DNA from: Pseudorhodoferax aquiterrae
GTDB lineage: Bacteria > Pseudomonadota > Gammaproteobacteria > Burkholderiales > Burkholderiaceae_C
Direction of reading: 5' to 3'
NCBI RefSeq assembly: GCF_014652235.1
Contig: NZ_BMYK01000003.1
Coordinates: 446,547 to 510,546 of the forward strand
Length of the DNA stretch: 64,000 nt
How positions within the stretch are numbered: position 1 is the first letter of the stretch; every line of letters begins with the position of its first letter. Below the pieces are notes generated by a model, which saw only the letters and a program-made list of their open reading frames with translations, made no database searches and was not told where the DNA came from. Positions 1 to 64,000 of this stretch are shown in pieces. Both the position numbers and the translations under genes were made by a program.

Positions 1-81
1 GCTGACGTTGCAGTTGTTCAGCACCTGCACCGGGCCGTACCACTTGGACACGTCCTTGATTTGGATCATTTGTTCAGCCAT
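1..81 (-). CDS. gltL: Glutamate/aspartate ABC transporter ATP-binding protein, N-terminus only
   Basis: Only the first 27 codons are in the window; the gene continues off the left edge. The start of the protein (MAEQMIQIKDVSKWYGPVQV) is the typical opening of polar-amino-acid ABC ATPases of the GltL/GlnQ family, which hydrolyse ATP on the cytoplasmic face to drive uptake. I chose the ATG at 81 because a GGAGAG Shine-Dalgarno sequence lies seven bases before it; a second in-frame ATG lies at 69. It is the last gene of the gltIJKL run, 28 bases after gltK. The P-loop and signature motif are outside the window, so the family call rests on the N-terminus and on gene order. Confidence 0.85.
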   Translation of the reverse strand, partial: MAEQMIQIKDVSKWYGPVQVLNNCNVS

Positions 82-109
82 TTGGGTTCTCTCCAGACGA
101 GGCTTGTGT

Positions 110-775
110 TCAGCGGATGATGGCGATCTTCTTGTGCAGGCGCTTGACCAGGTAGGACAGCGCATAGCACAGCACGAAGTAGACGACCGCGGCGAGCAGA
201 TAGGACTCGATCGGGCGGCCGAAATTCTTGCCGGCCGTCTCGAAGCCCTTGAGCATGTCGTAGGCGCCGATGGCGTAGACCAGCGAGGTGTCCTGGAACA
301 GGATAATGGTCTGCGTCAGCAGCACGGGCAGCATGTTGCGGAAGGCCTGCGGCAGGATCACGAGCGTCATGTTCTGCTTGTAGGTCATGCCCATGGCCTG
401 GCCCGCGAAGACCTGGCCGCGCGGGATCGACTGGATGCCGGCACGCATGATTTCCGAGAAGTAGGCGGCTTCGAACGCGATGAAGGTGATGATGGCCGAC
501 ATCTCCGCGCCGATGGGCCGCCCGATCATGAACGGCACCAGCAGGAAGAACCACAGGATCACCATCACCAGCGGGATGCTGCGCATGCCGTTGACGTAGA
601 TGGCGGCCGGCGCGTCCAGCCATTTCTTGCCCGACAGGCGCATCAGCGCCAGCAGCGTGCCGAAGAAGATGCCGCCCAGCGTGGCCACCACCGTCAGGAA
701 CACGCTGAAGTAAAAGCCCTTCAGCACGAAGTCGGTGATGACGCTCCAGTTGTAGAAACCGAAATCGAGATTCAT
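110..775 (-). CDS. gltK: Glutamate/aspartate ABC transporter permease GltK
   Basis: A 221-residue inner-membrane permease of the His/Glu/Gln family (HisM type), usual length for GltK. It forms the translocation path with GltJ. Several hydrophobic segments are visible, and the cytoplasmic EAA loop reads AGIQSIPRGQVFAGQAMGMT, the contact site for the ATPase. The N-terminus MNLDFGFYNWSVI is typical of GltK. The start codon lies one base after the gltJ stop, so the two permeases are probably translationally coupled, and gltL follows 28 bases later. High confidence for the family; the substrate (glutamate/aspartate) is inferred from similarity of the whole gene set to E. coli gltIJKL. Confidence 0.92.
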   Translation of the reverse strand: MNLDFGFYNWSVITDFVLKGFYFSVFLTVVATLGGIFFGTLLALMRLSGKKWLDAPAAIYVNGMRSIPLVMVILWFFLLVPFMIGRPIGAEMSAIITFIAFEAAYFSEIMRAGIQSIPRGQVFAGQAMGMTYKQNMTLVILPQAFRNMLPVLLTQTIILFQDTSLVYAIGAYDMLKGFETAGKNFGRPIESYLLAAVVYFVLCYALSYLVKRLHKKIAIIR

Positions 776-776
776 G

Positions 777-1502
777 TCAGTGGCCTCCCGTGCCGCCGGC
801 TGCGACGAAGCCCGGCACGCGCGCGCGCTTCTCGATGAAGGCCATGATGCGGTTGATGGCCATGGCCGAGACGATGTAGAGCACCGTCACGCCCAGGTAC
901 ATCTCGATCGGGCGGGCGGTTTCCTCACCGGCCTGCATGGCGAACTGCGTGAGTTCGGCGATGGACACGGCGAACGCGACCGAGGAGTTCTTGAAGATGT
1001 TCATGGACTCGCTGGTCAACGGCGGCAGGATCATGCGGTAGGCCATGGGCAGGATCACGTAGCGGTAGTACTGCCAGGTCGTGAAGCCCATGGCCATGCC
1101 CGCGTAACGCTGCCCGCGCGGCAGCGCCTGGATGCCGGCGCGCAGTTGCTCGGCGATCCGTGCCGAGGTGAAGAAGCCCAGCGCCAGCACCACCAGCACG
1201 AAGGGCGGCACGTCGCGCGCGGCCGTGAAGATCGCCGGCACCACGTGGTACCACAGGAAGATCTGCACCAGCAGCGGAATGTTGCGGAAGAGTTCCACCC
1301 AGGCGTTGCCGAAACGCACCCAGCCAGGGCTGTTGGGCAGGGTGCGCAGAATGCCGATCAGTGAGCCCACGACCAGCGCCACCAGCAGCGCCGACAAGGC
1401 GACGGAGATGGTCCAGCCCCAGGCCGAGAGCATCCATTGCAAGTAGGTCGGGTCCTTGCCGCCCGGATCCTGCAGGTAGACCTGCCAATCCCAATTTCCC
1501 AT
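777..1502 (-). CDS. gltJ: Glutamate/aspartate ABC transporter permease GltJ
   Basis: A 241-residue inner-membrane permease, partner of GltK. It carries the EAA loop AGIQALPRGQRYAGMAMGFT and the GltJ-like N-terminus MGNWDWQVYLQDPGG. The reading frame is open for 16 further codons upstream, but the ATG at 1502 is preceded at a good distance by GAGGAG, so I place the start there. A rho-independent terminator sits between this gene and gltI, so permease expression probably depends on read-through or on a weaker internal promoter. Known role of the family: uptake of acidic amino acids from the periplasmic binding protein. Confidence 0.92.
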   Translation of the reverse strand: MGNWDWQVYLQDPGGKDPTYLQWMLSAWGWTISVALSALLVALVVGSLIGILRTLPNSPGWVRFGNAWVELFRNIPLLVQIFLWYHVVPAIFTAARDVPPFVLVVLALGFFTSARIAEQLRAGIQALPRGQRYAGMAMGFTTWQYYRYVILPMAYRMILPPLTSESMNIFKNSSVAFAVSIAELTQFAMQAGEETARPIEMYLGVTVLYIVSAMAINRIMAFIEKRARVPGFVAAGGTGGH

Positions 1503-1548
1503 CGGGAACTCCTCTGTTGTCGTCGTCTTTGGATTTTGGTCCCGGCAC

Positions 1549-1580
1549 AAAAAACGCCCGCTCGAATCGGCGGGCGTTCA
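1549..1580 (-). terminator. Intrinsic terminator between gltI and gltJ
   Basis: On the minus strand an 8-bp perfect stem (ACGCCCGC / GCGGGCGT) with an 8-base loop is followed directly by a run of T. It starts about 20 bases after the gltI stop. Placed inside the operon, it would make much more gltI message than permease message, a common way to overproduce the periplasmic receptor relative to the membrane parts. Confidence 0.85.
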
Positions 1581-1599
1581 GTGCCTCACCCAGCGCAGA

Positions 1600-2496
1600 T
1601 TACTTGGCTGCGTACTCTTCCATGGGCTTGTCGTTCGGATGGGCCCAGGCTTCCTTGGTCGCCTCGGACATCGGCAGGCCGATCTTGGTGTTGGTCGGCG
1701 GGATGGGCTGCATGAACCACTTGTCGTACAGCTTGGCCAGCGAACCGTCGGCGATCTGGCGCTTGATGCTGTCGTCCACGGCCTTCTTGAAGGCCGGGTC
1801 GTCCTTGCGCAGCATGCAGGCGATGGGCTCGACCGACAGCACTTCGCCGACGATCTTGAAGTCGGCCGGGTTGCGCGACTTGGAGGCGTTGGCGGCCAGG
1901 ATGGAGCCGTCCATCACGAAGGCGTCGGCGCGGCCCGACTCGAGCAGCAGGAAGCTGTCGGCGTGGTCCTTGCCCATGACTTCCTTGAAGTCGATGCCTT
2001 CGGCGCGCTTGTTCTTGCGCAGCGTCTGCACCGAGGTGGTGCCGGTGGTCGTCGCCACCGTCTTGCCCTTGAGGTCGGCGATGCCGTTGATGCCCGAGTT
2101 GGCCTTGGTCAGGATGCGCACTTCCTCCACATAGGTCGTCACGGCGAAGGACACGTCCTTGGCACGCGTGGCGTTGTTGGTGGTGGAGCCGCACTCCAGG
2201 TCGACCGTGCCGTTCTGCACCAGCGGAATGCGGTTCTGCGAGGTGACGGGGGTGTACTGGATCTTCAGTTCCTTGCCGGCGGCCTTGGACAGGTCGGCCA
2301 CGATGCGTTCGCCCATTTCAGTGTGGAAACCGACGTACTTGCCGTTGCCCAGGGTATAGGACAGGGCCGAGGAGTCGCGCACGCCGAGGCTGATGCTGCC
2401 ACTGGCCTTGATCTTCGCCAGCGTGTCGTTGCTTTGCGCGAATGCGCCGCCCGCGGCCAGTGCCGTGCACACGATGGCGAGGATGTGCTTCTTCAT
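1600..2496 (-). CDS. gltI: Glutamate/aspartate periplasmic binding protein GltI
   Basis: A 298-residue family 3 extracellular solute-binding protein. Residues 1-20 form a signal peptide ending in AGGAFA, so the protein acts in the periplasm and hands acidic amino acids to GltJK. Family features include the opening LAKIKASGSISLGVRDSSA, a GFHTEMGERIV stretch and a late DKWF motif near residue 264. A strong Shine-Dalgarno (AGGAGA) precedes the ATG. It is the first gene of the gltI-J-K-L order and is followed by a terminator. A LysR gene on the same strand ends 309 bases upstream. Length and order match GltI of other Gram-negative bacteria. Confidence 0.93.
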   Translation of the reverse strand: MKKHILAIVCTALAAGGAFAQSNDTLAKIKASGSISLGVRDSSALSYTLGNGKYVGFHTEMGERIVADLSKAAGKELKIQYTPVTSQNRIPLVQNGTVDLECGSTTNNATRAKDVSFAVTTYVEEVRILTKANSGINGIADLKGKTVATTTGTTSVQTLRKNKRAEGIDFKEVMGKDHADSFLLLESGRADAFVMDGSILAANASKSRNPADFKIVGEVLSVEPIACMLRKDDPAFKKAVDDSIKRQIADGSLAKLYDKWFMQPIPPTNTKIGLPMSEATKEAWAHPNDKPMEEYAAK

Positions 2497-2805
2497 TCAA
2501 TCTCTCCTAAGAAAACGGAAGGGAAATAAGACCTTAAACCAGGATATCGGCGTCAGCGGAGATACCCGCATGCCCCTCGCCAACACGAAAGATCCGTGAA
2601 AACTGTGGCAACGTGCTTGTCTCTCATCGCGGTCGTGCTGCCGCTGCAATCTTTGAAAAAGGTCTGGGTCGTTGCATGGGCAGGAGCGCAAGCAGCTTGC
2701 ATGCCAGACTCTGCTGTCCACACCGGGCGCCGCGGACTGTAAGGTCCTCGGCGGTATTCAAGCCAATGCCGATTGGATGCGGCCGGATGCAAGAAACGAA
2801 TAATC
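2497..2805. promoter_or_regulatory. 309-base intergenic region upstream of gltI
   Basis: No convincing gene is seen here. It must hold the gltI promoter, read leftward. I see no good -35/-10 pair. Two direct copies of TTGCATG lie at 2672-2678 and 2697-2703, and a short inverted repeat GCAAG-N3-CTTGC at 2688-2700 overlaps the second copy; these are candidate binding sites for the neighbouring LysR protein, but this is only a guess from position. Confidence 0.35.
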
Positions 2806-3762
2806 TCACGCCGCGCCCGATGCCTCGGCGCCGCGCGGTCCGGCGGTCTCGACCAGGTAGGTCCACAGCGCCTGGGCCGAGCGCTTGGGCACGGCATGCG
2901 TCCCCGGCTTTTCGCGGTAGGCCCGCACGTCCAGTGTCATCTCCACGCCCGGCATGCCGGCCGGCGCCGCGCTGACGAGACGGCGCGCGCGCAGCTCCTT
3001 CTTGACCGCGCTGTAGGGCAGGAAGGCGATGCCGTGGCCTTCCAGCGCCATGGCCTTGAGGCCTTCGGACATGTCGGTCTCGTACACGCGGTCCAGGTGG
3101 ATGGGCGTGGGCGACTGCTTGAGCAGCATGTCCACCATCTGCCCCATGTAGGCGCCCGGCGCATAGCCCAGGTAGGGCAGCAACTGGCCGGGCCGGCCCG
3201 GCAACTGGTACAGCGGCGCGCCGTCGGCGTCCGCCTTGACGTAGGGCGCCATGACCTCGCGGCCCAGGCTCACCATCTCGTAGCGGTTGGCGGCCAGCTG
3301 GAACGGCTGGGAGCTGTGGTGGTAGGCGATCAGCAGGTCGCAGCTGCCCTCGACCAGGCGCATCACGGCGTCGTGCACGTTCAGCGCGATGAGACGGCTC
3401 TTGAGCGGGCCGAACTTCTCACGCAGGCTGGTCACCCAGGCCGGAAAGAAGGTGAAGGCCAGTGTGTGCGGCACGGCGAACTCGATCACGTCCTGCCCCG
3501 CCGAGTTGTGGCCGCGCAGCATGGCGCGCGTGCTCTGCAGCGCCTGCAGCATCTCCAGCGACTGGGTGTAGAGCGTCTCGCCGGCCGGCGTGAGTCGCGT
3601 CGGGTAGGAGCTGCGGTCCACGAGGTCGGTGCCGGCCCAGGCCTCCAGGGCCTGGATGCGGCGCGAGAACGCCGGCTGCGTCACATGGCGCAGCTGGGCC
3701 GAGCGGCTGAAACTGCGCGTCTCGGCCAAGCTCACAAAATCTTCGAGCCACTTGGTCTCCAT
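2806..3762 (-). CDS. LysR-family transcriptional regulator next to gltI
   Basis: A 318-residue LysR-type regulator. The N-terminal winged helix-turn-helix is clear (SFSRSAQLRHVTQPAFSRRI, about residues 17-36), followed by the usual effector-binding domain. It lies upstream of gltI on the same strand, so it is a candidate regulator of the glutamate/aspartate transporter, though LysR genes more often sit divergently. The ATG at 3762 begins METKWLEDF; a GTG one codon upstream is an alternative. A CATAAT hexamer lies seven bases before it, which suggests a leaderless or very short leader message. The effector is not known. Confidence 0.85.
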   Translation of the reverse strand: METKWLEDFVSLAETRSFSRSAQLRHVTQPAFSRRIQALEAWAGTDLVDRSSYPTRLTPAGETLYTQSLEMLQALQSTRAMLRGHNSAGQDVIEFAVPHTLAFTFFPAWVTSLREKFGPLKSRLIALNVHDAVMRLVEGSCDLLIAYHHSSQPFQLAANRYEMVSLGREVMAPYVKADADGAPLYQLPGRPGQLLPYLGYAPGAYMGQMVDMLLKQSPTPIHLDRVYETDMSEGLKAMALEGHGIAFLPYSAVKKELRARRLVSAAPAGMPGVEMTLDVRAYREKPGTHAVPKRSAQALWTYLVETAGPRGAEASGAA

Positions 3763-3813
3763 CACCGCATTATGGAACGACGGCGGTGCCCGGGCCGCGT
3801 GGCGCCCGGCAGC

Positions 3814-4251
3814 TCATCCCGCGGCTGACAGCGCCAGCAGCAGGACCAGCAGCACGGCGTACGGAAACGCCACCGTGGGCCGGACGGCGGCCGCGAGGTA
3901 TTGCGCCACCAGTCCCATGGTGCCTGGCCGCATCGCCTGCCAGTCCGAATACAGCTGGCAGGGCGCGCGCGGCGAGGCCATGGGGTCGCGCAGCAGGCCC
4001 TCCACGTAGAGCAGGCGGTCGACCAGACGGGCCTGGCCGGTGCGCACGATGGCCTCCTGCAGCCACAGCACACCGACCAGAACGATGGTCAGCACGGCGT
4101 CGAAGCTCAGGGCCACGGCCGTGGCCGTCAGGGCCACCGCACCCAGCTTGATCCACAAGGCACTGCGCTCGCTGGCTTCGCAGTCGCCATGCAGCGCCGT
4201 CCATTCGCGCCCGAGCAGGGCGGCTTCACTCGTTTCCATGCGGGCGAGCAT
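3814..4251 (-). CDS. Small membrane protein of unknown function
   Basis: A 145-residue protein that I do not recognise. Two hydrophobic segments follow each other at about residues 34-62 (LGAVALTATAVALSFDAVLT and on), and a third lies at the extreme C-terminus (AVLLVLLLALSAAG), so it is probably an inner-membrane protein. The middle part is polar and has no known motif. ATG 4251 has a weak GGGCGG upstream; ATG 4239 (METSEAALLG) is an equally possible start. It sits between a LysR gene and an enoyl-CoA hydratase gene on the same strand with only a 19-base gap to the latter. Codon use looks like its neighbours. Confidence 0.6.
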   Translation of the reverse strand: MLARMETSEAALLGREWTALHGDCEASERSALWIKLGAVALTATAVALSFDAVLTIVLVGVLWLQEAIVRTGQARLVDRLLYVEGLLRDPMASPRAPCQLYSDWQAMRPGTMGLVAQYLAAAVRPTVAFPYAVLLVLLLALSAAG

Positions 4252-4270
4252 AGCCGCCCGCCGCAGCGCC

Positions 4271-5047
4271 TCAACGCCGGCGCTTGTCGATGAAGGCCTG
4301 CACGCCGTCCAGCGCGCAGGCGTCCATCATGTTGCAGGCCATGGTCTGGCCCGCGTCCTGATAGGCCGCCGCCATGCCGACTTCGAGCTGGCGGTAGAAC
4401 AAGGCCTTGCCCATCGCCAGCGCGACGGGCGGCTTGGCCACGATGCTGGCCGCCAGTGCGGCCACGGCCTCGGCCAATGCCTCGGGTGCGGCCACCCGGT
4501 TGACCAGGCCCTTGGCGCGGGCCTCCTCGGCACCGATGAAGTCGCCGGTGACGAGCATCTCGAACGCGGCCTTGCGCGGCAGGTTGCGCGACAGCGCCAC
4601 GCTGGGCGTGGCGCAGAACAGGCCCAGGTTCACGCCGCTGACGGCGAAGCGCGCATCGCTGGCGGCCACGGCCAGGTCGCACATGGCCACGAGCTGGCAA
4701 CCGGCCGCCGTCGCGATGCCCTGGACTTGCGCGATCACGGGCACGGGCAGCTTCTGGATCGCCAGCATCACCTTCGTGCACTGGGCGAACAGGCGCTGGT
4801 AGTAGGCCAGCGAGGGTTCCGCACGCATCTCCTTGAGGTCGTGGCCGGCGCAGAAAGCGCGGCCGGCGGCCGCGATGACGAGCACGCGCAGCCCATCGTC
4901 GCCGGCGGCCGCGTCGAGCTCGGCCTGCAGCGCCTCCAGCATGGCCTCGCTGAGCGCGTTGAAGGCATCGGGGCGGTTCAGGGTCAGGGTGCGGACGCCG
5001 GCGGCGTCCTGGCTGCGCAGCACCAGCGGCGCGGTGGGTTCTGTCAT
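4271..5047 (-). CDS. Enoyl-CoA hydratase/isomerase family protein
   Basis: A 258-residue crotonase-superfamily protein. The fold is shown by the oxyanion-hole segments GRAFCAGHDLKEM (about residues 59-71) and the later GVNLGLFCATPSVALSR. The GHDLKEMR motif and the end DACALDGVQAFIDKR resemble the ECHDC3-like branch, whose members often lack hydratase activity, so the reaction is uncertain. It is divergent from a small ferredoxin gene and on the same strand as the acyl-CoA synthetase further right, so a role in acyl-CoA metabolism is likely. The start ATG 5047 gives the opening MTEPTAPLVLRS. Confidence 0.85.
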   Translation of the reverse strand: MTEPTAPLVLRSQDAAGVRTLTLNRPDAFNALSEAMLEALQAELDAAAGDDGLRVLVIAAAGRAFCAGHDLKEMRAEPSLAYYQRLFAQCTKVMLAIQKLPVPVIAQVQGIATAAGCQLVAMCDLAVAASDARFAVSGVNLGLFCATPSVALSRNLPRKAAFEMLVTGDFIGAEEARAKGLVNRVAAPEALAEAVAALAASIVAKPPVALAMGKALFYRQLEVGMAAAYQDAGQTMACNMMDACALDGVQAFIDKRRR

Positions 5048-5092
5048 GCGTGTCTCCAGCGAAGCTTCGCAGTCTGCCACCACAATGCGGCC

Positions 5093-5326
5093 ATGCCTGC
5101 ACCGCCCAAGGCCTTGCCCGCGATCGCGCCGCAGCGCTGCACCGGCTGCGGCCGCTGCGTGGGCGCCTGCCCGCCGCACGTGCTCTCGCTGCAGGTGCCG
5201 GGCGGCCAGCCGGGGGGCCGCAAGAACGCGGTGCTGCACGACAGCGCCGGCTGCACGGGCTGCGCGCTGTGCTTCGTCGTCTGCCCCTTCGATGCGATCC
5301 GCATGGAGCGGACCGCCGCCGGCTAG
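5093..5326 (+). CDS. 2[4Fe-4S] ferredoxin-type protein
   Basis: A 77-residue protein made almost only of two CX2CX2CX3CP motifs: RCTGCGRCVGACPPH near residue 15 and GCTGCALCFVVCPFD near residue 54. Each full set binds one [4Fe-4S] cluster and donates one cysteine to the other, so this is a low-potential electron carrier in the cytoplasm. It is squeezed between the divergent enoyl-CoA hydratase gene and the convergent acyl-CoA synthetase gene, and its last four bases overlap the latter. A CACAAT hexamer seven bases before the ATG suggests a leaderless message. The redox partner cannot be told from the context. Confidence 0.85.
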   Translation: MPAPPKALPAIAPQRCTGCGRCVGACPPHVLSLQVPGGQPGGRKNAVLHDSAGCTGCALCFVVCPFDAIRMERTAAG

Positions 5327-6951
5327 CCTTTGGCCCGCTGGCGCAGCTCGAACTTCTGGATCTTGCCCGTCGAGGTCTTGGGAATCGGCTCGAAGCGCAC
5401 GTCGCGCGGCACCTTGTAGCCGGCCAAATGCGCCTTGCAGTGGGCCACCAGGTCCTCGGCCGTGACCTGGGCGCCTGGCTTGGTCTCCACATAGGCCACG
5501 GGCGTCTCGCCCCATTTGGCATCGGGCCTGGCGACCACCGCGCAGGCCAGCACGGCCGGGTGGCGGTACAGCACGTCCTCGACCTCGATCGAGCTGATGT
5601 TCTCGCCGCCGCTGATGATGATGTCCTTGCTGCGGTCTTTGATGCGCGCGTAGCGGTCGCGCTCCAGAACGGCCAGGTCGCCGGTGTGGAACCAGCCGCC
5701 CTCGAAGGCCTTGGCCGTCGCGGCCGGGTTCTTGAGGTAGCCCTTCATGACGATGTTGCCGCGGAACATGATCTCGCCCATGGTCTCGCCATCGGCGGGC
5801 ACTTCCACGAGCGTGGACGGGTCCAGCACCGTCATGCCGTCCTGCAGCGCGTAGCGCACGCCCTGGCGGCCATTCAGGCGCGCCTGCTCGGCGATGTCGG
5901 CCTGCGCCCAGTCGGCGCGCTTGGCCGCCACGCCGGCCGGGCCGTACACCTCGGTCAGGCCGTAGACATGCGTGATGTCGAAGCCGATCTTCGCCATGCC
6001 CTCGATCATGGCGGCCGGCGGCGACGCGCCGGCGACCATGCCGCGCACGCCGGTCACGCCTTCGCGCAGCGCCGGCTCGGCGTTGATGATGAGGCCATGG
6101 ACGATGGGCGCGGCACAGTAGTGCGTGACGCCGTGCGCGCGCATGGCCGCCAGGATGGCGGGCGCCTCGACACGGCGCAGGCACACATGCACGCCGGCCT
6201 GCAGCGCCACCGTCCAGGGGAAGCACCAGCCGTTGCAGTGGAACATCGGCAGCGTCCACAGGTAGCGCGGGAATTGCGGCATGGTCCAGGTCACCACGTT
6301 GCTGACCGCATTGAGGTAGGCGCCGCGGTGGTGCGTGACCACGCCCTTGGGGTCGCCCGTGGTGCCGCTGGTGTAGCTTATGGCGATCGCATCCCACTCG
6401 TCCTGCGGACCGTCCAGACGCGCCAGCGGTGCGTGGCCTGCAAGCCAGGCCTCGTAGTCGTGCGTGCCCAGGCGCCGGTGTTCGCCCGTGAACTCGCTGT
6501 CGGCCACGTCGATGACCAGCGGCTGGCGGCCGTGCTGGTCCTGGAGCAGCGCGAGCGCTTTGGCCATGATGGGTGCGAACTCGGTGTCGGTGATCAGCAC
6601 GCTCGCCTCGCAGTGGTGCATCTGCCAGGCCAGCAGCTCGGCATCGAGTCGGGTGTTCAGTGTGTTGAGCACGGCATTCAAGGCCGGCACGGCGTAATGC
6701 GCCTCGACCATCTCCGGCGTGTTGGGCAGCATCACGCTGACCGTGCTGCCGCGGCCCACGCCGGCCGCACGCAGCGCCGCCGCGAGCCGGCGTGAGCGCT
6801 CGTGCACCTGCGCCCAGGTGTAGCGGCGCCGGCCGTGGATGACGGCCGGCAGGTCGCCGAACACCTCGGCCGTGCGCTCCACGAAGGCCATGGGCGACAG
6901 GGCCACGTGGTTGGCAGGATTCTGGGCGAGGTCTTGTTCGTAGATGTTCAT
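5323..6951 (-). CDS. Medium/long-chain acyl-CoA synthetase (AMP-forming)
   Basis: A 542-residue ANL-superfamily ligase that activates a carboxylic acid with ATP and CoA. The phosphate-binding loop SYTSGTTGDPKGVVTHH lies at residues 192-208, the adenine-binding GLTEVYGP region in the middle, the hinge GDLAVLERDRYARIKDRSKD in the last third, and the C-terminal catalytic lysine in KTSTGKIQKFEL. The pattern MFHCNGWCFPW is typical of the broad acyl-CoA synthetase group of beta-proteobacteria related to fatty or short-chain acids. Start MNIYEQDLAQNP at 6951. Substrate is not decided by sequence; the neighbouring enoyl-CoA hydratase gene suggests fatty or branched acid breakdown. Confidence 0.9.
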   Translation of the reverse strand: MNIYEQDLAQNPANHVALSPMAFVERTAEVFGDLPAVIHGRRRYTWAQVHERSRRLAAALRAAGVGRGSTVSVMLPNTPEMVEAHYAVPALNAVLNTLNTRLDAELLAWQMHHCEASVLITDTEFAPIMAKALALLQDQHGRQPLVIDVADSEFTGEHRRLGTHDYEAWLAGHAPLARLDGPQDEWDAIAISYTSGTTGDPKGVVTHHRGAYLNAVSNVVTWTMPQFPRYLWTLPMFHCNGWCFPWTVALQAGVHVCLRRVEAPAILAAMRAHGVTHYCAAPIVHGLIINAEPALREGVTGVRGMVAGASPPAAMIEGMAKIGFDITHVYGLTEVYGPAGVAAKRADWAQADIAEQARLNGRQGVRYALQDGMTVLDPSTLVEVPADGETMGEIMFRGNIVMKGYLKNPAATAKAFEGGWFHTGDLAVLERDRYARIKDRSKDIIISGGENISSIEVEDVLYRHPAVLACAVVARPDAKWGETPVAYVETKPGAQVTAEDLVAHCKAHLAGYKVPRDVRFEPIPKTSTGKIQKFELRQRAKG

Positions 6952-7018
6952 GCGCTGTCTCCTCGGGCGAAGGGCGCATTCTGAAGCCGCGGCCCTCCAC
7001 GGATTGCGACGAATGTTT

Positions 7019-8311
7019 TCAAGCCGTGGCCGCCAGCGCCTGGTCCAGGTCCCACAGGATGTCGTCGATGTGCTCCAGCCCCACGGACAGCCGCACCATG
7101 TCGGGCAGCACGCCGGCGGCGATCTGCTGGTCGGGCTCGAGTTGGCGGTGCGTGGTGCTGGCCGGGTGGATGATCAGCGTGCGCGTGTCGCCGATGTTGG
7201 CCAGGTGGCTCATGAACTGCGCCGACTCGATGAAGCGCACGCCGGCCTCCATGCCGCCCTGCACGCCGAAGGCCAGCAGGCCCGAGGCGCCGCGCATCTG
7301 CCGCTGCACCAGCGCGTGCTGCGGATGGTCCGGCAGGCCGGGGTAGTTGACCCAACTCACGCGCGGGTGGTCCTTCAAGTACTGCGCCACCTTCAGCGCA
7401 TTGCTGCAATGGCGCTCCATGCGCAGCGGCAGCGTTTCCACGCCCTGCAGGATCTGCCAGGCCGACATCGGCGACAGCGCCGCGCCGTACACGCGCAGCG
7501 TCTCCATGCGCGCGCGCATCGTGAACGCGAAGTCGCCGAAGGTCTCGTGGAACTTCACGCCGTGGTAGCCCGGCGAAGGCTCGGTCATGCCCGGGAACTT
7601 GCCGTTGTTCCAGGCGAAGTTGCCGTGCGGCTTGCCGCTCTCCACGATCACGCCGCCCAGCGTGGTGCCGTGGCCGGCCAGGTACTTGGTGGCCGAGTGC
7701 ACGACGATGTCGGCGCCCAGTGCGAGCGGCTGGCACAGGCAGGGGCTGGGCACGGTGTTGTCCACCACCAGCGGCACGCCGTGGGCGTGGGCCACCTCGG
7801 CCACGGCCGCGATGTCCAACACCGTGAGGCTGGGGTTGCCCAGGGTCTCGGCGAACACGGCGCGCGTGTTGGACCGCATCGCGGCCGCGAAGGCCTGCGG
7901 GTCGGTGGCATCGACGAAGCTGGTCTCGATGCCGAACTTCTGCAGGTTCACCGCCAGCATGGTGACCGTGCCACCGTACAGCGCGCCGGCCGCCACGACG
8001 TGGTCGCCGGCCTGCAGGATGGTCATGAGCGCCATGGCCTCGGCCGCCATGCCGGAGGCGCTGGCCACGGCCGCGCGCCCGCCTTCCAATGCCGCCACGC
8101 GCTCCTCCAGCGCCGCCACGGTGGGATTGGACAGGCGCGAGTAGACGTTGCCGAAGGTCTGCAGGTTGAACAGCGCGGCCGCATGCTCGGCGCTGTCGAA
8201 CACGAAGCTCGTGGTCTGGTAGATCGGCAGCGCACGGGCGCCCGTGGCCGCGTCGGGGATCTGGCCGGCGTGGATGGCCAGCGTCTCGGGCTGGAAAACG
8301 CGGTCGGCCAT
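7019..8311 (-). CDS. metY: O-acetylhomoserine aminocarboxypropyltransferase (sulfhydrylase)
   Basis: A 430-residue PLP enzyme of the Cys/Met metabolism family. It makes homocysteine from O-acetylhomoserine and sulfide, or takes part in methanethiol recycling, in the cytoplasm. The PLP lysine is in HSATKYLAGHG (Lys209), and GNVYSRLSNPT near residue 54 is the usual MetY active-site tyrosine region. The length of about 430 residues with the GNFAWNNGKFP insertion separates MetY from the shorter MetB/MetC. The gene seems monocistronic; a repeat-like element lies directly upstream. High confidence in the family, good confidence in the reaction. Confidence 0.92.
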   Translation of the reverse strand: MADRVFQPETLAIHAGQIPDAATGARALPIYQTTSFVFDSAEHAAALFNLQTFGNVYSRLSNPTVAALEERVAALEGGRAAVASASGMAAEAMALMTILQAGDHVVAAGALYGGTVTMLAVNLQKFGIETSFVDATDPQAFAAAMRSNTRAVFAETLGNPSLTVLDIAAVAEVAHAHGVPLVVDNTVPSPCLCQPLALGADIVVHSATKYLAGHGTTLGGVIVESGKPHGNFAWNNGKFPGMTEPSPGYHGVKFHETFGDFAFTMRARMETLRVYGAALSPMSAWQILQGVETLPLRMERHCSNALKVAQYLKDHPRVSWVNYPGLPDHPQHALVQRQMRGASGLLAFGVQGGMEAGVRFIESAQFMSHLANIGDTRTLIIHPASTTHRQLEPDQQIAAGVLPDMVRLSVGLEHIDDILWDLDQALAATA

Positions 8312-8346
8312 GTCAATGCCGCCCGGCCGCCCGAAGGCATTGATGC

Positions 8347-8393
8347 GCCCACCCGGGGGGCAGCGATACGCGAAGCGATGCGCGTGGGGGCCA
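8347..8393. repeat. Palindromic C/G-block intergenic element upstream of metY
   Basis: Read on the minus strand this is a GCCCCCACGCGCATCGCTTC... stretch that ends in a C6-GGGTGGGC block. It has C and G blocks on both sides of a GCGATACGCGAAGCGATGCGC core with short inverted parts. In my memory such elements are scattered between genes in Comamonadaceae genomes. Only one copy is in this window, so its repeat status cannot be shown here. Confidence 0.4.
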
Positions 8394-8398
8394 CATGC

Positions 8399-8875
8399 TC
8401 AGCCGCCCACCACAGGCCGCCTGGCCGAGATCACACGCGTGTTCACGCCCGCCCAGTGCAGGCCACCGAACAGGCGGGCATGCTCGATCTTCACGCAGCG
8501 GTCCATCACGCTGTCCAGACCGGCCGCGCGCACCAGCGCATCGGCCTCTTCGTTGACCACGCCGATCTGCTGCCACAGGCACCTGGCGCCGATGGCAAGC
8601 GCCTGGCGTGCGATCGGCAGCACATCCTCGGTGCGGCGGAACACGTCGACCATGTCCACCGGCCCGGCCAGGTCCGCCAGGCTGGCCACGCAGGGCCGGC
8701 CCAGCACTTCGCCGCCAGCGTAGCGCGGGTTCACCGGAAAAATGTCATAGCCATGCTGCTGCATGTACCCGGCCGCGAAGTGGCTCGGCCGGTGCCATTC
8801 GGCCGAGAGCCCGACCACGGCGATGCGCCGGTGCTGGTGCAGGATGCGGCGCAGGGTGCTGATGTCGTCCGCCAT
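8399..8875 (-). CDS. CoA-binding domain protein (YccU type)
   Basis: A 158-residue cytoplasmic protein with a Rossmann-like CoA_binding_2 domain. The opening RRIAVVGLSAEWHRPSHFAA holds the nucleotide-binding turn, and YGYDIFPVNPRY-like and CLWQQIGVVNEEA segments are typical of the YccU family. The biochemical role of this family is not known. The ATG 8875 (MADDISTLRR) is preceded by AAGGAGG at a somewhat long spacing of 11 bases; an ATG 33 bases further up is in frame. The gene lies after the Na/Pi cotransporter gene on the same strand, with a 14-base perfect palindrome between. Confidence 0.85.
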   Translation of the reverse strand: MADDISTLRRILHQHRRIAVVGLSAEWHRPSHFAAGYMQQHGYDIFPVNPRYAGGEVLGRPCVASLADLAGPVDMVDVFRRTEDVLPIARQALAIGARCLWQQIGVVNEEADALVRAAGLDSVMDRCVKIEHARLFGGLHWAGVNTRVISARRPVVGG

Positions 8876-8925
8876 GGGCGCAGTGTCCTCCTTGATCGAC
8901 TGCGCCACTGTAGCGCGCGCCTGCG

Positions 8926-8939
8926 CCGTGTCGACACGG
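8926..8939. promoter_or_regulatory. 14-base perfect palindrome, possible operator
   Basis: CCGTGTCGACACGG reads the same on both strands. It lies 51-64 bases before the start of the CoA-binding protein gene and 9 bases after the end of the Na/Pi cotransporter gene. It could be an operator or a short hairpin; nothing else supports either reading. Confidence 0.25.
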
Positions 8940-8947
8940 GTCGCGCG

Positions 8948-10527
8948 TCAGGGCCGATCGGCCTGCCGTCGGCGCGACTTGTGAAATTGCTGGGTGCCCC
9001 GGCGCAGTGCACTGAAGCGGCGCAGGGCCTGCTCCATCGCTGCCAGCGCAAGTCGTGCGTCGGCCCCGGCTGCCAGCAGGGCGGTCTTGATCTCTTCGTA
9101 ACGCACCTCCATCGTGCCCAGGTCCGCGGCCGGAGAATCGGCCGGACCGGTCGGACCGCCGTGCGCCAGCACCGCGTTCGCCGCGGCCAAGAACGCCGCC
9201 TCGGCGGCTGCCACGCGGGCGTCGGCCAGCCCCTGCGGCCGCAGCGCGGCGGCGGCCAAGGCCTGCTCCGCGGCCGACTCGTGGTACCGCTGGATGCGCA
9301 GCAGTTCGGCCAGCCTGGCGCTGTCGCGTTGCGACATCAAGGTGCTGCGCAGACGCTCGACGAAGCGCTCGATGGCCGCGTCCAGGCTCACCAGGATCCC
9401 GTGGTCCGCCTTGAGCGCGGCGGCATCGGCCCCCCCAGTGCGCTGCAGACCATGCGCTGCGCCACCTGCCCGGCACGGTCCACCTCGCGCGACAGCGCAT
9501 CGAGCGCCAGCGTGGGCACGGCGAGCACGGTGTCGTCGAGGAAGCGTGGCTGTGCCTCGTCCTCCTCGCGGGCGCGAAAGCGCTGCTGCAGCCAGCGCGT
9601 GAGCCGCTGTGCGACAGGCCACATCAGCAGCACGCCGATCAGGTTGAACGCCGTGTGGAACAGCGCCAGCTTGGTGGCAGGGTCCGGCGGCAGGCCGAGC
9701 GCCTCGCGCGCCAGACCCAGCGCATCGATGAGCCAGGGCAGGAGCAGCAGCGCGGCCACGCCGGTGAGCAGGTTGAACACGACATGCGCCGACGCCGCAC
9801 GGCGGGCGTTCGGCGTCGCGCCGATGGCGGCCAGCATGGCCGTCACCGTGGTGCCGATGTTGGCGCCGATGACCACCGCGGCCGCCCCCTGCGCACCGAT
9901 CAGCCCCCCTTGCGCGGCGGTCAACGTGATGGCCATGGCCGCGCTGGAGGACTGCATCAGCACCGTCATCAGCGCCCCGATCCCCAGTTGCGCCAGCAGC
10001 ACGCGGGCGCCCTCCCCTTGCGGCAGGTGGATCTGTCCGGCCAGGCCGACGAAGGCCTGCTGCAACAGTGCGATGCCCATGAAGAGCAGGCCGAAGCCGG
10101 CCAGCGCAGTGCCGATGGCGCCGCTGCGCCGGCCCTCTCCGGTCAGGCGCAGCAGTGCACCCAGGCCTGCCAGCGGCATCGCGACGGCTTCGACCTTGAA
10201 CTTCAGGCCGATCAGCGCGACGACCCAGCCCGTCATCGTCGTGCCGACGTTGGCCCCGAACAGCACCCACAAGGCCGGGCCGAGCGACAGCAGGTCGGCG
10301 TTGACGAAGCCGATGGCCGCCACGGTGACCGCGCTGGACGATTGCACCAGCGCCGTCACCAGCACCCCCGAACCCAGGGCATGGACGCGTGTGCGCGTGG
10401 CGGCCGCCAGGATGCGGTGCAAGGCTGGCCCCGCGGCCAGCTTCAGGCCATCGGTCATCAGGCCCATGCCGAGCAGGAACAGGCCCAACCCGCCGGCCAC
10501 CAGGCCCACGGACTGCAGATCGATCAC
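8948..10527 (-). CDS. Na/Pi-cotransporter family protein with C-terminal PhoU-like domain, frameshifted
   Basis: A phosphate:sodium symporter of the PNaS type. Two internal repeats carry the signature serines: VQSSSAVTVAAIGF and MQSSSAAMAITLTAA, each with a following GANVGTTMTG or GANIGTTVTA. The GTG start at 10527 overlaps the stop of the antiporter gene (GTGA), so the two are coupled. The frame is broken at a run of seven G on the minus strand (9430-9436). Read straight, the protein ends at 9388 after 379 residues. With one more G, or a -1 slip on G-GGG-GGG, the frame goes on through ADAAALKADHGILVSLDAAI into a helical PhoU-like domain, 526 residues in all, which is the normal domain plan. 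Assembly error, phase variation or recoding are all possible. Confidence 0.8.
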
Positions 10528-12209
10528 GCGGTGCTCCGCGGCGTCCCGCGCCTGGATCCCTGCGCACGGAGGCTGCGTGCCAGGAGGTCCGCGGCATGGT
10601 CGGCCGCGTCTTCGAACGGATTGAGCACGCGCTCCACGCCGGCCGCGGCCAGCGCGCGGCCGTGCGCAGCATCGCGCGCTGCAGCCACCACCTGGCCTCG
10701 GTAGTGCACCGCGCGCAGCGCATGCTGCAGCGCGCGGTTGGACTCCCACTGCGGAAAGGTCGTGATCACGCAACGCACCTGCCGCAGCGACAGCGTCTCC
10801 AGGAAGTCGGGGGCCTCGCCATCGCCGAACAACACCGGCAGGCCGCGGGCCTGCAGTTCGCGCACGGCCTCGGGGTCGAAGTCGATGCCGATCGCGTCGA
10901 TCCCGTCTGCGCGCAGCCGCGTGAACAGGCGGCTGCCGTAGCGCCCCAGGCCGAAGACGACAAGCTCGGCCTGCGCCTCGCCTGCGGCCTTCGATTCGGC
11001 GGCAATCTCACGGAACGGCTGCTGCCGTTCGAACACGCGCAGCCAGGGGGCAAGCCGCTGGTACAGCGGCTGGGCATACAGGATCATGTAGGTGGAGACA
11101 GTGATCGTCACCAGCCCCACCAGCGTGGTCAGCCCCAGCGCCTGCACACCCACATGGCCCAGCGTGATGCCCATGGCCACGAACACGATGGAGAACTCGC
11201 TGATCTGCGCCACCGTCAGCCCGGCCAGGAAGCCGGTGCGGCGCCGGTACCCCATGAAGCCCATGATCGCCATCACGATCAGCGGGTTGCCGATCAGCAC
11301 GAACAGCGAGAGCACCACGGCGGGCACCAGCTCGGCGCCCAGCGTCGAGAAGTCGAGCTTGGCGCCCAGGTCGATGAAGAAGAACAACAGCAGGAAGTCG
11401 CGGATGCCCGTCAGCCGCGCGCTCATCGCCTCGCGGTAGGGCGTGGAGGCGAGCGAGAAGCCGGCCAGGAACGCGCCCGCCTCCTTGCTGAAGCCCGCCC
11501 ATTCGCCCACGGCGGCCAGGGCCACGCCCCAGGCGATGGCGAAGACCAGCAGCAGCTCCTGCGAACGCGCCATCGCGGCCACCACCGCCGGCAGCACCCA
11601 GCGCATCAGCACGAACATGGCCGCAGCCGCGACCGCGACACGCCAGGCCAGCGCGCCCAGCACCACCAGCCAGCCCGCGTCGCCGCCGGCCCCGCCCGAG
11701 CCGCGCAGGGAGCTCATGGCCATCATGGCCACCACGACGGCCAGGTCCTGCACGATCAGGAAACCCACCGCGATGCGGCCGTGCAGGCTGCCGAGCTCGC
11801 GCTTGTCGGACAGCAGCTTGACGATGATGATGGTGCTGGAGAAGGTCAGCGCGACGGCCACGTACAAGGCCTCCATCGCGCCCTTGCCCAGTGCCAGGGT
11901 CAGCCCGAAACCGATCACGATGGTGAAGGCCAGCTGCCCCAGCCCCGTGGCCAGCGCCACCGGTCCGATGTGCCGGATGTGGTGCAGGTCCAGCTTCAGG
12001 CCGACGGCGAAGAGCAGCACCGCCACCCCCACCTGCGCCAGCAGGTCGATCTGGTTGTGCGCCGTCACCAGGCCGAAGACGGCCGGGCCCACCGCGATGC
12101 CCACGACGATGTAGGCGATCAGCACCGGCTGGCGCAAGCGCACGAAGACGGCACCGGCCAGGGCGCAGATGAGCAGCAGCAGGGCGACCTCTACGAAGGG
12201 TCCGTGCAT
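10524..12209 (-). CDS. CPA2-family monovalent cation:proton antiporter with RCK/TrkA-N domain
   Basis: A 561-residue KefB/YbaL-like protein. The N-terminal two thirds are about 12 membrane helices with CPA2 marks (IVVGIAVGPAVFGLV, the LIVQDLAVVVAMM helix with its conserved QD, and EAGAFLAGFSLAS). From about residue 410 a Rossmann domain follows (VVFGLGRYGSRLF, then IGIDFDPEAV), which binds NAD(H) or a nucleotide and gates K+ or Na+ efflux in exchange for protons in the inner membrane. Its stop overlaps the GTG of the Na/Pi cotransporter gene, so both are made together. The ion is not decided by sequence. The 251 bases upstream hold no convincing gene. Confidence 0.9.
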   Translation of the reverse strand: MHGPFVEVALLLLICALAGAVFVRLRQPVLIAYIVVGIAVGPAVFGLVTAHNQIDLLAQVGVAVLLFAVGLKLDLHHIRHIGPVALATGLGQLAFTIVIGFGLTLALGKGAMEALYVAVALTFSSTIIIVKLLSDKRELGSLHGRIAVGFLIVQDLAVVVAMMAMSSLRGSGGAGGDAGWLVVLGALAWRVAVAAAAMFVLMRWVLPAVVAAMARSQELLLVFAIAWGVALAAVGEWAGFSKEAGAFLAGFSLASTPYREAMSARLTGIRDFLLLFFFIDLGAKLDFSTLGAELVPAVVLSLFVLIGNPLIVMAIMGFMGYRRRTGFLAGLTVAQISEFSIVFVAMGITLGHVGVQALGLTTLVGLVTITVSTYMILYAQPLYQRLAPWLRVFERQQPFREIAAESKAAGEAQAELVVFGLGRYGSRLFTRLRADGIDAIGIDFDPEAVRELQARGLPVLFGDGEAPDFLETLSLRQVRCVITTFPQWESNRALQHALRAVHYRGQVVAAARDAAHGRALAAAGVERVLNPFEDAADHAADLLARSLRAQGSRRGTPRSTA

Positions 12210-12460
12210 GGGTACCGTCCCGCGGTCGTCAGGACCCGCCGCCGCAGATGCGTTTCAGTCATCGCCATCCTGTTGTCGAACGAAGCAGACCGGCGCGGCG
12301 CCTGGCCCGGCGGGCCTGCGTGGCCGCGCCTGCCGATCAGGCCTGCCATCATGGCCCACGCGCCGCCGACGTTCTTGATGCGCATCAAGTCTTCTTCGCG
12401 CAGGGCAAGGAAGACGCGCAGCCACGGGCGTCCCCGGGGTTCGCCAACGCGGCAGAAGTG

Positions 12461-13627
12461 CTACTTCACGTAGCCCGACACCACCTTCCAGCGCCCGTCC
12501 TGGATCTGCGACAGGCGCGACTCGTCGGTGCCCAGGCGCTTGGTCGGGCTGTAGCTGGAGGGCGCGGCGCCGAACATGTCCGTCGGGTAGCTCATGGTGT
12601 CCATGGTCTTCACGAAGCTGTCGGTCGTGAGGTTGGGGCCGACCTTCTGCACGGCCTGGAGCAGCTGGTCGAGGATGGTGTAGCCATAGACCGAGAGCAC
12701 GGTCGGGTCCTCGTTGAAGCGGGTCTTGTACTTGTTGGCCCAGAAACGGATCGGCTGCGAAGCCTCGTCCAGGTAGGGGTGCTGCGCGCCCATCGCCGCG
12801 TAGAGCCCGTCCATGCCCTTGCCGCCGAGCTTGTGGATCAGGTCGGTGTAGGCGCCGCTGGAGGCGAAGAAGGTCGGCGCGTAGCCGGTCTTGCGCGCCT
12901 CGGCGATGGTGCCGATGGTCTCGCGGATGATGGTGCCCAGCACCACGAAGTCGCAGTTGGCCGCCTTGAGCCGCGCCACCTGCGAGGAGAAGTCCGTCGC
13001 GCCGCGCTTGAAGCTGGTCTTCTCGCCCAGTTCCATGTTCAGGGTCTTGAGCCCGGCCTCGGCGCCGCGCAGCACCTCCAGGCCGAAGTCGTCGTCCTGG
13101 TAGATGATGCAGACCTTCTTGGCGCTCTTCTCCTTGGCCAGCGTGGGCAGCATCGAGCGGATCTGGTCGTAGTAGGTGGCCGCGAACGAGTACTTGAGCC
13201 GGTGCAGCGGCTCGTACATTTCGCGCGCCGCCGTGATCGGCTGGAAATTGACGATGTTCTTCTCGAACTGCACGGGCATGGCCGCCATGTTCTGCGCCGT
13301 GCCCAGGTGGCCCGCGACGATGAAGACCTTGTCCTGGTTCACGAGCTTTTGCGCCGCGAGCACCGCGCGCTTGGGGTCGTAGCCGCTGTCCTCGACCAGC
13401 AGCTTGATCTTGCGGCCATGCACCCCGCCCTGCTCGTTGGCCTCGTCCACGCGCAGCAGCATGCCGTTGCGCGCCTGCTTGCCGTAGCCGGCCAGGGGGC
13501 CGGACAGGTCCTGGATGGTGCCGATCAGGATCTCGCCCTTGCTCACCCCTTGTTGCTGGCCCCAGGCCAGCGGCGAGGCCGCCAGGACAATGGCGGCCAG
13601 CGCCGCGGAAACCGTGCGAAACGACAT
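12461..13627 (-). CDS. Branched-chain amino acid/amide-type ABC substrate-binding protein, copy 2
   Basis: A 388-residue periplasmic type I binding protein of the LivK/AmiC fold (Peripla_BP_6). Residues 1-23 are a signal peptide (ALAAIVLAASPLAWGQ). The mature part opens GVSKGEILIGTIQDLSGPLA, the usual first strand of the family. It is by eye about 85% identical to the next gene to the right, which makes it a tandem duplicate. It is the last gene of the livHMGF-ligase cluster. Differences from the paralogue are scattered, with a visible group around the stretch MDGLYAAMGAQHPYLD against VDGLYATMTVLHPYLD, so a different ligand range is possible. Ligand unknown. Confidence 0.9.
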   Translation of the reverse strand: MSFRTVSAALAAIVLAASPLAWGQQQGVSKGEILIGTIQDLSGPLAGYGKQARNGMLLRVDEANEQGGVHGRKIKLLVEDSGYDPKRAVLAAQKLVNQDKVFIVAGHLGTAQNMAAMPVQFEKNIVNFQPITAAREMYEPLHRLKYSFAATYYDQIRSMLPTLAKEKSAKKVCIIYQDDDFGLEVLRGAEAGLKTLNMELGEKTSFKRGATDFSSQVARLKAANCDFVVLGTIIRETIGTIAEARKTGYAPTFFASSGAYTDLIHKLGGKGMDGLYAAMGAQHPYLDEASQPIRFWANKYKTRFNEDPTVLSVYGYTILDQLLQAVQKVGPNLTTDSFVKTMDTMSYPTDMFGAAPSSYSPTKRLGTDESRLSQIQDGRWKVVSGYVK

Positions 13628-13715
13628 GTGAACCCTCCTGGGACCGCAGTCCGTGCGGTCGATGACACGAACACACAGGGGCCGGATGCGCTGAAGTACA
13701 GCCGCACCTTCCCCA

Positions 13716-14873
13716 TCACTTCACGTAATCCGACACCACCTTCCAACGGCCGTCCTGGATCTGCGACAAGCGCGAGATGCTGTTGCCCAGCCGCTTGGTG
13801 GCGCTGTAGCTGCTGGGCGCGCCGCCGAACATGTCGGGCGCGAAACTCATGGTGTCCATGGCGGCGACGAAGCTGTCGGTCGTGAGGTTGGGCCCGGCCT
13901 TCTGCGCCGCCTGGATGAACTGGTCGATGATGATGTAGCCGTAGACCGAGAACACGGTCGGGTCTTCGTTGAAGCGCGTCTTGTACTTGTTGGCCCAGAA
14001 GCGCACCGGCTGCGAGGCTTCGTCCAAGTAGGGGTGCAGCACCGTCATGGTGGCGTACAGGCCGTCCACGGCCTTGCCGCCCAGCTTGTGGATCAGGTCC
14101 GAATAGGCCGCGCTGGAAGCGAAGAAGGTCGGCGAGAAGCCGGTCTTGCGCGCCTCGCCGATCGTGCCGATGGTCTCGCGGATGATGGTTCCCAGCACCA
14201 CGAGGTCGCAGTTGGCGGCCTTGAGCCGCGCCACCTGCGAGGAGAAATCGGTCGCGCCGCGCTTGAAGCTGGTCTTCTCGCCCAGCTCCATGTTCATGGC
14301 CTTGAGCGCGGCCTCGGCGCCGCGCTGCACCTCCAGACCGAAATCGTCGTCCTGGTAGATGGTGCAGATCTTCTTGGCGTTCTTTTCCTTGGCCAGCGCC
14401 GGCAGCGTGAGCCGGATCTGGTCGTAGTAGGTCGCGGCGAACGAGTACTTGAGCTTGTGCAGCGGCTCGTACATCTCGCGCGCGGCCGTGATCGGGAAGA
14501 AGTTGACGATGTTCTTGTCGAACTGCACGGGCATGGCCGCCATGTTCTGCGCCGTGCCCAGGTGGCCGGCCACGATGAAGACCTTGTCCTGGTTCACGAG
14601 CTTCTGCGCCGCGAGCACGGCCTTCTTGGGGTCGTAGCCGTCGTCCTCGGCAATCAGCTTGAGCTTGCGGCCGTGCACGCTGCCCTGCTCGTTGAGCTCC
14701 TCCACGCGCAGCAGCATGCCGTTGCGGGCCTGCTTGCCGTAGCCGGCCAGCGGGCCGGACATGTCCTGGATGGTGCCGATCAGGATCTCGGTCTTGCCCA
14801 CGCCCTGCTGCTGGGCCCAGGCCGCAGGCAGCGCCAGTGCGGCGGCAAGAAGCAATGGGATGCGTGCGTGCAT
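13716..14873 (-). CDS. Branched-chain amino acid/amide-type ABC substrate-binding protein, copy 1
   Basis: A 385-residue periplasmic binding protein with a signal peptide (PLLLAAALALPAAWA) and the same fold and length as its tandem neighbour. It lies 30 bases after the acyl-CoA ligase gene and 88 bases before the second copy. The order permeases, ATPases, ligase, receptor is a common arrangement in Comamonadaceae and related families, where the transporter probably brings in a carboxylic acid that the ligase then activates. This is inference from gene order; the sequence alone does not give the ligand. Confidence 0.9.
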   Translation of the reverse strand: MHARIPLLLAAALALPAAWAQQQGVGKTEILIGTIQDMSGPLAGYGKQARNGMLLRVEELNEQGSVHGRKLKLIAEDDGYDPKKAVLAAQKLVNQDKVFIVAGHLGTAQNMAAMPVQFDKNIVNFFPITAAREMYEPLHKLKYSFAATYYDQIRLTLPALAKEKNAKKICTIYQDDDFGLEVQRGAEAALKAMNMELGEKTSFKRGATDFSSQVARLKAANCDLVVLGTIIRETIGTIGEARKTGFSPTFFASSAAYSDLIHKLGGKAVDGLYATMTVLHPYLDEASQPVRFWANKYKTRFNEDPTVFSVYGYIIIDQFIQAAQKAGPNLTTDSFVAAMDTMSFAPDMFGGAPSSYSATKRLGNSISRLSQIQDGRWKVVSDYVK

Positions 14874-14903
14874 GGCGTGTCTCCTGGCTGTTGTGAAACG
14901 GAA

Positions 14904-16760
14904 TCAGCGGTACAGGGCCTCGATGCGTTCGGCGTACTTCTTCTCGACCAGCTTGCGCTTGAGCTTCATGGTCGGCGTGAGCTCCTCGTCTTCGGCGCTG
15001 AGCTGCGTCTCGAGCAGGAAGAACTTCTTGATCTGCTCCACCCGAGCAAACTTGGCGTTCACGCGGTCGAACTCGCGCTGGATCAACGCCAGCACCTCGG
15101 GCGCGCGCGTCAGGCTGGCGTAGTTGCTGAACGGCACGTCCGCGTCCTGGGCGAACTTCTCCACGTTCTCCTGGTCGATCATGACGATGGCCGTGAGGTA
15201 GGGCCGGCGGTCGCCGATCACCACCGCGTCCGTGATGTAGGGCGAGAACTTGAGCTCGTTCTCCAGTTCGCTGGGCGTGATGTTCTTGCCGCCGGCCGTG
15301 ATGATCACGTCCTTCATGCGGTCGGTGATGCGGAAGTAGCCGTCTTCGTCCACCGTGCCCACGTCGCCCGTGTGCAGCCAGCCGTCGGCGTCGATGGCCT
15401 CGGCCGTCTTCTCGGGCAGGTTCAGGTAGCCCATGAACACGTTGGTGCCGCGCACCAGCAACTCGCCCGTGGCCGGATCCAGCCGCACCTCGTTGTAGCC
15501 CGCGGCCGGGCCGATGGTGCCGGGCTTGATGCGCGTGGCCGGCACGCCGGTGGCGGCGCCGCAGGTCTCGGTCATGCCCCAGACCTCCAGCATGGGCACG
15601 CCCAGCGCGAGATACCAGCGCACGAGCTCGGGCGAGATCGGCGCCGCACCCGTCACGAGGTAGCGCGCGCGGTGGATGCCGATCAGCTTGCGCACGTTGT
15701 CCAGCGCCAGCCAGCGCGCGATGCGAAAGCGCAGCTTGTCCCACGCCGCCACGGGCCGGCCGGCCAGCACGGCGTCGGCGATGCGCTGGCCCACGGCGAT
15801 GCTCCAGCCGTAGGCGGCCTGCTGCAGCCGGCTGGCGTCCTTGAGCGCGATCATCACGCCCGAATAGAACTTCTCCCAGACCCGCGGCACGGCCGTGACC
15901 ACCGTGGGCGCGATCTCGCGCACGTTCTCCGGCACGGTCTCGGGGTTCTCGACGAAGTTGAGCTTGGCGCCCGTGTAGAGCGCGGTGTACTCGCCGCCCA
16001 GGCGCTCGGCGATGTGGCACAGCGGCAAAAAGCACATGCGCTCGTCGGTCGCGTCCTGCGCCACCAGCGTGTTGTAGCCGCGCGCGGCATACACCAGTGC
16101 GCGGTGGTTGTGCATGGCGCCCTTGGGCTTGCCCGTGGTGCCCGAGGTGTAGACCAGGATGGCCAGGTCTTCGGGCCGGCAGGCCGCCGCGCGCTGCTCC
16201 AGCAGGCCCGGGTGGGCCGCGGCATGGGCGCGGCCGCGTTCGCGCAGTGCGTCCAGGCTCAGCACGTCCGGGTCGTCCAGGCCGCGCAGGCCTTCCATGT
16301 CGAACACCACGATCTTGCGCAGCAGCGGCAGCTGCGCGCGCACCTGCAAGGCCTTGTCGAGCTGCTCGTCGTCCTCCACGAACAGCACGCGCGTGCGCGA
16401 GTCCTCGCACAGGTAGTGCACCTGGCTGGCCGCGTCGGTCGGGTAGATGCCGTTGGACACGCCGCCCGTGCTCAGCACCGCGAGGTCGACCAGCACCCAG
16501 TCGACCACGGTGTTGGCCAGGATGGAGGCCGTGTCGCCCGGCGCGCAACCCAGGTCCAGCAGGCCGTGGCCGATCTCGCGCACGCCCTGGGCCACCTGGT
16601 CCCAGCTGTGGCTGCGCCAGATGCCGAGCTCCTTCTGGCGCAGCCAGGTGTCCGAGCCGCGCTGGGCGACGGCCTGCCAGAACATCGCGGAGATGGTTTC
16701 GCCCGGCACCATGATGTCGGTGCGGGACTGGATGCGCGACAGATCCCAGAGGTTTCCCAT
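14904..16760 (-). CDS. Long-chain acyl-CoA synthetase-like AMP-dependent ligase inside the liv cluster
   Basis: A 618-residue ANL ligase of the FadD15/ACSL-like type, with the long N-terminal half seen in eukaryote-like long-chain synthetases. The phosphate loop is LVYTSGTTGKPKGAMHNH, the adenylate-binding motif lies around VWGMTETCGAATG, and the hinge is in TGDVGTVDEDGYFRITDRMK. The C-terminus has the KLKRKLVEKKYAERIEALYR end typical of this branch. The start at 16760 follows the livF stop by two bases, with a GGAGGT overlapping the stop, so it is coupled to the transporter genes. It probably traps the imported acid as a CoA ester. Chain length and whether the acid is aliphatic or aromatic cannot be told. 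Confidence 0.9.
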   Translation of the reverse strand: MGNLWDLSRIQSRTDIMVPGETISAMFWQAVAQRGSDTWLRQKELGIWRSHSWDQVAQGVREIGHGLLDLGCAPGDTASILANTVVDWVLVDLAVLSTGGVSNGIYPTDAASQVHYLCEDSRTRVLFVEDDEQLDKALQVRAQLPLLRKIVVFDMEGLRGLDDPDVLSLDALRERGRAHAAAHPGLLEQRAAACRPEDLAILVYTSGTTGKPKGAMHNHRALVYAARGYNTLVAQDATDERMCFLPLCHIAERLGGEYTALYTGAKLNFVENPETVPENVREIAPTVVTAVPRVWEKFYSGVMIALKDASRLQQAAYGWSIAVGQRIADAVLAGRPVAAWDKLRFRIARWLALDNVRKLIGIHRARYLVTGAAPISPELVRWYLALGVPMLEVWGMTETCGAATGVPATRIKPGTIGPAAGYNEVRLDPATGELLVRGTNVFMGYLNLPEKTAEAIDADGWLHTGDVGTVDEDGYFRITDRMKDVIITAGGKNITPSELENELKFSPYITDAVVIGDRRPYLTAIVMIDQENVEKFAQDADVPFSNYASLTRAPEVLALIQREFDRVNAKFARVEQIKKFFLLETQLSAEDEELTPTMKLKRKLVEKKYAERIEALYR

Positions 16761-16762
16761 CC

Positions 16763-17560
16763 TTACCTCCAGTTCTTCTTTTTCTTCCAGCGGCGTTCGC
16801 CGCGCACGCCGGCTTCCTTCATGCCGAGGTAGAACTCCTTGATGTCGTCCTTCTCGCGCAGCCGGGCACAGGTGTCTTCCAGCACGATGCGGCCGTTCTC
16901 CAGCACGTAGCCGTAGTCGGCCACGTTGAGCGCCATGTTGGCGTTCTGCTCGACCAGCAGGAAGGTGGTGCCGCGCTCGCGGTTGATGCGCACCACGATC
17001 TCGAAGATCTCCTTGGTCAGCTTGGGCGACAGGCCCAGGCTGGGCTCGTCGAGCAGGATGAGGTCGGGCGCGGCCATCAGCGCGCGCGAGATCGCGAGCA
17101 TCTGCTGCTGGCCGCCCGAGAGCAGGCCGGCGTCCTGCGCCGCGCGCTCGCGCAGGATGGGGAAGTAGCCGAACACGGCCTCCAGGTCGCGCGCCACGCC
17201 GTCGCGGTCGCTGCGCGTGTAGGCGCCCATGGCCAGGTTGTCGCGCACGCTCAAGAGCGGGAACACCTCGCGGCCCTCGGGCACGTGCGACAGGCCCAGG
17301 CGCACGATCAGCGCCGGGTCTTTGGCGGTGATGTCCTCGCCCTTGAACTCCACCGAGCCCTTGCGCGGATCGAGGATGCCCGAGATGGTCTTGAGGATGG
17401 TGGTCTTGCCCGCGCCGTTGCTGCCCAGCACGGTGGAGATCTCGCTGCGCCGCACCTGCAGGCTCACGCCGCGGATGGCCTTGATCGGGCCGTAGGCGCT
17501 CTCCACGTTGAGCAGCTTCAGGACCGGCTGGTCACTGATGGGCGGTGGTACGTCGCTCAT
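16763..17560 (-). CDS. livF: Branched-chain-type ABC transporter ATP-binding protein LivF
   Basis: A 265-residue ABC ATPase, slightly longer than usual LivF because of a basic tail (RGERRWKKKKNW). Walker A is GSNGAGKTT, the signature is LLSGGQQQMLAISRAL, and Walker B is LILLDEPSLGL. With LivG it drives the LivHM channel from the cytoplasm. Its ATG overlaps the livG stop as ATGA, so the two ATPases are coupled. The next gene is the acyl-CoA ligase, two bases away. The family call is firm; the transported compound is not known. Confidence 0.92.
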   Translation of the reverse strand: MSDVPPPISDQPVLKLLNVESAYGPIKAIRGVSLQVRRSEISTVLGSNGAGKTTILKTISGILDPRKGSVEFKGEDITAKDPALIVRLGLSHVPEGREVFPLLSVRDNLAMGAYTRSDRDGVARDLEAVFGYFPILRERAAQDAGLLSGGQQQMLAISRALMAAPDLILLDEPSLGLSPKLTKEIFEIVVRINRERGTTFLLVEQNANMALNVADYGYVLENGRIVLEDTCARLREKDDIKEFYLGMKEAGVRGERRWKKKKNWR

Positions 17561-18357
17561 GCTGTACGCCTCAGCGTCGTCACGTCATCGACCGAGCCCA
17601 GGTAGGCCTCCACCACCGCCGGATCGGCCTGCACCTCGGCCGGCGTGCCCAGCGCCAGCAGCTCGCCCTGGTTCATGGCCAGCACGCGGTCGGACACCTT
17701 GGACACCAGCGACATGTCGTGCTCCACCATGAGCACCGTCACGCCCAGCTCGTCGCGGATGTCCTGGATCCAGAAGGCCATGTCGTCCGTCTCCTCCACG
17801 TTCAGGCCCGAGGAGGGCTCGTCCAGCAGCAGCAGCTTGGGTTCGGTGCACAGTGCGCGCGCGAGTTCCACCACCTTGCGCACGCCGTAGGGCAGGCCCG
17901 CGACCATGGCGTCGCGGTGGTGCTGCAGGTCCAGCAGCTCGATCACGCGCTCGACCTTCTCGCGCGCCTGCAGCTCGGCCCGGCGCGCGCGCGGCGTGAA
18001 CAGCACGTCGCCCCAGAAGCCGGTCTGGCGGTGCGTGTGGCGGCCGATCAGCAGGTTGTGCAGAACCGTGGCGTGCTCGAACAGCTCGATGTTCTGGAAG
18101 GTGCGCGCGATGCCCAGCGCCGCGATGCGGTGCGCGGGTTGCGCCGTCAGCGAGGCGCCGCGGTACAGGATCTCGCCGGAGGTCGGCGTGTAGATCCGGC
18201 TGATCAGGTTGAACACCGTGGTCTTGCCCGCGCCGTTGGGGCCGATCAGCGTGAACACCTCGCCTTCCTGCACCTCGAAGCCCACGCGATTCACGGCCAG
18301 CACGCCGCCGAAGCGCATGCTGACGTCCTGCACCTGCAGCAAGGGCGACGTGCTCAC
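17557..18357 (-). CDS. livG: Branched-chain-type ABC transporter ATP-binding protein LivG
   Basis: A 266-residue ABC ATPase of the LivG type. Walker A is GPNGAGKTTVFN, the family-specific IARTFQNIELF loop is near residue 85, Walker B reads KLLLLDEPSSGLN. The signature region is atypical: PYGVRKVVELARAL takes the place of the usual LSGGQ, which is common in LivG proteins. I place the start at the GTG 18357 because it overlaps the livM stop (GTGA) and gives the usual opening MSTSPLLQVQDVSMRFGG; the frame is open further upstream but inside livM. Confidence 0.92.
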   Translation of the reverse strand: MSTSPLLQVQDVSMRFGGVLAVNRVGFEVQEGEVFTLIGPNGAGKTTVFNLISRIYTPTSGEILYRGASLTAQPAHRIAALGIARTFQNIELFEHATVLHNLLIGRHTHRQTGFWGDVLFTPRARRAELQAREKVERVIELLDLQHHRDAMVAGLPYGVRKVVELARALCTEPKLLLLDEPSSGLNVEETDDMAFWIQDIRDELGVTVLMVEHDMSLVSKVSDRVLAMNQGELLALGTPAEVQADPAVVEAYLGSVDDVTTLRRTA

Positions 18358-19430
18358 TTCAACCTCTCGGATTTCTGGAACGACTTCTGCCGCTTGAACA
18401 TGCCTTTGCGGTAGAACGGGAACATGCTGAAGTAGGTGCGCACCTTGAGCCAGCGGCCGTACAAGCCCAGCGGCTCGAACAGCACGAACACGATCAGCAC
18501 CAGGCCGTAGACGAAGCCCTGCAGGCCCGGCGCCATCGCGATGGTCTCGGGCAGATAACCCTTGCCCAGTGCGATCAGCTGCGGCATGGCGATCAGGAAG
18601 ATGGCCCCGAGGAAGGCGCCATGCACCGAGCCCAGCCCGCCGATCACCACCATCAGCAGCAGGTCGATGGACTGCAGCACGCTGAACTGGTCGGGCGACA
18701 GGAAGCTGATCTTGTGCGCATACAAGGCGCCCGCCAGGCCGGCCAGCGCGGCCGACAGCGCGAACGACAGCGTCTTGTAGCGCGCGAGGTGGATGCCCAT
18801 GCTCTGCGCCGAGACCTCGGAATCGCGGATCGCCACGAAGGCCCGCCCGGTCGGCGCGCGCAGCAGGTTCAGGATGGCCAGCGTCGCCACCACGGCAAGC
18901 AGCAGGCACAGGAAGTAGAAGCCCTCACCGCTGTCGAGCTTGAAGCTGCCGATGGCCGGGGCCTTCATGTGCAGGCCGGCATTGCCGCCCGTCACGCTCT
19001 CCCAGCGGGCCAGCACCTCCTCGACGATCACGCCGAAGGCCAGCGTGGCCATGCCCAGGTAGATGCCCTTCACGCGCAGCGCCGGCAGCCCCACCACCAC
19101 GCCCACGGCGGCGGCCAGCAGCATCGCCATCAGCATCGCCAGCGGGAAGGGCCAGCCCAGGTTGGTCAGCACGCCCTGGGTGTAGGCCCCCACGCCCAGG
19201 AAGGCCGCATGGCCCAACGAGAACTGCCCGGTGAAGCCCGACAGCAGCATCAGCCCGAGCCCGGCGATGCCGTAGATCAGCACGAAGGTCAGCTGCGCCA
19301 GCCAGTACTCCGGCAGGCCCAGCGGCGCCAGCACCAGGGCCACGAGCAGGAGGCCATACCAGAAGCGGTGGCCCTCGTGCTTGGCGAGCGCGATGTCCTG
19401 CGCGTAGCTGGTCTTGAACAGAAAGCGCAT
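18354..19430 (-). CDS. livM: Branched-chain-type ABC transporter permease LivM
   Basis: A 358-residue inner-membrane permease. The motif GLMLLSGFTGQFSLGHAAFL in the first quarter and EVSAQSMGIHLARYKTLSFA in the second half are typical of LivM; about ten hydrophobic segments can be seen. It pairs with LivH. The C-terminus runs on past the usual end as a basic tail (KGMFKRQKSFQKSERLK). It starts 12 bases after livH and overlaps livG by four bases. Confidence 0.92.
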   Translation of the reverse strand: MRFLFKTSYAQDIALAKHEGHRFWYGLLLVALVLAPLGLPEYWLAQLTFVLIYGIAGLGLMLLSGFTGQFSLGHAAFLGVGAYTQGVLTNLGWPFPLAMLMAMLLAAAVGVVVGLPALRVKGIYLGMATLAFGVIVEEVLARWESVTGGNAGLHMKAPAIGSFKLDSGEGFYFLCLLLAVVATLAILNLLRAPTGRAFVAIRDSEVSAQSMGIHLARYKTLSFALSAALAGLAGALYAHKISFLSPDQFSVLQSIDLLLMVVIGGLGSVHGAFLGAIFLIAMPQLIALGKGYLPETIAMAPGLQGFVYGLVLIVFVLFEPLGLYGRWLKVRTYFSMFPFYRKGMFKRQKSFQKSERLK

Positions 19431-19442
19431 CGTGCTCGGCCC

Positions 19443-20318
19443 TCAGACTTTCTTGCGCAGGCGTTCGCCGAACAGGCCGTTGGGCCGCACCATCAGCATG
19501 ACCAGCACCACGATGTAGGCGGCCGTGTCCTTGAAGCCGTCGGGCAGGTAAAAGCCCGCCAGCGACTCGACCACGCCGATCAGCACCCCGCCCACGATGG
19601 CGCCCGGCAGGCTGCCGAAGCCGCCGACCACCGCGGCCGGGAAGGCCTTGAGCCCGATAAAGCCCATGTTGGCGTGCACGAAGGTGATGGGCGCCAGCAG
19701 CAGCCCGGCCAGCGCTGCTACGGCCGCCGCCAGGCCCCAAACCAGGCCGTTGAGCCGTCGCACCGGGATGCCCATGTAATAGGCGGCCAGCTGGTTCTGC
19801 GAGGAGGCCTGCATGGCGATGCCGAGCTTGCTGTAGCGGAACAGTGCGAACAGCAGCGCACACAGCACGCCCGTGGCCCCGATCACGACCAGTTGCTCGG
19901 CGTTGAGCACGAGCTCGCCGAGCCGGTAGATCTCGTCCTTGTAGGGCACGGGCAGCGTGTGCGTCTCGGTGCCGATGCCAGGCACCATGGTGACAAGGCC
20001 GCGCGCCACGTAGCCGATGCCAATGGTCAGCATGACGATGGAAAACGCCGGCTGCCCCAGAATGGGGCGCACCACCACGCGCTCGAGCAGCATGCCCAGC
20101 AGCGCCACGGCCACCACGGCGCAGACCACGGCCATCCAGAACGCCAGGCCCAGCCAGGTCATCGCGGCGAACCCGGCGAAGGCGCCCAGCATCATGAGTT
20201 CGCCCTGGGCGAAGCTCACGGTTTCGGTGGCCTTGTAGATCAGCACGAAGCCGAGCGCGATCAGGCCATAGATGCAGCCCTGCGCGATGCCACTGATCAC
20301 CAGTTGGAGAAACTGCAC
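19443..20318 (-). CDS. livH: Branched-chain-type ABC transporter permease LivH
   Basis: A 291-residue inner-membrane permease, first gene of the cluster livH-M-G-F-ligase-two receptors. Typical marks are the opening FLQLVISGIAQGCIYGLIAL and FAQGELMMLGAFAGF. The start is a GTG at 20318 with a G-rich ribosome site (GGGGGG) five bases ahead. A TATAAA hexamer on the minus strand lies about 27 bases upstream, but no matching -35 is evident. The gap of 110 bases to the thioesterase gene should hold the cluster promoter. Confidence 0.92.
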   Translation of the reverse strand: MQFLQLVISGIAQGCIYGLIALGFVLIYKATETVSFAQGELMMLGAFAGFAAMTWLGLAFWMAVVCAVVAVALLGMLLERVVVRPILGQPAFSIVMLTIGIGYVARGLVTMVPGIGTETHTLPVPYKDEIYRLGELVLNAEQLVVIGATGVLCALLFALFRYSKLGIAMQASSQNQLAAYYMGIPVRRLNGLVWGLAAAVAALAGLLLAPITFVHANMGFIGLKAFPAAVVGGFGSLPGAIVGGVLIGVVESLAGFYLPDGFKDTAAYIVVLVMLMVRPNGLFGERLRKKV

Positions 20319-20428
20319 CCGGCCCCCCGTGTGTTGTGCCCGGGTTTATAGCCGTGCTCTGGGCAACGGCGCTCAGGGTTGTTCCGCATCCACCGGGCAA
20401 CGGGGCCCAGTCTAGGGTTTTGCCGGGG

Positions 20429-20854
20429 TCAGGTCGGTGCCGGCGCCGCCGTTGGCTGCACCAAACGCGGCCGTCCGTCGTCGCCGATCGCCACGTAGGT
20501 CAGCCGCGCCTCGGTCACCTTGACGTAGCGCTGCGGCGTGTGGCGCCGTTCGGCATAGACCTCGACCTGCACGGTGACCGAAGTCTTGCCCACGCGCGTG
20601 ATGGCCGCGAAGAAGGACAGCAGGTCGCCCACGCGCACCGGCTGCTTGAAGATGAACTCGTTGACGGCCACGGTGGCGAACTTGCCGACGATGAGCCTTG
20701 CCGGCAGCACGCCGCCGGCCAGGTCGACCTGGGCCATGACCCAGCCGCCGAAGATATCGCCGTTGCCGTTGGTGTCCGCCGGCATGGGGATGACCTTGAG
20801 CACCAGCTCCATGTCGGTGGGCAATTGGACGGTGGCGCTTGAATCGGTGGACAT
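20429..20854 (-). CDS. Acyl-CoA thioesterase (YciA-type hotdog protein)
   Basis: A 141-residue single-hotdog acyl-CoA thioesterase. The catalytic segment NGNGDIFGGWVMAQVDLAGG contains the GDIFGGW(V/L)(M/L)xxxD motif of the YciA/BACH family, with the active-site aspartate in the last part; VNEFIFKQPVRVGDLL follows. Such enzymes hydrolyse short to long acyl-CoA in the cytoplasm. The start ATG 20854 gives MSTDSSATVQLP. The frame is open 31 codons further upstream, but that would run across the shared divergent promoter into the ABC transporter gene. It is divergent from the ABC half-transporter gene. Confidence 0.9.
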   Translation of the reverse strand: MSTDSSATVQLPTDMELVLKVIPMPADTNGNGDIFGGWVMAQVDLAGGVLPARLIVGKFATVAVNEFIFKQPVRVGDLLSFFAAITRVGKTSVTVQVEVYAERRHTPQRYVKVTEARLTYVAIGDDGRPRLVQPTAAPAPT

Positions 20855-20858
20855 CCGG

Positions 20859-20897
20859 GACAATCTCCGCAGAACGAGAACGACGTCCGCGATTGTC
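20859..20897. promoter_or_regulatory. Symmetric divergent promoter region, 7-bp inverted repeat
   Basis: GACAATC at 20859-20865 and its exact reverse complement GATTGTC at 20891-20897 face each other across 25 bases. Each arm gives, in its own direction, a GATTGT -10-like hexamer that ends five bases before the ATG of the thioesterase gene and of the ABC transporter gene. Both messages would then be leaderless. No Shine-Dalgarno is present for either gene, which fits. Confidence 0.4.
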
Positions 20898-20901
20898 ATC
20901 C

Positions 20902-22761
20902 ATGCGCTCCTACGCCCCCGCTGCCCCCGACACCCCCAGCGCCCCACCCGGCGCCCCGCCCCGCTCGGACTGGGCCACGCTGCGCCGCCTGCTGCCCTAC
21001 CTGTGGCAGTACAAGTGGCGCGTGGTGTTCGCGCTGGCCTTCATGGTGGGCGCGAAATTCGCCAACGTGGGCGTGCCGGTCCTGCTCAAGAACCTGGTCG
21101 ACGCGATGAGCCTCAAGCCCGACGATCCGGCGGCCGTACTCGTGGTGCCCGTAGGCCTGCTGCTGGCCTATGGCCTGCTGCGGCTGTCGACTTCGCTGTT
21201 CACCGAGCTGCGCGACCTCGTGTTCGCGCAGGCCACCCAGGGTGCGGCGCGTTCCATCGCGCTGCAGACCTTCACGCACCTGCACGCGCTTTCGCTGCGC
21301 TTTCACCTGGAGCGCCAGACCGGCGGCATGACGCGCGACATCGAGCGCGGCGTGCGCGGCATCGAGTCGCTGATCTCCTACTCGCTCTACAGCATCGTGC
21401 CCACCGTGATCGAGGTGGCGCTGGTGCTCGGCATCCTGGCCGTCAAGTTCGACGCCTGGTTCGCCTGGATCACGCTGGCCGCGCTGGCGCTGTACATCAC
21501 CTTCACGGTGCTCGTGACCGAATGGCGCACGCAGTTTCGCAAGCAGGTCAACGAATTCGACTCCACGGCCCACACGCGCGCCATCGACTCGCTGCTGAAC
21601 TACGAGACCGTCAAGTACTTCGGCAACGAAGGCTACGAGGCGCAGCGCTACGACGACAGCCTGCAGCGCCTGCGCCGCGCGCGCCTCAAGAGCCAGACCA
21701 CGCTGTCCCTGCTCAACGCCGGCCAGCAGCTCATCATCGCGGTGGCGCTGGTGGGGATGCTGTGGCGCGCCACCCAGGGCGTGGCGGACGGCCGCATGAC
21801 GCTGGGCGACCTGGTCATGGTGAACGCCTTCATGATCCAGCTCTACATCCCGCTCAACTTCCTGGGTGTGATCTACCGCGAGATCAAGCAGAACCTGACG
21901 GACCTGGACAAGATGTTCACGCTCATGGAACGCGACCGTGAGGTGGCCGACGCGCCCGGCGCCCAGCCGCTGGACACCGCGCGCGGCAGCGGCATCCGCT
22001 TCGAGCAGGTGGACTTCGCCTACGAGCCGGCCCGGCCCATCCTGCACGGCGTGGACTTCGAGATCCCGGACGGCAAGACGGTGGCCGTGGTCGGCCCCTC
22101 GGGCTCGGGCAAGAGCACGCTGGGGCGGCTGCTCTACCGCTTCTACGACGTCCAGGCCGGCAGCGTGCGCATCGCCGGCCAGGACATCCGAGCCGTGACC
22201 CAGTCCAGCGTGCGCCGCGCCATCGGCATCGTGCCGCAGGACACGGTGCTGTTCAACGACACCATCGCCTACAACATCGGTTACGGCCGCCCCGGTGCCA
22301 GCCAGGCGGAGATCGAGGCGGCGGCGCGCGCGGCCCACATCCACGACTTCATCGCCGCCATGCCGCTGGGCTACCAGACCATGGTGGGCGAGCGGGGGCT
22401 GAAGCTTTCGGGCGGCGAGAAGCAGCGCGTGGCGATCGCGCGCACGCTGCTCAAGAACCCGCCCATCCTGATCTTCGACGAGGCGACCTCGGCGCTGGAC
22501 TCGGCCAACGAGCGCGCCATCCAGGCCGAGCTGCAGTCGGTCGCGCGCGGCCGCACCACACTGGTCATCGCACACCGGCTGTCCACCGTGGTCGATGCGC
22601 ACGAAATCCTGGTCATGGAGGCCGGCCGCATCGCCGAGCGCGGCAGCCACGCCCAGCTGCTGGCGGCCGGCGGGCGCTATGCGCGCATGTGGGCGCTGCA
22701 GCAGAACGAGCCGGCACCGGCGGCCGGCGCGGCTCACCAGGCCGTCGGATCGACGCCGTAG
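20902..22761 (+). CDS. ATM1/HMT1-type ABC half-transporter (permease-ATPase fusion)
   Basis: A 619-residue protein with an N-terminal six-helix exporter domain (from about residue 30, with [20 protein letters not shown] and [18 protein letters not shown] as ATM1-family marks) and a C-terminal ABC ATPase (Walker [15 protein letters not shown], signature [14 protein letters not shown], Walker [12 protein letters not shown]). The GMTRDIERG motif is shared with mitochondrial Atm1 and bacterial AtmA, which export glutathione or glutathione-metal conjugates from the cytoplasm and help heavy-metal tolerance. ATG 20902 ([10 protein letters not shown]) is preferred over an upstream ATG because it follows the divergent -10-like element. 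Its 3' end overlaps mtfA by 28 bases, tail to tail. Confidence 0.9.
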
Positions 22762-23570
22762 AAGGCCTGCAGCTCGGCGTACAGCGCCGGCCGCTCGGCC
22801 GCCAGCTGCGGCCCCTGCTCGAAGAACACCTCGGACGCCACGGCGAAGAACTCGGCCGGGTTCGTCGCCGCGTAGTCGCCCAGCAGATTCGGCTCGCCCG
22901 CGGCAAGCTGGCGCTGCAGTGCGCTGAACTCGGCCTGCAGTACGCGCGTCCAGCGCGCCGCACTCATGCCGCGCGGCAAGGGCGGCGCGCCATTGGACTG
23001 GCCGTCGGCCTGGTCCAGCTGGTGCGCGAACTCGTGCACCACCACGTTGCGCCCGTCCGCCGGGTCGGCCGCGCCGGCCAGCACGTCGTCCCAGGACAGC
23101 ACGACCTGGCCCTGCGACCAGGATTCGCCGGAGAGCACCTGGCGCTCGTCGCGCAGCACGCCACCGGCCTCGGTGCGCACGCGGTCGACCAGGAAGGCCC
23201 CCGGGTACAGCAACACCTGGCGCAGGTTGCCGAAGTGCCCGCCGGGCCGGCCCAGCAGCAGCAGACAGGCCTGGGCCGCGACGACCACGCGCATGGCCTC
23301 GGTCACGACCAGGCCGTTGCAACCGATGAAGGGCTTCTCTGCGATGAAGACCTGCATGTGCTGCTTGAGCTGGAGCTGCAGGTCCACCGGCAGGCGGCGC
23401 ACCTGTGGCACATGGCGCGCCAGCACGCGCCGCCAGGCGGCAGGAAAGGGCTGGCGCGCCAGCGTGCGGCGGCGCCAGGCCTGCCAGGCCGGGGCCAAGG
23501 CGATGCCCAGCACGGCCACCAGCGCACCGAACAGGACGGCGCCGAACAGGAACTGGGACAGCGTGGGCAT
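22734..23570 (-). CDS. mtfA: MtfA-like zinc-dependent peptidase
   Basis: A 278-residue protein of the MtfA family (Mlc titration factor A, M90 peptidases). The zinc motif is VVHEFAHQLDQADG with His179, Glu180 and His183, and the downstream glutamate lies in NPAEFFAVASEVFFE. An N-terminal hydrophobic helix (about residues 6-29) suggests membrane attachment, which is common in beta-proteobacterial members. In E. coli MtfA binds Mlc and affects glucose PTS genes; the natural role here is unknown. The ATG 23570 (MPTLSQFLFG) is the natural start; the longer frame would overlap the divergent gene's promoter. Confidence 0.9.
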   Translation of the reverse strand: MPTLSQFLFGAVLFGALVAVLGIALAPAWQAWRRRTLARQPFPAAWRRVLARHVPQVRRLPVDLQLQLKQHMQVFIAEKPFIGCNGLVVTEAMRVVVAAQACLLLLGRPGGHFGNLRQVLLYPGAFLVDRVRTEAGGVLRDERQVLSGESWSQGQVVLSWDDVLAGAADPADGRNVVVHEFAHQLDQADGQSNGAPPLPRGMSAARWTRVLQAEFSALQRQLAAGEPNLLGDYAATNPAEFFAVASEVFFEQGPQLAAERPALYAELQAFYGVDPTAW

Positions 23571-23691
23571 GGATGGAAGAAGGCGTTGATCTGCGCAGCT
23601 GGAGGCGTGGCCGGCCATTTCAAGCGATGGGCGTCCTCGCCAAGCACGAAGCATGGCCGCCTGCGTTCTGCGCTACCCTCGCCGCCCCACC

Positions 23692-24618
23692 ATGGACATT
23701 CCGACACTGCCCGCCTGGGCCTGGATCCCGATCACGCTGTCCGCCGCGCTGGCGCAGACCATCCGCAATGCCGCCCAGCGCAGCCTGGTCAGCCAGGCCG
23801 GCACGCTGGCCGCCACGCTGGCGCGCTTCCTGTACGGCCTGCCGTTCGCGCTGGTGTTCGTGGCGGTGGCGCAGCAGCTCTCGGGCCGGCCCGTGCCGGC
23901 CTTCCATGCCGGCTACTTCGGCTGGGTGGCGATGGGTGCCGTGGCCCAGCTGCTGGCCACGGCCTGCCTGCTCAAGGCCATGCAGCAGCGCAACTTCATC
24001 GTCGGCGTGGCGTTCTCCAAGACCGAGGTGCTGCAGGTCGCGCTGTTCTCCACGTTCTTCCTGCACGAGGTGCCGACCTGGCTGGCCGCGCTGGCCATGC
24101 TGGCGGCCACGCTGGGCGTGGTGCTGCTCTCGCTGCCGGCCCGCGCGGGTGCCGCCGGCGGCGTGGCGGCCGGCGGCGCCAGCCAGGCCGTGCTGTACGG
24201 CATCGCCTCGGGTGCCTGCTTCGCGCTGTCGGCCGTGGGCTTTCGCGGTGCGGCGCTGGCCATGCCCGACGTGGCGCCCTGGCTGCTCGGCGGCTGGGGC
24301 GTGCTGTGGGCCCAGCTGCTGCAAAGCCTGCTGCTGGGCGGCTGGCTCGCCGCGCGCGACCCCGTGGCCCTGGCCACCACGGCGCGGGTCTGGCGCGTGT
24401 CCATCCTGGCCGGTGCCATGGGCGCCCTGGCCTCCACGGGCTGGTTCACGGCCATGGCCATCCAGCCCGCGGCCGACGTGCGCACGCTGGGCCTGGTCGA
24501 GGTCTTCTTCAGCCTGCTGGTCTCGCGCCGCATCTTCCGCGAGAAGCTGCGCGCCGGCGAGCGCTGGGGACTGGCGCTGGTGTTGCTGGGGCTGGTCGGG
24601 ATCTGCCTGCAGCTTTAG
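23692..24618 (+). CDS. EamA/DMT-family transporter
   Basis: A 308-residue inner-membrane protein with about ten hydrophobic segments arranged as two EamA repeats. Marks are FLYGLPFALVFV, the KAMQQRNFIVGVAFSKTEVL stretch after helix 4 and the closing GLVEVFFSLLVSRRIFREKL, as in RhaT/YdcZ-like metabolite exporters. The substrate is not known. Start ATG 23692 (MDIPTLPAWAW) rather than the ATG 39 bases upstream, since the former begins just before the first membrane helix. It converges on the hydrolase gene with a four-base overlap. Confidence 0.85.
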   Translation: MDIPTLPAWAWIPITLSAALAQTIRNAAQRSLVSQAGTLAATLARFLYGLPFALVFVAVAQQLSGRPVPAFHAGYFGWVAMGAVAQLLATACLLKAMQQRNFIVGVAFSKTEVLQVALFSTFFLHEVPTWLAALAMLAATLGVVLLSLPARAGAAGGVAAGGASQAVLYGIASGACFALSAVGFRGAALAMPDVAPWLLGGWGVLWAQLLQSLLLGGWLAARDPVALATTARVWRVSILAGAMGALASTGWFTAMAIQPAADVRTLGLVEVFFSLLVSRRIFREKLRAGERWGLALVLLGLVGICLQL

Positions 24619-25514
24619 GAGGCTGTCAGAAAGGGCAGCACTTCGTCGAGCAGCGCCTGCGGCGCTTCCTCGGCGATGTAGTGGCCGCAGCGCAGCGGCC
24701 GGCCACGCACGTCCGCGGCCACGCGCTGCCACTCGGCCAGCGGATCGAAGCAGCGGTGCACCACACCCTCTTCGCCCCACAGCGCGAGCAGCGGCACCGT
24801 GAGTTGTCGGCCCGCGGCGCGGTCCGCCCGGTCGTGTTCGAGGTCGATGCCGGCCGAGGCGCGGTAGTCCTCGCACAGGCCATGGGCCGCACCGGGCTGG
24901 CGCAGGCCGGCCTCGTACGCGGCCAGCGCGCGCGGGTCGAACGGCGCCAGGCCGGCGCTGCGCCGGCCCACCACGTCGCGCAGGTAGGCGCCCGGGTCGG
25001 CCTCGATCAGGCGCTCGGGCAGCGGCGCGGGCTGGATCAGGAAGAACCAGTGCCAGTAGGCGCGCGCGAAGGCCTCGCTGGTCTGCTCGTACATGGCCAG
25101 CGTGGGCGCGATGTCGAGCAGCACCAGGCGGCGCACGGCATCGGCATGGTCCACCGCCAGCCGGTGCGCCACGCGCGCGCCGCGGTCGTGCGCGAGCACG
25201 TCGAAGCGCGCATGGCCCAGCGACTGCATGAGGCGCAGCATGTCGCGCGCCATGGTGCGCTTGCTGTAGTTGGCGTGGTCCGCGTCGCCCGCGGGCTTGG
25301 ACGAGCCGCCGTAGCCGCGCAGGTCGGCCAGCACCAGCGTGAAGCGCTCGGCCAGCTGGGGCGCCACCTTGTGCCAGATCGCGTGCGTCTGCGGATGGCC
25401 GTGCAGCAGCAGCAGGGGCGGGCCCTCGCCGCCGACCAGCGCGTGGATGTGCAGGCCGTCGCCGACCTGGGCCAGGTGTGGGCGAAAGCCCGGGAACAGG
25501 GGGGTGTCCGTCAT
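24615..25514 (-). CDS. Fluoroacetate dehalogenase-like alpha/beta hydrolase
   Basis: A 299-residue alpha/beta hydrolase with an aspartate nucleophile. The residues that define fluoroacetate dehalogenase of Rhodopseudomonas (RPA1163) are all in place: Asp110-Arg111 and Arg114 in AHDRGAR, Asp134 in LLDIAP, His155-Trp156 in AYWHWFF, Tyr217 and His278 (family Tyr219 and His280). The arginines hold the substrate carboxylate and His/Trp/Tyr form the halide pocket, so cleavage of a 2-haloacid is the best guess; this enzyme family can split C-F bonds. It is the last gene of the Bug-leuC-leuD operon, joined to leuD by an ATGA overlap. Confidence 0.88.
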   Translation of the reverse strand: MTDTPLFPGFRPHLAQVGDGLHIHALVGGEGPPLLLLHGHPQTHAIWHKVAPQLAERFTLVLADLRGYGGSSKPAGDADHANYSKRTMARDMLRLMQSLGHARFDVLAHDRGARVAHRLAVDHADAVRRLVLLDIAPTLAMYEQTSEAFARAYWHWFFLIQPAPLPERLIEADPGAYLRDVVGRRSAGLAPFDPRALAAYEAGLRQPGAAHGLCEDYRASAGIDLEHDRADRAAGRQLTVPLLALWGEEGVVHRCFDPLAEWQRVAADVRGRPLRCGHYIAEEAPQALLDEVLPFLTAS

Positions 25515-26176
25515 GCTGCGATGTTAGGAGCGTGGGAACCGTCCAGGCGCTGGCGCGTGCGCGCCGCCACATCGCGCAGCCAGGGCTGGGCCGCCCAGTG
25601 GCGCTGCGCGAAGGCCTCGGTCTGCGCGCGGTAGCTGAGCGACAGGCCGATGCTGTCCAGCCCTTCCAGGAACATGCGGCGGTGCCGCGGCAGCAGCGCG
25701 AAGCCGGCCTGCACGCGGCGGCTGGCCAGGGTCTGGGCGGCCAGATCGATGTCCACGGCGTTGCTGGCCGGCTCGTCGGCATCGTCCATGAGCTGCGCAA
25801 CCTGCGCGGGTGGCAGCGCCACCAGCAGCAGCCGGTTGTTCATGGCGTTGGCATGGAAGATCTCGGCGAAGCTCTCCGCCACGATGGCGCGGATGCCGAA
25901 CTGCAGCAGGCCCCAGACCGCATGCTCGCGGCTGGAGCCGCAGCCGAAGTTGGCGCCACCGACCAACACCGACACGCCCGCGTAGTCGGCACGGTTCAGT
26001 ACGCAGTCGGGCCGGGGCCGGCCCTGCGCGTCGAAGCGCAGGTCGTACAGCAGGCCGTCCTTGAGGCCGGACTTGTCGATGCCGCGCAGGAACTGCTTGG
26101 GCATGATCTGGTCGGTGTCCAGGTTCTCGATGCGCAAGGCGGCCGCGCGGCCCTGGATGCGAAGGGGATCGGTCAT
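25511..26176 (-). CDS. leuD: 3-isopropylmalate dehydratase small subunit-like protein
   Basis: A 221-residue aconitase swivel-domain protein. Family marks are IENLDTDQIMPKQFL, the FGCGSSREHAVWGL motif that binds the substrate, and a C-terminal AFAQRHWAAQPWL. With the large subunit it isomerises or hydrates a C4-C7 hydroxy-diacid. ATG 26176 overlaps the leuC stop (ATGA). No leuB or leuA is nearby; the operon instead has a Bug receptor and a dehalogenase-like hydrolase, so it may be a catabolic paralogue and not the leucine enzyme. Confidence 0.88.
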   Translation of the reverse strand: MTDPLRIQGRAAALRIENLDTDQIMPKQFLRGIDKSGLKDGLLYDLRFDAQGRPRPDCVLNRADYAGVSVLVGGANFGCGSSREHAVWGLLQFGIRAIVAESFAEIFHANAMNNRLLLVALPPAQVAQLMDDADEPASNAVDIDLAAQTLASRRVQAGFALLPRHRRMFLEGLDSIGLSLSYRAQTEAFAQRHWAAQPWLRDVAARTRQRLDGSHAPNIAA

Positions 26177-27594
26177 GCCAGCAACTCCAGTTGGCGCACG
26201 TCGGTGATGCGGCCCGTGACGGCCGCGGCCGCGGCCATGGCCGGGCCCATCAGGTGGGTGATGGCGCCGCGGCCCTGGCGCCCCTCGAAGTTGCGGTTGG
26301 TCGTGGACGCGCAGCGCACGCCCTCGGCCAGCACGTCGTCGTTCATGGCCAGGCACATGGAGCAGCCCGGGTTGCGCCATTCGAAGCCGGCCGCCAGGAA
26401 CACGCGGTCCAGGCCCTCGGCCTCGGCCGCCGCTTTCACCGCGCCCGAACCCGGCACGACCATGGCCCGCACGCCGGCAGCGACCTGGCGGCCGCGCGCG
26501 ACGCCGGCCGCCGCACGCAGGTCCTCGATGCGGCCATTGGTGCAGGAGCCGATGAACACGTGCTGGATGGGCGTTCCCGCGATGGGCGCGCCGGCCGGCA
26601 ACCGGGCATAGGCCATGGCGCGCTCGGCGCTGCTGCGCTCAGGGCCGGCCGGCAGGTCCGCCGGCAGCGGCACATGGCCGTCGATGGCCGCCACCTGGTC
26701 GGGGCTCGTGCCCCAGGTGACCTGCGGCGCGATCCGGCTGGCGTCGAAGCGGTGCTCCACGTCGAACACGGCGCCTGCGTCGCTGCGCAGCGCCTGCCAG
26801 GCCGCGAGCGCCGCCGCACGGTGTTCGGCCAGGTCGGGCGCGCGCGCCAGCACATAGTCCACCGCCTTGGCGTCTGGTGCGACCAGTGCGCCGCGCGAGC
26901 CGGCCTCCACGGTCATGTTGCACAGCGTGAAGCGGGCCTCGATCGACAGCGCATCGATCGCGCTGCCGCTGAACTCGACCACGCAGCCGCGCGCGCCCTG
27001 CGCGCCGATGCGGCCGATCACGGCCAGCACCAGGTCCTTGGCCGTACTGCCCGCGGGCAGCACGCCGTCGACGCGGATCAGCATGCTGCGCGCGACGCGG
27101 TAGGCCAGGGTCTGCGTGGCCAGCACATGCTCGACCTCGGTCGTTCCGATGCCGAAGCCCAGCGCGCCCAGCGCGCCGTAGGTCGTGGTGTGGCTGTCGC
27201 CGCAGATGATGACCATGCCGGGGCGCACCATGCCGTGCTCGGGCGCGATGACGTGCTCGATGCCCTGCAGCGCATCGTTGGTGTCAAACAGCGGGATGCC
27301 GAAGCGCGTGCAGTTGCGGTGCAGGTTGCTGGCCTGCAGCGCCGAGGCCGCGTCGGCGATCACGCGCACCTTGCCCGGGTGCGTGGGGATGATGTGGCTC
27401 ACGACCGCCACGTTCTGGCCCGGCAGGGGCACGCCGCGGCCCTGCTCGTCCAGGCCTGTGAAGGCCTGCGGGCTGGTGTACTCGTTCATGAGGTGCAGGT
27501 CGCAGAACAGCAGGATGTTCTCGTCGTCGAGCGCGGCCACGGTGTGGCTGTCGACCAGCTTGCGGTAGAGGGTGCGTGGGGTCATGTTGTTCAT
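26173..27594 (-). CDS. leuC: 3-isopropylmalate dehydratase large subunit-like protein
   Basis: A 473-residue aconitase-family protein. The three cluster cysteines are visible in FIGSCTNGRIEDL and NPGCSMCLAMNDD, the latter with two of them, so a [4Fe-4S] cluster should form. CGDSHTTTYGALGALGFGIG is the usual active-site loop. The N-terminus deviates from standard LeuC (MNEYTSPQAFTGLDEQGRGV in place of the usual HDQTSPQAFEGLR type). It overlaps the Bug gene stop by four bases and leuD by four. A dehydratase for citraconate, methylmalate or a similar acid fits the context as well as leucine synthesis. Confidence 0.88.
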   Translation of the reverse strand: MNNMTPRTLYRKLVDSHTVAALDDENILLFCDLHLMNEYTSPQAFTGLDEQGRGVPLPGQNVAVVSHIIPTHPGKVRVIADAASALQASNLHRNCTRFGIPLFDTNDALQGIEHVIAPEHGMVRPGMVIICGDSHTTTYGALGALGFGIGTTEVEHVLATQTLAYRVARSMLIRVDGVLPAGSTAKDLVLAVIGRIGAQGARGCVVEFSGSAIDALSIEARFTLCNMTVEAGSRGALVAPDAKAVDYVLARAPDLAEHRAAALAAWQALRSDAGAVFDVEHRFDASRIAPQVTWGTSPDQVAAIDGHVPLPADLPAGPERSSAERAMAYARLPAGAPIAGTPIQHVFIGSCTNGRIEDLRAAAGVARGRQVAAGVRAMVVPGSGAVKAAAEAEGLDRVFLAAGFEWRNPGCSMCLAMNDDVLAEGVRCASTTNRNFEGRQGRGAITHLMGPAMAAAAAVTGRITDVRQLELLA

Positions 27595-28553
27595 TCGGCG
27601 GTGATGCCGCGTTCCTTGATCAGCCGGGCCCAGCGCGGCAGCTCCGTGGCCAGGCGCTGGCGGGCCTCGGCCGGGCTGGCGGCCAGCGGGTCGAAGCCGT
27701 CCCTGGCCATGCGCGCCTTGACGGCCTCGGTGGCCAGCACCTGGTTCAGGCGGGCGTTGAGCTTGTCGAGGATGGGCGCTGGCGTGCCGGCCGGCGCGAA
27801 CACCATGAACCAGGTCTCGAAGGCATAGCCCGGCAGCCCGGCCTCGGCCAGGGTCGGCACGCCGGGCAGCAGTGCCGAGCGCTGCGGCCCCGTCACGCCG
27901 AGCGCGCGCAGCTTGCCGGCCTGCACATGGCCCTGCGCGGCCGACAGCACCGGAAACGACAGCTGCACCTGGCCGCCGATGGTGTCGACCAGGGCCGGGC
28001 CGCCGCCGCGGTAGGGCACGTGCACGATGTCCAGCCCGCCGACGGCCTTGAACAGCTCGGCCGCCATGTGGAAGGTGCTGCCGCTGCCGGCCGAGGCGTA
28101 GCTGAGACTGCCCGGCTTGCCCTTGGCCAGTGCGATCAACTCCTTGAGATCACGTGCCGGCAGCTTGTCATTGACGACCAGCACATGCTGCGAGCTGGCG
28201 ACCATGCCGAAGGGCGCGAGGTCCTTGAGCGTGTCGTAGGGCATCTTCGGCGTCAGAGCCGGGTTGATGGCCAGCGACACGGTCTGCAGGCCGATGGTGT
28301 AGCCGTCGGGCGCGGCCTTGGCCACCACGTCCACGCCCAGGTTGCCGCCGGCGCCGGCGCGGTTCTCGATGATCACGGGCTTGCCCAGGGCCTGGCCCCA
28401 GGCGTCGTTGAGCAGGCGCGCGACGATGTCGGCGCTGCCGCCTGGCGCATAGGGCACGACCAGCCGCACGGGCCGCTCCGGATAGGTTTGCGCCCAGGCG
28501 GGGGCGCTCGATGCGATGGCGGCCAAGGTGGCGAGAAGCGTCCTGCGGTCCAT
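27591..28553 (-). CDS. Bug-family tripartite tricarboxylate transporter receptor
   Basis: A 320-residue periplasmic binding protein of the TctC/Bug family. The signal peptide (TLLATLAAIASSAPAWA) is followed by the typical YPERPVRLVVPYAPGGSADI, then GAGGNLGVDVVAKAAPDGYT and YRGGGPALVDTIGGQV. Bug proteins bind carboxylated compounds in the periplasm; many work without an adjacent TctAB membrane pair, and none is in this window. It is the first gene of the operon, divergent from a LysR gene, and its stop overlaps the leuC start. So it probably captures the acid that LeuCD-like and the hydrolase handle. Confidence 0.9.
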   Translation of the reverse strand: MDRRTLLATLAAIASSAPAWAQTYPERPVRLVVPYAPGGSADIVARLLNDAWGQALGKPVIIENRAGAGGNLGVDVVAKAAPDGYTIGLQTVSLAINPALTPKMPYDTLKDLAPFGMVASSQHVLVVNDKLPARDLKELIALAKGKPGSLSYASAGSGSTFHMAAELFKAVGGLDIVHVPYRGGGPALVDTIGGQVQLSFPVLSAAQGHVQAGKLRALGVTGPQRSALLPGVPTLAEAGLPGYAFETWFMVFAPAGTPAPILDKLNARLNQVLATEAVKARMARDGFDPLAASPAEARQRLATELPRWARLIKERGITAE

Positions 28554-28653
28554 GTTTGTCTCCAGCGGTTCGGGGGGTGCTGGTATCGTATTGGTGACCG
28601 CCGAGAAAGCAATTTCGTGTCTCGGCACAACATCTTCAACCCGCAGGTTATGA

Positions 28654-29568
28654 ATGAGCGCGATCACCGACCTCGCCTTCTTCGCGCAGTTGGTCAAGGC
28701 CGGCAACTTCACCAGCGCCGCCCAGGAGCTGGGCCACACGCCCGCCGCGGTCAGCAAGCGGCTGGCCGCCATCGAGCGCCGGCTCGGCGTGCGCCTGCTA
28801 CAGCGGACCACGCGGCGCATCGGCCTCACCCCCGAGGGCGAGATGTACCTGGTCGAGGGCCAGCGCGTGCTGGCCGATCTGGAGGCGCTGGAGCGCGCGG
28901 TCTCGGGCAGCAGCGAGAAGCCGGCCGGCCTGCTGCGCGTGGCCGCCACGCTGGGCTTCGGCCGCAAGCACATCGCGCCGGCGCTGTCCGGCTTCGCGCG
29001 CCAGTTCCCCGATGTCGAGGTGCAGCTGCAGCTGACCGACCGGCCGGTGGACCTGGTCGGCCAGGGCTTGGACCTGCAGATCCGGCTCGGCGAACTGCCC
29101 GACTCCAACCTGACGGCGCGGCTGCTCGCGCACAACCGGCGCGTGCTCTGCGCCTCGGCCGCCTACCTGCGCGCGGCCGGCACGCCCGCGCATCCGCGCG
29201 AGCTGGCGCGCCACGCTTGTTTGTTCATCCGCGAGCACGACGAGACCTTCGGCACCTGGCAGCTGCAGTCGGGCGGGCGCTCCGAGAAGGTCAAGGTGCG
29301 CGGCCCGCTGGCGGCCAACGACGGCGAGAGCGTGGTCGGCTGGGCGCTGGACGGCCACGGCATCCTGATGCGCTCGCTCTGGGAGGTGGCGCCTCTGCTG
29401 CGCTCGGGCCGGTTGCGGCCCGTGCTGGCGGACTGGGCGCTGCCGCCGGCCGACATCCATGCGGTGTTCCCCACCCGCAGCCACCTGTCGGCCAAGACCC
29501 GCGCGCTGGTGGACTTCCTGCTGGCGGCCTTCGAGGCCCATCGCCGCGATGGCGACGGCGGTTGGTGA
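28654..29568 (+). CDS. LysR-family regulator divergent from the Bug-leuCD operon
   Basis: A 304-residue LysR-type regulator with a winged helix-turn-helix (NFTSAAQELGHTPAAVSKRL, about residues 18-37) and an effector domain of the CrgA-like group (LTDRPVDLVGQGLDLQIRLG, LSAKTRALVDFLL). It is transcribed away from the Bug-leuCD-hydrolase operon with a 100-base shared gap, the classical layout for a LysR activator of its neighbour. The effector is probably the operon substrate or an intermediate. The gap includes GTGTCTCGGCAC-like dyads but no unambiguous T-N11-A box that I would assign. Confidence 0.88.
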   Translation: MSAITDLAFFAQLVKAGNFTSAAQELGHTPAAVSKRLAAIERRLGVRLLQRTTRRIGLTPEGEMYLVEGQRVLADLEALERAVSGSSEKPAGLLRVAATLGFGRKHIAPALSGFARQFPDVEVQLQLTDRPVDLVGQGLDLQIRLGELPDSNLTARLLAHNRRVLCASAAYLRAAGTPAHPRELARHACLFIREHDETFGTWQLQSGGRSEKVKVRGPLAANDGESVVGWALDGHGILMRSLWEVAPLLRSGRLRPVLADWALPPADIHAVFPTRSHLSAKTRALVDFLLAAFEAHRRDGDGGW

Positions 29569-29571
29569 GGC

Positions 29572-31287
29572 TCAGCCGAAGGTGAACGCGTAGCCGCGCG
29601 CGCCGGCGTCGAGGAAGCGGATCTCCACCGTGCGGGCCTTGACCGCCCCGCCCTGGCGCACGAGCTGGTACAGGCGCGTGGCGTCGACCACGCCATTGCC
29701 CTCGGCATCCACGTCGGCGCCGTGGTCCGCGCCCGGCGGCTGGCCGTCCAGGGTCAGGCGAAAGCGCAGCGGCCCCGCCGCGTCGGCCCTGCCCAGCACC
29801 AGGTTGGCGTCGCGTGCCTGGAAGCGCACCGCCAGGCGACCTCCAGCCTCTGCGCCTTCGACGTACTCGGGCCGCAGCGTCCAGGTACCGGCCAGCGACC
29901 AGCTGTTGGTCTGCAGCGCGGCCGGTTGGTAGGGCGCCGGCTGGTCGGTCACGATGCCGCCGGCCACGCGCGGCGCGCTGCCCTTCTCGTAGCCCAGGTA
30001 GGTCTCGGGGCTGCGCAGCGTCGCGGCATCGGCGGCCAGGCCCAGGCCGCGCGTGTCGGCCTGCACCTGGGGCGCGGCGCTGTCGGGCGCAGGGCTGCCC
30101 GCCTCGCGCAGCAGTTCCTCGATCACGCGCTCGGAGGCCGCGTAGCCGCCTTCGCCGAACTGGTGGTGGCGCACGCGCCCCTGCGCGTCGATGAAGTACA
30201 GCGCGGGCCAGTACTGGTTGCCGAAGTTGCGCCAGATGCGGTAGCCGTTGTCCTGCACCACGGGGTAGCCGATCTGCAGGTCGCGCAGCGCGCGCTGCAC
30301 ATGGCCCGTCTCCTTCTCGAACGCGAACTCGGGCGTGTGCACGCCCACCACGACCAGGCCGCGGTCGGCGTACTTCTGCGCCCAGGCCTTCACATAGGGC
30401 AGCGTGCGCAGGCAGTTCACGCAGGAATAGGTCCAGAAGTTCACGAGCACGACCTTGCCGCGCAGCGCGGGGATGGACTGCGGCGCACCGTTCAGCCACT
30501 GCGTGCCGCCTTCGAGGTTGGCGCGTGTGGATTCGACGGGCAGTCGGCTGGGCTGGGGCTGCTCGGCATGGGCCTGCGGCAGCACACGCTGCAGCAGGCC
30601 GGCCTCCAGGCCTGCGGCGCCGGGCGCGGTGGACCGCGCCAGCACGGCCGTGTCCAGGCCCGTCGCCACGGCCGCCACCGCGGCCAGCATGGCGACCCCT
30701 GCGGCACGGCGGCCGGCCGCACCGGGCAACAGCCGCGCCTTCAGCGCCGCCAGCGGCCGGGCCCCCATGCGCAACCCCAGCCCCAGCGCGACGGCCGCGC
30801 CGGCACCGTAGGACAGCAGCAGCCAGCTGGTGTGCACGCCCGGACCGGCCAGCGCGGCCGTGGAGAGCACCAGGCCCAGCACCGGGCCGGCGCAAGGCGT
30901 CCAGATGAGGCCCGTGGCCAGGCCCAGCAGCAGGGCGCCGCGCCAGCTGCGGCTGTCCTGCGTGGCGGCCAGGCGCGCACCGGCCCGCACCAGCGGCGCG
31001 CTCCACCAGGCGGCCAGCCGTGACGACAGCAGCGAGGCTGCGAACAGGGCCAGCGCCGCCAGCGCGATCCAGCGGCCCACGAGGTTCAGTTGCACGGCCC
31101 AGGCGCCTGCCACGGCGCCCAGCGAGGCGACGAGCGCGAAGCTGGTCGCCAGGCCGGCCAGCAAGGGCAGCTGGCCCTGCACGAAGGGCCGGTCGTGCCG
31201 CGCGAAGACGAAGGGCAGCACCGGCAGGATGCAGGGGCTCAGCACGGTCAGCATGCCGGCGACGAAGGCAAGGATGGCGAGGGTCAT
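29572..31287 (-). CDS. dipZ: DipZ: CcdA-like membrane domain fused to periplasmic thioredoxin and C-terminal lectin-like domain
   Basis: A 571-residue disulfide-reduction protein. Residues 1-230 form a CcdA/DsbD-type membrane domain with its two reactive cysteines in VLSPCILPVLPF and IWTPCAGPVLGL. A TlpA-like thioredoxin domain follows with the CXXC motif in WTYSCVNCLRT. The rest (from about residue 425) is the carbohydrate-binding-like domain known from DipZ of Mycobacterium. The CcdA part takes electrons from cytoplasmic thioredoxin and the outer domain passes them to periplasmic targets. The next gene on this strand ends 24 bases upstream of the start, so the Tat hydrolase gene may be co-transcribed. 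Confidence 0.9.
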   Translation of the reverse strand: MTLAILAFVAGMLTVLSPCILPVLPFVFARHDRPFVQGQLPLLAGLATSFALVASLGAVAGAWAVQLNLVGRWIALAALALFAASLLSSRLAAWWSAPLVRAGARLAATQDSRSWRGALLLGLATGLIWTPCAGPVLGLVLSTAALAGPGVHTSWLLLSYGAGAAVALGLGLRMGARPLAALKARLLPGAAGRRAAGVAMLAAVAAVATGLDTAVLARSTAPGAAGLEAGLLQRVLPQAHAEQPQPSRLPVESTRANLEGGTQWLNGAPQSIPALRGKVVLVNFWTYSCVNCLRTLPYVKAWAQKYADRGLVVVGVHTPEFAFEKETGHVQRALRDLQIGYPVVQDNGYRIWRNFGNQYWPALYFIDAQGRVRHHQFGEGGYAASERVIEELLREAGSPAPDSAAPQVQADTRGLGLAADAATLRSPETYLGYEKGSAPRVAGGIVTDQPAPYQPAALQTNSWSLAGTWTLRPEYVEGAEAGGRLAVRFQARDANLVLGRADAAGPLRFRLTLDGQPPGADHGADVDAEGNGVVDATRLYQLVRQGGAVKARTVEIRFLDAGARGYAFTFG

Positions 31288-31311
31288 GGCAGCTCCAGGC
31301 GATGCGGTGGC

Positions 31312-32343
31312 TCAGAGCCGCGTGACGTCGATCACCGCCTGCGCGAACGCGGCCGGCGCCTCCTGCGGCAGGTTGTGGCCGATGCCGCCGTCCAGCTGGC
31401 GGTGCTGGTAGCGGCCGCTGAACTTCTTCGCGTAGACGGCCGGGTCGGGATGCGGCGCGCCATTGGCGTCACCCTCCATCGTGATCGTCGGCACGGCGAT
31501 CTGGGGCGCCTGGGCCAGCCGCTGCTCCAGCGCGTCGAAGCGAGTCTCGCCCGCCACCAGGCTGATGCGCCAGCGGTAGTTGTGGACCACGATGGCCACG
31601 TGGTCGGGGTTGTCGAAGGACTGCGCGCTGCGCTGGTAGGTGGCCTCGTCGAAGCGCCAGCGCGGCGAGGCCTGCTGCCAGATGAAGCGGTTGAAGGCCA
31701 CCGGGTCGGCGGCGTAGCCGTCGCGGCCGCGGTCGGTCGCGAAGTAGGACTGGTACCACCAGGCGAACTCGGCCGCCGGCGACTGGGGCCTGGCGTTGGC
31801 CTGCGGGTTGCCGATCAGGTAGCCGCTCACGGACACCAGGCCGGCCACGCGCTCGGGCCAGACCGCGGCCACGATGCAGGCCGTGCGCGCGCCCCAGTCG
31901 AAGGCACCCAGCACGGCCTGGCGGATGCCCAGCGCGTCCATCAGCGCGACAACGTCCTGCGCCACCGCGCCCTGCTGGCCGTTGCGCGGCGTGGCCTCGG
32001 ACAGGAAGCGCGTGCCGCCGTAGCCGCGCAGGTAGGGCACGATCACGCGGTAGCCGGCTGCTGCCAGCCGCGGCGCGACGTCGACGAAGGCGTGGATGTC
32101 GTAGGGCCAGCCGTGCAGCAGGATGGCGACCGGGCCATCGGCCGGGCCGGCTTCGGCATAGGCCACGCGCAGGTCGCCCGCAGCGACGGTCTTGAGCGGC
32201 CCGAAGCCCGTGGCGCCGGCCGCCGCGGCGGCCCGGGCCGGCGTAGCCAGCAGCGTGGCGAAGGGCGCGGTGGCAAGGGCCAGGGCGGCGCCGCCCAGGA
32301 ACTGGCGGCGGCGGGAGGCGGAGAGGGTGTCAGCGGTGTGCAT
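31312..32343 (-). CDS. Tat-exported alpha/beta hydrolase (epoxide hydrolase/dehalogenase-like)
   Basis: A 343-residue hydrolase. The N-terminus has a twin-arginine signal (SRRRQFLGGAALALATAP) ending in TPARA, so the enzyme is probably folded before export to the periplasm. The nucleophile position is an aspartate (LGAFDWGARTAC) after the HGWPYDIHAF oxyanion motif, and the base is in GGIGHNLPQEAP; this is the epoxide hydrolase/haloalkane dehalogenase branch. AAAGG precedes the ATG. A 21-base box shared with the ohr promoter lies about 135 bases upstream, hinting at control by the neighbouring response regulator. Natural substrate unknown. Confidence 0.85.
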   Translation of the reverse strand: MHTADTLSASRRRQFLGGAALALATAPFATLLATPARAAAAAGATGFGPLKTVAAGDLRVAYAEAGPADGPVAILLHGWPYDIHAFVDVAPRLAAAGYRVIVPYLRGYGGTRFLSEATPRNGQQGAVAQDVVALMDALGIRQAVLGAFDWGARTACIVAAVWPERVAGLVSVSGYLIGNPQANARPQSPAAEFAWWYQSYFATDRGRDGYAADPVAFNRFIWQQASPRWRFDEATYQRSAQSFDNPDHVAIVVHNYRWRISLVAGETRFDALEQRLAQAPQIAVPTITMEGDANGAPHPDPAVYAKKFSGRYQHRQLDGGIGHNLPQEAPAAFAQAVIDVTRL

Positions 32344-32404
32344 GGCAAGGCCTTTCGGTAGGGGTCGGACGTTGCCGGCGCGCTGTGCGCCGGCTGGCCT
32401 CCAG

Positions 32405-32421
32405 TACACCGCCGTGGTGTA
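32405..32421. promoter_or_regulatory. TACACC-N5-GGTGTA inverted repeat upstream of the Tat hydrolase gene
   Basis: A perfect 6-bp dyad with a five-base centre lies 62-78 bases before the hydrolase start, the usual place for an operator. It is in a locally less GC-rich stretch. No protein can be named for it. Confidence 0.3.
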
Positions 32422-32477
32422 TGTGGCATGTGTCATGGACACCCTGCGATTGCATGGCCATGTCGCCGACGGCGGGC

Positions 32478-32498
32478 CGGATACACAGCCATACAAAG
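32478..32498 (-). promoter_or_regulatory. 21-base box, copy 1 (upstream of the Tat hydrolase gene)
   Basis: Plus-strand CGG(A/G)TACACA(G/A)C(C/G)ATACAAA(G/A). This copy matches the one upstream of ohr at 17 of 21 positions, including all of TACACA and ATACAAA, in the same orientation relative to the downstream gene. On the minus strand it reads TTTGTAT-n-n-n-TGTGTA, a loose direct repeat. Proposed binding site of the OmpR-type regulator encoded between the two copies. Confidence 0.5.
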
Positions 32499-32522
32499 CC
32501 GCAGGCGGCGCCTGAAACGACA

Positions 32523-32599
32523 CCGCCACCCGGAGGTGGCGGCAATGCGTCGAAGACAGGCGGCGCTCAGCCGCCACGCCGCCGCGGTGGCGGCGTGGC
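32523..32599 (-). terminator. Tandem GC-rich hairpins after the ohr-HK-RR operon
   Basis: An 11-bp perfect stem with a five-base loop (32573-32599) and an 8-bp perfect stem with a four-base loop (32523-32542) follow each other on the minus strand. There is no good T run after either, so they may end transcription poorly on their own or protect the 3' end of the message. They overlap the end of the small reading frame 32567-32698. Confidence 0.45.
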
Positions 32600-32698
32600 G
32601 TTGGCCGACGGTACGGCGCAAGGCCGGCCCGCGGGCTGGCTCAGCTCCGAGGCCAGCCCGCCGAACAGGAACAACAGCGAAAACAGCAGCTTGCGCAT
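32567..32698 (-). CDS. Possible 43-residue membrane or secreted peptide after the response regulator
   Basis: A short frame starting eight bases after the response-regulator stop, with AGGGG five bases before its ATG. The peptide opens MRKLLFSLLFLFGGLASEL, a good hydrophobic or signal-like helix, then a proline- and arginine-rich tail (PPPRRRGG). The tail is encoded inside a GC-rich hairpin, which argues against selection for protein. It could be a real accessory peptide of the two-component system or chance; I recognise no family. Confidence 0.3.
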   Translation of the reverse strand: MRKLLFSLLFLFGGLASELSQPAGRPCAVPSANATPPPRRRGG

Positions 32699-32706
32699 GG
32701 CGGCCC

Positions 32707-33456
32707 CTACGCGTCCTGCGCCTGGACCTGCACCGCGAACACATAGCCCTCGCTGCGCACGGTCTTGATGTAGCGCGGCTCGCGCGCGTCGTCGCCCAGG
32801 CACTTGCGCAGGCGGCTGACCATGAGGTCGATGGAGCGCTCGAACAGCTCGGCCTCGCGGCCCTGCGTGATCGACAGGATCTGGTCGCGCGTGAGCACCT
32901 TCTGCGCATGGTCCACCAGCACGCGCAAGAGCCGGTATTCCGCGCCGCTCAGCGAGACCACCGTGCCCTCGCGGTCCAGCAGCACGCGCTCCACGGTGTC
33001 CAGCCGCCAGTCGCCGAAGGCCAGGAAGCGCGCCTCGTCGGTGCTGCGCAGGTTGGGCGGCAGCATGCGCGTGCGCCGCAGCACCGATTTCACGCGGGCC
33101 AGCAGCTCGCGCGCGGCGAAGGGCTTGGCCAGGTAGTCGTCGGCGCCCATCTCCAGGCCCAGCACGCGGTCGGCCTCGTCGCCGCGTGCGGTGAGCATGA
33201 TGATGGGCAGCGCCTTGTGCTTGCCGGCGCGCAGGTCGCGGCACAACGTGAGCCCGTCCTCCCCGGGCAGCATGAGGTCCAGGATCACGAGGTCGAAGGG
33301 CCCGGCCGTCTCCAGCGCCTGGCGCATGTGCCGGCCCGTGGGCACGGTGGTCACGCGCAGGCCGTTCTTGTGCAGATAGGCGCTGACCAGGTCGCGGATC
33401 TCGCGGTCGTCGTCGACCAGCAGCAGGTGGTCGGCGGCAGGCGTGGTGGCATTCAT
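32707..33456 (-). CDS. OmpR-family response regulator
   Basis: A 249-residue two-component regulator. The receiver domain starts LLLVDDDREIRDLV, carries the phospho-aspartate in LVILDLMLPGEDG (about residue 59) and the lysine in DDYLAKPFA. The C-terminal half is a winged helix (LSGAEYRLLRVLVDHAQKVL, ending KTVRSEGYVFAV). Its ATG overlaps the kinase stop (ATGA), so kinase and regulator are made together. Likely targets are its own operon (through ohr) and the Tat hydrolase, judged from the repeated 21-base box. Confidence 0.93.
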   Translation of the reverse strand: MNATTPAADHLLLVDDDREIRDLVSAYLHKNGLRVTTVPTGRHMRQALETAGPFDLVILDLMLPGEDGLTLCRDLRAGKHKALPIIMLTARGDEADRVLGLEMGADDYLAKPFAARELLARVKSVLRRTRMLPPNLRSTDEARFLAFGDWRLDTVERVLLDREGTVVSLSGAEYRLLRVLVDHAQKVLTRDQILSITQGREAELFERSIDLMVSRLRKCLGDDAREPRYIKTVRSEGYVFAVQVQAQDA

Positions 33457-34778
33457 GGGGTGTGCTCGGTCATGGAGGTCGGCAGGCGCAGGCCGGCGCA
33501 CAGGCCGCCTTCGGGTCGGTTGCGCAGCGCCAGGGTTCCGCCCAGCGACAGCGCCAGCTGGTGTGCGATGGCCAGGCCCAGGCCGGAGCCGCCGGTTTCG
33601 CGGTTGCGCGAAGCCTCCAGGCGGTAGAAGGGTTGCAGCACGGCGGCCAGCTGGTCCTCGGGGATGCCGGGGCCGGCGTCGCAGACCTCGATGCGCACGG
33701 CGTCGTGCTCCAGCCGCACAGCCAGCTCCGCACGCTCCCCGTACTTGAGCGCGTTGTCGACGAGGTTGGTCAGGATGCGGCGCAGCGCCTGCGGCCGCGT
33801 GGCGAGGGCGATGCCGGCCTCGCCCGTGAGCGTGACCGGGCGGCCGGTGTCGGCATAGTCGTGGACGAGGCTGCGCAGCAGCGCGTCCAGGTCGAGCCGG
33901 CGCAGCGGCTCCTCGATGCCCTGCAGCGTCTTCGCATAGCCCACGCCCTCCTGCACCAGCGTGCGCATGGCCTCCAGGTCGGCGCGGAATTTGTCGGCAT
34001 CGGGCAGCTCGTCGGCGAGGTCCACGCGCAGGCGCATGCGCGTGATGGGAGTCTGCAGGTCGTGCGAGATGGCGGCCAGGATCTGCATGCGCTCCTGCAC
34101 GGTGCCGGCGATGCGCCGCTGCATCGCGTTGAAGGCGCGCGCGGCCTGCGCCACCTCGGCCGGCCCGTCCTCGGCCACGGGCGAGGGCCGCAGGTCGGGC
34201 CCGAGCCGGTCGGCCGCCTGCGCGAGCCGCGCCAGCGGGCGCGTGACCAGCCGCATGCCGGCCCAGGCGCACAGCGCCAGCACCAGCAGCTGCGCGGCGA
34301 GCAGCCAGGTCACCCAGTCCGCCACTGGCATGGGCACGCGGCGCGCCAGCACGTAGAGCGCGGAGCCGTCGCTGAGCCGCAGCTGCATGCGCACGGCATC
34401 GGACTGGCCAATCTGCCCAATGGCCAGCACCGGGAACGGCTGCAGCGCCTGCGCCACGACCTCGGCGAAGCGGGCCAGCGCGGGCGCCGTGGGCGGCGGC
34501 GTGTCGACCGCACCTTCCAGCGCGAAGCTGTAGTTGGGCCGCTCCAGGCGCGGGAACCAGGCGGCGCGCTCGTCGGCGGGCAGCCGGTCCAGGATCGCGA
34601 CGGAGCTCGCGATGTCGCGCTCCACGCCGCTGAGCATGAGGTTCATGAGCGTCTGCCCGCGCTCGTGGCGGATCGCGGCATAGGTCAGCAGCTGGGCCAG
34701 CGCCATGCCCAGCACCACCAGCAGCGTCACGCGCGCCAGCAGCGTGCGGGGCCAGAGCCGTCGCAGGAAGGCGCGCAT
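33453..34778 (-). CDS. Membrane sensor histidine kinase
   Basis: A 441-residue sensor kinase. Helix 1 is at about residues 13-33, then a periplasmic sensor region of about 130 residues without recognisable domain, helix 2 near residue 173 (LLAAQLLVLALCAWAGM), a HAMP linker (RPLARLAQAADRLG), the phospho-acceptor H box AAISHDLQTPITRMRLR, and an ATPase domain with N box LVDNALKYGE and G boxes DAGPGIPE and GSGLGLAIA. It is ten bases after ohr and overlaps the regulator gene, so ohr, kinase and regulator form one operon. The signal is unknown; the presence of ohr suggests organic hydroperoxide or membrane oxidation. Confidence 0.92.
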   Translation of the reverse strand: MRAFLRRLWPRTLLARVTLLVVLGMALAQLLTYAAIRHERGQTLMNLMLSGVERDIASSVAILDRLPADERAAWFPRLERPNYSFALEGAVDTPPPTAPALARFAEVVAQALQPFPVLAIGQIGQSDAVRMQLRLSDGSALYVLARRVPMPVADWVTWLLAAQLLVLALCAWAGMRLVTRPLARLAQAADRLGPDLRPSPVAEDGPAEVAQAARAFNAMQRRIAGTVQERMQILAAISHDLQTPITRMRLRVDLADELPDADKFRADLEAMRTLVQEGVGYAKTLQGIEEPLRRLDLDALLRSLVHDYADTGRPVTLTGEAGIALATRPQALRRILTNLVDNALKYGERAELAVRLEHDAVRIEVCDAGPGIPEDQLAAVLQPFYRLEASRNRETGGSGLGLAIAHQLALSLGGTLALRNRPEGGLCAGLRLPTSMTEHTP

Positions 34779-34788
34779 CTGCAACGCG

Positions 34789-35208
34789 TCAGGCGACCGA
34801 CAGCGCGACGGCGATGTTGCCGCGCGTGGCCTTGGAGTACGGGCACAGCTGGTGCGCGGCCTCGACGATGGCCAGCGCGGTGTCCTGCGGCACGCCGGGC
34901 ACGTGGACCCTGAGCCGTGCCGCCAGCTTGAAGCCATCGGCGCCCTCGACCAGATCGACCTCGGCATCGACGGCCAGCTCGGCGGGCAAGCGCAGGCCCT
35001 GGACCTGGGCCGCGCGGGCCATGGCGCCCATGAAGCAGGCCGACCAGCCGGCCGCGAACAGCTGCTCAGGGTTGGTGCCGGGGCCCACAGTGCCGAAGCG
35101 CGTGAGCATGACATCCAGCCGGCCGTCGTCGCTGCGCGCGGCGCCGCCGAGTCCGCCCGTGGTGTGGGTGCGGCCGGTGTAGAGAACCTTGTCTTGGGTG
35201 GTGGTCAT
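34789..35208 (-). CDS. ohr: Organic hydroperoxide resistance protein Ohr
   Basis: A 139-residue OsmC/Ohr-family thiol peroxidase that reduces organic and lipid hydroperoxides in the cytoplasm. The two redox cysteines are in GWSACFMGAM and HQLCPYSKATRGN; the opening KVLYTGRTHTTGG is typical of Ohr. I chose ATG 35208 since AAGG sits eight bases before it, while ATG 35217 would have no room for a ribosome site. Ohr genes usually sit beside the MarR-type repressor OhrR; here it heads a two-component operon, which is unusual. Confidence 0.92.
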   Translation of the reverse strand: MTTTQDKVLYTGRTHTTGGLGGAARSDDGRLDVMLTRFGTVGPGTNPEQLFAAGWSACFMGAMARAAQVQGLRLPAELAVDAEVDLVEGADGFKLAARLRVHVPGVPQDTALAIVEAAHQLCPYSKATRGNIAVALSVA

Positions 35209-35312
35209 GGTGTGCATCCTTCGGAGGGTCTTGTCGAAATGACGGCGCGATTGTTCTGCTGCGCGGCGTTCTCTCCGAGGGGTTTTCTGACCGCATGTAG
35301 GTACCGGGGCAG

Positions 35313-35333
35313 CGGGTACACAACGATACAAAA
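35313..35333 (-). promoter_or_regulatory. 21-base box, copy 2 (upstream of ohr)
   Basis: Second copy of the CGGgTACACAaCgATACAAAa box, 105-125 bases before the ohr start and in the same relative orientation as copy 1. Its minus-strand TTTTGTAT directly follows a short hairpin, so it partly overlaps the possible terminator of the YiaAB-domain gene. Confidence 0.5.
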
Positions 35334-35351
35334 TGGGGCGCACTCACCCCA
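35327..35351 (-). terminator. Weak terminator after the YiaAB-domain gene
   Basis: On the minus strand TGGGG-N8-CCCCA is followed by TTTTGTAT. The stem is only five pairs. It begins 36 bases after the gene stop. Reasonable place, weak stem. Confidence 0.4.
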
Positions 35352-35386
35352 GCGCTGCGATGGCAATGGAGCCGGTCAGACCAGAA

Positions 35387-35830
35387 TCAGCCCTCCGCGC
35401 GCGGCTCGGTCTCGGCCACAGGCTCGTCCTTGAACTGGGCCAGGTCGCGCACGTTCTTCTGCACCGCAACGCCGCCGAACAGGCTCAGCAGGAAGGCCAT
35501 GGCATAAAAGCCCTTCTCGCTGGACGCGAGCGTCGCGTTCCACAGGCCCACGGCCAGCAGCAGCACTGCGACCACCAACGAAACCCAGCACAGCGCGAAG
35601 TACATCCCGGTCACGGGAATGCCCTCCAGCCGGTCGCGCACCGACTTCTGCAGCGAGACCGCGGAGAACAGGCCGTACATCAGCAGGGTGAAGTAGTAGC
35701 CCTTCTCGTTGAGCGCCATGCCGGCGTTCCACAGGCCGAGCAGGTAGACCGCTGCGCCGAGCAGCAGGGCCACCCAGGATGCGCCGACGAAGGCGGCGGT
35801 GGGCTGCTGGATCTGGATCTGTTTGTTCAT
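35387..35830 (-). CDS. YiaA/YiaB two-helix domain inner-membrane protein
   Basis: A 147-residue inner-membrane protein with two copies of the YiaAB two-helix domain (PF05360). The repeated pattern is easy to see: [20 protein letters not shown] near residue 31 and [20 protein letters not shown] in the second half, each followed by a V(R/Q)D segment ([11 protein letters not shown] and [11 protein letters not shown]). Function of the family is unknown. Start ATG 35830 gives [14 protein letters not shown]. It is alone on its strand, divergent from the DedA-rhodanese gene. Confidence 0.85.
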
Positions 35831-35941
35831 GGCTCCCCCGGGTCTCTGGTTGGACCGCGCGATTGTGGGCCATGCGCGACCGCGCCCGCCAGCGCGCATC
35901 GGCCGACAGGTGGTGAAGGGCCATGGCCCACGGAGGGCTGC

Positions 35942-36922
35942 ATGCAACGCCCGGCCAGGGCACACTCACGCCTTCGCCGCCCCGCCCCTGCTCCCGTGGA
36001 CTTCCTGCTCCAGACCCTCGCCCAGTACGGCATCGCCTTCGTCTTCGCCATGGTGCTCGTGGAGCAGCTCGGCGCGCCCATCCCCGCCTTTCCCGTGCTG
36101 ATGCTGGGCGGCGCGCTGGCCGCGCGCGGCGAGCTCGGGCTGGCGCCGCTGTTTGCCGCCGCCATGGCGGCCACGCTGATCGCCGACAACCTCTGGTACT
36201 GGGCCGGCGAGCGGCTGGGCCGGCGCGTGCTGCGGCTCATGTGCAAGCTGTCGCTGACGCCGGACGGCTGCGTGCGCCAGACCGAATCCATCTTCCTGCG
36301 CTTCGGGCCCGCCTCGCTGGTGGTGGCCAAGTTCGTGCCGGGCTTCGCCTCGGTGTCCACGGCCATGTCGGGCGCCTTGCGCATCCGGCGCGCCACCTTC
36401 GTGCTGTTCGACGCGATCGGCAGCGCGCTGTGGATTGGCCTGGGCGTGGCGCTGGGCTGGCTGTTCGCGCCGGCCATCGAGGAGGCGCTGGCCACGCTGG
36501 CTGAACTGGGCCGCTGGGGCCTGGCGCTGCTGCTGGCGGCCGTGCTGGTCTTCGTCGCGGCCAAGTGGTGGCAGCGGCACCAGTTCCAGCGCCAGCTGGC
36601 CAGCGAACGCATCAGCGTGGACGCGCTGGCCGCACGGCTGGACCGCGGCGAGCCGGCGGTGCTGGTCGACGTGCGCGTGCCCGGCAGCCTGCCGCACGGC
36701 CGCATCCCGGGCGCGCTGCAGATGCAGGGCAAGCAGCTGCCGGCCGAGATCGACACGCTCGCGCGCGACACCCTGCTGGTGGTCTATTGCGCCTGCCCGA
36801 ACGAGGTGTCGGCCGCGTTGGTCGCCCAGCGCCTGCGGCGCCGCGGCTTCACACGCGTGCTGCCGCTGCTGGGCGGCGTGGACGCCTGGCTGGCCGCCGG
36901 GCGGCCCCTGGCCACACCCTGA
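35942..36922 (+). CDS. DedA-family membrane protein fused to a rhodanese domain
   Basis: A 326-residue fusion. The first 200 residues are a DedA/SNARE-associated membrane domain with marks [20 protein letters not shown] and [20 protein letters not shown]; DedA proteins move undecaprenyl-phosphate or phospholipid across the inner membrane. The last 110 residues are a rhodanese domain ([19 protein letters not shown]) with a cysteine in the active loop [12 protein letters not shown] use ATG 35942 since GGAGGG lies four bases before it; GTG 35996 ([10 protein letters not shown]) would start at the first helix. It ends one base from the convergent ABC ATPase gene. The joint role of the two domains is not known. 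Confidence 0.88.
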
Positions 36923-36923
36923 T

Positions 36924-37760
36924 TCACCAGGCGAGCCGCCAGCTCGACGGATCCGGCGCCGGCGGCTGCTCCGCGCCCAGCACGCCGGGCTCCAGGAAGT
37001 CGGCCAGCACGTCGTCGCGCAGCGCGATGAAGCGCGGATCGCTGCGGTGGCGCGGGTGCGGCAGGTCCACGTCGACGATGCGGCGGATGCGGCCCGGATG
37101 CGGCTGCATCACGACCACCTGGTTCGCGAGGAACACGGCCTCCTCCACGTCGTGCGTGACCAGCAGCATGGTGATGCGCTCGGCCTGCCAGATGCGCTGC
37201 AGTTCGTTCTGCAGCCGCGCGCGTGTCAGCGCATCGAGCGCGCCGAAGGGCTCGTCGAGCAGCAGCACGCGCGGCCGGTTCACGAGGCCGCGCGCAATCG
37301 CCACGCGCTGCGCCATGCCGCCCGAGATCTGGTGCGGAAAGGACTGCTCGAAGCCCTGCAGGCCGACCAGCGCCACATGCTCGGCCACGCGCTCGCGCTT
37401 CTCGGCCGGCGTGAGCGGCGCGTTGCGCAGACCCACGGCGATGTTCTGCTCCACGTTGAGCCAGGGGAACAACCGGTGGTCCTGGAACACGATGCCTCGC
37501 TCGGGACCGGTGCCTGCGATGGGTTGGCCGCCCAGCGTGATGCGGCCCTCGTACTGGTCCTCCAGGCCCAGCACCAGCCGCAGCAGCGTGGACTTGCCGC
37601 AGCCGCTGGCGCCCACGATGCTCACGAAGCGCCCGGCCGGCACGTGCAGGTCGATGTTGTCCAGCACCTGCAGTTCGCCGCCAGCGGCCTGGGTGCTCGC
37701 GTAGCGCTTGCCCAGGGCCCGGATGCGCAGTTCGTTCTCGGCAGCGGCCACAGCATTCAT
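36924..37760 (-). CDS. ABC transporter ATP-binding protein (SsuB/TauB type)
   Basis: A 278-residue ABC ATPase of the nitrate/sulfonate/taurine group. Walker A is GASGCGKSTLLRL, the Q loop is in IVFQDHRLFPWLNVEQN, the signature is ISGGMAQRVAIARGL and Walker B is RVLLLDEPFGALD. It powers the two-permease importer from the cytoplasm. ATG 37760 overlaps the permease stop (ATGA). Final gene of the operon amidohydrolase-receptor-permease-permease-ATPase. Confidence 0.92.
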   Translation of the reverse strand: MNAVAAAENELRIRALGKRYASTQAAGGELQVLDNIDLHVPAGRFVSIVGASGCGKSTLLRLVLGLEDQYEGRITLGGQPIAGTGPERGIVFQDHRLFPWLNVEQNIAVGLRNAPLTPAEKRERVAEHVALVGLQGFEQSFPHQISGGMAQRVAIARGLVNRPRVLLLDEPFGALDALTRARLQNELQRIWQAERITMLLVTHDVEEAVFLANQVVVMQPHPGRIRRIVDVDLPHPRHRSDPRFIALRDDVLADFLEPGVLGAEQPPAPDPSSWRLAW

Positions 37761-38569
37761 GAGGATCGTCCCAACCAACGCGCCAGCCGGCGCTCCAACC
37801 AACGGGCGGAGGCGTTCATCGCCCAGCCCACGCCACCGATGACCACCATGCCGAACAGCACGAGGTCCATGCGGAAGTGCTCGCTGCCCTCGATCAGCGT
37901 GTTGGCTATGCCCTTGCCGGCCACCAGCAGGTATTCCGCGCCGATGGTGGCCAGCCAGGAATAGATCAGCGCGAGGTAGACGCCCGTGAAGATGGCCGGC
38001 AGCGCCGAGGGCAGCACCACCTGCGTGACGGTCTGCCAGCGCGTGAAGCCGTAGACGCGCGCCACCTCCAGCAGCGCCTTGGGCGTGGTGCGGATGCCGT
38101 CGCAGGTGTTGACCACCACGGGCACCAGCGCGGCCAGCGACAGGAACACCACCTTGGCCACGTCGCCCAGGCCGAACCAGACCGAGATCAGCGGGATCCA
38201 GGCGAACAGCGAGATCTGCTTGAAGGTGTTGAAGCTCGGGCCGATGAGGCGGTTGAAGAATGGCCATAGGCCGAGCAAGGCGCCCAGCACCAGACCGCCC
38301 AGCGTGCCGATCAGGAAGCCCGTGGCCTCGCGCGCCAGGCTGGCCGACAGCGCGCGCCAGAGCCGCCCGGTCTCGAGCTGCTCCCAGGCCGTGGCCAGCA
38401 CCTTGCCCGGTGCCACCAGCAGGGCCGAGTTCACGAGCTCGAAGCGCGCGGCCAGCGACCACAGCACGATGGCGGCCACCGGCAGCACGAAGCCGCGCCA
38501 GCGGCCCGTCGCTTGCGGCTTGAGCGGCGCGAGCGTGGCGAGCTCGGCCCGTTCGGTCGCGACGCTCAT
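37757..38569 (-). CDS. ABC transporter permease 2 (SsuC/TauC type)
   Basis: A 270-residue inner-membrane permease with the BPD_transp_1 fold. Its EAA loop is in LLEVARVYGFTRWQTVTQVV, and SLAREATGFLIGTLGGLVLG and LIYSWLATIGAEYLL are usual for the SsuC family. It is related to the next gene to the right but clearly different. Overlaps on both sides are ATGA. Most SsuABC systems use one permease as a homodimer; here two different permease genes imply a heterodimer. Confidence 0.9.
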   Translation of the reverse strand: MSVATERAELATLAPLKPQATGRWRGFVLPVAAIVLWSLAARFELVNSALLVAPGKVLATAWEQLETGRLWRALSASLAREATGFLIGTLGGLVLGALLGLWPFFNRLIGPSFNTFKQISLFAWIPLISVWFGLGDVAKVVFLSLAALVPVVVNTCDGIRTTPKALLEVARVYGFTRWQTVTQVVLPSALPAIFTGVYLALIYSWLATIGAEYLLVAGKGIANTLIEGSEHFRMDLVLFGMVVIGGVGWAMNASARWLERRLARWLGRSS

Positions 38570-39429
38570 GCCGTTCCCTTCACCCGGCGCTCGGCCCAGT
38601 CCAGCACACGGTCGATGGCATAGCCGATCGCGCCGACCACGATCACGGCCGCCATGACCTGGTCGAGCTGGAACAGCTGGCGGCCGTAGACGATCAGGTA
38701 GCCCAGGCCTTCGCTGGACGCGACCAGCTCGACCACCACCAGCGACAGCCAGGCCTTGGTGAAGCCCAGGCGCAGACCGGTGAACAGCGTGGGCACGGCG
38801 TGCGGCAGCACGATCTCCAGCACCTGCTGGCGCGGCGTGTAGCCATAGACGCGGCCGACCTCGCGCAAGGACGCAGGCGTCTGCCGGAAGCCCTGCAAGG
38901 TGTTGAGCGCCACCGGCACCAGCGCGGCCTTGGCGATCAGGATGTATTTCAGCGGCTCGCCGATGCCCACCAGCAGCAGCACGAAGGGCAGCCAGCCCAG
39001 CACCGGTATCTGCACGAGCGCGTTGAAGCTGGGCAAGAGGTAGGCCTCGGCGCTGCGCGACAGCCCCATGGCCGAGCCCAGCGCCAGCCCCAGCAGTGCG
39101 CCCGCCGCGAAGCCGACCAGCACGCGCTGCAGGCTGGCCGACACGTGCAGCCAGAGTTCGCCGCTCAAGGCCAGGTCGCGCAGCGTCTCCCAGACGAACT
39201 GCGGCGGCGGCAGCACCTGCGGCGAGATCCAACCCTGCGCCGCGCCCAGGAACCACAGGCCCAGCAGCGCGGCCGGCAGCAGCCAGGGCAACAGCGCATC
39301 GCCGCGGCGGCGGGCCGGCGCCTTGCGCGGCGCGGCCGCCGGCGTTGCGGCGCCAGCCGGCGCCGGCAACGAGGACGCGGCCAGCGCCCCACCCGTCAGC
39401 AGCGGCACGAAGGTCTGCTCGACGCCCAT
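38566..39429 (-). CDS. ABC transporter permease 1 (SsuC/TauC type)
   Basis: A 287-residue inner-membrane permease. Compared with permease 2 it has a longer N-terminal tail rich in alanine and proline (residues 10-45) before the first helix (LLPWLLPAALLGLWFLG). The EAA loop is in LREVGRVYGYTPRQQVLEIV. It lies three bases after the receptor gene and overlaps permease 2 by four bases. Confidence 0.9.
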   Translation of the reverse strand: MGVEQTFVPLLTGGALAASSLPAPAGAATPAAAPRKAPARRRGDALLPWLLPAALLGLWFLGAAQGWISPQVLPPPQFVWETLRDLALSGELWLHVSASLQRVLVGFAAGALLGLALGSAMGLSRSAEAYLLPSFNALVQIPVLGWLPFVLLLVGIGEPLKYILIAKAALVPVALNTLQGFRQTPASLREVGRVYGYTPRQQVLEIVLPHAVPTLFTGLRLGFTKAWLSLVVVELVASSEGLGYLIVYGRQLFQLDQVMAAVIVVGAIGYAIDRVLDWAERRVKGTA

Positions 39430-39432
39430 TCT

Positions 39433-40524
39433 TCAGCGCGCGGCCACCGAGGCGCTACCCGCAATGGGCTTGCCCTTGGCGTCGTAGGCGGTCCAGTGGT
39501 TCTCCAGACCCTGCTTCTTGAGCGCGGCCTGCAGGTACTTGGGCTCGAACCAGTCGTCCACGGTCACGCTGCGGCGGATCAGCTTGAGCTTGAGCGCGTC
39601 GTCGACGACGGCCTTGTAGCGCGCGCGCAGGAAGGCGTCGAGCAGCGGCGTGTTGCGCTCGGCCAGCGACTGGTTCTCGAACTCGGCCTGGTAGGAGGCG
39701 GCCGGCGTGCCGCTCTTGGCCCAGGTGGCGAACAGCTCGGTGCGGTTCTTCTCGTCCGAGGCCCACTTGGCGGCGCGCACGAACACGTCGACCACGCGCT
39801 GCACCTCGGCCGGGTGGGCCTTCTCGAACGCGCCGTGCACGAGCAGCGCGGCCTGGCGCGTGAAGGCCGGATCCTGGCCCTGGGTGGAGTAGACGATGCG
39901 GGCCAGGCCCTGGTCGCGCACCTTGAACCACTCGCTGCCGCCGAAGGCCGCGTCCACGCCGCTGGAGACCAGTGCGGCCTGGGCGCTGCCGGTGTCCAGG
40001 TTCACGCCCTTGATGTCGCGTTCGCTGAGGCCGTTGGCGGCCAGCACGTTGATCGCGACCAGGTGGCCGTTGGTGCCGCGGAAGATCGAGACCTTGCGGT
40101 CCTTCAGGTCCTTGATCGACTGGATGTCCGATTGGGGCGGCACCACCACGTAGAGGTTGTTGCGCGTGCCGCTGGCCAGCAGCAGCTTGGTGTCCAGGCC
40201 ATTGGCGCGGCCCACCAGGGAGGGCAGGTCGCCCTGGTAGGCGAAGTCGATCTGCTTGTTCGACAGCGCCTCGTTGACGGCCGGGCCCGCGCCCTTGAAG
40301 AACAGCCATTCGATCTTGGTGCCGGAGCCTTTCAACTCCTCCTCCAGCCATTGCTGGTTGCGCGCCACGCCACCGGGTGAGCCGCCCCAGGTGACGGGGT
40401 CGCCGCCGCCGGCCGTGGCCACGCCGATGCGGATGACCTCGGGCGCGGCCTGGGCCGCGGTGAATGCGCCGAACAGCGCCAGTGCAGCGGCCCAGCCCTT
40501 GAAGACTTGCTTGGTTGAGAACAT
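39433..40524 (-). CDS. ABC substrate-binding protein (NrtA/SsuA-like)
   Basis: A 363-residue periplasmic receptor. The signal peptide (AAALALFGAFTAAQA) is followed by a SsuA-like fold: RIGVATAGGGDPVTWGGSPG, then QIDFAYQGDLPSLVGRANGL and KVSIFRGTNGHLVAINVL. Proteins of this group bind sulfonates, taurine, nitrate or various carboxylates; the sequence does not say which. It is 20 bases after the amidohydrolase gene and three bases before permease 1. Confidence 0.9.
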   Translation of the reverse strand: MFSTKQVFKGWAAALALFGAFTAAQAAPEVIRIGVATAGGGDPVTWGGSPGGVARNQQWLEEELKGSGTKIEWLFFKGAGPAVNEALSNKQIDFAYQGDLPSLVGRANGLDTKLLLASGTRNNLYVVVPPQSDIQSIKDLKDRKVSIFRGTNGHLVAINVLAANGLSERDIKGVNLDTGSAQAALVSSGVDAAFGGSEWFKVRDQGLARIVYSTQGQDPAFTRQAALLVHGAFEKAHPAEVQRVVDVFVRAAKWASDEKNRTELFATWAKSGTPAASYQAEFENQSLAERNTPLLDAFLRARYKAVVDDALKLKLIRRSVTVDDWFEPKYLQAALKKQGLENHWTAYDAKGKPIAGSASVAAR

Positions 40525-40545
40525 GCGGGATCCTTGGCGTCGGAT

Positions 40546-42057
40546 TCAGGCGGCCAGGCCGAGCTGGCGGCCCACGGCGGTGCCGTCGAAGAAGTGCGGA
40601 TTGGCCTCGGTGTAGAAGCGCAGCGGGTTGCCGAAGGTGAAGGCGCGGAAGTCCTGCGCCGAGATCACGCCCTGCTCCACGAGGTCCCAGGTCTCGGCCA
40701 GCGGCTCGGTGAACTCGGGCACGTCCCAGTGCCCCACGTCGGACGACCAGATCGCGTTGATCTTCACGCCGCCCGGGTGCACGCGGTGGTTGAACGCGGC
40801 GGCCACGGTGCGGTCGTCGGCCTCGGAGCCGAAGAAGAAGGGGTCGACCCAGCGCGCGCGGATGTCGTCCACGCTCTCGATGCCGGCCAGCGCGAAGTCG
40901 TCGATCTCGTCCGCGTTCGGCTCGCGGCTGTGCGGCAGCGCCGAGATCCCGAGGCTGTCGCGCACCAGGGTGGCCTTGTCCACGGCGCGGCCCTGCAGCA
41001 GATCGGCGCCGTGCTGGTCGAACAGCGCGGCCAGCAGGTCCACGTCGACGGCGGCCGGGTCGTAGTTGCGCACGGCATGGCGGTTGCGCTTCTCCCAGCG
41101 GTCCACGAGGTGCGTGAACACATGCGAGCCCCAGTCGGCCCCGCCTTCGAGCAGGCCCACGCGCAGGCCCGGGAAGCGCCGCGTGACGCCGCCGAAGAAC
41201 AGCGCCTTGGCGAAGGCCTGCGAGCCATCGGCGAAGTGGCCGATGTGGTTGAACATGTAGTTGCTCGTGGAATGCCGGCCGGTCCAGCCCTGGCTGCCGT
41301 AGTGCGTGGTCACGGGCACGCCGAGTTCGACCACCTTGGCCCAGAACGGGTCGTAGTCGTGCGGGCTGTCGATGCCATAGAAGTCGATGTAGCCCACGTG
41401 TTTGGCGATCTCGGGATGCTCCCTGGCCGGGTACTTCTCGGCGATGGCCGGGATCGGCCGGCGCACGCCGCCCGGGATGTTGATGACCTTGAGCTTGAGG
41501 ATGTTGACCGCGAATTCCAGCTCCTCGATGGCTTCCTTGGGGTTGTGCATCGGGATGCCGGCCACGGGCGTGAGCCGGTCGGCGTAGGCGCGGTACTGGT
41601 CGGCGTGGAAATGGTTCAGCGCGCGGTGCAGCGGCTGGCGGTACTCGCTGCCGGCTGCGGCCGGCGACAGCACGTCGTTGGGGAATAGCACGGAGTAGTC
41701 CGAGCCCTGCTCGGCCAGGCGCTCGTACAGCAGCGCCGGGATGGTGTAGGTGGCCAGGTCGTAGGTGTTGCGCGTGACGCGGGCCCACCAGGGCGCGCGC
41801 AGCGTGCGGTGGTGGGCGCGCTCCTCGGGGCTCTGCTGGTACCAGTCCTTGCCAGCGCCGTCGCGCGTGACGAAGCGTCCGCCCAGGGCCTTGCGCAGCG
41901 CATCGACCAGCTTGGGCCCGCCGTACTGGGCGATGTAGTCCTCCAGCACCGGCGCGTAGTCGTTCACGTGCACGTCGGTGTCGATGACAGGGTTTTCCAG
42001 CCGCGCCTTGACGGCGGCCGAACGCGAAGCCTTGGCGGGGTTCAGGCGGGTGTTCAC
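40546..42057 (-). CDS. Amidohydrolase family 2 metal-dependent hydrolase/decarboxylase
   Basis: A 503-residue TIM-barrel protein of the amidohydrolase_2 group. The first metal motif is visible at the start of the barrel (PVIDTDVHVNDYAP, with D-x-H), other metal-site candidates are in VTTHYGSQGW and GLLEGGADWGSHVF, and the last acidic residue probably in SSDVGHWDVPE. The family holds decarboxylases and hydrolases for aromatic or heterocyclic acids. The GTG start 42057 is set by AAGGAG seven bases before. It is the first gene of the transporter operon, so it probably acts on the imported compound. Exact reaction unknown. Confidence 0.85.
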   Translation of the reverse strand: MNTRLNPAKASRSAAVKARLENPVIDTDVHVNDYAPVLEDYIAQYGGPKLVDALRKALGGRFVTRDGAGKDWYQQSPEERAHHRTLRAPWWARVTRNTYDLATYTIPALLYERLAEQGSDYSVLFPNDVLSPAAAGSEYRQPLHRALNHFHADQYRAYADRLTPVAGIPMHNPKEAIEELEFAVNILKLKVINIPGGVRRPIPAIAEKYPAREHPEIAKHVGYIDFYGIDSPHDYDPFWAKVVELGVPVTTHYGSQGWTGRHSTSNYMFNHIGHFADGSQAFAKALFFGGVTRRFPGLRVGLLEGGADWGSHVFTHLVDRWEKRNRHAVRNYDPAAVDVDLLAALFDQHGADLLQGRAVDKATLVRDSLGISALPHSREPNADEIDDFALAGIESVDDIRARWVDPFFFGSEADDRTVAAAFNHRVHPGGVKINAIWSSDVGHWDVPEFTEPLAETWDLVEQGVISAQDFRAFTFGNPLRFYTEANPHFFDGTAVGRQLGLAA

Positions 42058-42176
42058 GCGGGTGCTCCTTGGATGGAATCGGTGCTTCCATCTTCGAAGG
42101 CGTCCCGGCCTACAACAACGAAGGCTTTCGCATGTGCAAGCGTGCAGAACGGATAAGCCGTAAGCTGCCCGTCACC

Positions 42177-42665
42177 ATGAGACAACTCCTTTTGCGCTGG
42201 AGCGCCCCGGTGCTGGCCGCCCTGCTCGCCGCCTGCGGCACCGTCCAAAGCCTGCAACCCGGCATGCCGCGGGCCGAGGTGCTGGCGCGCTGGGGCCAGC
42301 CCACGCGCGTGGTGCCGCTGGCCCAGGGCGAGCGGCTGCAGTACAGCTTTCAGCCGCAGGGCCAGGAAGTGGTGATGGTGGACATCGACGCCAGCGGCCG
42401 CGTGCTGCAGGCGCGCCAGGTGCTCAACGAGAACGACTTCGCGCGCATCCCGCTGGACGGCAGCTGGACCGAGGCGGACATCGGCCGCGAGTTCGGCCCG
42501 CCAGGCTCGGTGGGTGCGGTCGGGCGCTGGGATGGCCCGGTCTGGACCTACCGCTGGCGCGGCGGCATGGTGGACCAGATGTTCTACGTCTACTTCGATC
42601 CGGCCGGCCGCGTGCGGCGCACCGAGATCGGCATGGACCCGCGGCAGTTCCGCGACAAGCGCTGA
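42177..42665 (+). CDS. Small outer-membrane-type lipoprotein
   Basis: A 162-residue protein with a lipoprotein signal peptide; the lipobox is LLAAC with the cysteine at residue 20. Two related stretches follow: LQPGMPRAEVLARWGQPTRV and SWTEADIGREFGPPGSVGAV, each looking like the BamE/SmpA-type repeat in which a helix precedes a G-x-P turn and beta strands. I choose ATG 42177 because it starts the signal peptide; the open frame extends 36 codons further but without one. It is divergent from the amidohydrolase gene. Function unknown. Confidence 0.8.
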   Translation: MRQLLLRWSAPVLAALLAACGTVQSLQPGMPRAEVLARWGQPTRVVPLAQGERLQYSFQPQGQEVVMVDIDASGRVLQARQVLNENDFARIPLDGSWTEADIGREFGPPGSVGAVGRWDGPVWTYRWRGGMVDQMFYVYFDPAGRVRRTEIGMDPRQFRDKR

Positions 42666-42727
42666 GCGCCACGAACGCCGGCCAACCCGTGGAAAAAATG
42701 CTTGGCTGGCCTGAACAGTTGGCTAGC

Positions 42728-42760
42728 AAAAACGACCTTGGAGACCGAAGTCTCGGGTCG
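42728..42760 (-). terminator. Intrinsic terminator with a UUCG tetraloop
   Basis: On the minus strand CGACC...GAGAC-TTCG-GTCTC...GGTCG is followed at once by TTTTT. The C(UUCG)G loop is an exceptionally stable hairpin cap. It lies 138 bases after the efflux-channel gene and is read in that direction, so it probably ends the efflux operon. Confidence 0.75.
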
Positions 42761-42825
42761 CCCCACGATGAAACCGGTGGGAGCGTCGCCGTTGGCTGCT
42801 GCACTCCCGATGGCACCACTGTACC

Positions 42826-42850
42826 TCAATTGAGAAGAACTCTCATTTGA
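42826..42850. promoter_or_regulatory. A/T-rich imperfect palindrome
   Basis: TCAATTGAGA-N5-TCTCATTTGA, arms matching at nine of ten positions, stands out in the GC-rich surroundings. It lies in the 232-base gap between the lipoprotein gene and the end of the efflux operon, which otherwise holds only hairpins. Operator or RNA structure; no protein can be named. Confidence 0.3.
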
Positions 42851-42859
42851 AGCCCTGTT

Positions 42860-42886
42860 GCCGGTGCGGCCTTTGGCCACACCGGC
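42860..42886 (-). other. 12-bp hairpin directly after the efflux-channel gene
   Basis: GCCGGTGTGGCC-AAA-GGCCGCACCGGC on the minus strand, 11 Watson-Crick pairs and one G-U pair, 12 bases after the stop. There is no T run behind it, so it may serve as a 3'-end stabiliser or pause site, with real termination at the UUCG hairpin further on. Confidence 0.5.
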
Positions 42887-42897
42887 CAGCGTGGCAC

Positions 42898-44310
42898 TCA
42901 GGCGCCGCGGTCCCAGCCCCCGCCCAGCGCGCGCACCAGGCCCACGGTGGCCTGGTACTGGGCCGACTTGACCTGCAGCGCCTGGCGCCGGTTGCGCAGC
43001 TCGCTGCGGCGCGCGTCCAGCAGTTCGATCTGGCTCACGAGGCCGTTGCGGTAGCGCGTCTCCGACAGCGCCGACGCGCGTGCCGCCGCCGTCACGGCGC
43101 GGCCCTGGGCCTGCGACTGCTCGTCGAGCAGGCGCAGCGCGGCCAGCTGGTCCTCCACGTCGCGGAACGCGCCCAGCACCTGGGCGCGGTAGCCCGCAGC
43201 CGCCGCGTCCAGCTGCGCGGCCGCGTTCTGCAGGTTGGCCTCGCGGCGGCCGCCGTCGAAGATCGGCAGCGACAGCAAGGCGCCGATGCCCCACGAGCGT
43301 GCCGACCACTTGAACAGGTCACCCAGGTCGGTGGAGGCGAAGCCGCCCGAACCCGTCAGCGCGATGTCGGGGAACCAGGCCGTGCGCGCCACACCCACGC
43401 GGGCCTGGGCGGCCTGCAGGCTCAGCTGCGCGGCCGACACGTCGGGCCGGCGCGCGAGCACCGCGGACGGCACGCCGGCCGGAATGCGCGGCAGCGCACT
43501 GCGCCAATCCTGCGGCGCCAGCTGGAAGCTGGAAGCGGCCTCGCCGATCAGCACGGCCAGCGCATGCTCGAGTTCGGCACGGCGGCGGTCCAGCGCCAGC
43601 GCCTCGGCCTCGTTGGCCGCCACCTCGCTCTGCACGCGCACGAGGTCGAGTTCGGCCACGTCGCCGGCGTCGTAACGGCGCTGCGTCAGGCGCAGCGTGT
43701 CGTCGTAGGCGGCGACGGTCTGGCGCACCAATGCGCGCTCGTCGTCCAGCGCGCGCAGGCTTAGGTAGGTCTGCGCGGTCTCGGCCTGCACCATGAGGCG
43801 CGTGCTTTGCAGCAGCGCGGCACGTGCGTCGGCATCCAGGCCGGCCGCATCGCGGGCCTGGGCCAGGCGACCGAACAGGTCGAGCTCGTAGGAGAAGTTG
43901 GCCTTGGCCGTCAGCACGCTGGCCGGCCGGCTGCCCTGGGCCGTGTCGGCCCCCGCGCCGCGCTGGGCGCCGGCGCCGATGCCGATCTGGGGCGCGCGGT
44001 CGGCCTCGGCGTTGCGCAGCAGCGCACGCGCCTGGGCCAGCCGCGCGGCGGCCTCCTGCACGCTGGTGTTGCGCGCGGCGGCGCGTTCCACCAGGTCGTT
44101 GAGCACCGGGTCGTTGAAGCCCAGCCACCAGGCACCGCGCTCGGCCTGCTCGGCCGGTGCCACGGTGGTGAAGCGTGCGTCGCCCTCCTTGAAGGCGGTG
44201 GGCACGGCGGGCAGCGCATGCTCGGGCGGCGTGGCGGGCAAGGGCCCGCTGGCGCAGCCGGCCAGGATCAGCGCGGCCAGCAGGGGAGTGACGATGGCGT
44301 TCAGTCGCAT
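42898..44310 (-). CDS. RND efflux outer-membrane channel lipoprotein (NodT/OprM family)
   Basis: A 470-residue outer-membrane efflux protein with a lipobox (LAALILAGCASG). Two TolC-like repeats are visible: opening WWLGFNDPVLNDLVERAAAR, LTAKANFSYELDLFGRLAQAR, and the second-half ARRPDVSAAQLSLQAAQARVGVARTAWFPDI-type region (given here by its start ARRPDVSAAQL). It forms the trimeric channel for the pump encoded 11 bases upstream. Last gene of the operon, followed by two hairpins. Confidence 0.93.
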   Translation of the reverse strand: MRLNAIVTPLLAALILAGCASGPLPATPPEHALPAVPTAFKEGDARFTTVAPAEQAERGAWWLGFNDPVLNDLVERAAARNTSVQEAAARLAQARALLRNAEADRAPQIGIGAGAQRGAGADTAQGSRPASVLTAKANFSYELDLFGRLAQARDAAGLDADARAALLQSTRLMVQAETAQTYLSLRALDDERALVRQTVAAYDDTLRLTQRRYDAGDVAELDLVRVQSEVAANEAEALALDRRRAELEHALAVLIGEAASSFQLAPQDWRSALPRIPAGVPSAVLARRPDVSAAQLSLQAAQARVGVARTAWFPDIALTGSGGFASTDLGDLFKWSARSWGIGALLSLPIFDGGRREANLQNAAAQLDAAAAGYRAQVLGAFRDVEDQLAALRLLDEQSQAQGRAVTAAARASALSETRYRNGLVSQIELLDARRSELRNRRQALQVKSAQYQATVGLVRALGGGWDRGA

Positions 44311-44321
44311 GGTTCTTCTCC

Positions 44322-47300
44322 TCATTCGATCGGGTGGCGCGGTGCGGCGGGCACGGCGTGGGCACCGGCGCCACCGCCGTGGCCGGCATGGGGCGCGGGC
44401 AGCGAGGGCGCATGGATCTCGCCGTGCGAGACCAGCGGCCGGTTGCCGGCCAGGCGGCGCATCAGCACGTAGAACACCGGCGTCAGGAACAGGCCGAAGG
44501 CGGTCACGCCGATCATCCCGAAGAACACGGCCACGCCCATGGCGCTGCGCATCTCGGCACCGGCGCCCGAGGCCAGCACCAGGGGCAGCACGCCCATGAC
44601 GAAGGCCAGCGAGGTCATCAGGATGGGGCGCAGCCGCAGCCGGCTGGCCTCGATGGCGGCTTGCACGGGGGTGCGGCCGGCCAGCTCCAGCTCGCGGGCG
44701 AACTCCACGATCAGGATGGCGTTCTTGGCACTGAGGCCGACGAGCACCATGAGCCCGATCTGCGTGAACACGTTGTTGTCGCCGTCCGTGAGCCACACGC
44801 CCGTCATCGCGGCCAGCAGGCCCATGGGCACGATCAGCACGATGGCGGCCGGCAGGGTCAGGCTCTCGTACTGCGCAGCCAGCACCAGGAACACCAGCAG
44901 GATGGCGATCGGGAAGATGAACAGCGCGGAATTGCCGGCCAGGATCTCCTGGTAGGTCAGCTCGGTCCATTCGAAGCCCACGCCGGGCGGCAGCGTCTCC
45001 TTGGCGATGCGCTCGATCGCGTCCTGCGCCTGGCCCGAGGAATAGCCGGCCGCGGCCGCGCCGTTGATGTCGGCCGACAGGAAGCCGTTGTAGCGCATCG
45101 CGCGCTCCGGGCCGGCGCCCTGCTGCACCTTCATGAGCGCCGACAGCGGCACCATCTCGCCCGTGGCCGAGCGCACCTTCAAGAGGCCGATGTCCTCGGC
45201 ACGCGCCCGGTAGGCCGCGTCGGCCTGCACGCGCACCGTGTAGGTGCGGCCGAACTTGTTGAAGTCGTTCACGTACAGCGAACCCAGGTAGACCTGCATG
45301 GTCTCGAACACGTCGGTCACGCGCACGCCGAGCTGGCGCGCCTTGGTGCGGTCGATGTCGGCGTACAGCTGCGGCACGTTGACCTGCCAGCTCGTGAACA
45401 TGCCTTGCAGCTCGGGCGTCTGGTAGGCCTTGGCCATGAAGGCTTTGACCGCCTTGTCCATCTCGGCGTAGCCGAGCGCGCCGCGGTCCTGCAGCTGCAG
45501 CTTGAAGCCGCCCGTGGTTCCGAGGCCCGACACCGGCGGCGGCGGGAACATCACGATGAAGGCGTCCTGGATCTGCGAGAACTCCGCGTTGAGCTGCTGC
45601 GCCACGGCACCGCCGCTCTGGTCGGCGTTCTTGCGCTGGTCGAAGGGCTTGAGCATGGCGAACGCGATGCCCGCGTTCGAGCTGTTCGTGAAGCCGTTGA
45701 TCGACAGGCCAGGGAAGGCCAGCGAGCCCTCGATGTTGGGGTTCTTCTTCATGATGTCGCCCATGCGGCGGATCACGGCGTCGGTGCGGTCCAGCGTGGC
45801 GCCGTCGGGCAGCTGCGCGAAGCCGATCAGGTACTGTTTGTCCTGCATGGGCACGAAGCCCGAGGGCACGGCCTTGAACAGGCCGAAGGTCAGCCCGACC
45901 AGCACCAGGTAGACCAGCATCATGAGGCTCTTGCGCTTGAGCACGCCGCCGACACCGCCGCTGTAGGCGTCGCTGCCGCGCTGGAACACGCGGTTGAAGC
46001 CGCGGAACAGCCAGCCGAACGCCTTGTCCATGCCGCGCGTGAGCGCGTCCTTGGGGGCGTCATGGCCGCGCAGCAGCATGGCCGCCAGTGCCGGCGACAG
46101 CGTCAGCGAGTTGACGGCCGAGATCACGGTGGAGATCGCGATCGTCACGGCGAACTGCTTGTAGAACTGGCCCGTGAGACCGCTCATGAAGGCCAGCGGC
46201 ACGAACACCGCCACCAGCACCAGCGCAATCGCGATGATGGGGCCGGACACTTCGCGCATGGCCTGGTAGGTGGCCTCGCGCGGCGACAGGCCGGCCTCGA
46301 TGTTGCGTTCCACGTTCTCCACGACCACGATGGCGTCGTCCACCACGATGCCGATGGCCAGCACCAGGCCGAACAGCGACAGCGCATTGATCGAGAAGCC
46401 CAGCAGGTGCAGCACCGCGAAGGTGCCGACCACCGACACCGGCACGGCCAGCAGCGGAATGATGGACGCGCGCCAGGTCTGCAGGAACAGGATCACGACC
46501 AGCACCACGAGCAGCACGGCCTCCAGCAGCGTGTGCACCACCGATTCGATGGAGGCGCGCACGAACTGCGTGGGGTCGTAGGCGATGCGGTACTCCACGC
46601 CCTCGGGCATGGACTTGGCCAGCTCGTCCATGGTCTTGCGCACGGCGGCCGAGATCTGCAGCGCGTTGGAGCCGGGGGACTGGAACACGCCCGTGCCCAC
46701 GGCCTGGTCGTTGTCCAGCAGCGAGCGCAGCGCGTAGTCGGCCGCGCCGAGCTCGATGCGGGCGATGTCGCGCAGGCGCACGACGGCGCCGTCGCTGCCG
46801 GTCTTGACGATGATGTCGCCGAACTCCTCTTCGGTCTGCAGCCGGCCCTGGGCGTTCACCGAGAGCTGCACGTCCACGCCCGCCAGGCCCGGCGAGGCGC
46901 CCACCACGCCGGCCGCGGCCTGCACGTTCTGGCCGCGGATGGCCTCCACCACGTCGCTGGCCGACAGGCCGCGCTGGGCCACCTTCTGCGGATCCAGCCA
47001 GACGCGCATGGCGTACTCGCCGCCGCCCCAGGTCTGCACCTGGCCCACGCCCTCGATGCGGGCGAGCCGGTCCTTGACGTTGAGCAGCACGTAGTTGCGC
47101 AGGTAGTTCGCGTCGTAGCGGCCGTTGGGCGAGACCAGGTGCACCACCATGGTCAGGTCCGGCGAGCTCTTGACCGTGGTGATGCCCTGGCGGCGCACCT
47201 CCTCGGGCAGCCGCGCCTCGGCCTGGGCCACGCGGTTCTGCACCAGCTGCTGGGCCTTGTCGGGGTCGGTGCCCAGGCGGAAGGTGACGGTCAGCGTCAT

Positions 47301-47567
47301 CAGGCCGTCGGTGGTGGCCTGGCTGCTCATGTAGAGCATGCCTTCGACGCCGTTGATCTGCTCCTCGATCGGCGTGGCCACGGTCTCGGCGATCACGGTG
47401 GGGCTGGCACCCGGGTAGCGCGCGTTCACCACGATCTGCGGCGGCACGACCTCGGGGTATTCGGAGATCGGCAGCACGCGCATGGCGATGAGGCCGGACA
47501 GGAAGATCAGCACCGACAGCACGCCCGCAAAGATCGGGCGGTCGATGAAGAATTTGGACAGGTTCAT
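44322..47567 (-). CDS. RND multidrug efflux pump, inner-membrane subunit (HAE1 type)
   Basis: A 1081-residue proton-driven exporter of the AcrB/MexF type, normal length plus a histidine- and glycine-rich tail. Marks are the start MNLSKFFIDRPIFAGVLSVL, the proton-relay aspartates in GIVVDDAIVVVENVERN, the matching lysine in GLSAKNAILIVEFA, and periplasmic porter motifs such as YPGASPTVIAETVATPIEEQ. The close likeness to MexF/EefB and two nearby LysR genes recall MexEF-OprN, which is controlled by the LysR protein MexT. ATG 47567 is preferred over one seven codons upstream. Substrates cannot be predicted from sequence. Confidence 0.94.
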   Translation of the reverse strand: MNLSKFFIDRPIFAGVLSVLIFLSGLIAMRVLPISEYPEVVPPQIVVNARYPGASPTVIAETVATPIEEQINGVEGMLYMSSQATTDGLMTLTVTFRLGTDPDKAQQLVQNRVAQAEARLPEEVRRQGITTVKSSPDLTMVVHLVSPNGRYDANYLRNYVLLNVKDRLARIEGVGQVQTWGGGEYAMRVWLDPQKVAQRGLSASDVVEAIRGQNVQAAAGVVGASPGLAGVDVQLSVNAQGRLQTEEEFGDIIVKTGSDGAVVRLRDIARIELGAADYALRSLLDNDQAVGTGVFQSPGSNALQISAAVRKTMDELAKSMPEGVEYRIAYDPTQFVRASIESVVHTLLEAVLLVVLVVILFLQTWRASIIPLLAVPVSVVGTFAVLHLLGFSINALSLFGLVLAIGIVVDDAIVVVENVERNIEAGLSPREATYQAMREVSGPIIAIALVLVAVFVPLAFMSGLTGQFYKQFAVTIAISTVISAVNSLTLSPALAAMLLRGHDAPKDALTRGMDKAFGWLFRGFNRVFQRGSDAYSGGVGGVLKRKSLMMLVYLVLVGLTFGLFKAVPSGFVPMQDKQYLIGFAQLPDGATLDRTDAVIRRMGDIMKKNPNIEGSLAFPGLSINGFTNSSNAGIAFAMLKPFDQRKNADQSGGAVAQQLNAEFSQIQDAFIVMFPPPPVSGLGTTGGFKLQLQDRGALGYAEMDKAVKAFMAKAYQTPELQGMFTSWQVNVPQLYADIDRTKARQLGVRVTDVFETMQVYLGSLYVNDFNKFGRTYTVRVQADAAYRARAEDIGLLKVRSATGEMVPLSALMKVQQGAGPERAMRYNGFLSADINGAAAAGYSSGQAQDAIERIAKETLPPGVGFEWTELTYQEILAGNSALFIFPIAILLVFLVLAAQYESLTLPAAIVLIVPMGLLAAMTGVWLTDGDNNVFTQIGLMVLVGLSAKNAILIVEFARELELAGRTPVQAAIEASRLRLRPILMTSLAFVMGVLPLVLASGAGAEMRSAMGVAVFFGMIGVTAFGLFLTPVFYVLMRRLAGNRPLVSHGEIHAPSLPAPHAGHGGGAGAHAVPAAPRHPIE

Positions 47568-47642
47568 GGCGGAGTTCCCCCCTGCCACCGGCGCGCAGGG
47601 CGCCGGCTGGCATGGTTGTTCTGGAATGGGCTGGGTGCTAGA

Positions 47643-48878
47643 TCAGGACTTGGGGGCCGCTGCGCTGTCGGCCTTGGCCTGCTGGGTGGCGGCGTCCATG
47701 GCCACCTCCTGCGGTGCGACCAGCATGCCCGGCCGCACGCGCTGCAGGCCGTTGACGACCACGCGTTCGCCCGGGTTCAGGCCCGAGGTCACGATGCGCA
47801 GGCCGCCGGTGTGGGCACCCAGCGTGACGGCCCGCCACTGCGCCTTGTTCTCGGCGTCGACCACGATCACGAACTTCTTGTCCTGGTCGGTGCCGACCGC
47901 GCGCTCGCTGACCAGCAGCGCGGCATTGCTCTTGGGCTGGCCCAGGCGCAGGCGGGCGAACTGCCCCGGGATCAGGCTGCCGTCCTTGTTGTCGAACTGG
48001 GCCCGCACGCGCACCGTGCCGCTGCGCACGTCGACCTGGTTGTCGATCCACTGCAGCCGGCCTTGCAGGGGGGTGTCCTCCTGCGCCGTCGTGCCCATCT
48101 GCACCGGGATGCGGTCCAGCTGGTTGCGGTTGGCGCCGGCGACGATCTGCTCGTCGGCATCGAAGCTCGCGTAGATCGGGCTGACCGAGACCAGCGTGGT
48201 CAGCACCGGCGCGCCGGGGCCGGCCGACACCAGGTTGCCGACCGTGATCTCGACCTTGCCGACGCGGCCGGCGACCGGCGCGCGCACCTGGGTCCACGAC
48301 AGGTTCAGCTTCGCCGACTGCAGCGCGGCCTGGGCCGCACGCAGGTTGGCCTCGGCCTCGCGCAGCGCGTTGGCGCGCTCGTCGTGCTCGCGCTGGGCGA
48401 TGGCGCGTTCGTCCAGCAGGCGCGTGGCGCGGTCGAGTTCGCTTCGGGTGAAGGACTGGCGGGCCTGTGCGGCGACCACCTGGGCCTCGGCCCGCTCGAC
48501 CTCGGCCGCGTAGGGTGCGGGGTCGATGGTCACGAGCAGATCGCCCTTGCCGACCAGCGCGCCTTCGCGGAAGTGCACCGACTGCACGGTGCCGGCGACG
48601 CGCGAGCGCAGGTCCACGCGGTCCACGGCCTCCAGGCGGCCGGAGAACTCGTTCCAGGTCGCCACCTCGCGCTCGGCGACGGTCGCCACCGTGACCGGCG
48701 TGGCCTGGGGTGCGGCCGGCAGCGCGTCGGCATGCACCTGGGGCGACTGCAGCATGAAGCCCACGCCGGCGACGGCCATGGCCAGCACCAGCGCGGTGCC
48801 CACGGCGAGCAGGCGGTTGCGCCGCGGGCGGCGCGTGGAATACGGATCGGCGAACGGATCGTTGGTCGGATCGGACAT
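47643..48878 (-). CDS. RND efflux periplasmic adaptor (membrane fusion protein)
   Basis: A 411-residue adaptor of the AcrA/MexE type. A single N-terminal helix (LLAVGTALVLAMAVAGVGFM) without a lipobox anchors it in the inner membrane. The lipoyl half-motifs are VAGTVQSVHFREGALVGKGD and RAPVAGRVGKVEITVGNLVS, with an alpha hairpin between them. ATG 48878 follows a GAGGGAG ribosome site. The gap of 75 bases to the pump gene has no terminator. Preceding leader has a T7 run and a possible attenuator hairpin. Confidence 0.93.
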   Translation of the reverse strand: MSDPTNDPFADPYSTRRPRRNRLLAVGTALVLAMAVAGVGFMLQSPQVHADALPAAPQATPVTVATVAEREVATWNEFSGRLEAVDRVDLRSRVAGTVQSVHFREGALVGKGDLLVTIDPAPYAAEVERAEAQVVAAQARQSFTRSELDRATRLLDERAIAQREHDERANALREAEANLRAAQAALQSAKLNLSWTQVRAPVAGRVGKVEITVGNLVSAGPGAPVLTTLVSVSPIYASFDADEQIVAGANRNQLDRIPVQMGTTAQEDTPLQGRLQWIDNQVDVRSGTVRVRAQFDNKDGSLIPGQFARLRLGQPKSNAALLVSERAVGTDQDKKFVIVVDAENKAQWRAVTLGAHTGGLRIVTSGLNPGERVVVNGLQRVRPGMLVAPQEVAMDAATQQAKADSAAAPKS

Positions 48879-48910
48879 GGTGACTCCCTCGAACAAAAAA
48901 ACGAGAAAAC

Positions 48911-48947
48911 AAAAGCCCCCCGGCTGTTCTGGGGCAGCCGGCTCAGG
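48911..48947 (-). terminator. Possible attenuator hairpin in the efflux operon leader
   Basis: Minus strand CCGGCTG-N8-CAGCCGG, then GGGGC and TTTTGTTTT. It lies 33-70 bases before the adaptor start and downstream of a stronger terminator. A promoter between the two would make it an attenuator; otherwise it is a second, backup terminator. Confidence 0.4.
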
Positions 48948-48953
48948 CGGATC

Positions 48954-48983
48954 GGAAAACAAGCCCCAGCCCGCGGCTGGGGC
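48954..48983 (-). terminator. Intrinsic terminator after the hydrolase-like gene
   Basis: GCCCCAGCC-GCG-GGCTGGGGC, a nine-pair perfect stem, followed by TTGTTTTCC on the minus strand, seven bases after the stop of the hydrolase-like gene. This separates that gene from the efflux operon. Confidence 0.8.
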
Positions 48984-48989
48984 GCAACG

Positions 48990-49862
48990 CTATTCGGCGC
49001 TCTTCTTCGCGGGCAGGTGGGCCGCGAAGAAGCTCTGCAGACGCGGCCGCACCACGGCGGCGCACGCGCACTCCATGGGCTCACTGGCCAGCAAGGTGTT
49101 GGGCCAGCCCGTGGCCGGGGTCAGCATCTCGAACTCCACGGCCACGCCGGCGGCGCGCAGCTTCTCGGCATAGGCCCGGGCTTCGTCGCGCATCGGGTCG
49201 TCGCTGGAGGTCAGCACCAGCGTGGGCGCGATGCCGGCCAGCCGCAGGGAGCCGCCCGGCACGGCATAGGGATGGGTGGCGTCCTGCGGGCAGCGCAGGT
49301 AGTTGCGCCAGCCTTCGGCCCACTTCCCCTGCGTCTCGGTGCAGTTGAATTCGCGCACCGAGGCCATGCCCGTGCACGGGTCCAGCATGGGCGAGACCAG
49401 CACCTGGCCGGCCAGCGCCGGGTGGGCGCGGTCGCGTGCGATCAGCGCGGTGGCCGCGGCCAGGTTGCCGCCGGCTTCCTCGCCGGCCAGGAACACGGGG
49501 GCGCCGGTGCCGGCCAGCTTGCTGCGCTGCTTGAAGGCCCACTCGAGCACGCCGTAGCCCACGTCCAGCGCCTGCGGGAACGGGTGGGCCGGCGCCAGCG
49601 GGTAGGCGATGGAGACGACGACGGCGCCGGCCTCGGCCAGCATGCTGGCCAGCTTGACGCCGCAGTCCAGGCCACCGGCCGTGAAGGCGCCGCCGTGGTA
49701 GTGCACCACGAGCGGGGCCACCTGGCCACGCTTCTTGTCGCCGTAGATCCGGGTCGGCACGGGCGCCAGGCCCTTGAGCTCGACCACGGTCTCGCGCCAG
49801 CTCGCAAAGCCGTTGCCCTGCGGGGCAGCGGTGGTCGACAAGGTGGCGGTGGCGGCGGACAT
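48990..49862 (-). CDS. HSL-type alpha/beta-hydrolase-fold protein lacking the catalytic serine
   Basis: A 290-residue protein with the hormone-sensitive-lipase fold. The oxyanion motif is present (VVHYHGGAFTAGG), and so is the strand before the nucleophile, but the elbow reads LAGEEAGGNLAA where the family has GDSAGG: residue 129 is Glu, not Ser. The acid is kept (TSSDDPMRDEA), while the usual HGF-type histidine region reads TPATGWPNTLL, without histidine. So two of the three catalytic residues are gone while the rest of the fold is intact; a non-enzymatic binding or sensing role is possible. It is between the efflux operon and two LysR genes, divergent from them. Confidence 0.85.
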   Translation of the reverse strand: MSAATATLSTTAAPQGNGFASWRETVVELKGLAPVPTRIYGDKKRGQVAPLVVHYHGGAFTAGGLDCGVKLASMLAEAGAVVVSIAYPLAPAHPFPQALDVGYGVLEWAFKQRSKLAGTGAPVFLAGEEAGGNLAAATALIARDRAHPALAGQVLVSPMLDPCTGMASVREFNCTETQGKWAEGWRNYLRCPQDATHPYAVPGGSLRLAGIAPTLVLTSSDDPMRDEARAYAEKLRAAGVAVEFEMLTPATGWPNTLLASEPMECACAAVVRPRLQSFFAAHLPAKKSAE

Positions 49863-50072
49863 GGCAGGCTCCTGGAACAGCGTGGAGAGAGAACTGACGT
49901 TGACGATGCTGGTTAATGTAGAGCCGTCGCCGTGTCGGATAAATGCGCAACACACCGCTTCACTGTTTCCGAGGCGCCAACAATGTCCCGAGAATGACAG
50001 GGGACAGGGCCGCAGAACCTTTCAGACCTACGGGTATCTACTGAACCCCAACTAGAAGCAAGAAGGAAGCCA

Positions 50073-50987
50073 ATGGACCAGATCCAGGCGATGCGAACGT
50101 TCACGCGCGTCGTGGAAGCAGGCAGTTTCACCAAGGCGGCAGAGTCGCTGGATGTGCCCAAGGGCACGGTCACCAAGCAGATCCAGGCCTTGGAGACGCG
50201 GCTGCGCGTGCGGCTGCTGAACCGCACGACGCGCCGCGTGACGGTCACGCCCGACGGCGCGGCCTACTACGAACGCACGCTGCGGCTGCTCTCGGACCTG
50301 GACGACATCGAGGCCAGCATGAGCAATGCCCAGGCCCGGCCCAGCGGCCGGCTGCGCGTGGACATCGGCGCCTCGGTGGCGCGGCTGCTCGTGATCCCCG
50401 CGCTGCAGGGCTTCTTCGAGCGCTACCCCGACATCCAACTCGACCTGGGCGTGAGCGACCGGCCGGTGGACCTGATCGCCGACAACGTGGACTGCGTGAT
50501 CCGCGGCGGCGAGCTGACCGAGCAGTCGCTGGTGGCGCGGCGCATCGGCAACATCGACTTCGTGACCGTGGCCTCGCCGGCCTACCTGGCGCGCCACGGC
50601 ACGCCCGCGCATCCGACCGAACTGGAGGCGAACCACACCATGGTCAGCTTCTTCTCCTCGCGCACGGGCCGCCAGTACAACCACTACTTCGAGTGCAACG
50701 GCGAGAGCCATGAGATCACGGGCCGCTACCAGTTGGCCGTGAACGAGAGCAATGCGTTGTCGGAGGCCGCGCTGGCCGGCCTGGGCATCGTGGCGCTGAC
50801 GCGCTTCGACGTGAAGCCGCACCTGGAAAGCGGCGCACTGCTGCAGATCCTGCCGGAGTGGAAGCGCCGCACCCTGCCCTTCTACGTGGTCTACCCGCCC
50901 AACCGCCACCTCTCGGCCAAGGTGCGCGCCTTCGTCGACTGGGCGGCCGAGCTGTTCGCCAAAAACCCTTACATGCAGGTCCGCTGA
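50073..50987 (+). CDS. LysR-family regulator A beside the RND pump
   Basis: A 304-residue LysR regulator (DNA-binding part SFTKAAESLDVPKGTVTKQI, about residues 18-37; effector part with SDRPVDLIADNVDCVIRGGE). It is divergent from the hydrolase-like gene across a 210-base gap and is followed by a near copy of itself. AAGGAAG gives a ribosome site. By place and by comparison with MexT/MexEF-OprN it may control the efflux operon, the hydrolase-like gene, or both. Confidence 0.88.
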   Translation: MDQIQAMRTFTRVVEAGSFTKAAESLDVPKGTVTKQIQALETRLRVRLLNRTTRRVTVTPDGAAYYERTLRLLSDLDDIEASMSNAQARPSGRLRVDIGASVARLLVIPALQGFFERYPDIQLDLGVSDRPVDLIADNVDCVIRGGELTEQSLVARRIGNIDFVTVASPAYLARHGTPAHPTELEANHTMVSFFSSRTGRQYNHYFECNGESHEITGRYQLAVNESNALSEAALAGLGIVALTRFDVKPHLESGALLQILPEWKRRTLPFYVVYPPNRHLSAKVRAFVDWAAELFAKNPYMQVR

Positions 50988-51012
50988 CAGGAGCGCGCGT
51001 TCCCGCTACAGT
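50984..51012 (+). promoter_or_regulatory. Sigma70-like promoter of the second LysR gene
   Basis: CTGACA, 17 bases, TACAGT. The -35 overlaps the TGA stop of LysR A. The predicted start point is about 42 bases before the ATG of LysR B. So the second paralogue has its own promoter and is not simply the second gene of an operon. Confidence 0.55.
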
Positions 51013-51060
51013 CGCGCCCCCACCGCACCCGCGGGCACCCCAACAGCACAGGAAAGACGA

Positions 51061-51975
51061 ATGGACCAGATCCAGTCCATGCGCATGTTCACGCGCGTCG
51101 TCGAGGCTGGCAGCTTCACCAAGGCGGCCGAGTCGCTCGACATTCCCAAGGGCACCGTCACCAAGCAGATCCAATACCTGGAGGCGCGGCTGCGCGTCAA
51201 GCTGCTCAACCGCACCACGCGCCGCGTGACCGTCACGCCGGACGGCGCGGCCTACTACGAGCGCACCGTGCGCCTGTTGTCGGACTTCGACGACATCGAG
51301 GCCAGCATGAGCAACGCCCAATCCCGCCCGAGCGGACGGCTGCGCGTGGACATCGGCGCCTCGGTCGCGCGGCTGCTCGTGATCCCGCAGCTGCACAGCT
51401 TCTTCGAGCGCTTTCCCGACATCCAGCTGGACCTCGGGGTCAGCGACCGGCCGGTGGACCTGATCGCCGACAACGTGGACTGCGTGATCCGCGGCGGCGA
51501 GCTGACCGAGCAGTCGCTGGTGGCACGGCGCATCGGCGGCGTCGAACTCATCACCGTGGCGACGCCGGACTACCTGGCCCGGCACGGCACGCCGGCCCAT
51601 CCGAACGAGCTGGAAAAGGGACACCGGCTCATCAACTACTTCTCCTCGCGCACCGGGCGGCAGTTTCCGCACCTGTTCCAGCAGGGCGACGAGCACCTGG
51701 AGATCCTGGGTGCCTACCAGCTCGCGGTCAACGAAAGCAATGCGCTGACCACGGCCGTGCTGGCCGGCCTGGGCATCACGCAGGTGGCGCGCTTCGGCCT
51801 GCAGCACCATCTGGACAGCGGCGCGCTGGTGCGCGTGCTGCCCGACTGGGGCCACCCGCCCATCCCGCTGCACGTGGTCTACCCGCCCAACCGCCACCTG
51901 TCGGCCAAGGTGCGCGCCTTCGTGGACTGGGCGACCGAGTTGTTCGCCAAGACGCCCTACCTCCAGGCGCGCTGA
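51061..51975 (+). CDS. LysR-family regulator B beside the RND pump, tandem paralogue
   Basis: A 304-residue LysR protein of exactly the same length as regulator A and, by eye, about three quarters identical. The DNA-recognition helix is nearly the same (SFTKAAESLDIPKGTVTKQI), while the effector pocket differs more (for example NHTMVSFFSSRTGRQYNHYF against GHRLINYFSSRTGRQFPHLF). That pattern suggests similar DNA sites but different ligands. It has its own promoter. Confidence 0.88.
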   Translation: MDQIQSMRMFTRVVEAGSFTKAAESLDIPKGTVTKQIQYLEARLRVKLLNRTTRRVTVTPDGAAYYERTVRLLSDFDDIEASMSNAQSRPSGRLRVDIGASVARLLVIPQLHSFFERFPDIQLDLGVSDRPVDLIADNVDCVIRGGELTEQSLVARRIGGVELITVATPDYLARHGTPAHPNELEKGHRLINYFSSRTGRQFPHLFQQGDEHLEILGAYQLAVNESNALTTAVLAGLGITQVARFGLQHHLDSGALVRVLPDWGHPPIPLHVVYPPNRHLSAKVRAFVDWATELFAKTPYLQAR

Positions 51976-51980
51976 GGGTC

Positions 51981-52016
51981 CTGGACAAAACGTCTACATC
52001 TGGACAAAATATCCAG
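51981..52016 (+). promoter_or_regulatory. Direct-repeat operator/promoter abutting the DauR-type gene
   Basis: CTGGACAAAA occurs at 51981-51990 and again at 52000-52009, 19 bases apart. TGGACA-17-CAAAAT makes a passable sigma70 promoter from these same bases and would start RNA at about the ATG at 52017, a leaderless message. The second copy is also half of a CTGGA-N7-TCCAG dyad ending at the base before the ATG. Autoregulation is likely. Confidence 0.55.
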
Positions 52017-52658
52017 ATGCCGACCACCAAGACGTCCAGAACCGCTGCCCAGCGCGCCCTGCTGGGCCAGCTCGAACACATCGCCCAGGGCCTGGGCGAC
52101 ACCTTCGCGCCGTTCTGCGAGGTCGTGGTGCACGACCTGCTGGACCCGCAGCATGCGATCGCCGCGATCCACAACAACCTGTCGGGCCGCGCCGTCGGCG
52201 ACCCGGCCACCGAGCTGGGCCTGGCCCGCATCGCCGACCCGGCCTACGCGCCGGTGCTGTCCAACTACGCCAACCGTTTCGCCGACGGGCGCCAGGCCAA
52301 GAGCACCTCGATCGGCATCAAGGACGCGGACGGCCGCTACGTCGCGGCGCTGTGCCTGAATGTCGATCTCACGCTGTTCAAGAGCCTGCAGAGCGCCATG
52401 GGCCAGTTCGTGCAGGTCGACGCCCAGGCCACGCCACCCGAATCGCTGGACCCGGCCGGTGCCGACGCGATCCGCGCGCGCATCGACCGCTACGCCGCCG
52501 CGCGCGCGAGCACGCCGCGTGCGCTCAAGGCCGACGAGCGCCGCGCGCTGCTCGCCGAACTCAAGGCCGAAGGCCTGCTGCAGCTGCGCCATGCCATGCA
52601 GACCGTGGCCGCCCATCTGGGCGTCTCGCGCGCCACGGTGTACAGCGATGCGCGGTGA
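52017..52658 (+). CDS. YheO/DauR-type transcriptional regulator (PAS-like plus HTH)
   Basis: A 213-residue regulator. The N-terminal YheO-like PAS domain (GLGDTFAPFCEVVVHDL, then HNNLSGRAVGDPATELG) is followed by a DauR_HTH domain at the C-terminus (AMQTVAAHLGVSRATVYSDA). In Pseudomonas aeruginosa the relative DauR controls D-arginine catabolism genes, and many relatives sit beside D-amino acid or hydroxyamino acid genes. Here it overlaps by 11 bases the start of a reductase gene of the cluster. It probably senses the substrate and controls its own promoter. Confidence 0.88.
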   Translation: MPTTKTSRTAAQRALLGQLEHIAQGLGDTFAPFCEVVVHDLLDPQHAIAAIHNNLSGRAVGDPATELGLARIADPAYAPVLSNYANRFADGRQAKSTSIGIKDADGRYVAALCLNVDLTLFKSLQSAMGQFVQVDAQATPPESLDPAGADAIRARIDRYAAARASTPRALKADERRALLAELKAEGLLQLRHAMQTVAAHLGVSRATVYSDAR

Positions 52659-53604
52659 AGCCCGTTTGCGCCTGCTGGACGGGCCGACCGTCGCGGCGCT
52701 GCTGGAGCCGCAGGCCGTGCGCGCGGCCGTGGAGCAGGCCTTCGCGCTGCACAGCCGGGGCGAGGGCCGCACCTTCCCCGTGGTGCGCGAGCCGCTGGAG
52801 CAGGGCGTGTTCGGCATCAAGTCCGGCGCGGTGCCCAGGCAGGCGCTGCTGGGCTACAAGGCCGCCGGCTTCTGGCCGGGCAACCGCGGCCAGGGCGGCG
52901 AACCGCACCAGGCCACCATCGTGCTGCACGACCCGGCCACGGGCCGGCCGCTCAGCGTGATCGATGGCAACGCCATCACCACGGCGCGCACGGCCGCGGC
53001 CGGCGCCATCGGCCTGCAGCGCCTGGCGCGGCCCGACAGCCGCACGCTGTGCCTGTTCGGCACCGGCGTGCAGGCACGCGCCCACCTGGCCGAGGCGCTG
53101 CGCGTGCTGCCCGCGCTGGAGCAGGTGCGCTACTGCACGCACCGCGGCCAGCCCGACGCAGCCTTCGAGGCCATGTTCGCGGACCGCTGCGCGCTGCAGT
53201 TCGCGCCCGATGCCGATGCCGCCGTGGCCGCCAGCGACGTGGTCGTCACGGCCACGCCCGCGAGCGGCCCACTGTTCGGCCTGGACGCCGTGCGCCCCGG
53301 CACCCATGTCAACGCCGTGGGCGCCGACACGCGCGGCAAACGCGAACTGCCCGAGGGCCTGCTCGCGCGCGCCCTGCTCGTGGTCGACGACCGCACGCAG
53401 GCCCGGGCGCTGGGCGAGGCGCAATGGGCGCCCGACGTGCCGTGCACCGAGATCGGCGCCCTGCCCGCGCTGCCGCGCGCGCCCGATGCCATCACCGTGT
53501 TCGACCTGACCGGGCTGGCGCTGCAGGACCTGGCTGTCGCGCGCCTGGTGCTGGCCCGCGCCGAAGCGCAAGGCCTGGGCCTGGACATCGCCTGGCCCTG
53601 GTAA
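52648..53604 (+). CDS. Ornithine cyclodeaminase/mu-crystallin family protein (iminosuccinate reductase-like)
   Basis: A 318-residue NAD(P)-binding protein. The dinucleotide motif is LCLFGTGVQARAHLAEAL (from residue 134); Lys71 in LLGYKAAGFWPG and Arg114 in ITTARTAAAGAIG are the usual substrate-binding residues. Family members include ornithine cyclodeaminase, alanine dehydrogenase, DauB and BhcD, the iminosuccinate reductase of the beta-hydroxyaspartate cycle. Because the next two genes encode dehydratases that can form iminosuccinate from 3-hydroxyaspartate, BhcD-like reduction to aspartate is the most coherent guess. ATG 52648 lies inside the end of the regulator gene, so the two are coupled. 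Confidence 0.85.
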   Translation: MRGEARLRLLDGPTVAALLEPQAVRAAVEQAFALHSRGEGRTFPVVREPLEQGVFGIKSGAVPRQALLGYKAAGFWPGNRGQGGEPHQATIVLHDPATGRPLSVIDGNAITTARTAAAGAIGLQRLARPDSRTLCLFGTGVQARAHLAEALRVLPALEQVRYCTHRGQPDAAFEAMFADRCALQFAPDADAAVAASDVVVTATPASGPLFGLDAVRPGTHVNAVGADTRGKRELPEGLLARALLVVDDRTQARALGEAQWAPDVPCTEIGALPALPRAPDAITVFDLTGLALQDLAVARLVLARAEAQGLGLDIAWPW

Positions 53605-53634
53605 CCCCTTTCTCCACCCGACCACCGTACCGCC

Positions 53635-54612
53635 ATGAACGACCTGACCCTGCCGACCTACGAAGACGTGGCCGCCGCTGCCCAACGCATCGAAGGCCAT
53701 GCCCACCGCACGCCCGTGATGACTTCGCGCACGCTCAACGAAGCCATCGGCGCCGAGGTGTTCTTCAAGTGCGAGAACCTGCAGCGCATGGGCGCCTTCA
53801 AGTTCCGCGGCGGCTTCAACGCGCTGTCCAGGTTCGACGCGGCCCAGCGCCGCGCCGGCGTCGTGGCCTTCTCCTCGGGCAACCATGCCCAGGCCATCGC
53901 GCTGTCGGCCCGCATCCTGGGGATCCCCGCCACCATCGTGATGCCCAGCGACGCGCCGGCCATGAAGGTCGCCGCCACCCAGGGCTACGGCGCCACCGTG
54001 GTCAGCTACGACCGCTACACCGAGGACCGCGAGCAGATCGGCCGCGACCTCGCGCAAAAGCACGGCCTCACGCTGATCCCGCCTTACGACCATCCCGACG
54101 TGATCGCCGGCCAGGGCACGGCCGCCAAGGAACTCATCGAGGAGGTCGGCCCGCTCGACGCCTTCTACGCGCCGCTGGGCGGCGGCGGCCTGCTGTCGGG
54201 CTCGGCGCTGGCGCTGCGCGCGCTGTCGCCCCAAACCCGCATCGTGGGCGTGGAGCCCGAGGCCGGCAACGACGGCCAGCAGTCTTTCCGCAGCGGGAAG
54301 ATCGTGCACATCGATGTGCCCAAGACCATTGCCGACGGCGCCCAGACCCAGCACCTGGGGAATTACACCTTCGGTGTGATCCGCCGCGACGTGGACGACA
54401 TCCAGACCGCCAGCGACGCCGAGCTCGTGGACGCCATGGCCTTCGCCGCCGCGCGCATGAAGATCGTCGTCGAGCCGACGGGTTGCCTGGGCCTGGCCGC
54501 CGTGCGGCGCGAGGCAAGCGCCCTGCGCGGCCAGCGCATCGGCGTGCTGCTCAGCGGCGGCAACGTGGACCTCGCGCGGCTCTGCGAACTGCTCGGGAAG
54601 CAAGCCGCATGA
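53635..54612 (+). CDS. Serine racemase/threo-3-hydroxyaspartate ammonia-lyase-type PLP dehydratase
   Basis: A 325-residue fold-type II PLP enzyme. The PLP lysine is Lys56 in AFKFRGGFNA, the substrate loop is SSGNHAQAIAL (80-90) and the phosphate-binding loop is LGGGGLLSGS (181-190). Length without an ACT domain separates it from biosynthetic threonine deaminase. It eliminates water from hydroxyamino acids; in this group are serine racemase, catabolic threonine dehydratase, threo-3-hydroxyaspartate ammonia-lyase and BhcB. The neighbours favour 3-hydroxyaspartate. Its stop overlaps the next start as ATGA. Confidence 0.9.
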   Translation: MNDLTLPTYEDVAAAAQRIEGHAHRTPVMTSRTLNEAIGAEVFFKCENLQRMGAFKFRGGFNALSRFDAAQRRAGVVAFSSGNHAQAIALSARILGIPATIVMPSDAPAMKVAATQGYGATVVSYDRYTEDREQIGRDLAQKHGLTLIPPYDHPDVIAGQGTAAKELIEEVGPLDAFYAPLGGGGLLSGSALALRALSPQTRIVGVEPEAGNDGQQSFRSGKIVHIDVPKTIADGAQTQHLGNYTFGVIRRDVDDIQTASDAELVDAMAFAAARMKIVVEPTGCLGLAAVRREASALRGQRIGVLLSGGNVDLARLCELLGKQAA

Positions 54613-55748
54613 ACGCCGCCGACCTTGCGGCGCTGGAGACCCCGCTGCTGCTGCTCGACGAGGCCCGCATGCAGCGCAACATCGCGCGCATGCAGCAGCG
54701 CATGGATGCGCTGGGCGTGCGCTTCCGTCCGCACGCCAAGACCAGCAAGTGCGCCGCCGTCGTGCAGCGCCAGATCGCGGCCGGCGCCCAGGGCATCACG
54801 GTCTCCACGCTCAAGGAGGCCGAGCAGTTCTTCGCGGCCGGCATCGACGACATCCTCTACGCCGTGGCCATCGTGCCATCCAAGTTCGACCACGCGCTGC
54901 GCCTGGTGCGCGCGGGCTGCCGGCTCACGCTGCTGGTCGAGTCGGTCGCGGCGGCCGAGCAGCTGGCCGCGCACGGCCGGGCCAACGGCCACCGCCACCG
55001 CGTGCTGATCGAAGTGGACACCGACGGCCACCGCAGCGGCATCCCGCCCGAGGACGCGCGCCTGCTGGCCGTGGCTGCCGCGCTGGTGGACGATGGCGCC
55101 GAGCTGGCCGGCGTGCTGACCCATGCCGGCAGTTCCTACAGTCTGAACACGCCCGAGGCCCTGGAGGCCATGGCCGAACAGGAGCGTGCCGGCTGCGTGC
55201 GCGCGGCCCAGCGGCTGCGCGCGGCCGGCCACGCCTGCCCCGTGGTCAGCGTAGGCTCCACGCCCACTGCGCTGCACGCGCGCCGGCTGGAGGGCGTGAC
55301 CGAGGTGCGCGCCGGCGTCTACGTGTTCTTCGACCTCGTGATGGCCGGCATCGGCGTTTGCGGCGTGGACGAGATTGCGTTGTCGGTGCTGGCCACCGTG
55401 ATCGGCCACCGGCCCGAGGCCGGTTGGGTCATCACCGACGCGGGCTGGATGGCCATGAGCCGCGACCGTGGCACGGCCCGGCAGGCCCAGGACCACGGCT
55501 ACGGCCTCGTCGCCGACGTCCAGGGCCGGGCCATCGCCGAGCTCAGCTTCGGCGAGGCCAACCAGGAGCATGGCGTGCTGCAGTGGCGCGGCGCGGCGGG
55601 CGCCGAGCTCGAGCGACTCTTTCCGCTCGGCAGCCAGCTGCGCATCTATCCCAACCATGCCTGCGCGACCGGGGCGCAGCATCCGGCCTACCAGGTGCTG
55701 GCCGCCGACGGCACGCTGGCCTGCTGGCCGCGCTTCAGCGGCTGGTAG
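54609..55748 (+). CDS. Fold-type III PLP enzyme: D-threo-3-hydroxyaspartate/D-serine dehydratase-like
   Basis: A 379-residue alanine-racemase-N-domain enzyme. The PLP lysine is Lys44 in RFRPHAKTSKC. The C-terminal metal site reads PNHACAT, His350-x-Cys352. D-threonine aldolases and the beta-hydroxyaspartate aldolase BhcC have His-x-Asp here; vertebrate D-serine dehydratase and the Delftia D-threo-3-hydroxyaspartate dehydratase have His-x-Cys. I therefore prefer a metal-dependent dehydratase to an aldolase. It would give iminosuccinate/oxaloacetate plus ammonia from D-3-hydroxyaspartate, or pyruvate from D-serine. The ATG overlaps the previous stop. Confidence 0.88.
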   Translation: MNAADLAALETPLLLLDEARMQRNIARMQQRMDALGVRFRPHAKTSKCAAVVQRQIAAGAQGITVSTLKEAEQFFAAGIDDILYAVAIVPSKFDHALRLVRAGCRLTLLVESVAAAEQLAAHGRANGHRHRVLIEVDTDGHRSGIPPEDARLLAVAAALVDDGAELAGVLTHAGSSYSLNTPEALEAMAEQERAGCVRAAQRLRAAGHACPVVSVGSTPTALHARRLEGVTEVRAGVYVFFDLVMAGIGVCGVDEIALSVLATVIGHRPEAGWVITDAGWMAMSRDRGTARQAQDHGYGLVADVQGRAIAELSFGEANQEHGVLQWRGAAGAELERLFPLGSQLRIYPNHACATGAQHPAYQVLAADGTLACWPRFSGW

Positions 55749-55840
55749 CCCCGCCGCAGGCCGGATTGTTCGGGGCGGCCCCACAATGGCGGCTCGACGG
55801 GCTGCGCCCCCGCCACGCAAGCGCACCAGAAAGGACCACC

Positions 55841-56086
55841 ATGACCACCGTGCAGATCACCTTGCCCGATCAACTCGCGCAGGAAGCACAGCGTGCCGGC
55901 CTGCTGTCGCCAGCGCGGCTGGAGCAGTGGTTGCGCGACCAGTTGGCGGACCAGCGCGTGGAGGAGCTCTTCTCGGCCATGGACCGCATGGCCGGTGTCG
56001 ATGAACCCGCAGCGATGGCCCCCGAGGATCTGGCCCGGGAGATCGCCACCATGCGCGCGGAGCGACGCACCGACAACGCGCATTGA
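55841..56086 (+). CDS. Putative antitoxin of a PIN-domain toxin-antitoxin pair
   Basis: An 81-residue acidic-tailed protein. The N-terminal strand TTVQITLPDQLAQEAQRAG is like the DNA-binding part of small ribbon-helix-helix or AbrB-like antitoxins, and the rest (LEQWLRDQLADQRVEELFSA) is a helix that could wrap the toxin. It is 12 bases before a PIN-domain gene. AAGGA precedes the ATG. No family name is certain. Confidence 0.7.
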   Translation: MTTVQITLPDQLAQEAQRAGLLSPARLEQWLRDQLADQRVEELFSAMDRMAGVDEPAAMAPEDLAREIATMRAERRTDNAH

Positions 56087-56098
56087 CCAGGCCATGCC

Positions 56099-56515
56099 AT
56101 GCGGCTGGTCCTGGACACCAATGTGGTCGCCTCCGCGATCCTCTGGGGCGGCACACCGCGCCAGGTGCTGCAGGCCGCGCGGGACAAGCGCGTGCGGCTG
56201 TTCACCAGCACGGCGCTGCTGGCAGAACTCACCGACATCCTTGGGCGGCGCAAGTTCGATCGCAAGATCGCCGCATCCGGCTTGACCGTCGACCAGATCG
56301 TGGACGGCTACGTGGCGCTGGCGACGCCTATGCGGCCCGCGCCGACACCGCGCATCGCGCCCGACCCGGACGATGATGTGGTCGTGGGCACCGCACTGGC
56401 CGCCCGGGCGGATGGCATCGTCACCGGCGACAAGGCCTTGCTGTCGGTCGCTGCGTACCAGGGCGTCCGGATCATCGGTGTGGCCGAGGCCGTGCAGCTG
56501 ATCGGCGCCGTTTGA
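56099..56515 (+). CDS. PIN-domain toxin (COG1569 type)
   Basis: A 138-residue PIN nuclease. The acidic metal-site residues are all visible: Asp6 in LVLDTNVVAS, Glu in LLAELTDILG, the DPDDDVVVGTA cluster and Asp in VTGDKALL. Such toxins cut RNA in the cytoplasm when free of their antitoxin. It follows the putative antitoxin gene and faces the glutaminase gene tail to tail with a 20-base gap. Confidence 0.85.
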   Translation: MRLVLDTNVVASAILWGGTPRQVLQAARDKRVRLFTSTALLAELTDILGRRKFDRKIAASGLTVDQIVDGYVALATPMRPAPTPRIAPDPDDDVVVGTALAARADGIVTGDKALLSVAAYQGVRIIGVAEAVQLIGAV

Positions 56516-56535
56516 AGCAGCCGCGGCGGCGCCGC

Positions 56536-57468
56536 TCAAAACACCGACAAGCCGGTCCGCCCCACGAACATCTCCAGCGCCTGCCGCCCCAGGGCCGAGT
56601 TGCCCGTCGCGTCCAGCGCGGGCGACCAGACCACCAGCGTGAGCCGGTCCGGCACCACGGCCACGATGCCGCCGCCCACGCCGCTCTTGCAGGGCAGGCC
56701 GATGCGGTAGGCGAACTCGCCGGCCGCGTCGTAGGTGCCGCAGGTCAGCATCAGCGCGTTGATGCGGCGCGTCTGGCGCTCGGTGCAGACGGCGCGCCCG
56801 GCCCACAGCGGGTGGTGGCCGTCGCGGCTCAGGTAGGCCGCAGCGCGCGCCAGCTGCAGGCAGCTCATGCGCAGCGCGCACTGGTGGAAGTACAGGTCCA
56901 GCACCTCTTCGACCGGGTTGTCGAGCTTGCCGAAGCTCTTCATGAAGTTGGCCAGCGCGAGGTTGCGGAAACCCGTGGCGGCTTCGGAAGCCGCTACCTC
57001 TTCGTCGAAGGCGACCGGTTCGCCCGCCAGCGCCGCCATGAGCGCCAGCAGCTCGGCCTTGGCCCGGCCGCCGAACAGCGTGACCAGCCGGTCGGCCACG
57101 GCGATGGCGCCGGCATTGATGAAGGGGTTGCGCGGCCGGCCCTGCTCGAACTCCAGCTGCACCAGCGAGTTGAAGGCCGTGCCCGAAGGCTCGCGGCCGA
57201 TGCGCTCCCACAGCGTCTCGCCCAGGTGCTGCATTGCCAGGGTCAAGGTGAACACCTTGGAGATGCTCTGGATCGAGAACGGCAGCGCGCCATCGCCGGC
57301 CACGGCCTCCTGGCCATCGGCCGTGACCAGCGCCATGCCGAAGTGCCGCGCGTCGATGCGGGCCAGTGCCGGGATGTAGCTGGCGACCTGGCCTTCGGCG
57401 CCACGGAACTCGGCCAGCGCTGCCAGGATCCCGTCCAGCACGGGCTGCAGCGGCGGGCAGGCGCTCAC
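56536..57468 (-). CDS. glsA: Glutaminase A
   Basis: A 310-residue serine-dependent beta-lactamase-fold glutaminase that converts glutamine to glutamate and ammonia in the cytoplasm. The catalytic pair is Ser68-x-x-Lys71 in SIQSISKVFTL, and NPFINAGAIAV, GFRNLALANFMKSFG and CGTYDAAGEFAYRIGLPCKS are the family motifs. Usual length. Its ATG overlaps the stop of the small gene 57465-57761 (ATGA), so the two are translated together. Confidence 0.94.
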   Translation of the reverse strand: MSACPPLQPVLDGILAALAEFRGAEGQVASYIPALARIDARHFGMALVTADGQEAVAGDGALPFSIQSISKVFTLTLAMQHLGETLWERIGREPSGTAFNSLVQLEFEQGRPRNPFINAGAIAVADRLVTLFGGRAKAELLALMAALAGEPVAFDEEVAASEAATGFRNLALANFMKSFGKLDNPVEEVLDLYFHQCALRMSCLQLARAAAYLSRDGHHPLWAGRAVCTERQTRRINALMLTCGTYDAAGEFAYRIGLPCKSGVGGGIVAVVPDRLTLVVWSPALDATGNSALGRQALEMFVGRTGLSVF

Positions 57469-57761
57469 TTGTCTTCGTCGTCGCGCAACTCGTAGAGGCC
57501 GGGGCGGTCGGTCTGCACGAAGACGGGCTGCTCTTCCTCGTTGACGCGGGGGCCGATGGCCATGTTGTCGTCGGCCAGCGCGCTGAGCACGGCCGTGCCG
57601 TTGGCCAGGGCATCGCCGTAGGTGGCGCAGCTCTCTTCGGCCGCCAGCAGCACCTCGAAGGGCTCGTCCTCCGCGAACCGCTCCAGGACGACCCAGCGGT
57701 ATTCACCGCTGCGGTACTCCTGGACCGTCAGGGCCAGGGATCTGAGTGCGGGCAAAGGCAT
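57465..57761 (-). CDS. Small acidic protein of unknown function, coupled to glsA
   Basis: A 98-residue soluble protein that I do not recognise. It looks like a single alpha/beta domain: strand EYRWVVLERF, then FEVLLAAEESCATYGDALAN and a conserved-looking RPGLYELRDDEDK tail. There is no signal or membrane segment. It is the first gene before glsA with an ATGA overlap, so it may affect glutaminase or simply share its regulation. Codon use matches neighbours. Confidence 0.7.
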   Translation of the reverse strand: MPLPALRSLALTVQEYRSGEYRWVVLERFAEDEPFEVLLAAEESCATYGDALANGTAVLSALADDNMAIGPRVNEEEQPVFVQTDRPGLYELRDDEDK

Positions 57762-57880
57762 GGAACGGGCTCCGTCGCTTGCGCGGTGGGTGAACGCGGC
57801 TGGTGTGGGTGGCCGGATGCTAGCAAGCGCGGGGCCGCGCTGCGCCCGGGCGATGAAAAAAAGATGGGGGCGCAGGGGTC

Positions 57881-58087
57881 TCAGCGCAAGGGCTTGAGCA
57901 GGTGGCGCAGCCCGTTGTGGTCGATCTCCAGCATCAGCGCCAGCAGGCGGCCGAGCTCGCCCTTGGGAAAGCCTTCGCGCGCGAACCAGGCCAGGTAGTT
58001 GCCGGGCAGGTCCGCGATCACGCGGCCCTTGTAGCGGCCATAGGGCATGGCGAGTGTGGTCAGGCGTTGCAGATCTTCGGGAGTCAT
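57881..58087 (-). CDS. DUF3820 family protein
   Basis: A 68-residue protein with the DUF3820 pattern: LAMPYGRYKGRVIADLPGNY followed by LAWFAREGFPKGELGRLLAL. Family members are small, of unknown function, sometimes listed as quorum-sensing-regulated virulence factors. ATG 58087 (MTPEDLQRL) fits the family length; the frame is open 19 codons further up. It is divergent from mprF and ends near a T7 stretch (minus strand) without a strong stem. Confidence 0.8.
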   Translation of the reverse strand: MTPEDLQRLTTLAMPYGRYKGRVIADLPGNYLAWFAREGFPKGELGRLLALMLEIDHNGLRHLLKPLR

Positions 58088-58162
58088 GGGGCGTGTCGCG
58101 GGCCGGCGCAGGCGGAACCTTACAGCGCCCCGGCGCAAAGGCACACAGACGCTGGGGCCTTG

Positions 58163-58197
58163 CGCGCGCCGGGCTCCCCGGCGCGCGTGGCTATAGT
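58163..58197 (+). promoter_or_regulatory. mprF promoter region: 11-bp hairpin and TATAGT
   Basis: CGCGCGCCGGG-CTC-CCCGGCGCGCG is a perfect 11-bp inverted repeat at 58163-58187. TATAGT follows at 58192-58197, 15 bases before the mprF ATG, and no Shine-Dalgarno is present, so the leader would be about nine bases. The dyad covers the place of a -35 element, which fits an operator for a repressor or an activator. Confidence 0.45.
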
Positions 58198-58212
58198 GTT
58201 TTTCGAACTTCC

Positions 58213-60834
58213 ATGCCGAACTCCGCGAACACCGCGCCGCCGCCCCACCTCGCCGAGCAGGCCGGCCCGCGACCGCCGGCGCCCTGGCTGCGCGACGCGC
58301 TGCAACGCTGGCAGCCCTGGGTGATCGGTGCCACCGCGGCCCTGCTGATCCTGCTGGTGGGCATCGCCTTGCACGGCCTGCTGCGCGAGGTGCGCTACGC
58401 CGAGATCATGCACGCCGTGCACGGCACGCCGCCGCTGCAGGTGCTGCTGGGCCTGGCCTTCACGGCCGCGAGCTACCTCGCACTGTCGGGCTACGACGCC
58501 TCGGCACTGGCCTACGCCCAGGCCAAGGTGGCGCGCGGCATGCTGCTGCTGACGTCCTTCGTGGCCTATGCGCTGGGCAACACCATCGGCCTGGGCACGC
58601 TGACCGGCGGCGCCGTGCGCATGCGCCTGTTCGCGGCCGCCGGCGTGGAACCGGCCAAGATCGCCCAGGTCGTGGCCTTCAACGCGAGCGCCTTCCTGCT
58701 CGGCATGTCGGTGTTCGGTGCGCTTGCACTGTTGTGGGGCGCGCCCGACGTGGCGCGGTTGCTGCACCTTCCGGCCGGGGTGCTGCGCGGGGCGGCCGCC
58801 GCGCTGCTGGCCGGCGTGGCCGCGCTGCTGTGGCTGTGCGGGCGCCAGCGCGTGCTGTGCATCGCGCGCCGCTGGACATTGCGCCTTCCGCCGCTGGGCC
58901 TGGCCCTGCGCCAGCTGGCGATCTCGGCTGTGGAACTGGGTGCCTCGGCGCTGGCGCTCTGGGTGCTGCTGCCCGCATCGGACCTGCCGCTGCCCACCTT
59001 CCTGGCCTTCTACGCCATCGCCATCAGCGCCAGCCTGCTGAGCCATGTGCCGGGCGGCATCGGCGTGTTCGAGGCCGTGATGCTGCTGGCCAGCGGCCCC
59101 TACCTGCCGACCGAGACCATGCTGGGCGCGCTGCTGCTGTACCGCGCGCTGTACTACGTGTTGCCGCTGGTGCTGGCCACGGCGCTGCTGGCCGGCTTCG
59201 AGCTGCGCGCCGGCGTGGGTGCCCAGGTCGGCCGCGCGGCCGCGCGGCTGGGCCCGCGCCTGCTGGCCGCACTGACGCTGGTGGCCGGCCTGTGGCTGCT
59301 GGTCTCGGGCGTCACGCCGTTCACCGAGGACAGCCAGCTGCTGCTGGAATCGCTGAACGTGCCGCTGCCGCTGGTGGAGACCGCGCACTTTCTGGGCAGC
59401 GTGGCGGGCCTGGGCCTGCTGCTGGTCGCGCGCGGGCTCCTGCACCGGCTCGACGCAGCCTGGTGGGCGGCGCTGGCGCTGTCCGTCGTGGCCGGGCTGC
59501 TGGCCCTGCCCAAGGGCATCGCCTGGGGCGAGGCCGCGCTGCTCTGCACGCTGGCACTGCTGCTGGTGCTTTCGCGCCGGCAGTTCGACCGGCCCTCCTC
59601 GCTGTTCGCGCAGCGGCTGGAGCCGGGCTGGCTGCTGGCCGTGGGCGGCGTGCTGGCGGCCTGCGTCTGGATCCTGTTCTTCGCCTACCAGGAGGTGGCC
59701 TACAGCAACCGGCTGTGGTGGCAGTTCGAGCTCGATGCACAGGCGCCGCGCTCGCTGCGCGCGCTGCTGGGTGTGGCCCTGGGCGCGCTGGCCATCGGCC
59801 TGTGGCAGCTGATGCGCCCGCCGGCCGGCGCCGTGGCGCCGCCCACGCGCGAGGAGATCGAGCGCGCCGCCGCCATCGTGCGCGCCAGCCCCAGCGCGGC
59901 CGGCTGCTTCGCGCTGGTCGGCGACAAGAACCTGATGTTCTCGCCTTCGGGCAAGAGCTTCATCATGTACGGCAAGCAGGGCCGCTCCTGGGTCGCACTG
60001 TTCGGACCCATCGGCGAGCGCCGGGAGTGGGCCGACCTGGTCTGGCGCTTCATCGAGCATGCCAACGCGCATGGCGGGCGGCCGGCCTTCTACCAGGTGC
60101 GCCCGTCCATGCTGCCGCTGTTCCTGGACTGCGGGCTGCAGGCCTTCAAGCTCGGCGAGTACGCCCATGTGCCGCTGCCCGAGTTCAACCTCAAGGGCGC
60201 CAAGCGCGCCAACCTGCGCTCGGGCGTGAACCGCGGCGAGCGCGAGGGCCTGGTGTTCGAGGTGGTGCCGGCCGAGGGCGTGCCGCCGCTGCTGGCCGAG
60301 TTGCGCGCCGTCTCCGACGCCTGGCTGCGCAAGCAGAGTGCGCGCGAGAAGAACTTCTCCGTCGGCCGCTTCGACGAGGCCTACCTGGCCCGCCTGCCCG
60401 TGGCCGTGGTGCGGCGCGAGGGCCGGATCATCGCCTTCGCCAACCTGCTGGTCACAGGCCAGAAGGAAGAGGCCAGCATCGACCTCATGCGCTATGTGCC
60501 CGACGCCCCGCCCGGCACCATGGACTACCTGTTCGCCAAGACCATGCTGCACCTGCAGGCCGAGGGCTACCAGCGCTTCGGCCTGGGCATGGCGCCCATG
60601 GCCGGCATGGCCGAGCGCCGGCAGGCGCCACGCTGGCAGCGCATCGGGCGGCTGCTGTTCGAGCATGGCGAGCGCTTCTACAACTTCCGCGGCCTGCACA
60701 GCTTCAAGGACAAGTTCGAGCCCGTGTGGGACGCGCGCTACCTGGCCGCGCCGGGCGGGCTGGAGCCCGTGCTGGTGCTGGCCGATGTCGCCACGCTGAT
60801 CGGCGGTGGCGTGAAAGGCGTGGTCTCCAAATGA
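58213..60834 (+). CDS. mprF: MprF: aminoacyl-phosphatidylglycerol synthase/flippase
   Basis: An 873-residue inner-membrane protein. The N-terminal 540 residues have about 14 hydrophobic segments (UPF0104-type flippase), with ISASLLSHVPGGIGVFEAVM as a mark. The C-terminal 330 residues are the DUF2156 acyltransferase domain (PSGKSFIMYGKQGRSWVALF and DLMRYVPDAPPGTMDYLFAK). It transfers lysine or alanine from tRNA to phosphatidylglycerol and flips the product outward, which lowers the negative surface charge and gives resistance to cationic peptides. Which amino acid is used cannot be told. It overlaps the next gene (ATGA), a probable hydrolase for its product. Confidence 0.93.
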   Translation: MPNSANTAPPPHLAEQAGPRPPAPWLRDALQRWQPWVIGATAALLILLVGIALHGLLREVRYAEIMHAVHGTPPLQVLLGLAFTAASYLALSGYDASALAYAQAKVARGMLLLTSFVAYALGNTIGLGTLTGGAVRMRLFAAAGVEPAKIAQVVAFNASAFLLGMSVFGALALLWGAPDVARLLHLPAGVLRGAAAALLAGVAALLWLCGRQRVLCIARRWTLRLPPLGLALRQLAISAVELGASALALWVLLPASDLPLPTFLAFYAIAISASLLSHVPGGIGVFEAVMLLASGPYLPTETMLGALLLYRALYYVLPLVLATALLAGFELRAGVGAQVGRAAARLGPRLLAALTLVAGLWLLVSGVTPFTEDSQLLLESLNVPLPLVETAHFLGSVAGLGLLLVARGLLHRLDAAWWAALALSVVAGLLALPKGIAWGEAALLCTLALLLVLSRRQFDRPSSLFAQRLEPGWLLAVGGVLAACVWILFFAYQEVAYSNRLWWQFELDAQAPRSLRALLGVALGALAIGLWQLMRPPAGAVAPPTREEIERAAAIVRASPSAAGCFALVGDKNLMFSPSGKSFIMYGKQGRSWVALFGPIGERREWADLVWRFIEHANAHGGRPAFYQVRPSMLPLFLDCGLQAFKLGEYAHVPLPEFNLKGAKRANLRSGVNRGEREGLVFEVVPAEGVPPLLAELRAVSDAWLRKQSAREKNFSVGRFDEAYLARLPVAVVRREGRIIAFANLLVTGQKEEASIDLMRYVPDAPPGTMDYLFAKTMLHLQAEGYQRFGLGMAPMAGMAERRQAPRWQRIGRLLFEHGERFYNFRGLHSFKDKFEPVWDARYLAAPGGLEPVLVLADVATLIGGGVKGVVSK

Positions 60835-62165
60835 AAACGGCACTGGCGCTCGCGCTGTCGCTCGCTACCGGCGCAGCCGGCGCCCAGACCCTACCGCCCG
60901 TGCAGAGCATCACGCATGGCCTGTTCGAGCGCGTGCAGGTGCATGCGCCCGCCGGGCCGGTGCGCCAGTTCGCCTTGCTGCTGGTCGAGGGCACCGCCGC
61001 GTCGCCGCAGGAGCAGGCCATGCGCAGCCGCCTGCTGTCCGGGGGCGCCATGGTGGCCGAAGTGTCCATGGCCGCCTACCAGGCCAAGGTGCGCGCGCAG
61101 AAAGAGAAGTGCGGCTACGCGGGCGGCGACTTCGAGAACCTCGCGCGCCACATCCAGGCCATGCGCAAGCTGCCGGCCTACTTCGAGAGCACCGTGGTCG
61201 GCGCGGGCGACTACGCGGCCTACGCCTGGGGCCTGGTCGCGCAGGCGCCCGCCGGCTCCTTCGGCGCGCTGCTGACCGCGGGCTTTTGCCCGCGGCTCGT
61301 GGTGCAGCCGCCGCTGTGTGCGGTCAACCAACTCAGCTGGCGCGTGGCGGGCCAGGGACCGGCCGTGGACATGGCGCCCGTGGCCCTCGGCATCCCGTGG
61401 ATGGCGGCGCCCGGCACCGCCCCGGCCGCCTGCGATGCGGGCGCGGCCCAGGCCTTCGTCGCCCAGGTGCCGCAGGCGCAGGTGCAACCCAGCTTCGAGG
61501 CGGCCGCGGCCGCCCTCGCCGCGAAGCGCCCGGCGCTCGAGGCGGCGCCCGCCCAACTGGCCGACCTCCCCGTGGTCGAGGTGCCCAGCAAGGCGCCCGG
61601 AACACGCTTCGCGGTGCTGCTGTCGGGCGATGGCGGATGGGCCGGCATCGACAAGGACATCGCCGCCGAACTCGCGCGCCAGGGCGTGCCCGTGGCCGGC
61701 TTCGACTCGCTGCGCTACTTCTGGAGCAAGCGCACGCCCGAGGGCCTCGCGGCCGACCTGGACCGGCTGGTGCGCTACTACGCCGCGCGCTGGCAGCGCA
61801 GCGAGGTGATCCTGATCGGCTTCTCCCAAGGCGCCGACGTGCTGCCCTTCGCGCTGAACCGCCTGCCCGAGCGCACGCGTGCGGCGGTGCGCCTGTCGGT
61901 GCTGCTGGCCCCCGCCGAGAAGGCCTCGTTCGAGTTCCACGTCAGCAACTGGCTGGGCCCCAGCGGCGACAAGCCCGTGCTGCCCGAGGCGCAGAAGCTG
62001 CAGGCCGCGCGCACGCTGTGCGTGCACGGCAGCGAGGAGAAACGCTCGCTGTGCCCGCAGCTCTCGCCCGCGCAGGCCCAGGTGGTCACGATCAAGGGCA
62101 ACCACCACTTCGACGGCGATTACGTGGGCCTGGCGCACCGCATCCTGCGCGCGGCCGGGCCCTGA
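60831..62165 (+). CDS. virJ: VirJ/AcvB-type periplasmic hydrolase
   Basis: A 444-residue exported protein: signal peptide ALALALSLATGAAGA, then a VirJ-like domain without catalytic serine (about 25-210) and a second one with the nucleophile elbow LIGFSQGADVLPFA, acid and base in the last quarter (VTIKGNHHFDGDY). LLSGDGGWAGIDKDIA is a family mark. In Agrobacterium AcvB hydrolyses lysyl-phosphatidylglycerol made by the MprF homologue LpiA. The ATGA overlap with mprF gives the same synthase-hydrolase pair here. Confidence 0.9.
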   Translation: MKTALALALSLATGAAGAQTLPPVQSITHGLFERVQVHAPAGPVRQFALLLVEGTAASPQEQAMRSRLLSGGAMVAEVSMAAYQAKVRAQKEKCGYAGGDFENLARHIQAMRKLPAYFESTVVGAGDYAAYAWGLVAQAPAGSFGALLTAGFCPRLVVQPPLCAVNQLSWRVAGQGPAVDMAPVALGIPWMAAPGTAPAACDAGAAQAFVAQVPQAQVQPSFEAAAAALAAKRPALEAAPAQLADLPVVEVPSKAPGTRFAVLLSGDGGWAGIDKDIAAELARQGVPVAGFDSLRYFWSKRTPEGLAADLDRLVRYYAARWQRSEVILIGFSQGADVLPFALNRLPERTRAAVRLSVLLAPAEKASFEFHVSNWLGPSGDKPVLPEAQKLQAARTLCVHGSEEKRSLCPQLSPAQAQVVTIKGNHHFDGDYVGLAHRILRAAGP

Positions 62166-62168
62166 CCC

Positions 62169-63026
62169 TCAGCGGCGCAGCGTGCGGTCCAGGAACGCGA
62201 GCAGGCGCGCCGTCACCTCGTCGCGGTTGGTCTCGTTGAGCAGCTCGTGCCGCGCCTGCGAATACAGCACGACCTCCACGTCGTGCACGCCCGCATCGCG
62301 GTAACGCTGACCGACCAGCTGCACGGCCGCACCGCCGGGCCCGGCGATCGGATCGGCATCGCCCGACAGCAGCAGGATGGGCAGATCCTTGCGCACGCGT
62401 GCGAGTTCTGCCGGGTCCGCCGCCCACGCCAGCGTCTGCAAGCCCTGGAACGGCTCGGGCACGAAGCCGCAGGCCGGGTCGGCGCAGTACTTGTCGACCT
62501 CGACCGCGTCGCGGCTCAGCCACTCGAAACCCGTGCGGTGCTCGAAGCCCTGGTTCAGCGAACTCAGGTCCACCGGGCCCTCGGCGCTCAGCATGGCGGC
62601 GATGCCGGCCGGCTCGCTGGTGCCCAGCAGCACGGCGGCCTGCACAGCGTCCGAATGGTCGAGCAGGAACTGCTGCGTGGCGAACGAGCCCATGCTGTGC
62701 CCGACCAGGCCCAGCGCCAGGGCCGGGTGTTCGGTGCGGATGTGCTGGTTCAGCTGCCAGACGTCGTCGACCCAGCCGGGCCAGCCATCGCGGCCCCAGC
62801 GGCCGTAGGCGCCAGCCGCGCTGCGCCCGGAGCCCCGCCCGTCCGGCGCGTAGACCACGTAGCCCGCGGCGGTCAGCGCTTCGCCGAAGCGGCGGTAGCG
62901 GCCCGCATGCTCGCCCAGGCCGTGCTGCAGCTGCACGGCAGCGCGCGGCGCGCCCGCGGGCGCCCAGCGCCAGGTCTGCAGCGCGATGCCGTCGCGCGTC
63001 TGGATGGTGATGGTGCTTTCCTGCAT
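62169..63026 (-). CDS. Monoacylglycerol lipase-like alpha/beta hydrolase (serine hydrolase)
   Basis: A 285-residue cytoplasmic hydrolase of the Hydrolase_4 group. The oxyanion region is LQHGLGEHAGRYRRFGEALT, the nucleophile elbow GLVGHSMGSFATQQF, the acid in LLSGDADPIAG, and the histidine in YSQARHELLNE. LLNETNRDEV with the base is typical of the YtpA/PldB-like lysophospholipase and monoglyceride lipase branch. It meets virJ tail to tail with three bases between, and is 27 bases after the Bug gene on its own strand, with a good AAGGAG ribosome site. Confidence 0.88.
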   Translation of the reverse strand: MQESTITIQTRDGIALQTWRWAPAGAPRAAVQLQHGLGEHAGRYRRFGEALTAAGYVVYAPDGRGSGRSAAGAYGRWGRDGWPGWVDDVWQLNQHIRTEHPALALGLVGHSMGSFATQQFLLDHSDAVQAAVLLGTSEPAGIAAMLSAEGPVDLSSLNQGFEHRTGFEWLSRDAVEVDKYCADPACGFVPEPFQGLQTLAWAADPAELARVRKDLPILLLSGDADPIAGPGGAAVQLVGQRYRDAGVHDVEVVLYSQARHELLNETNRDEVTARLLAFLDRTLRR

Positions 63027-63053
63027 GTCGTCTCCTTGGTTGCTTGTGGGAGC

Positions 63054-64000
63054 TCAGTCGCTCGGCTTGAGTCCGGCGCGCTCGATTACGGGCCGCCACA
63101 GCCGCAGTTCCTTGCGCATGAAGTCCGCCAGTTCCTGCGGCGTACTGCCCACCGGGTCGAAGTAGGCGGTGGCCAACCGGCGCTTCGTCTCGGGATCCTT
63201 CAATACCTCTGCGATGGCCGCGCCCATGCGCTCCACGATGGCCGGCGGCGTGCCCTTGGGCGCCATGTAGGCGAACCACGGCACGGCCTGGATGTCGGGC
63301 AGGCCGGCCTCGCGCAGCGTGGGCAGATCGGGCAGCAGCGCCGAGCGCTCGGCCGAGCTCACGGCCAGCGCCACCAGCTTGCCGGCCTGCACCTGCGGCA
63401 TCACCGACACCGGCGGCAGGCAAGCGAAGTGCACGTCGCCCTGCAGCATGGCCGTGGCGGCCTGGGCCGAGGAGGCGTACGGGATGTGCACCGCGAAGGA
63501 CTGGGTGCGCAGCTTGACGAGTTCCACGCCCAGGTGCGCGATCGAGCCGTTGCCCGTGGACGCGAAGTTGTACTGCCCCGGGTTGCGCCGCAGCGCGGCC
63601 AGCCAGTCCTTGACCGAGGCCACGCCCATGCCCGGCGTGGCCACGCAGACATTGGGCGTGGTGGCCGCCAGCGACACCGGCACCAGATCGGTGAAGGGGT
63701 CGTAGGGCAGGCGCTTGAACAGCACGGTGTTGTAGACCAGCGGCGCATTGACCGAGAGCAGAAAGGTCTGGCCGTCCGGCGCCGCCTTGGCCACGAGGTC
63801 GGTGCCGGTGTTGCCGCCCGCACCCGGCTTGTTGTCCACCACCAGCGGCTGGCCCAGCAACGGGCCCAGCTTGTCGTTGACGATGCGCGCCAGGATGTCG
63901 GGCGAGGCGCCGGCCGCGAACGGCACGACGATGCGCACCGGGCGCTGCGGCCAGTCCTGCGCGCAGGCGGCCGTGGCCAGCACGGTGCCGAGCGCCAGCA
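63054..64000 (-). CDS. Bug-family tripartite tricarboxylate transporter receptor, N-terminus cut by the window
   Basis: The visible 315 codons hold the end of a signal peptide (LALGTVLATAACA) and a full mature TctC/Bug domain: WPQRPVRIVVPFAAGASPDI, GAGGNTGTDLVAKAAPDGQT and the LPDLPTLREAGLPDIQAVPW region. The start codon lies beyond position 64000. It would bind a carboxylate in the periplasm. The hydrolase gene follows 27 bases later, so both may be one transcript. It is a different paralogue from the Bug gene at 27591-28553. Confidence 0.9.
   Translation of the reverse strand, partial: LALGTVLATAACAQDWPQRPVRIVVPFAAGASPDILARIVNDKLGPLLGQPLVVDNKPGAGGNTGTDLVAKAAPDGQTFLLSVNAPLVYNTVLFKRLPYDPFTDLVPVSLAATTPNVCVATPGMGVASVKDWLAALRRNPGQYNFASTGNGSIAHLGVELVKLRTQSFAVHIPYASSAQAATAMLQGDVHFACLPPVSVMPQVQAGKLVALAVSSAERSALLPDLPTLREAGLPDIQAVPWFAYMAPKGTPPAIVERMGAAIAEVLKDPETKRRLATAYFDPVGSTPQELADFMRKELRLWRPVIERAGLKPSD

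What the first reader, a model, noticed from the sequence alone, without database searches (positions are those of the whole stretch)
52017..55748. Candidate 3-hydroxyaspartate utilisation cluster, related to but not the beta-hydroxyaspartate cycle
Four tightly packed genes: YheO/DauR-type regulator, ornithine-cyclodeaminase-family reductase, serine-racemase-type dehydratase, and a fold-type III PLP enzyme with the dehydratase-type HxC metal motif. Three of the enzyme families are those of BhcD, BhcB and BhcC of the beta-hydroxyaspartate cycle, but the third has the metal ligand of a dehydratase and not of the aldolase, and no aspartate-glyoxylate aminotransferase (BhcA) is near. The logical pathway is: L- and D-isomers of 3-hydroxyaspartate are each dehydrated to iminosuccinate, and the reductase saves the nitrogen as aspartate before it hydrolyses to oxaloacetate and ammonia. 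I know of no described cluster with exactly this set and this regulator.
Basis: partly seen in the sequence, partly recalled or inferred. Interest (0 to 1): 0.72.

Follow-up and report, generated by a model that had tools for sequence, protein, structure and literature searches.

The report
Hydroxyaspartate-to-aspartate operon with own regulator
Four neighbouring bacterial genes very probably turn the unusual amino acid 3-hydroxyaspartate into ordinary aspartate without losing its nitrogen, under one dedicated regulator; the same set recurs, with exchangeable parts, in many related bacteria.

Summary
The four genes are real and conserved: REG (YheO/DauR-type regulator), OCD (ornithine-cyclodeaminase-family reductase), SRY (passes NCBI's threo-3-hydroxy-L-aspartate ammonia-lyase model) and DTH (66% identical to the crystallised Delftia D-threo-3-hydroxyaspartate dehydratase, same His/Cys metal ligands). 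SRY, DTH and OCD fall below NCBI's cut-offs for beta-hydroxyaspartate-cycle enzymes. Of the 80 OCD loci kept from 234, 72 have REG, 38 SRY and 26 DTH nearby; 25 others carry a threonine-synthase-like enzyme (C4), never together with SRY. Among 250 family genomes all 11 with OCD also have DTH (32 of 250). A 15-bp dyad operator, learned from REG promoters, also precedes OCD and SRY where these are separate and lies between divergent REG and C4. Its strict form occurs in the window's 7.1-Mb genome only as a tandem pair over the REG promoter; in genome G099 the single hit led to REG and C4. Best reading: dehydratases turn 3-hydroxyaspartate into iminosuccinate and OCD reduces it to aspartate; the dehydratases probably divide the isomers by C3 configuration, not by L/D. 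OCD's substrate, the inducer and the role are inferred. The logic resembles dauBAR and EutBC: a new variant of a known kind.

The parts
51982..51996 (.). left operator copy TGGACAAAACGTCTA, holds the -35-like TGGACA
   Evidence: one of only two strict matches in the 7.1-Mb genome; 19 bp from the right copy, a spacing seen in 43 of the 60 REG upstream regions that have a second site above score 5
52001..52015 (.). right operator copy TGGACAAAATATCCA, holds the -10-like CAAAAT and ends one base before the REG start codon
   Evidence: best motif score in the window
51982..52010 (+). sigma-70-like promoter TGGACA-17-CAAAAT inside the operator pair
   Evidence: the only promoter-like site in 51700-56200 (mean 0.1 in shuffles); a consensus match, not proof
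52017..52658 (+). REG: YheO/DauR-type regulator (PAS_6 + HTH_22), 213 aa
   Evidence: the only PF08348 match at E <= 1e-5 in the genome
52648..53604 (+). OCD: ornithine cyclodeaminase/mu-crystallin family reductase, predicted iminosuccinate reductase, 318 aa
53635..54612 (+). SRY: serine-racemase-type fold-II PLP enzyme, predicted 3-hydroxyaspartate dehydratase for 3S isomers, 325 aa
   Evidence: NF005454 578.8 bits (cut-off 452); 213 of 318 residues identical to S. pombe protein 1v71
54609..55748 (+). DTH: fold-III PLP enzyme with HxC metal site, D-threo-3-hydroxyaspartate dehydratase type, 379 aa
   Evidence: 248 of 374 residues identical to Delftia 3wqc; H350 and C352 conserved

Best explanation
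The operon converts stereoisomers of 3-hydroxyaspartate into L-aspartate by dehydration plus reduction. SRY (3S isomers) and DTH (3R isomers) remove water and give the same unstable imine, iminosuccinate. OCD reduces it with NAD(P)H before it can hydrolyse to oxaloacetate and ammonia, so both carbon and nitrogen are kept. REG is an autoregulator: two operator copies 19 bp apart cover the -35 and -10 boxes of a promoter that ends at its own start codon, so REG most likely represses the operon until hydroxyaspartate or a product releases it. Supported by comparison: enzyme families, metal ligands, gene linkage, conserved operator. Inferred: OCD substrate, isomer division, that REG binds the operator and represses, inducer, nutritional role.
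For: Nearest solved relatives: D-threo-3-hydroxyaspartate dehydratase for DTH and iminosuccinate reductase 6rqa for OCD (155 bits, alanine dehydrogenase 134). SRY passes NF005454. BhcD is the top NCBI model for OCD (207 bits, next 156). OCD shares FPV[VI]R, WPxN and HQ with the 11 of 12 BhcD rows that aligned; the EutC-type rows and the genome's two other OCD proteins lack WPxN and HQ. 73 of 80 OCD loci have at least one PLP enzyme of the SRY (38), DTH (26) or C4 (25) type. All 11 OCD genomes of 250 (one OCD copy has a stop) also have DTH, which 32 have (P 2.7e-11 if genomes were independent). A motif trained on 72 REG upstream regions gives 123 sites in 1.12 Mb, 71 at REG; 21 at OCD and 4 at SRY are outside the training. 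Control: 1 site in 365 kb of 23 DTH loci without OCD. The strict motif has one hit in genome G099, which led to REG and C4, 1.8 Mb from its OCD-DTH pair. Genome G467, of another family, has REG, SRY, DTH and a diverged OCD that groups with BhcD.
Confidence: 0.72

Rival explanations
1. Serine or D-serine salvage: the two PLP enzymes dehydrate L- and D-serine (or racemise it), and OCD reduces 2-iminopropionate to alanine.
For: The enzyme families include serine racemase and D-serine dehydratase, and archaeal alanine dehydrogenase is the tied best fold match of OCD.
Against: DTH scores 515 bits with the hydroxyaspartate enzyme and 196 with D-serine dehydratase, and its SRDR segment is shared with the former and not the latter. 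SRY passes the hydroxyaspartate model. OCD has BhcD motifs that alanine dehydrogenase lacks.
Confidence: 0.12
2. Detoxification rather than feeding: the same chemistry, kept to remove hydroxyaspartate or its reactive enamine.
For: A tight operon with its own operator and no transporter seen beside it; RidA-type genes stand beside DTH in other loci, and Rid proteins are imine deaminases (title and one passage of PMC5619798).
Against: Two dehydratases and a nitrogen-saving reductase are more than removal needs; a relative has an asparaginase beside OCD, and three loci have what I read as a DctA/GltP-type transporter gene (not confirmed by a family search).
Confidence: 0.1
3. OCD acts on another imine, and SRY and DTH send hydroxyaspartate to oxaloacetate and ammonia on their own.
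For: OCD is only 33-38% identical to the BhcD proteins and below their cut-off; the DTH locus nearest the characterised Delftia enzyme has no OCD.
Against: Shared operator, operon and genome co-occurrence; SRY and C4 replace each other beside the same OCD.
Confidence: 0.06

Closest known systems
Beta-hydroxyaspartate cycle (BhcABCD, Paracoccus)
   Same: A BhcB-type dehydratase and a BhcD-type reductase act in the same order on iminosuccinate; the families match three of its four enzymes.
   Different: No aldolase: the fold-III enzyme has the dehydratase HxC site. SRY, OCD and DTH score 358/550, 207/500 and 110/690 bits against the BhcB, BhcD and BhcC cut-offs. The regulator is YheO/DauR-type; BhcR is IclR-type (passages of PMC11323563).
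D-threo-3-hydroxyaspartate dehydratase, Delftia sp. HT23
   Same: DTH is 66% identical over 374 residues and keeps the metal ligands.
   Different: In genome G219 (unnamed) the 96.5% identical gene overlaps a RidA gene, with no OCD, SRY or REG in the 17.1 kb read. A named Delftia record (PS-11, L069) does have DTH-REG-OCD-SRY, its DTH 59% identical to the window's.
dauBAR of Pseudomonas aeruginosa
   Same: Same regulator family (PF08348 + PF13309) with a PF02423 enzyme, DauB, and an imine-forming enzyme (table passage of PMC7789669).
   Different: The imine is made by a flavin D-arginine dehydrogenase, not by PLP dehydratases; PMC5619798 (one passage) writes DauB's reaction as 2-ketoarginine to L-arginine.
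EutB/EutC of hydroxyectoine catabolism
   Same: Fold-II dehydratase plus OCD-family reductase, proposed to remove a hydroxyl group (passage of PMC5924519).
   Different: EutC is a separate clade (label confirmed for 4 of its 8 rows), the substrate is cyclic, and I know of no fold-III dehydratase or YheO regulator in it (recalled).

Membership tests
beta-hydroxyaspartate cycle | BhcC, a 3-hydroxyaspartate aldolase | tested here: not met
   DTH 110 bits, cut-off 690; HxC ligands; best gene of the genome 382 of 690; its nearest solved relative is a D-threonine aldolase (319 bits; BhcC 6qkb 294).
beta-hydroxyaspartate cycle | BhcB and BhcD equivalogs | tested here: not met
   SRY 358 of 550, OCD 207 of 500. 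Genome-wide: no BhcB match over cut-off, SRY best; the one BhcD match at E <= 1e-50 is OCD.
beta-hydroxyaspartate cycle | BhcA aspartate-glyoxylate aminotransferase | not tested
   None among the ten neighbouring ORFs scanned; no genome-wide search made.
beta-hydroxyaspartate cycle | IclR-type regulator BhcR | tested here: not met
   REG is PF08348 + PF13309; BhcR is IclR-type (passages of PMC11323563).
D-threo-3-hydroxyaspartate dehydratase (DTH) | sequence closest to the Delftia enzyme, His and Cys metal ligands | tested here: met
   248 of 374 identical; H350 and C352.
D-threo-3-hydroxyaspartate dehydratase (DTH) | activity on D-threo- and L-erythro-3-hydroxyaspartate | not testable with these tools
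   Needs enzyme assay.
threo-3-hydroxy-L-aspartate ammonia-lyase (SRY) | NF005454 curated cut-off | tested here: met
   578.8 bits, cut-off 452.
iminosuccinate reductase (OCD) | OCD/mu-crystallin fold | tested here: met
iminosuccinate reductase (OCD) | specificity for iminosuccinate over other imines | tested here: inconclusive
   Motifs shared with BhcD and BhcD the top model, but fold ties with alanine dehydrogenase, below cut-off, and the score is matched by other OCD types.
DauR/YheO regulators | PAS_6 plus HTH_22 domains | tested here: met
   118.8 and 62.6 bits, above both cut-offs.

The most novel reading that the evidence does not exclude
A patchy but widespread regulon for salvaging iminosuccinate: one reductase subfamily, distinct from BhcD, and one YheO-type regulator with a tandem 15-bp operator are constant, while the water-removing enzyme is exchanged among three types: serine-racemase-like (SRY), alanine-racemase-fold (DTH), and a threonine-synthase-like enzyme (C4) that would be an undescribed 3-hydroxyaspartate dehydratase. 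A likely natural source is the beta-hydroxyaspartate of Burkholderiales siderophores such as cupriachelin, which holds both L-threo and L-erythro residues and so calls for both C3 specificities.
Probability: 0.45. Interest if true: 0.72.

Novelty: new variant of a known kind. Interest (0 to 1): 0.6.

Why it matters
As far as my searches show, 3-hydroxyaspartate dehydratases have been described one by one, without a pathway or a regulator around them. Here they fall into one regulon with a reductase that would keep the nitrogen, outside the known cycle. The operator gives a cheap, exact test of who belongs to it; the set predicts a new dehydratase (C4) whose nearest named models are threonine synthases; and it suggests how bacteria may recycle siderophore building blocks.

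Tried and rejected
Considered and set aside: a hidden beta-hydroxyaspartate cycle. The second fold-III gene of the genome (contig C12) is D-threonine-aldolase-like, with HCD in place of HAC, and has no SRY, OCD or REG match in the 17 kb read. Fold comparison could not separate iminosuccinate reductase from alanine dehydrogenase. The two LysR genes upstream were seen at this place only in the nearest relatives (L033, L066, L067, L071) and are not taken as part of the system. A second operator-like site in G467 lies inside a YggS-like gene (my reading) and looks like chance. DTH mostly lacks the operator just upstream (2 of 26), so I do not claim it for the regulon in every species. OCD orthologues are rare at order level (3 of 300 genomes at E <= 1e-75, this genome included). 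RidA and OCD never share a neighbourhood in 31 DTH loci, but that is thin (P 0.04 without correction for kinship) and RidA does lie in 5 of 80 OCD loci.

Selections: the OCD tree holds 48 rows chosen from about 113 available; alignment A5 holds the window and 30 of the 80 loci; A1 lost its row L048, whose OCD frame holds a stop; one BhcD row (L154) did not align and is left out of the motif count.

Literature: ten searches of an open-access library; no listing that I saw names this set. Four listings were cut (20 of 25, 40 of 53, 10 of 593, 8 of 11 papers), papers were seen as listings or passages only, and subscription papers are missing, so that is weak evidence.
Full report
WHERE IT IS. The window lies in a 7.1-Mb genome (contig C3). 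The records with the most similar cluster are named Pseudorhodoferax (Leaf265, P. soli; Leaf267 further off) and, one, Variovorax boronicumulans DE0202, so a comamonad close to Pseudorhodoferax is likely. The four genes read in one direction with almost no gaps: REG 52017-52658, OCD 52648-53604, SRY 53635-54612, DTH 54609-55748. My first DTH calls began at 54612 and so lack the first Met; residue numbers here are for the full 379-aa protein.

WHAT THE PROTEINS ARE. REG has the YheO-type PAS domain and HTH_22 and is the only PF08348 match of the genome. OCD is PF02423; its best solved relative is iminosuccinate reductase 6rqa (155 bits), then archaeal alanine dehydrogenase (134 bits), and its top NCBI model is BhcD (207 bits, next 156). 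SRY passes the NCBI model for threo-3-hydroxy-L-aspartate ammonia-lyase (579 bits, cut-off 452) and matches the S. pombe protein 1v71 at 213 of 318 residues. DTH matches Delftia D-threo-3-hydroxyaspartate dehydratase at 248 of 374 residues (515 bits), against 196 bits for D-serine dehydratase, 104-110 for three D-threonine aldolases and 86 for the 3-hydroxyaspartate aldolase. Two PDB variants of the Delftia enzyme have Ala at the His or the Cys that aligns with H350 and C352, which marks these as the pair that its authors mutated.

NOT THE BETA-HYDROXYASPARTATE CYCLE. Against the NCBI models SRY scores 358 of 550 for BhcB, OCD 207 of 500 for BhcD and DTH 110 of 690 for BhcC. No gene of the genome passes the BhcC or BhcB cut-off. 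BhcA was not searched for. In 299 genomes of the phylum, 12 have BhcD over its cut-off; in the locus fetched for each, 12 of 12, it stands beside BhcC- and BhcB-like genes. In a tree of 48 chosen rows OCD forms its own clade (22 rows, support 100/99), apart from BhcD (9 rows) and EutC (8 rows; 4 of these checked against the EutC model, all over its cut-off).

STEREOCHEMISTRY. From passages of PMC8071972: the Delftia enzyme degrades D-threo (2R,3R) and L-erythro 3-hydroxyaspartate, and the title of its structure paper calls it useful for making L-threo and D-erythro, i.e. the isomers it leaves. A Pseudomonas enzyme (N99), 35% identical to mouse serine racemase, acts on D-erythro. By configuration rules the Delftia type takes the 3R pair and the SRY type the 3S pair, so DTH and SRY together would cover all four isomers. 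This is my inference; from recall, the first Delftia report also listed some activity on L-threo and D-serine, which would blur the division.

CONSERVED SYNTENY. One scan of the named genome collection with an OCD alignment gave 376 stretches and 234 relatives; the best 80 were kept and studied. Of these 80, 72 have REG, 38 SRY and 26 DTH within about 7 kb; 16 have all four. My labels cover 29 genera or MAG groups, Variovorax alone giving 18 loci. C4, a threonine-synthase-like PLP enzyme, is in 25 loci; two C4 proteins tested are below the cut-offs of all 25 NCBI models listed, the nearest being threonine synthases. C4 and SRY never occur together (0 of 80; about 12 expected; P 7e-10 if loci were independent, which they are not). 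In total 73 of 80 loci have at least one of SRY, DTH and C4. In 250 genomes of the family, DTH is in 32 (E <= 1e-40) and OCD in 11 (E <= 1e-60; the copy in G150 has an internal stop). All 11 are among the 32, also where the two genes are far apart; they fall in 7 genera. At order level OCD is rare (3 of 300).

INDEPENDENT ASSEMBLY. In genome G467 (same class, another family) REG, SRY (73%) and DTH (50%) stand with an OCD only 36% identical to the window's. Its top NCBI model is also BhcD (228 of 500), and it groups with BhcD in the tree (96/87, with a warning of long branches). A different iminosuccinate-reductase-like protein in the same set is what the proposed reaction would predict.

THE OPERATOR. 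Upstream of REG lie two copies of a 15-bp dyad, TGGACAAAACGTCTA (51982) and TGGACAAAATATCCA (52001), starting 19 bp apart; they hold the only promoter-like pair of the region, TGGACA-17-CAAAAT, and end one base before the REG start. A weight matrix was trained on the best site of 72 REG upstream regions, including the window: consensus TGGATAAATTATCCA; 65 of 72 score above the 99th percentile of shuffles and 61 of 72 above that of random 150-mers of the loci. These REG figures are not held out. The training used one site each, so the 19-bp spacing (43 of 60 regions with a second site above 5; 11 of 60 at 37 bp) is an independent regularity. Over all 80 loci (1.12 Mb) at score 13 it gives 123 sites, by nearest start 71 at REG, 21 at OCD, 14 at C4, 4 at SRY, 3 at RidA, and 10 elsewhere. 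The C4 sites are mostly in the gap between divergent REG and C4 and so mostly the same as the REG training sites; OCD and SRY sites are the true test. By locus: REG 62 of 72, C4 21 of 25, OCD 21 of 80, SRY 3 of 38, DTH 2 of 26, RidA 2 of 5; many of the other OCD and SRY genes directly follow REG. Control: 1 site in 364,548 bp of 23 DTH loci without OCD.

GENOME-WIDE TEST. The strict pattern TDGAYAAWWYRTCYA was searched in eight whole genomes; five have a match. In the window's genome it occurs twice, both at the REG promoter, reversed control 0. In G099 it occurs once in 4.5 Mb, and that place, fetched afterwards, lies between divergent C4 and REG, 1.8 Mb from the OCD-DTH pair of the same genome, which has a variant site of its own. 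Against: G232, G020 and G601 gave no strict match (the first two have variant sites at REG; none above threshold in the G601 locus). Of two places in G467 one is before SRY and one inside a YggS-like gene, and the reversed control gave one hit there.

REDUCE OR HYDROLYSE. In 31 DTH loci of the family, 8 have OCD within 3.5 kb, 9 have RidA, none has both, 14 neither. The locus with the gene nearest the Delftia enzyme (96.5% identity, genome G219) has RidA overlapping DTH. I read this as two ways to treat the same imine: hydrolysis to oxaloacetate and ammonia, or reduction to aspartate. The count is small (P 0.04) and 5 of 80 OCD loci do have a RidA. One RidA-type protein was confirmed as PF01042.

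POSSIBLE SOURCE. Cupriachelin of Cupriavidus necator holds both L-threo and L-erythro beta-hydroxyaspartate (passages of PMC10484230). One OCD locus has an asparaginase next to OCD (PF00710), which could feed in hydroxyasparagine. Neither link was tested.

Noticed in passing
window 50073-50987 and 51061-51975: Two LysR-type regulators in tandem, 78% identical, directly upstream of the operon; seen at this place only in the nearest relatives.
   Followed up: partly
window 55841-56515: A small ORF without a Pfam match followed by a PIN-domain gene (TIGR00305, PF13470); looks like a toxin-antitoxin pair next to the operon.
   Followed up: no
window 56536-57468, - strand: Glutaminase gene (NF002133, 443.7 bits) facing the operon; may be linked by nitrogen metabolism or by chance.
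   Followed up: no
L080:7973-9121, L106:11178-12311 and 23 other loci: C4, a threonine-synthase-like PLP enzyme, takes the place of SRY beside OCD/REG; 21 of 25 have an operator site within 200 bp upstream, mostly shared with REG. Predicted new hydroxyaspartate dehydratase.
   Followed up: partly
L108, L111, L130 (Cupriavidus): DTH genes 75-77% identical to the Delftia enzyme follow a TctC receptor and an M81/MlrC-like metallopeptidase gene; MlrC-like genes also stand near OCD in L075 and L086.
   Followed up: no
L087, L100, L119, L129, L136, L141 (Cupriavidus and Ralstonia): REG-OCD-SRY follows what look like nitrate assimilation genes (my reading of sequences, no family search).
   Followed up: no
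window 58054-60834 and 61109-62239: A lysyl-phosphatidylglycerol synthase-type gene (PF09924) followed by an ORF without a Pfam match.
   Followed up: no
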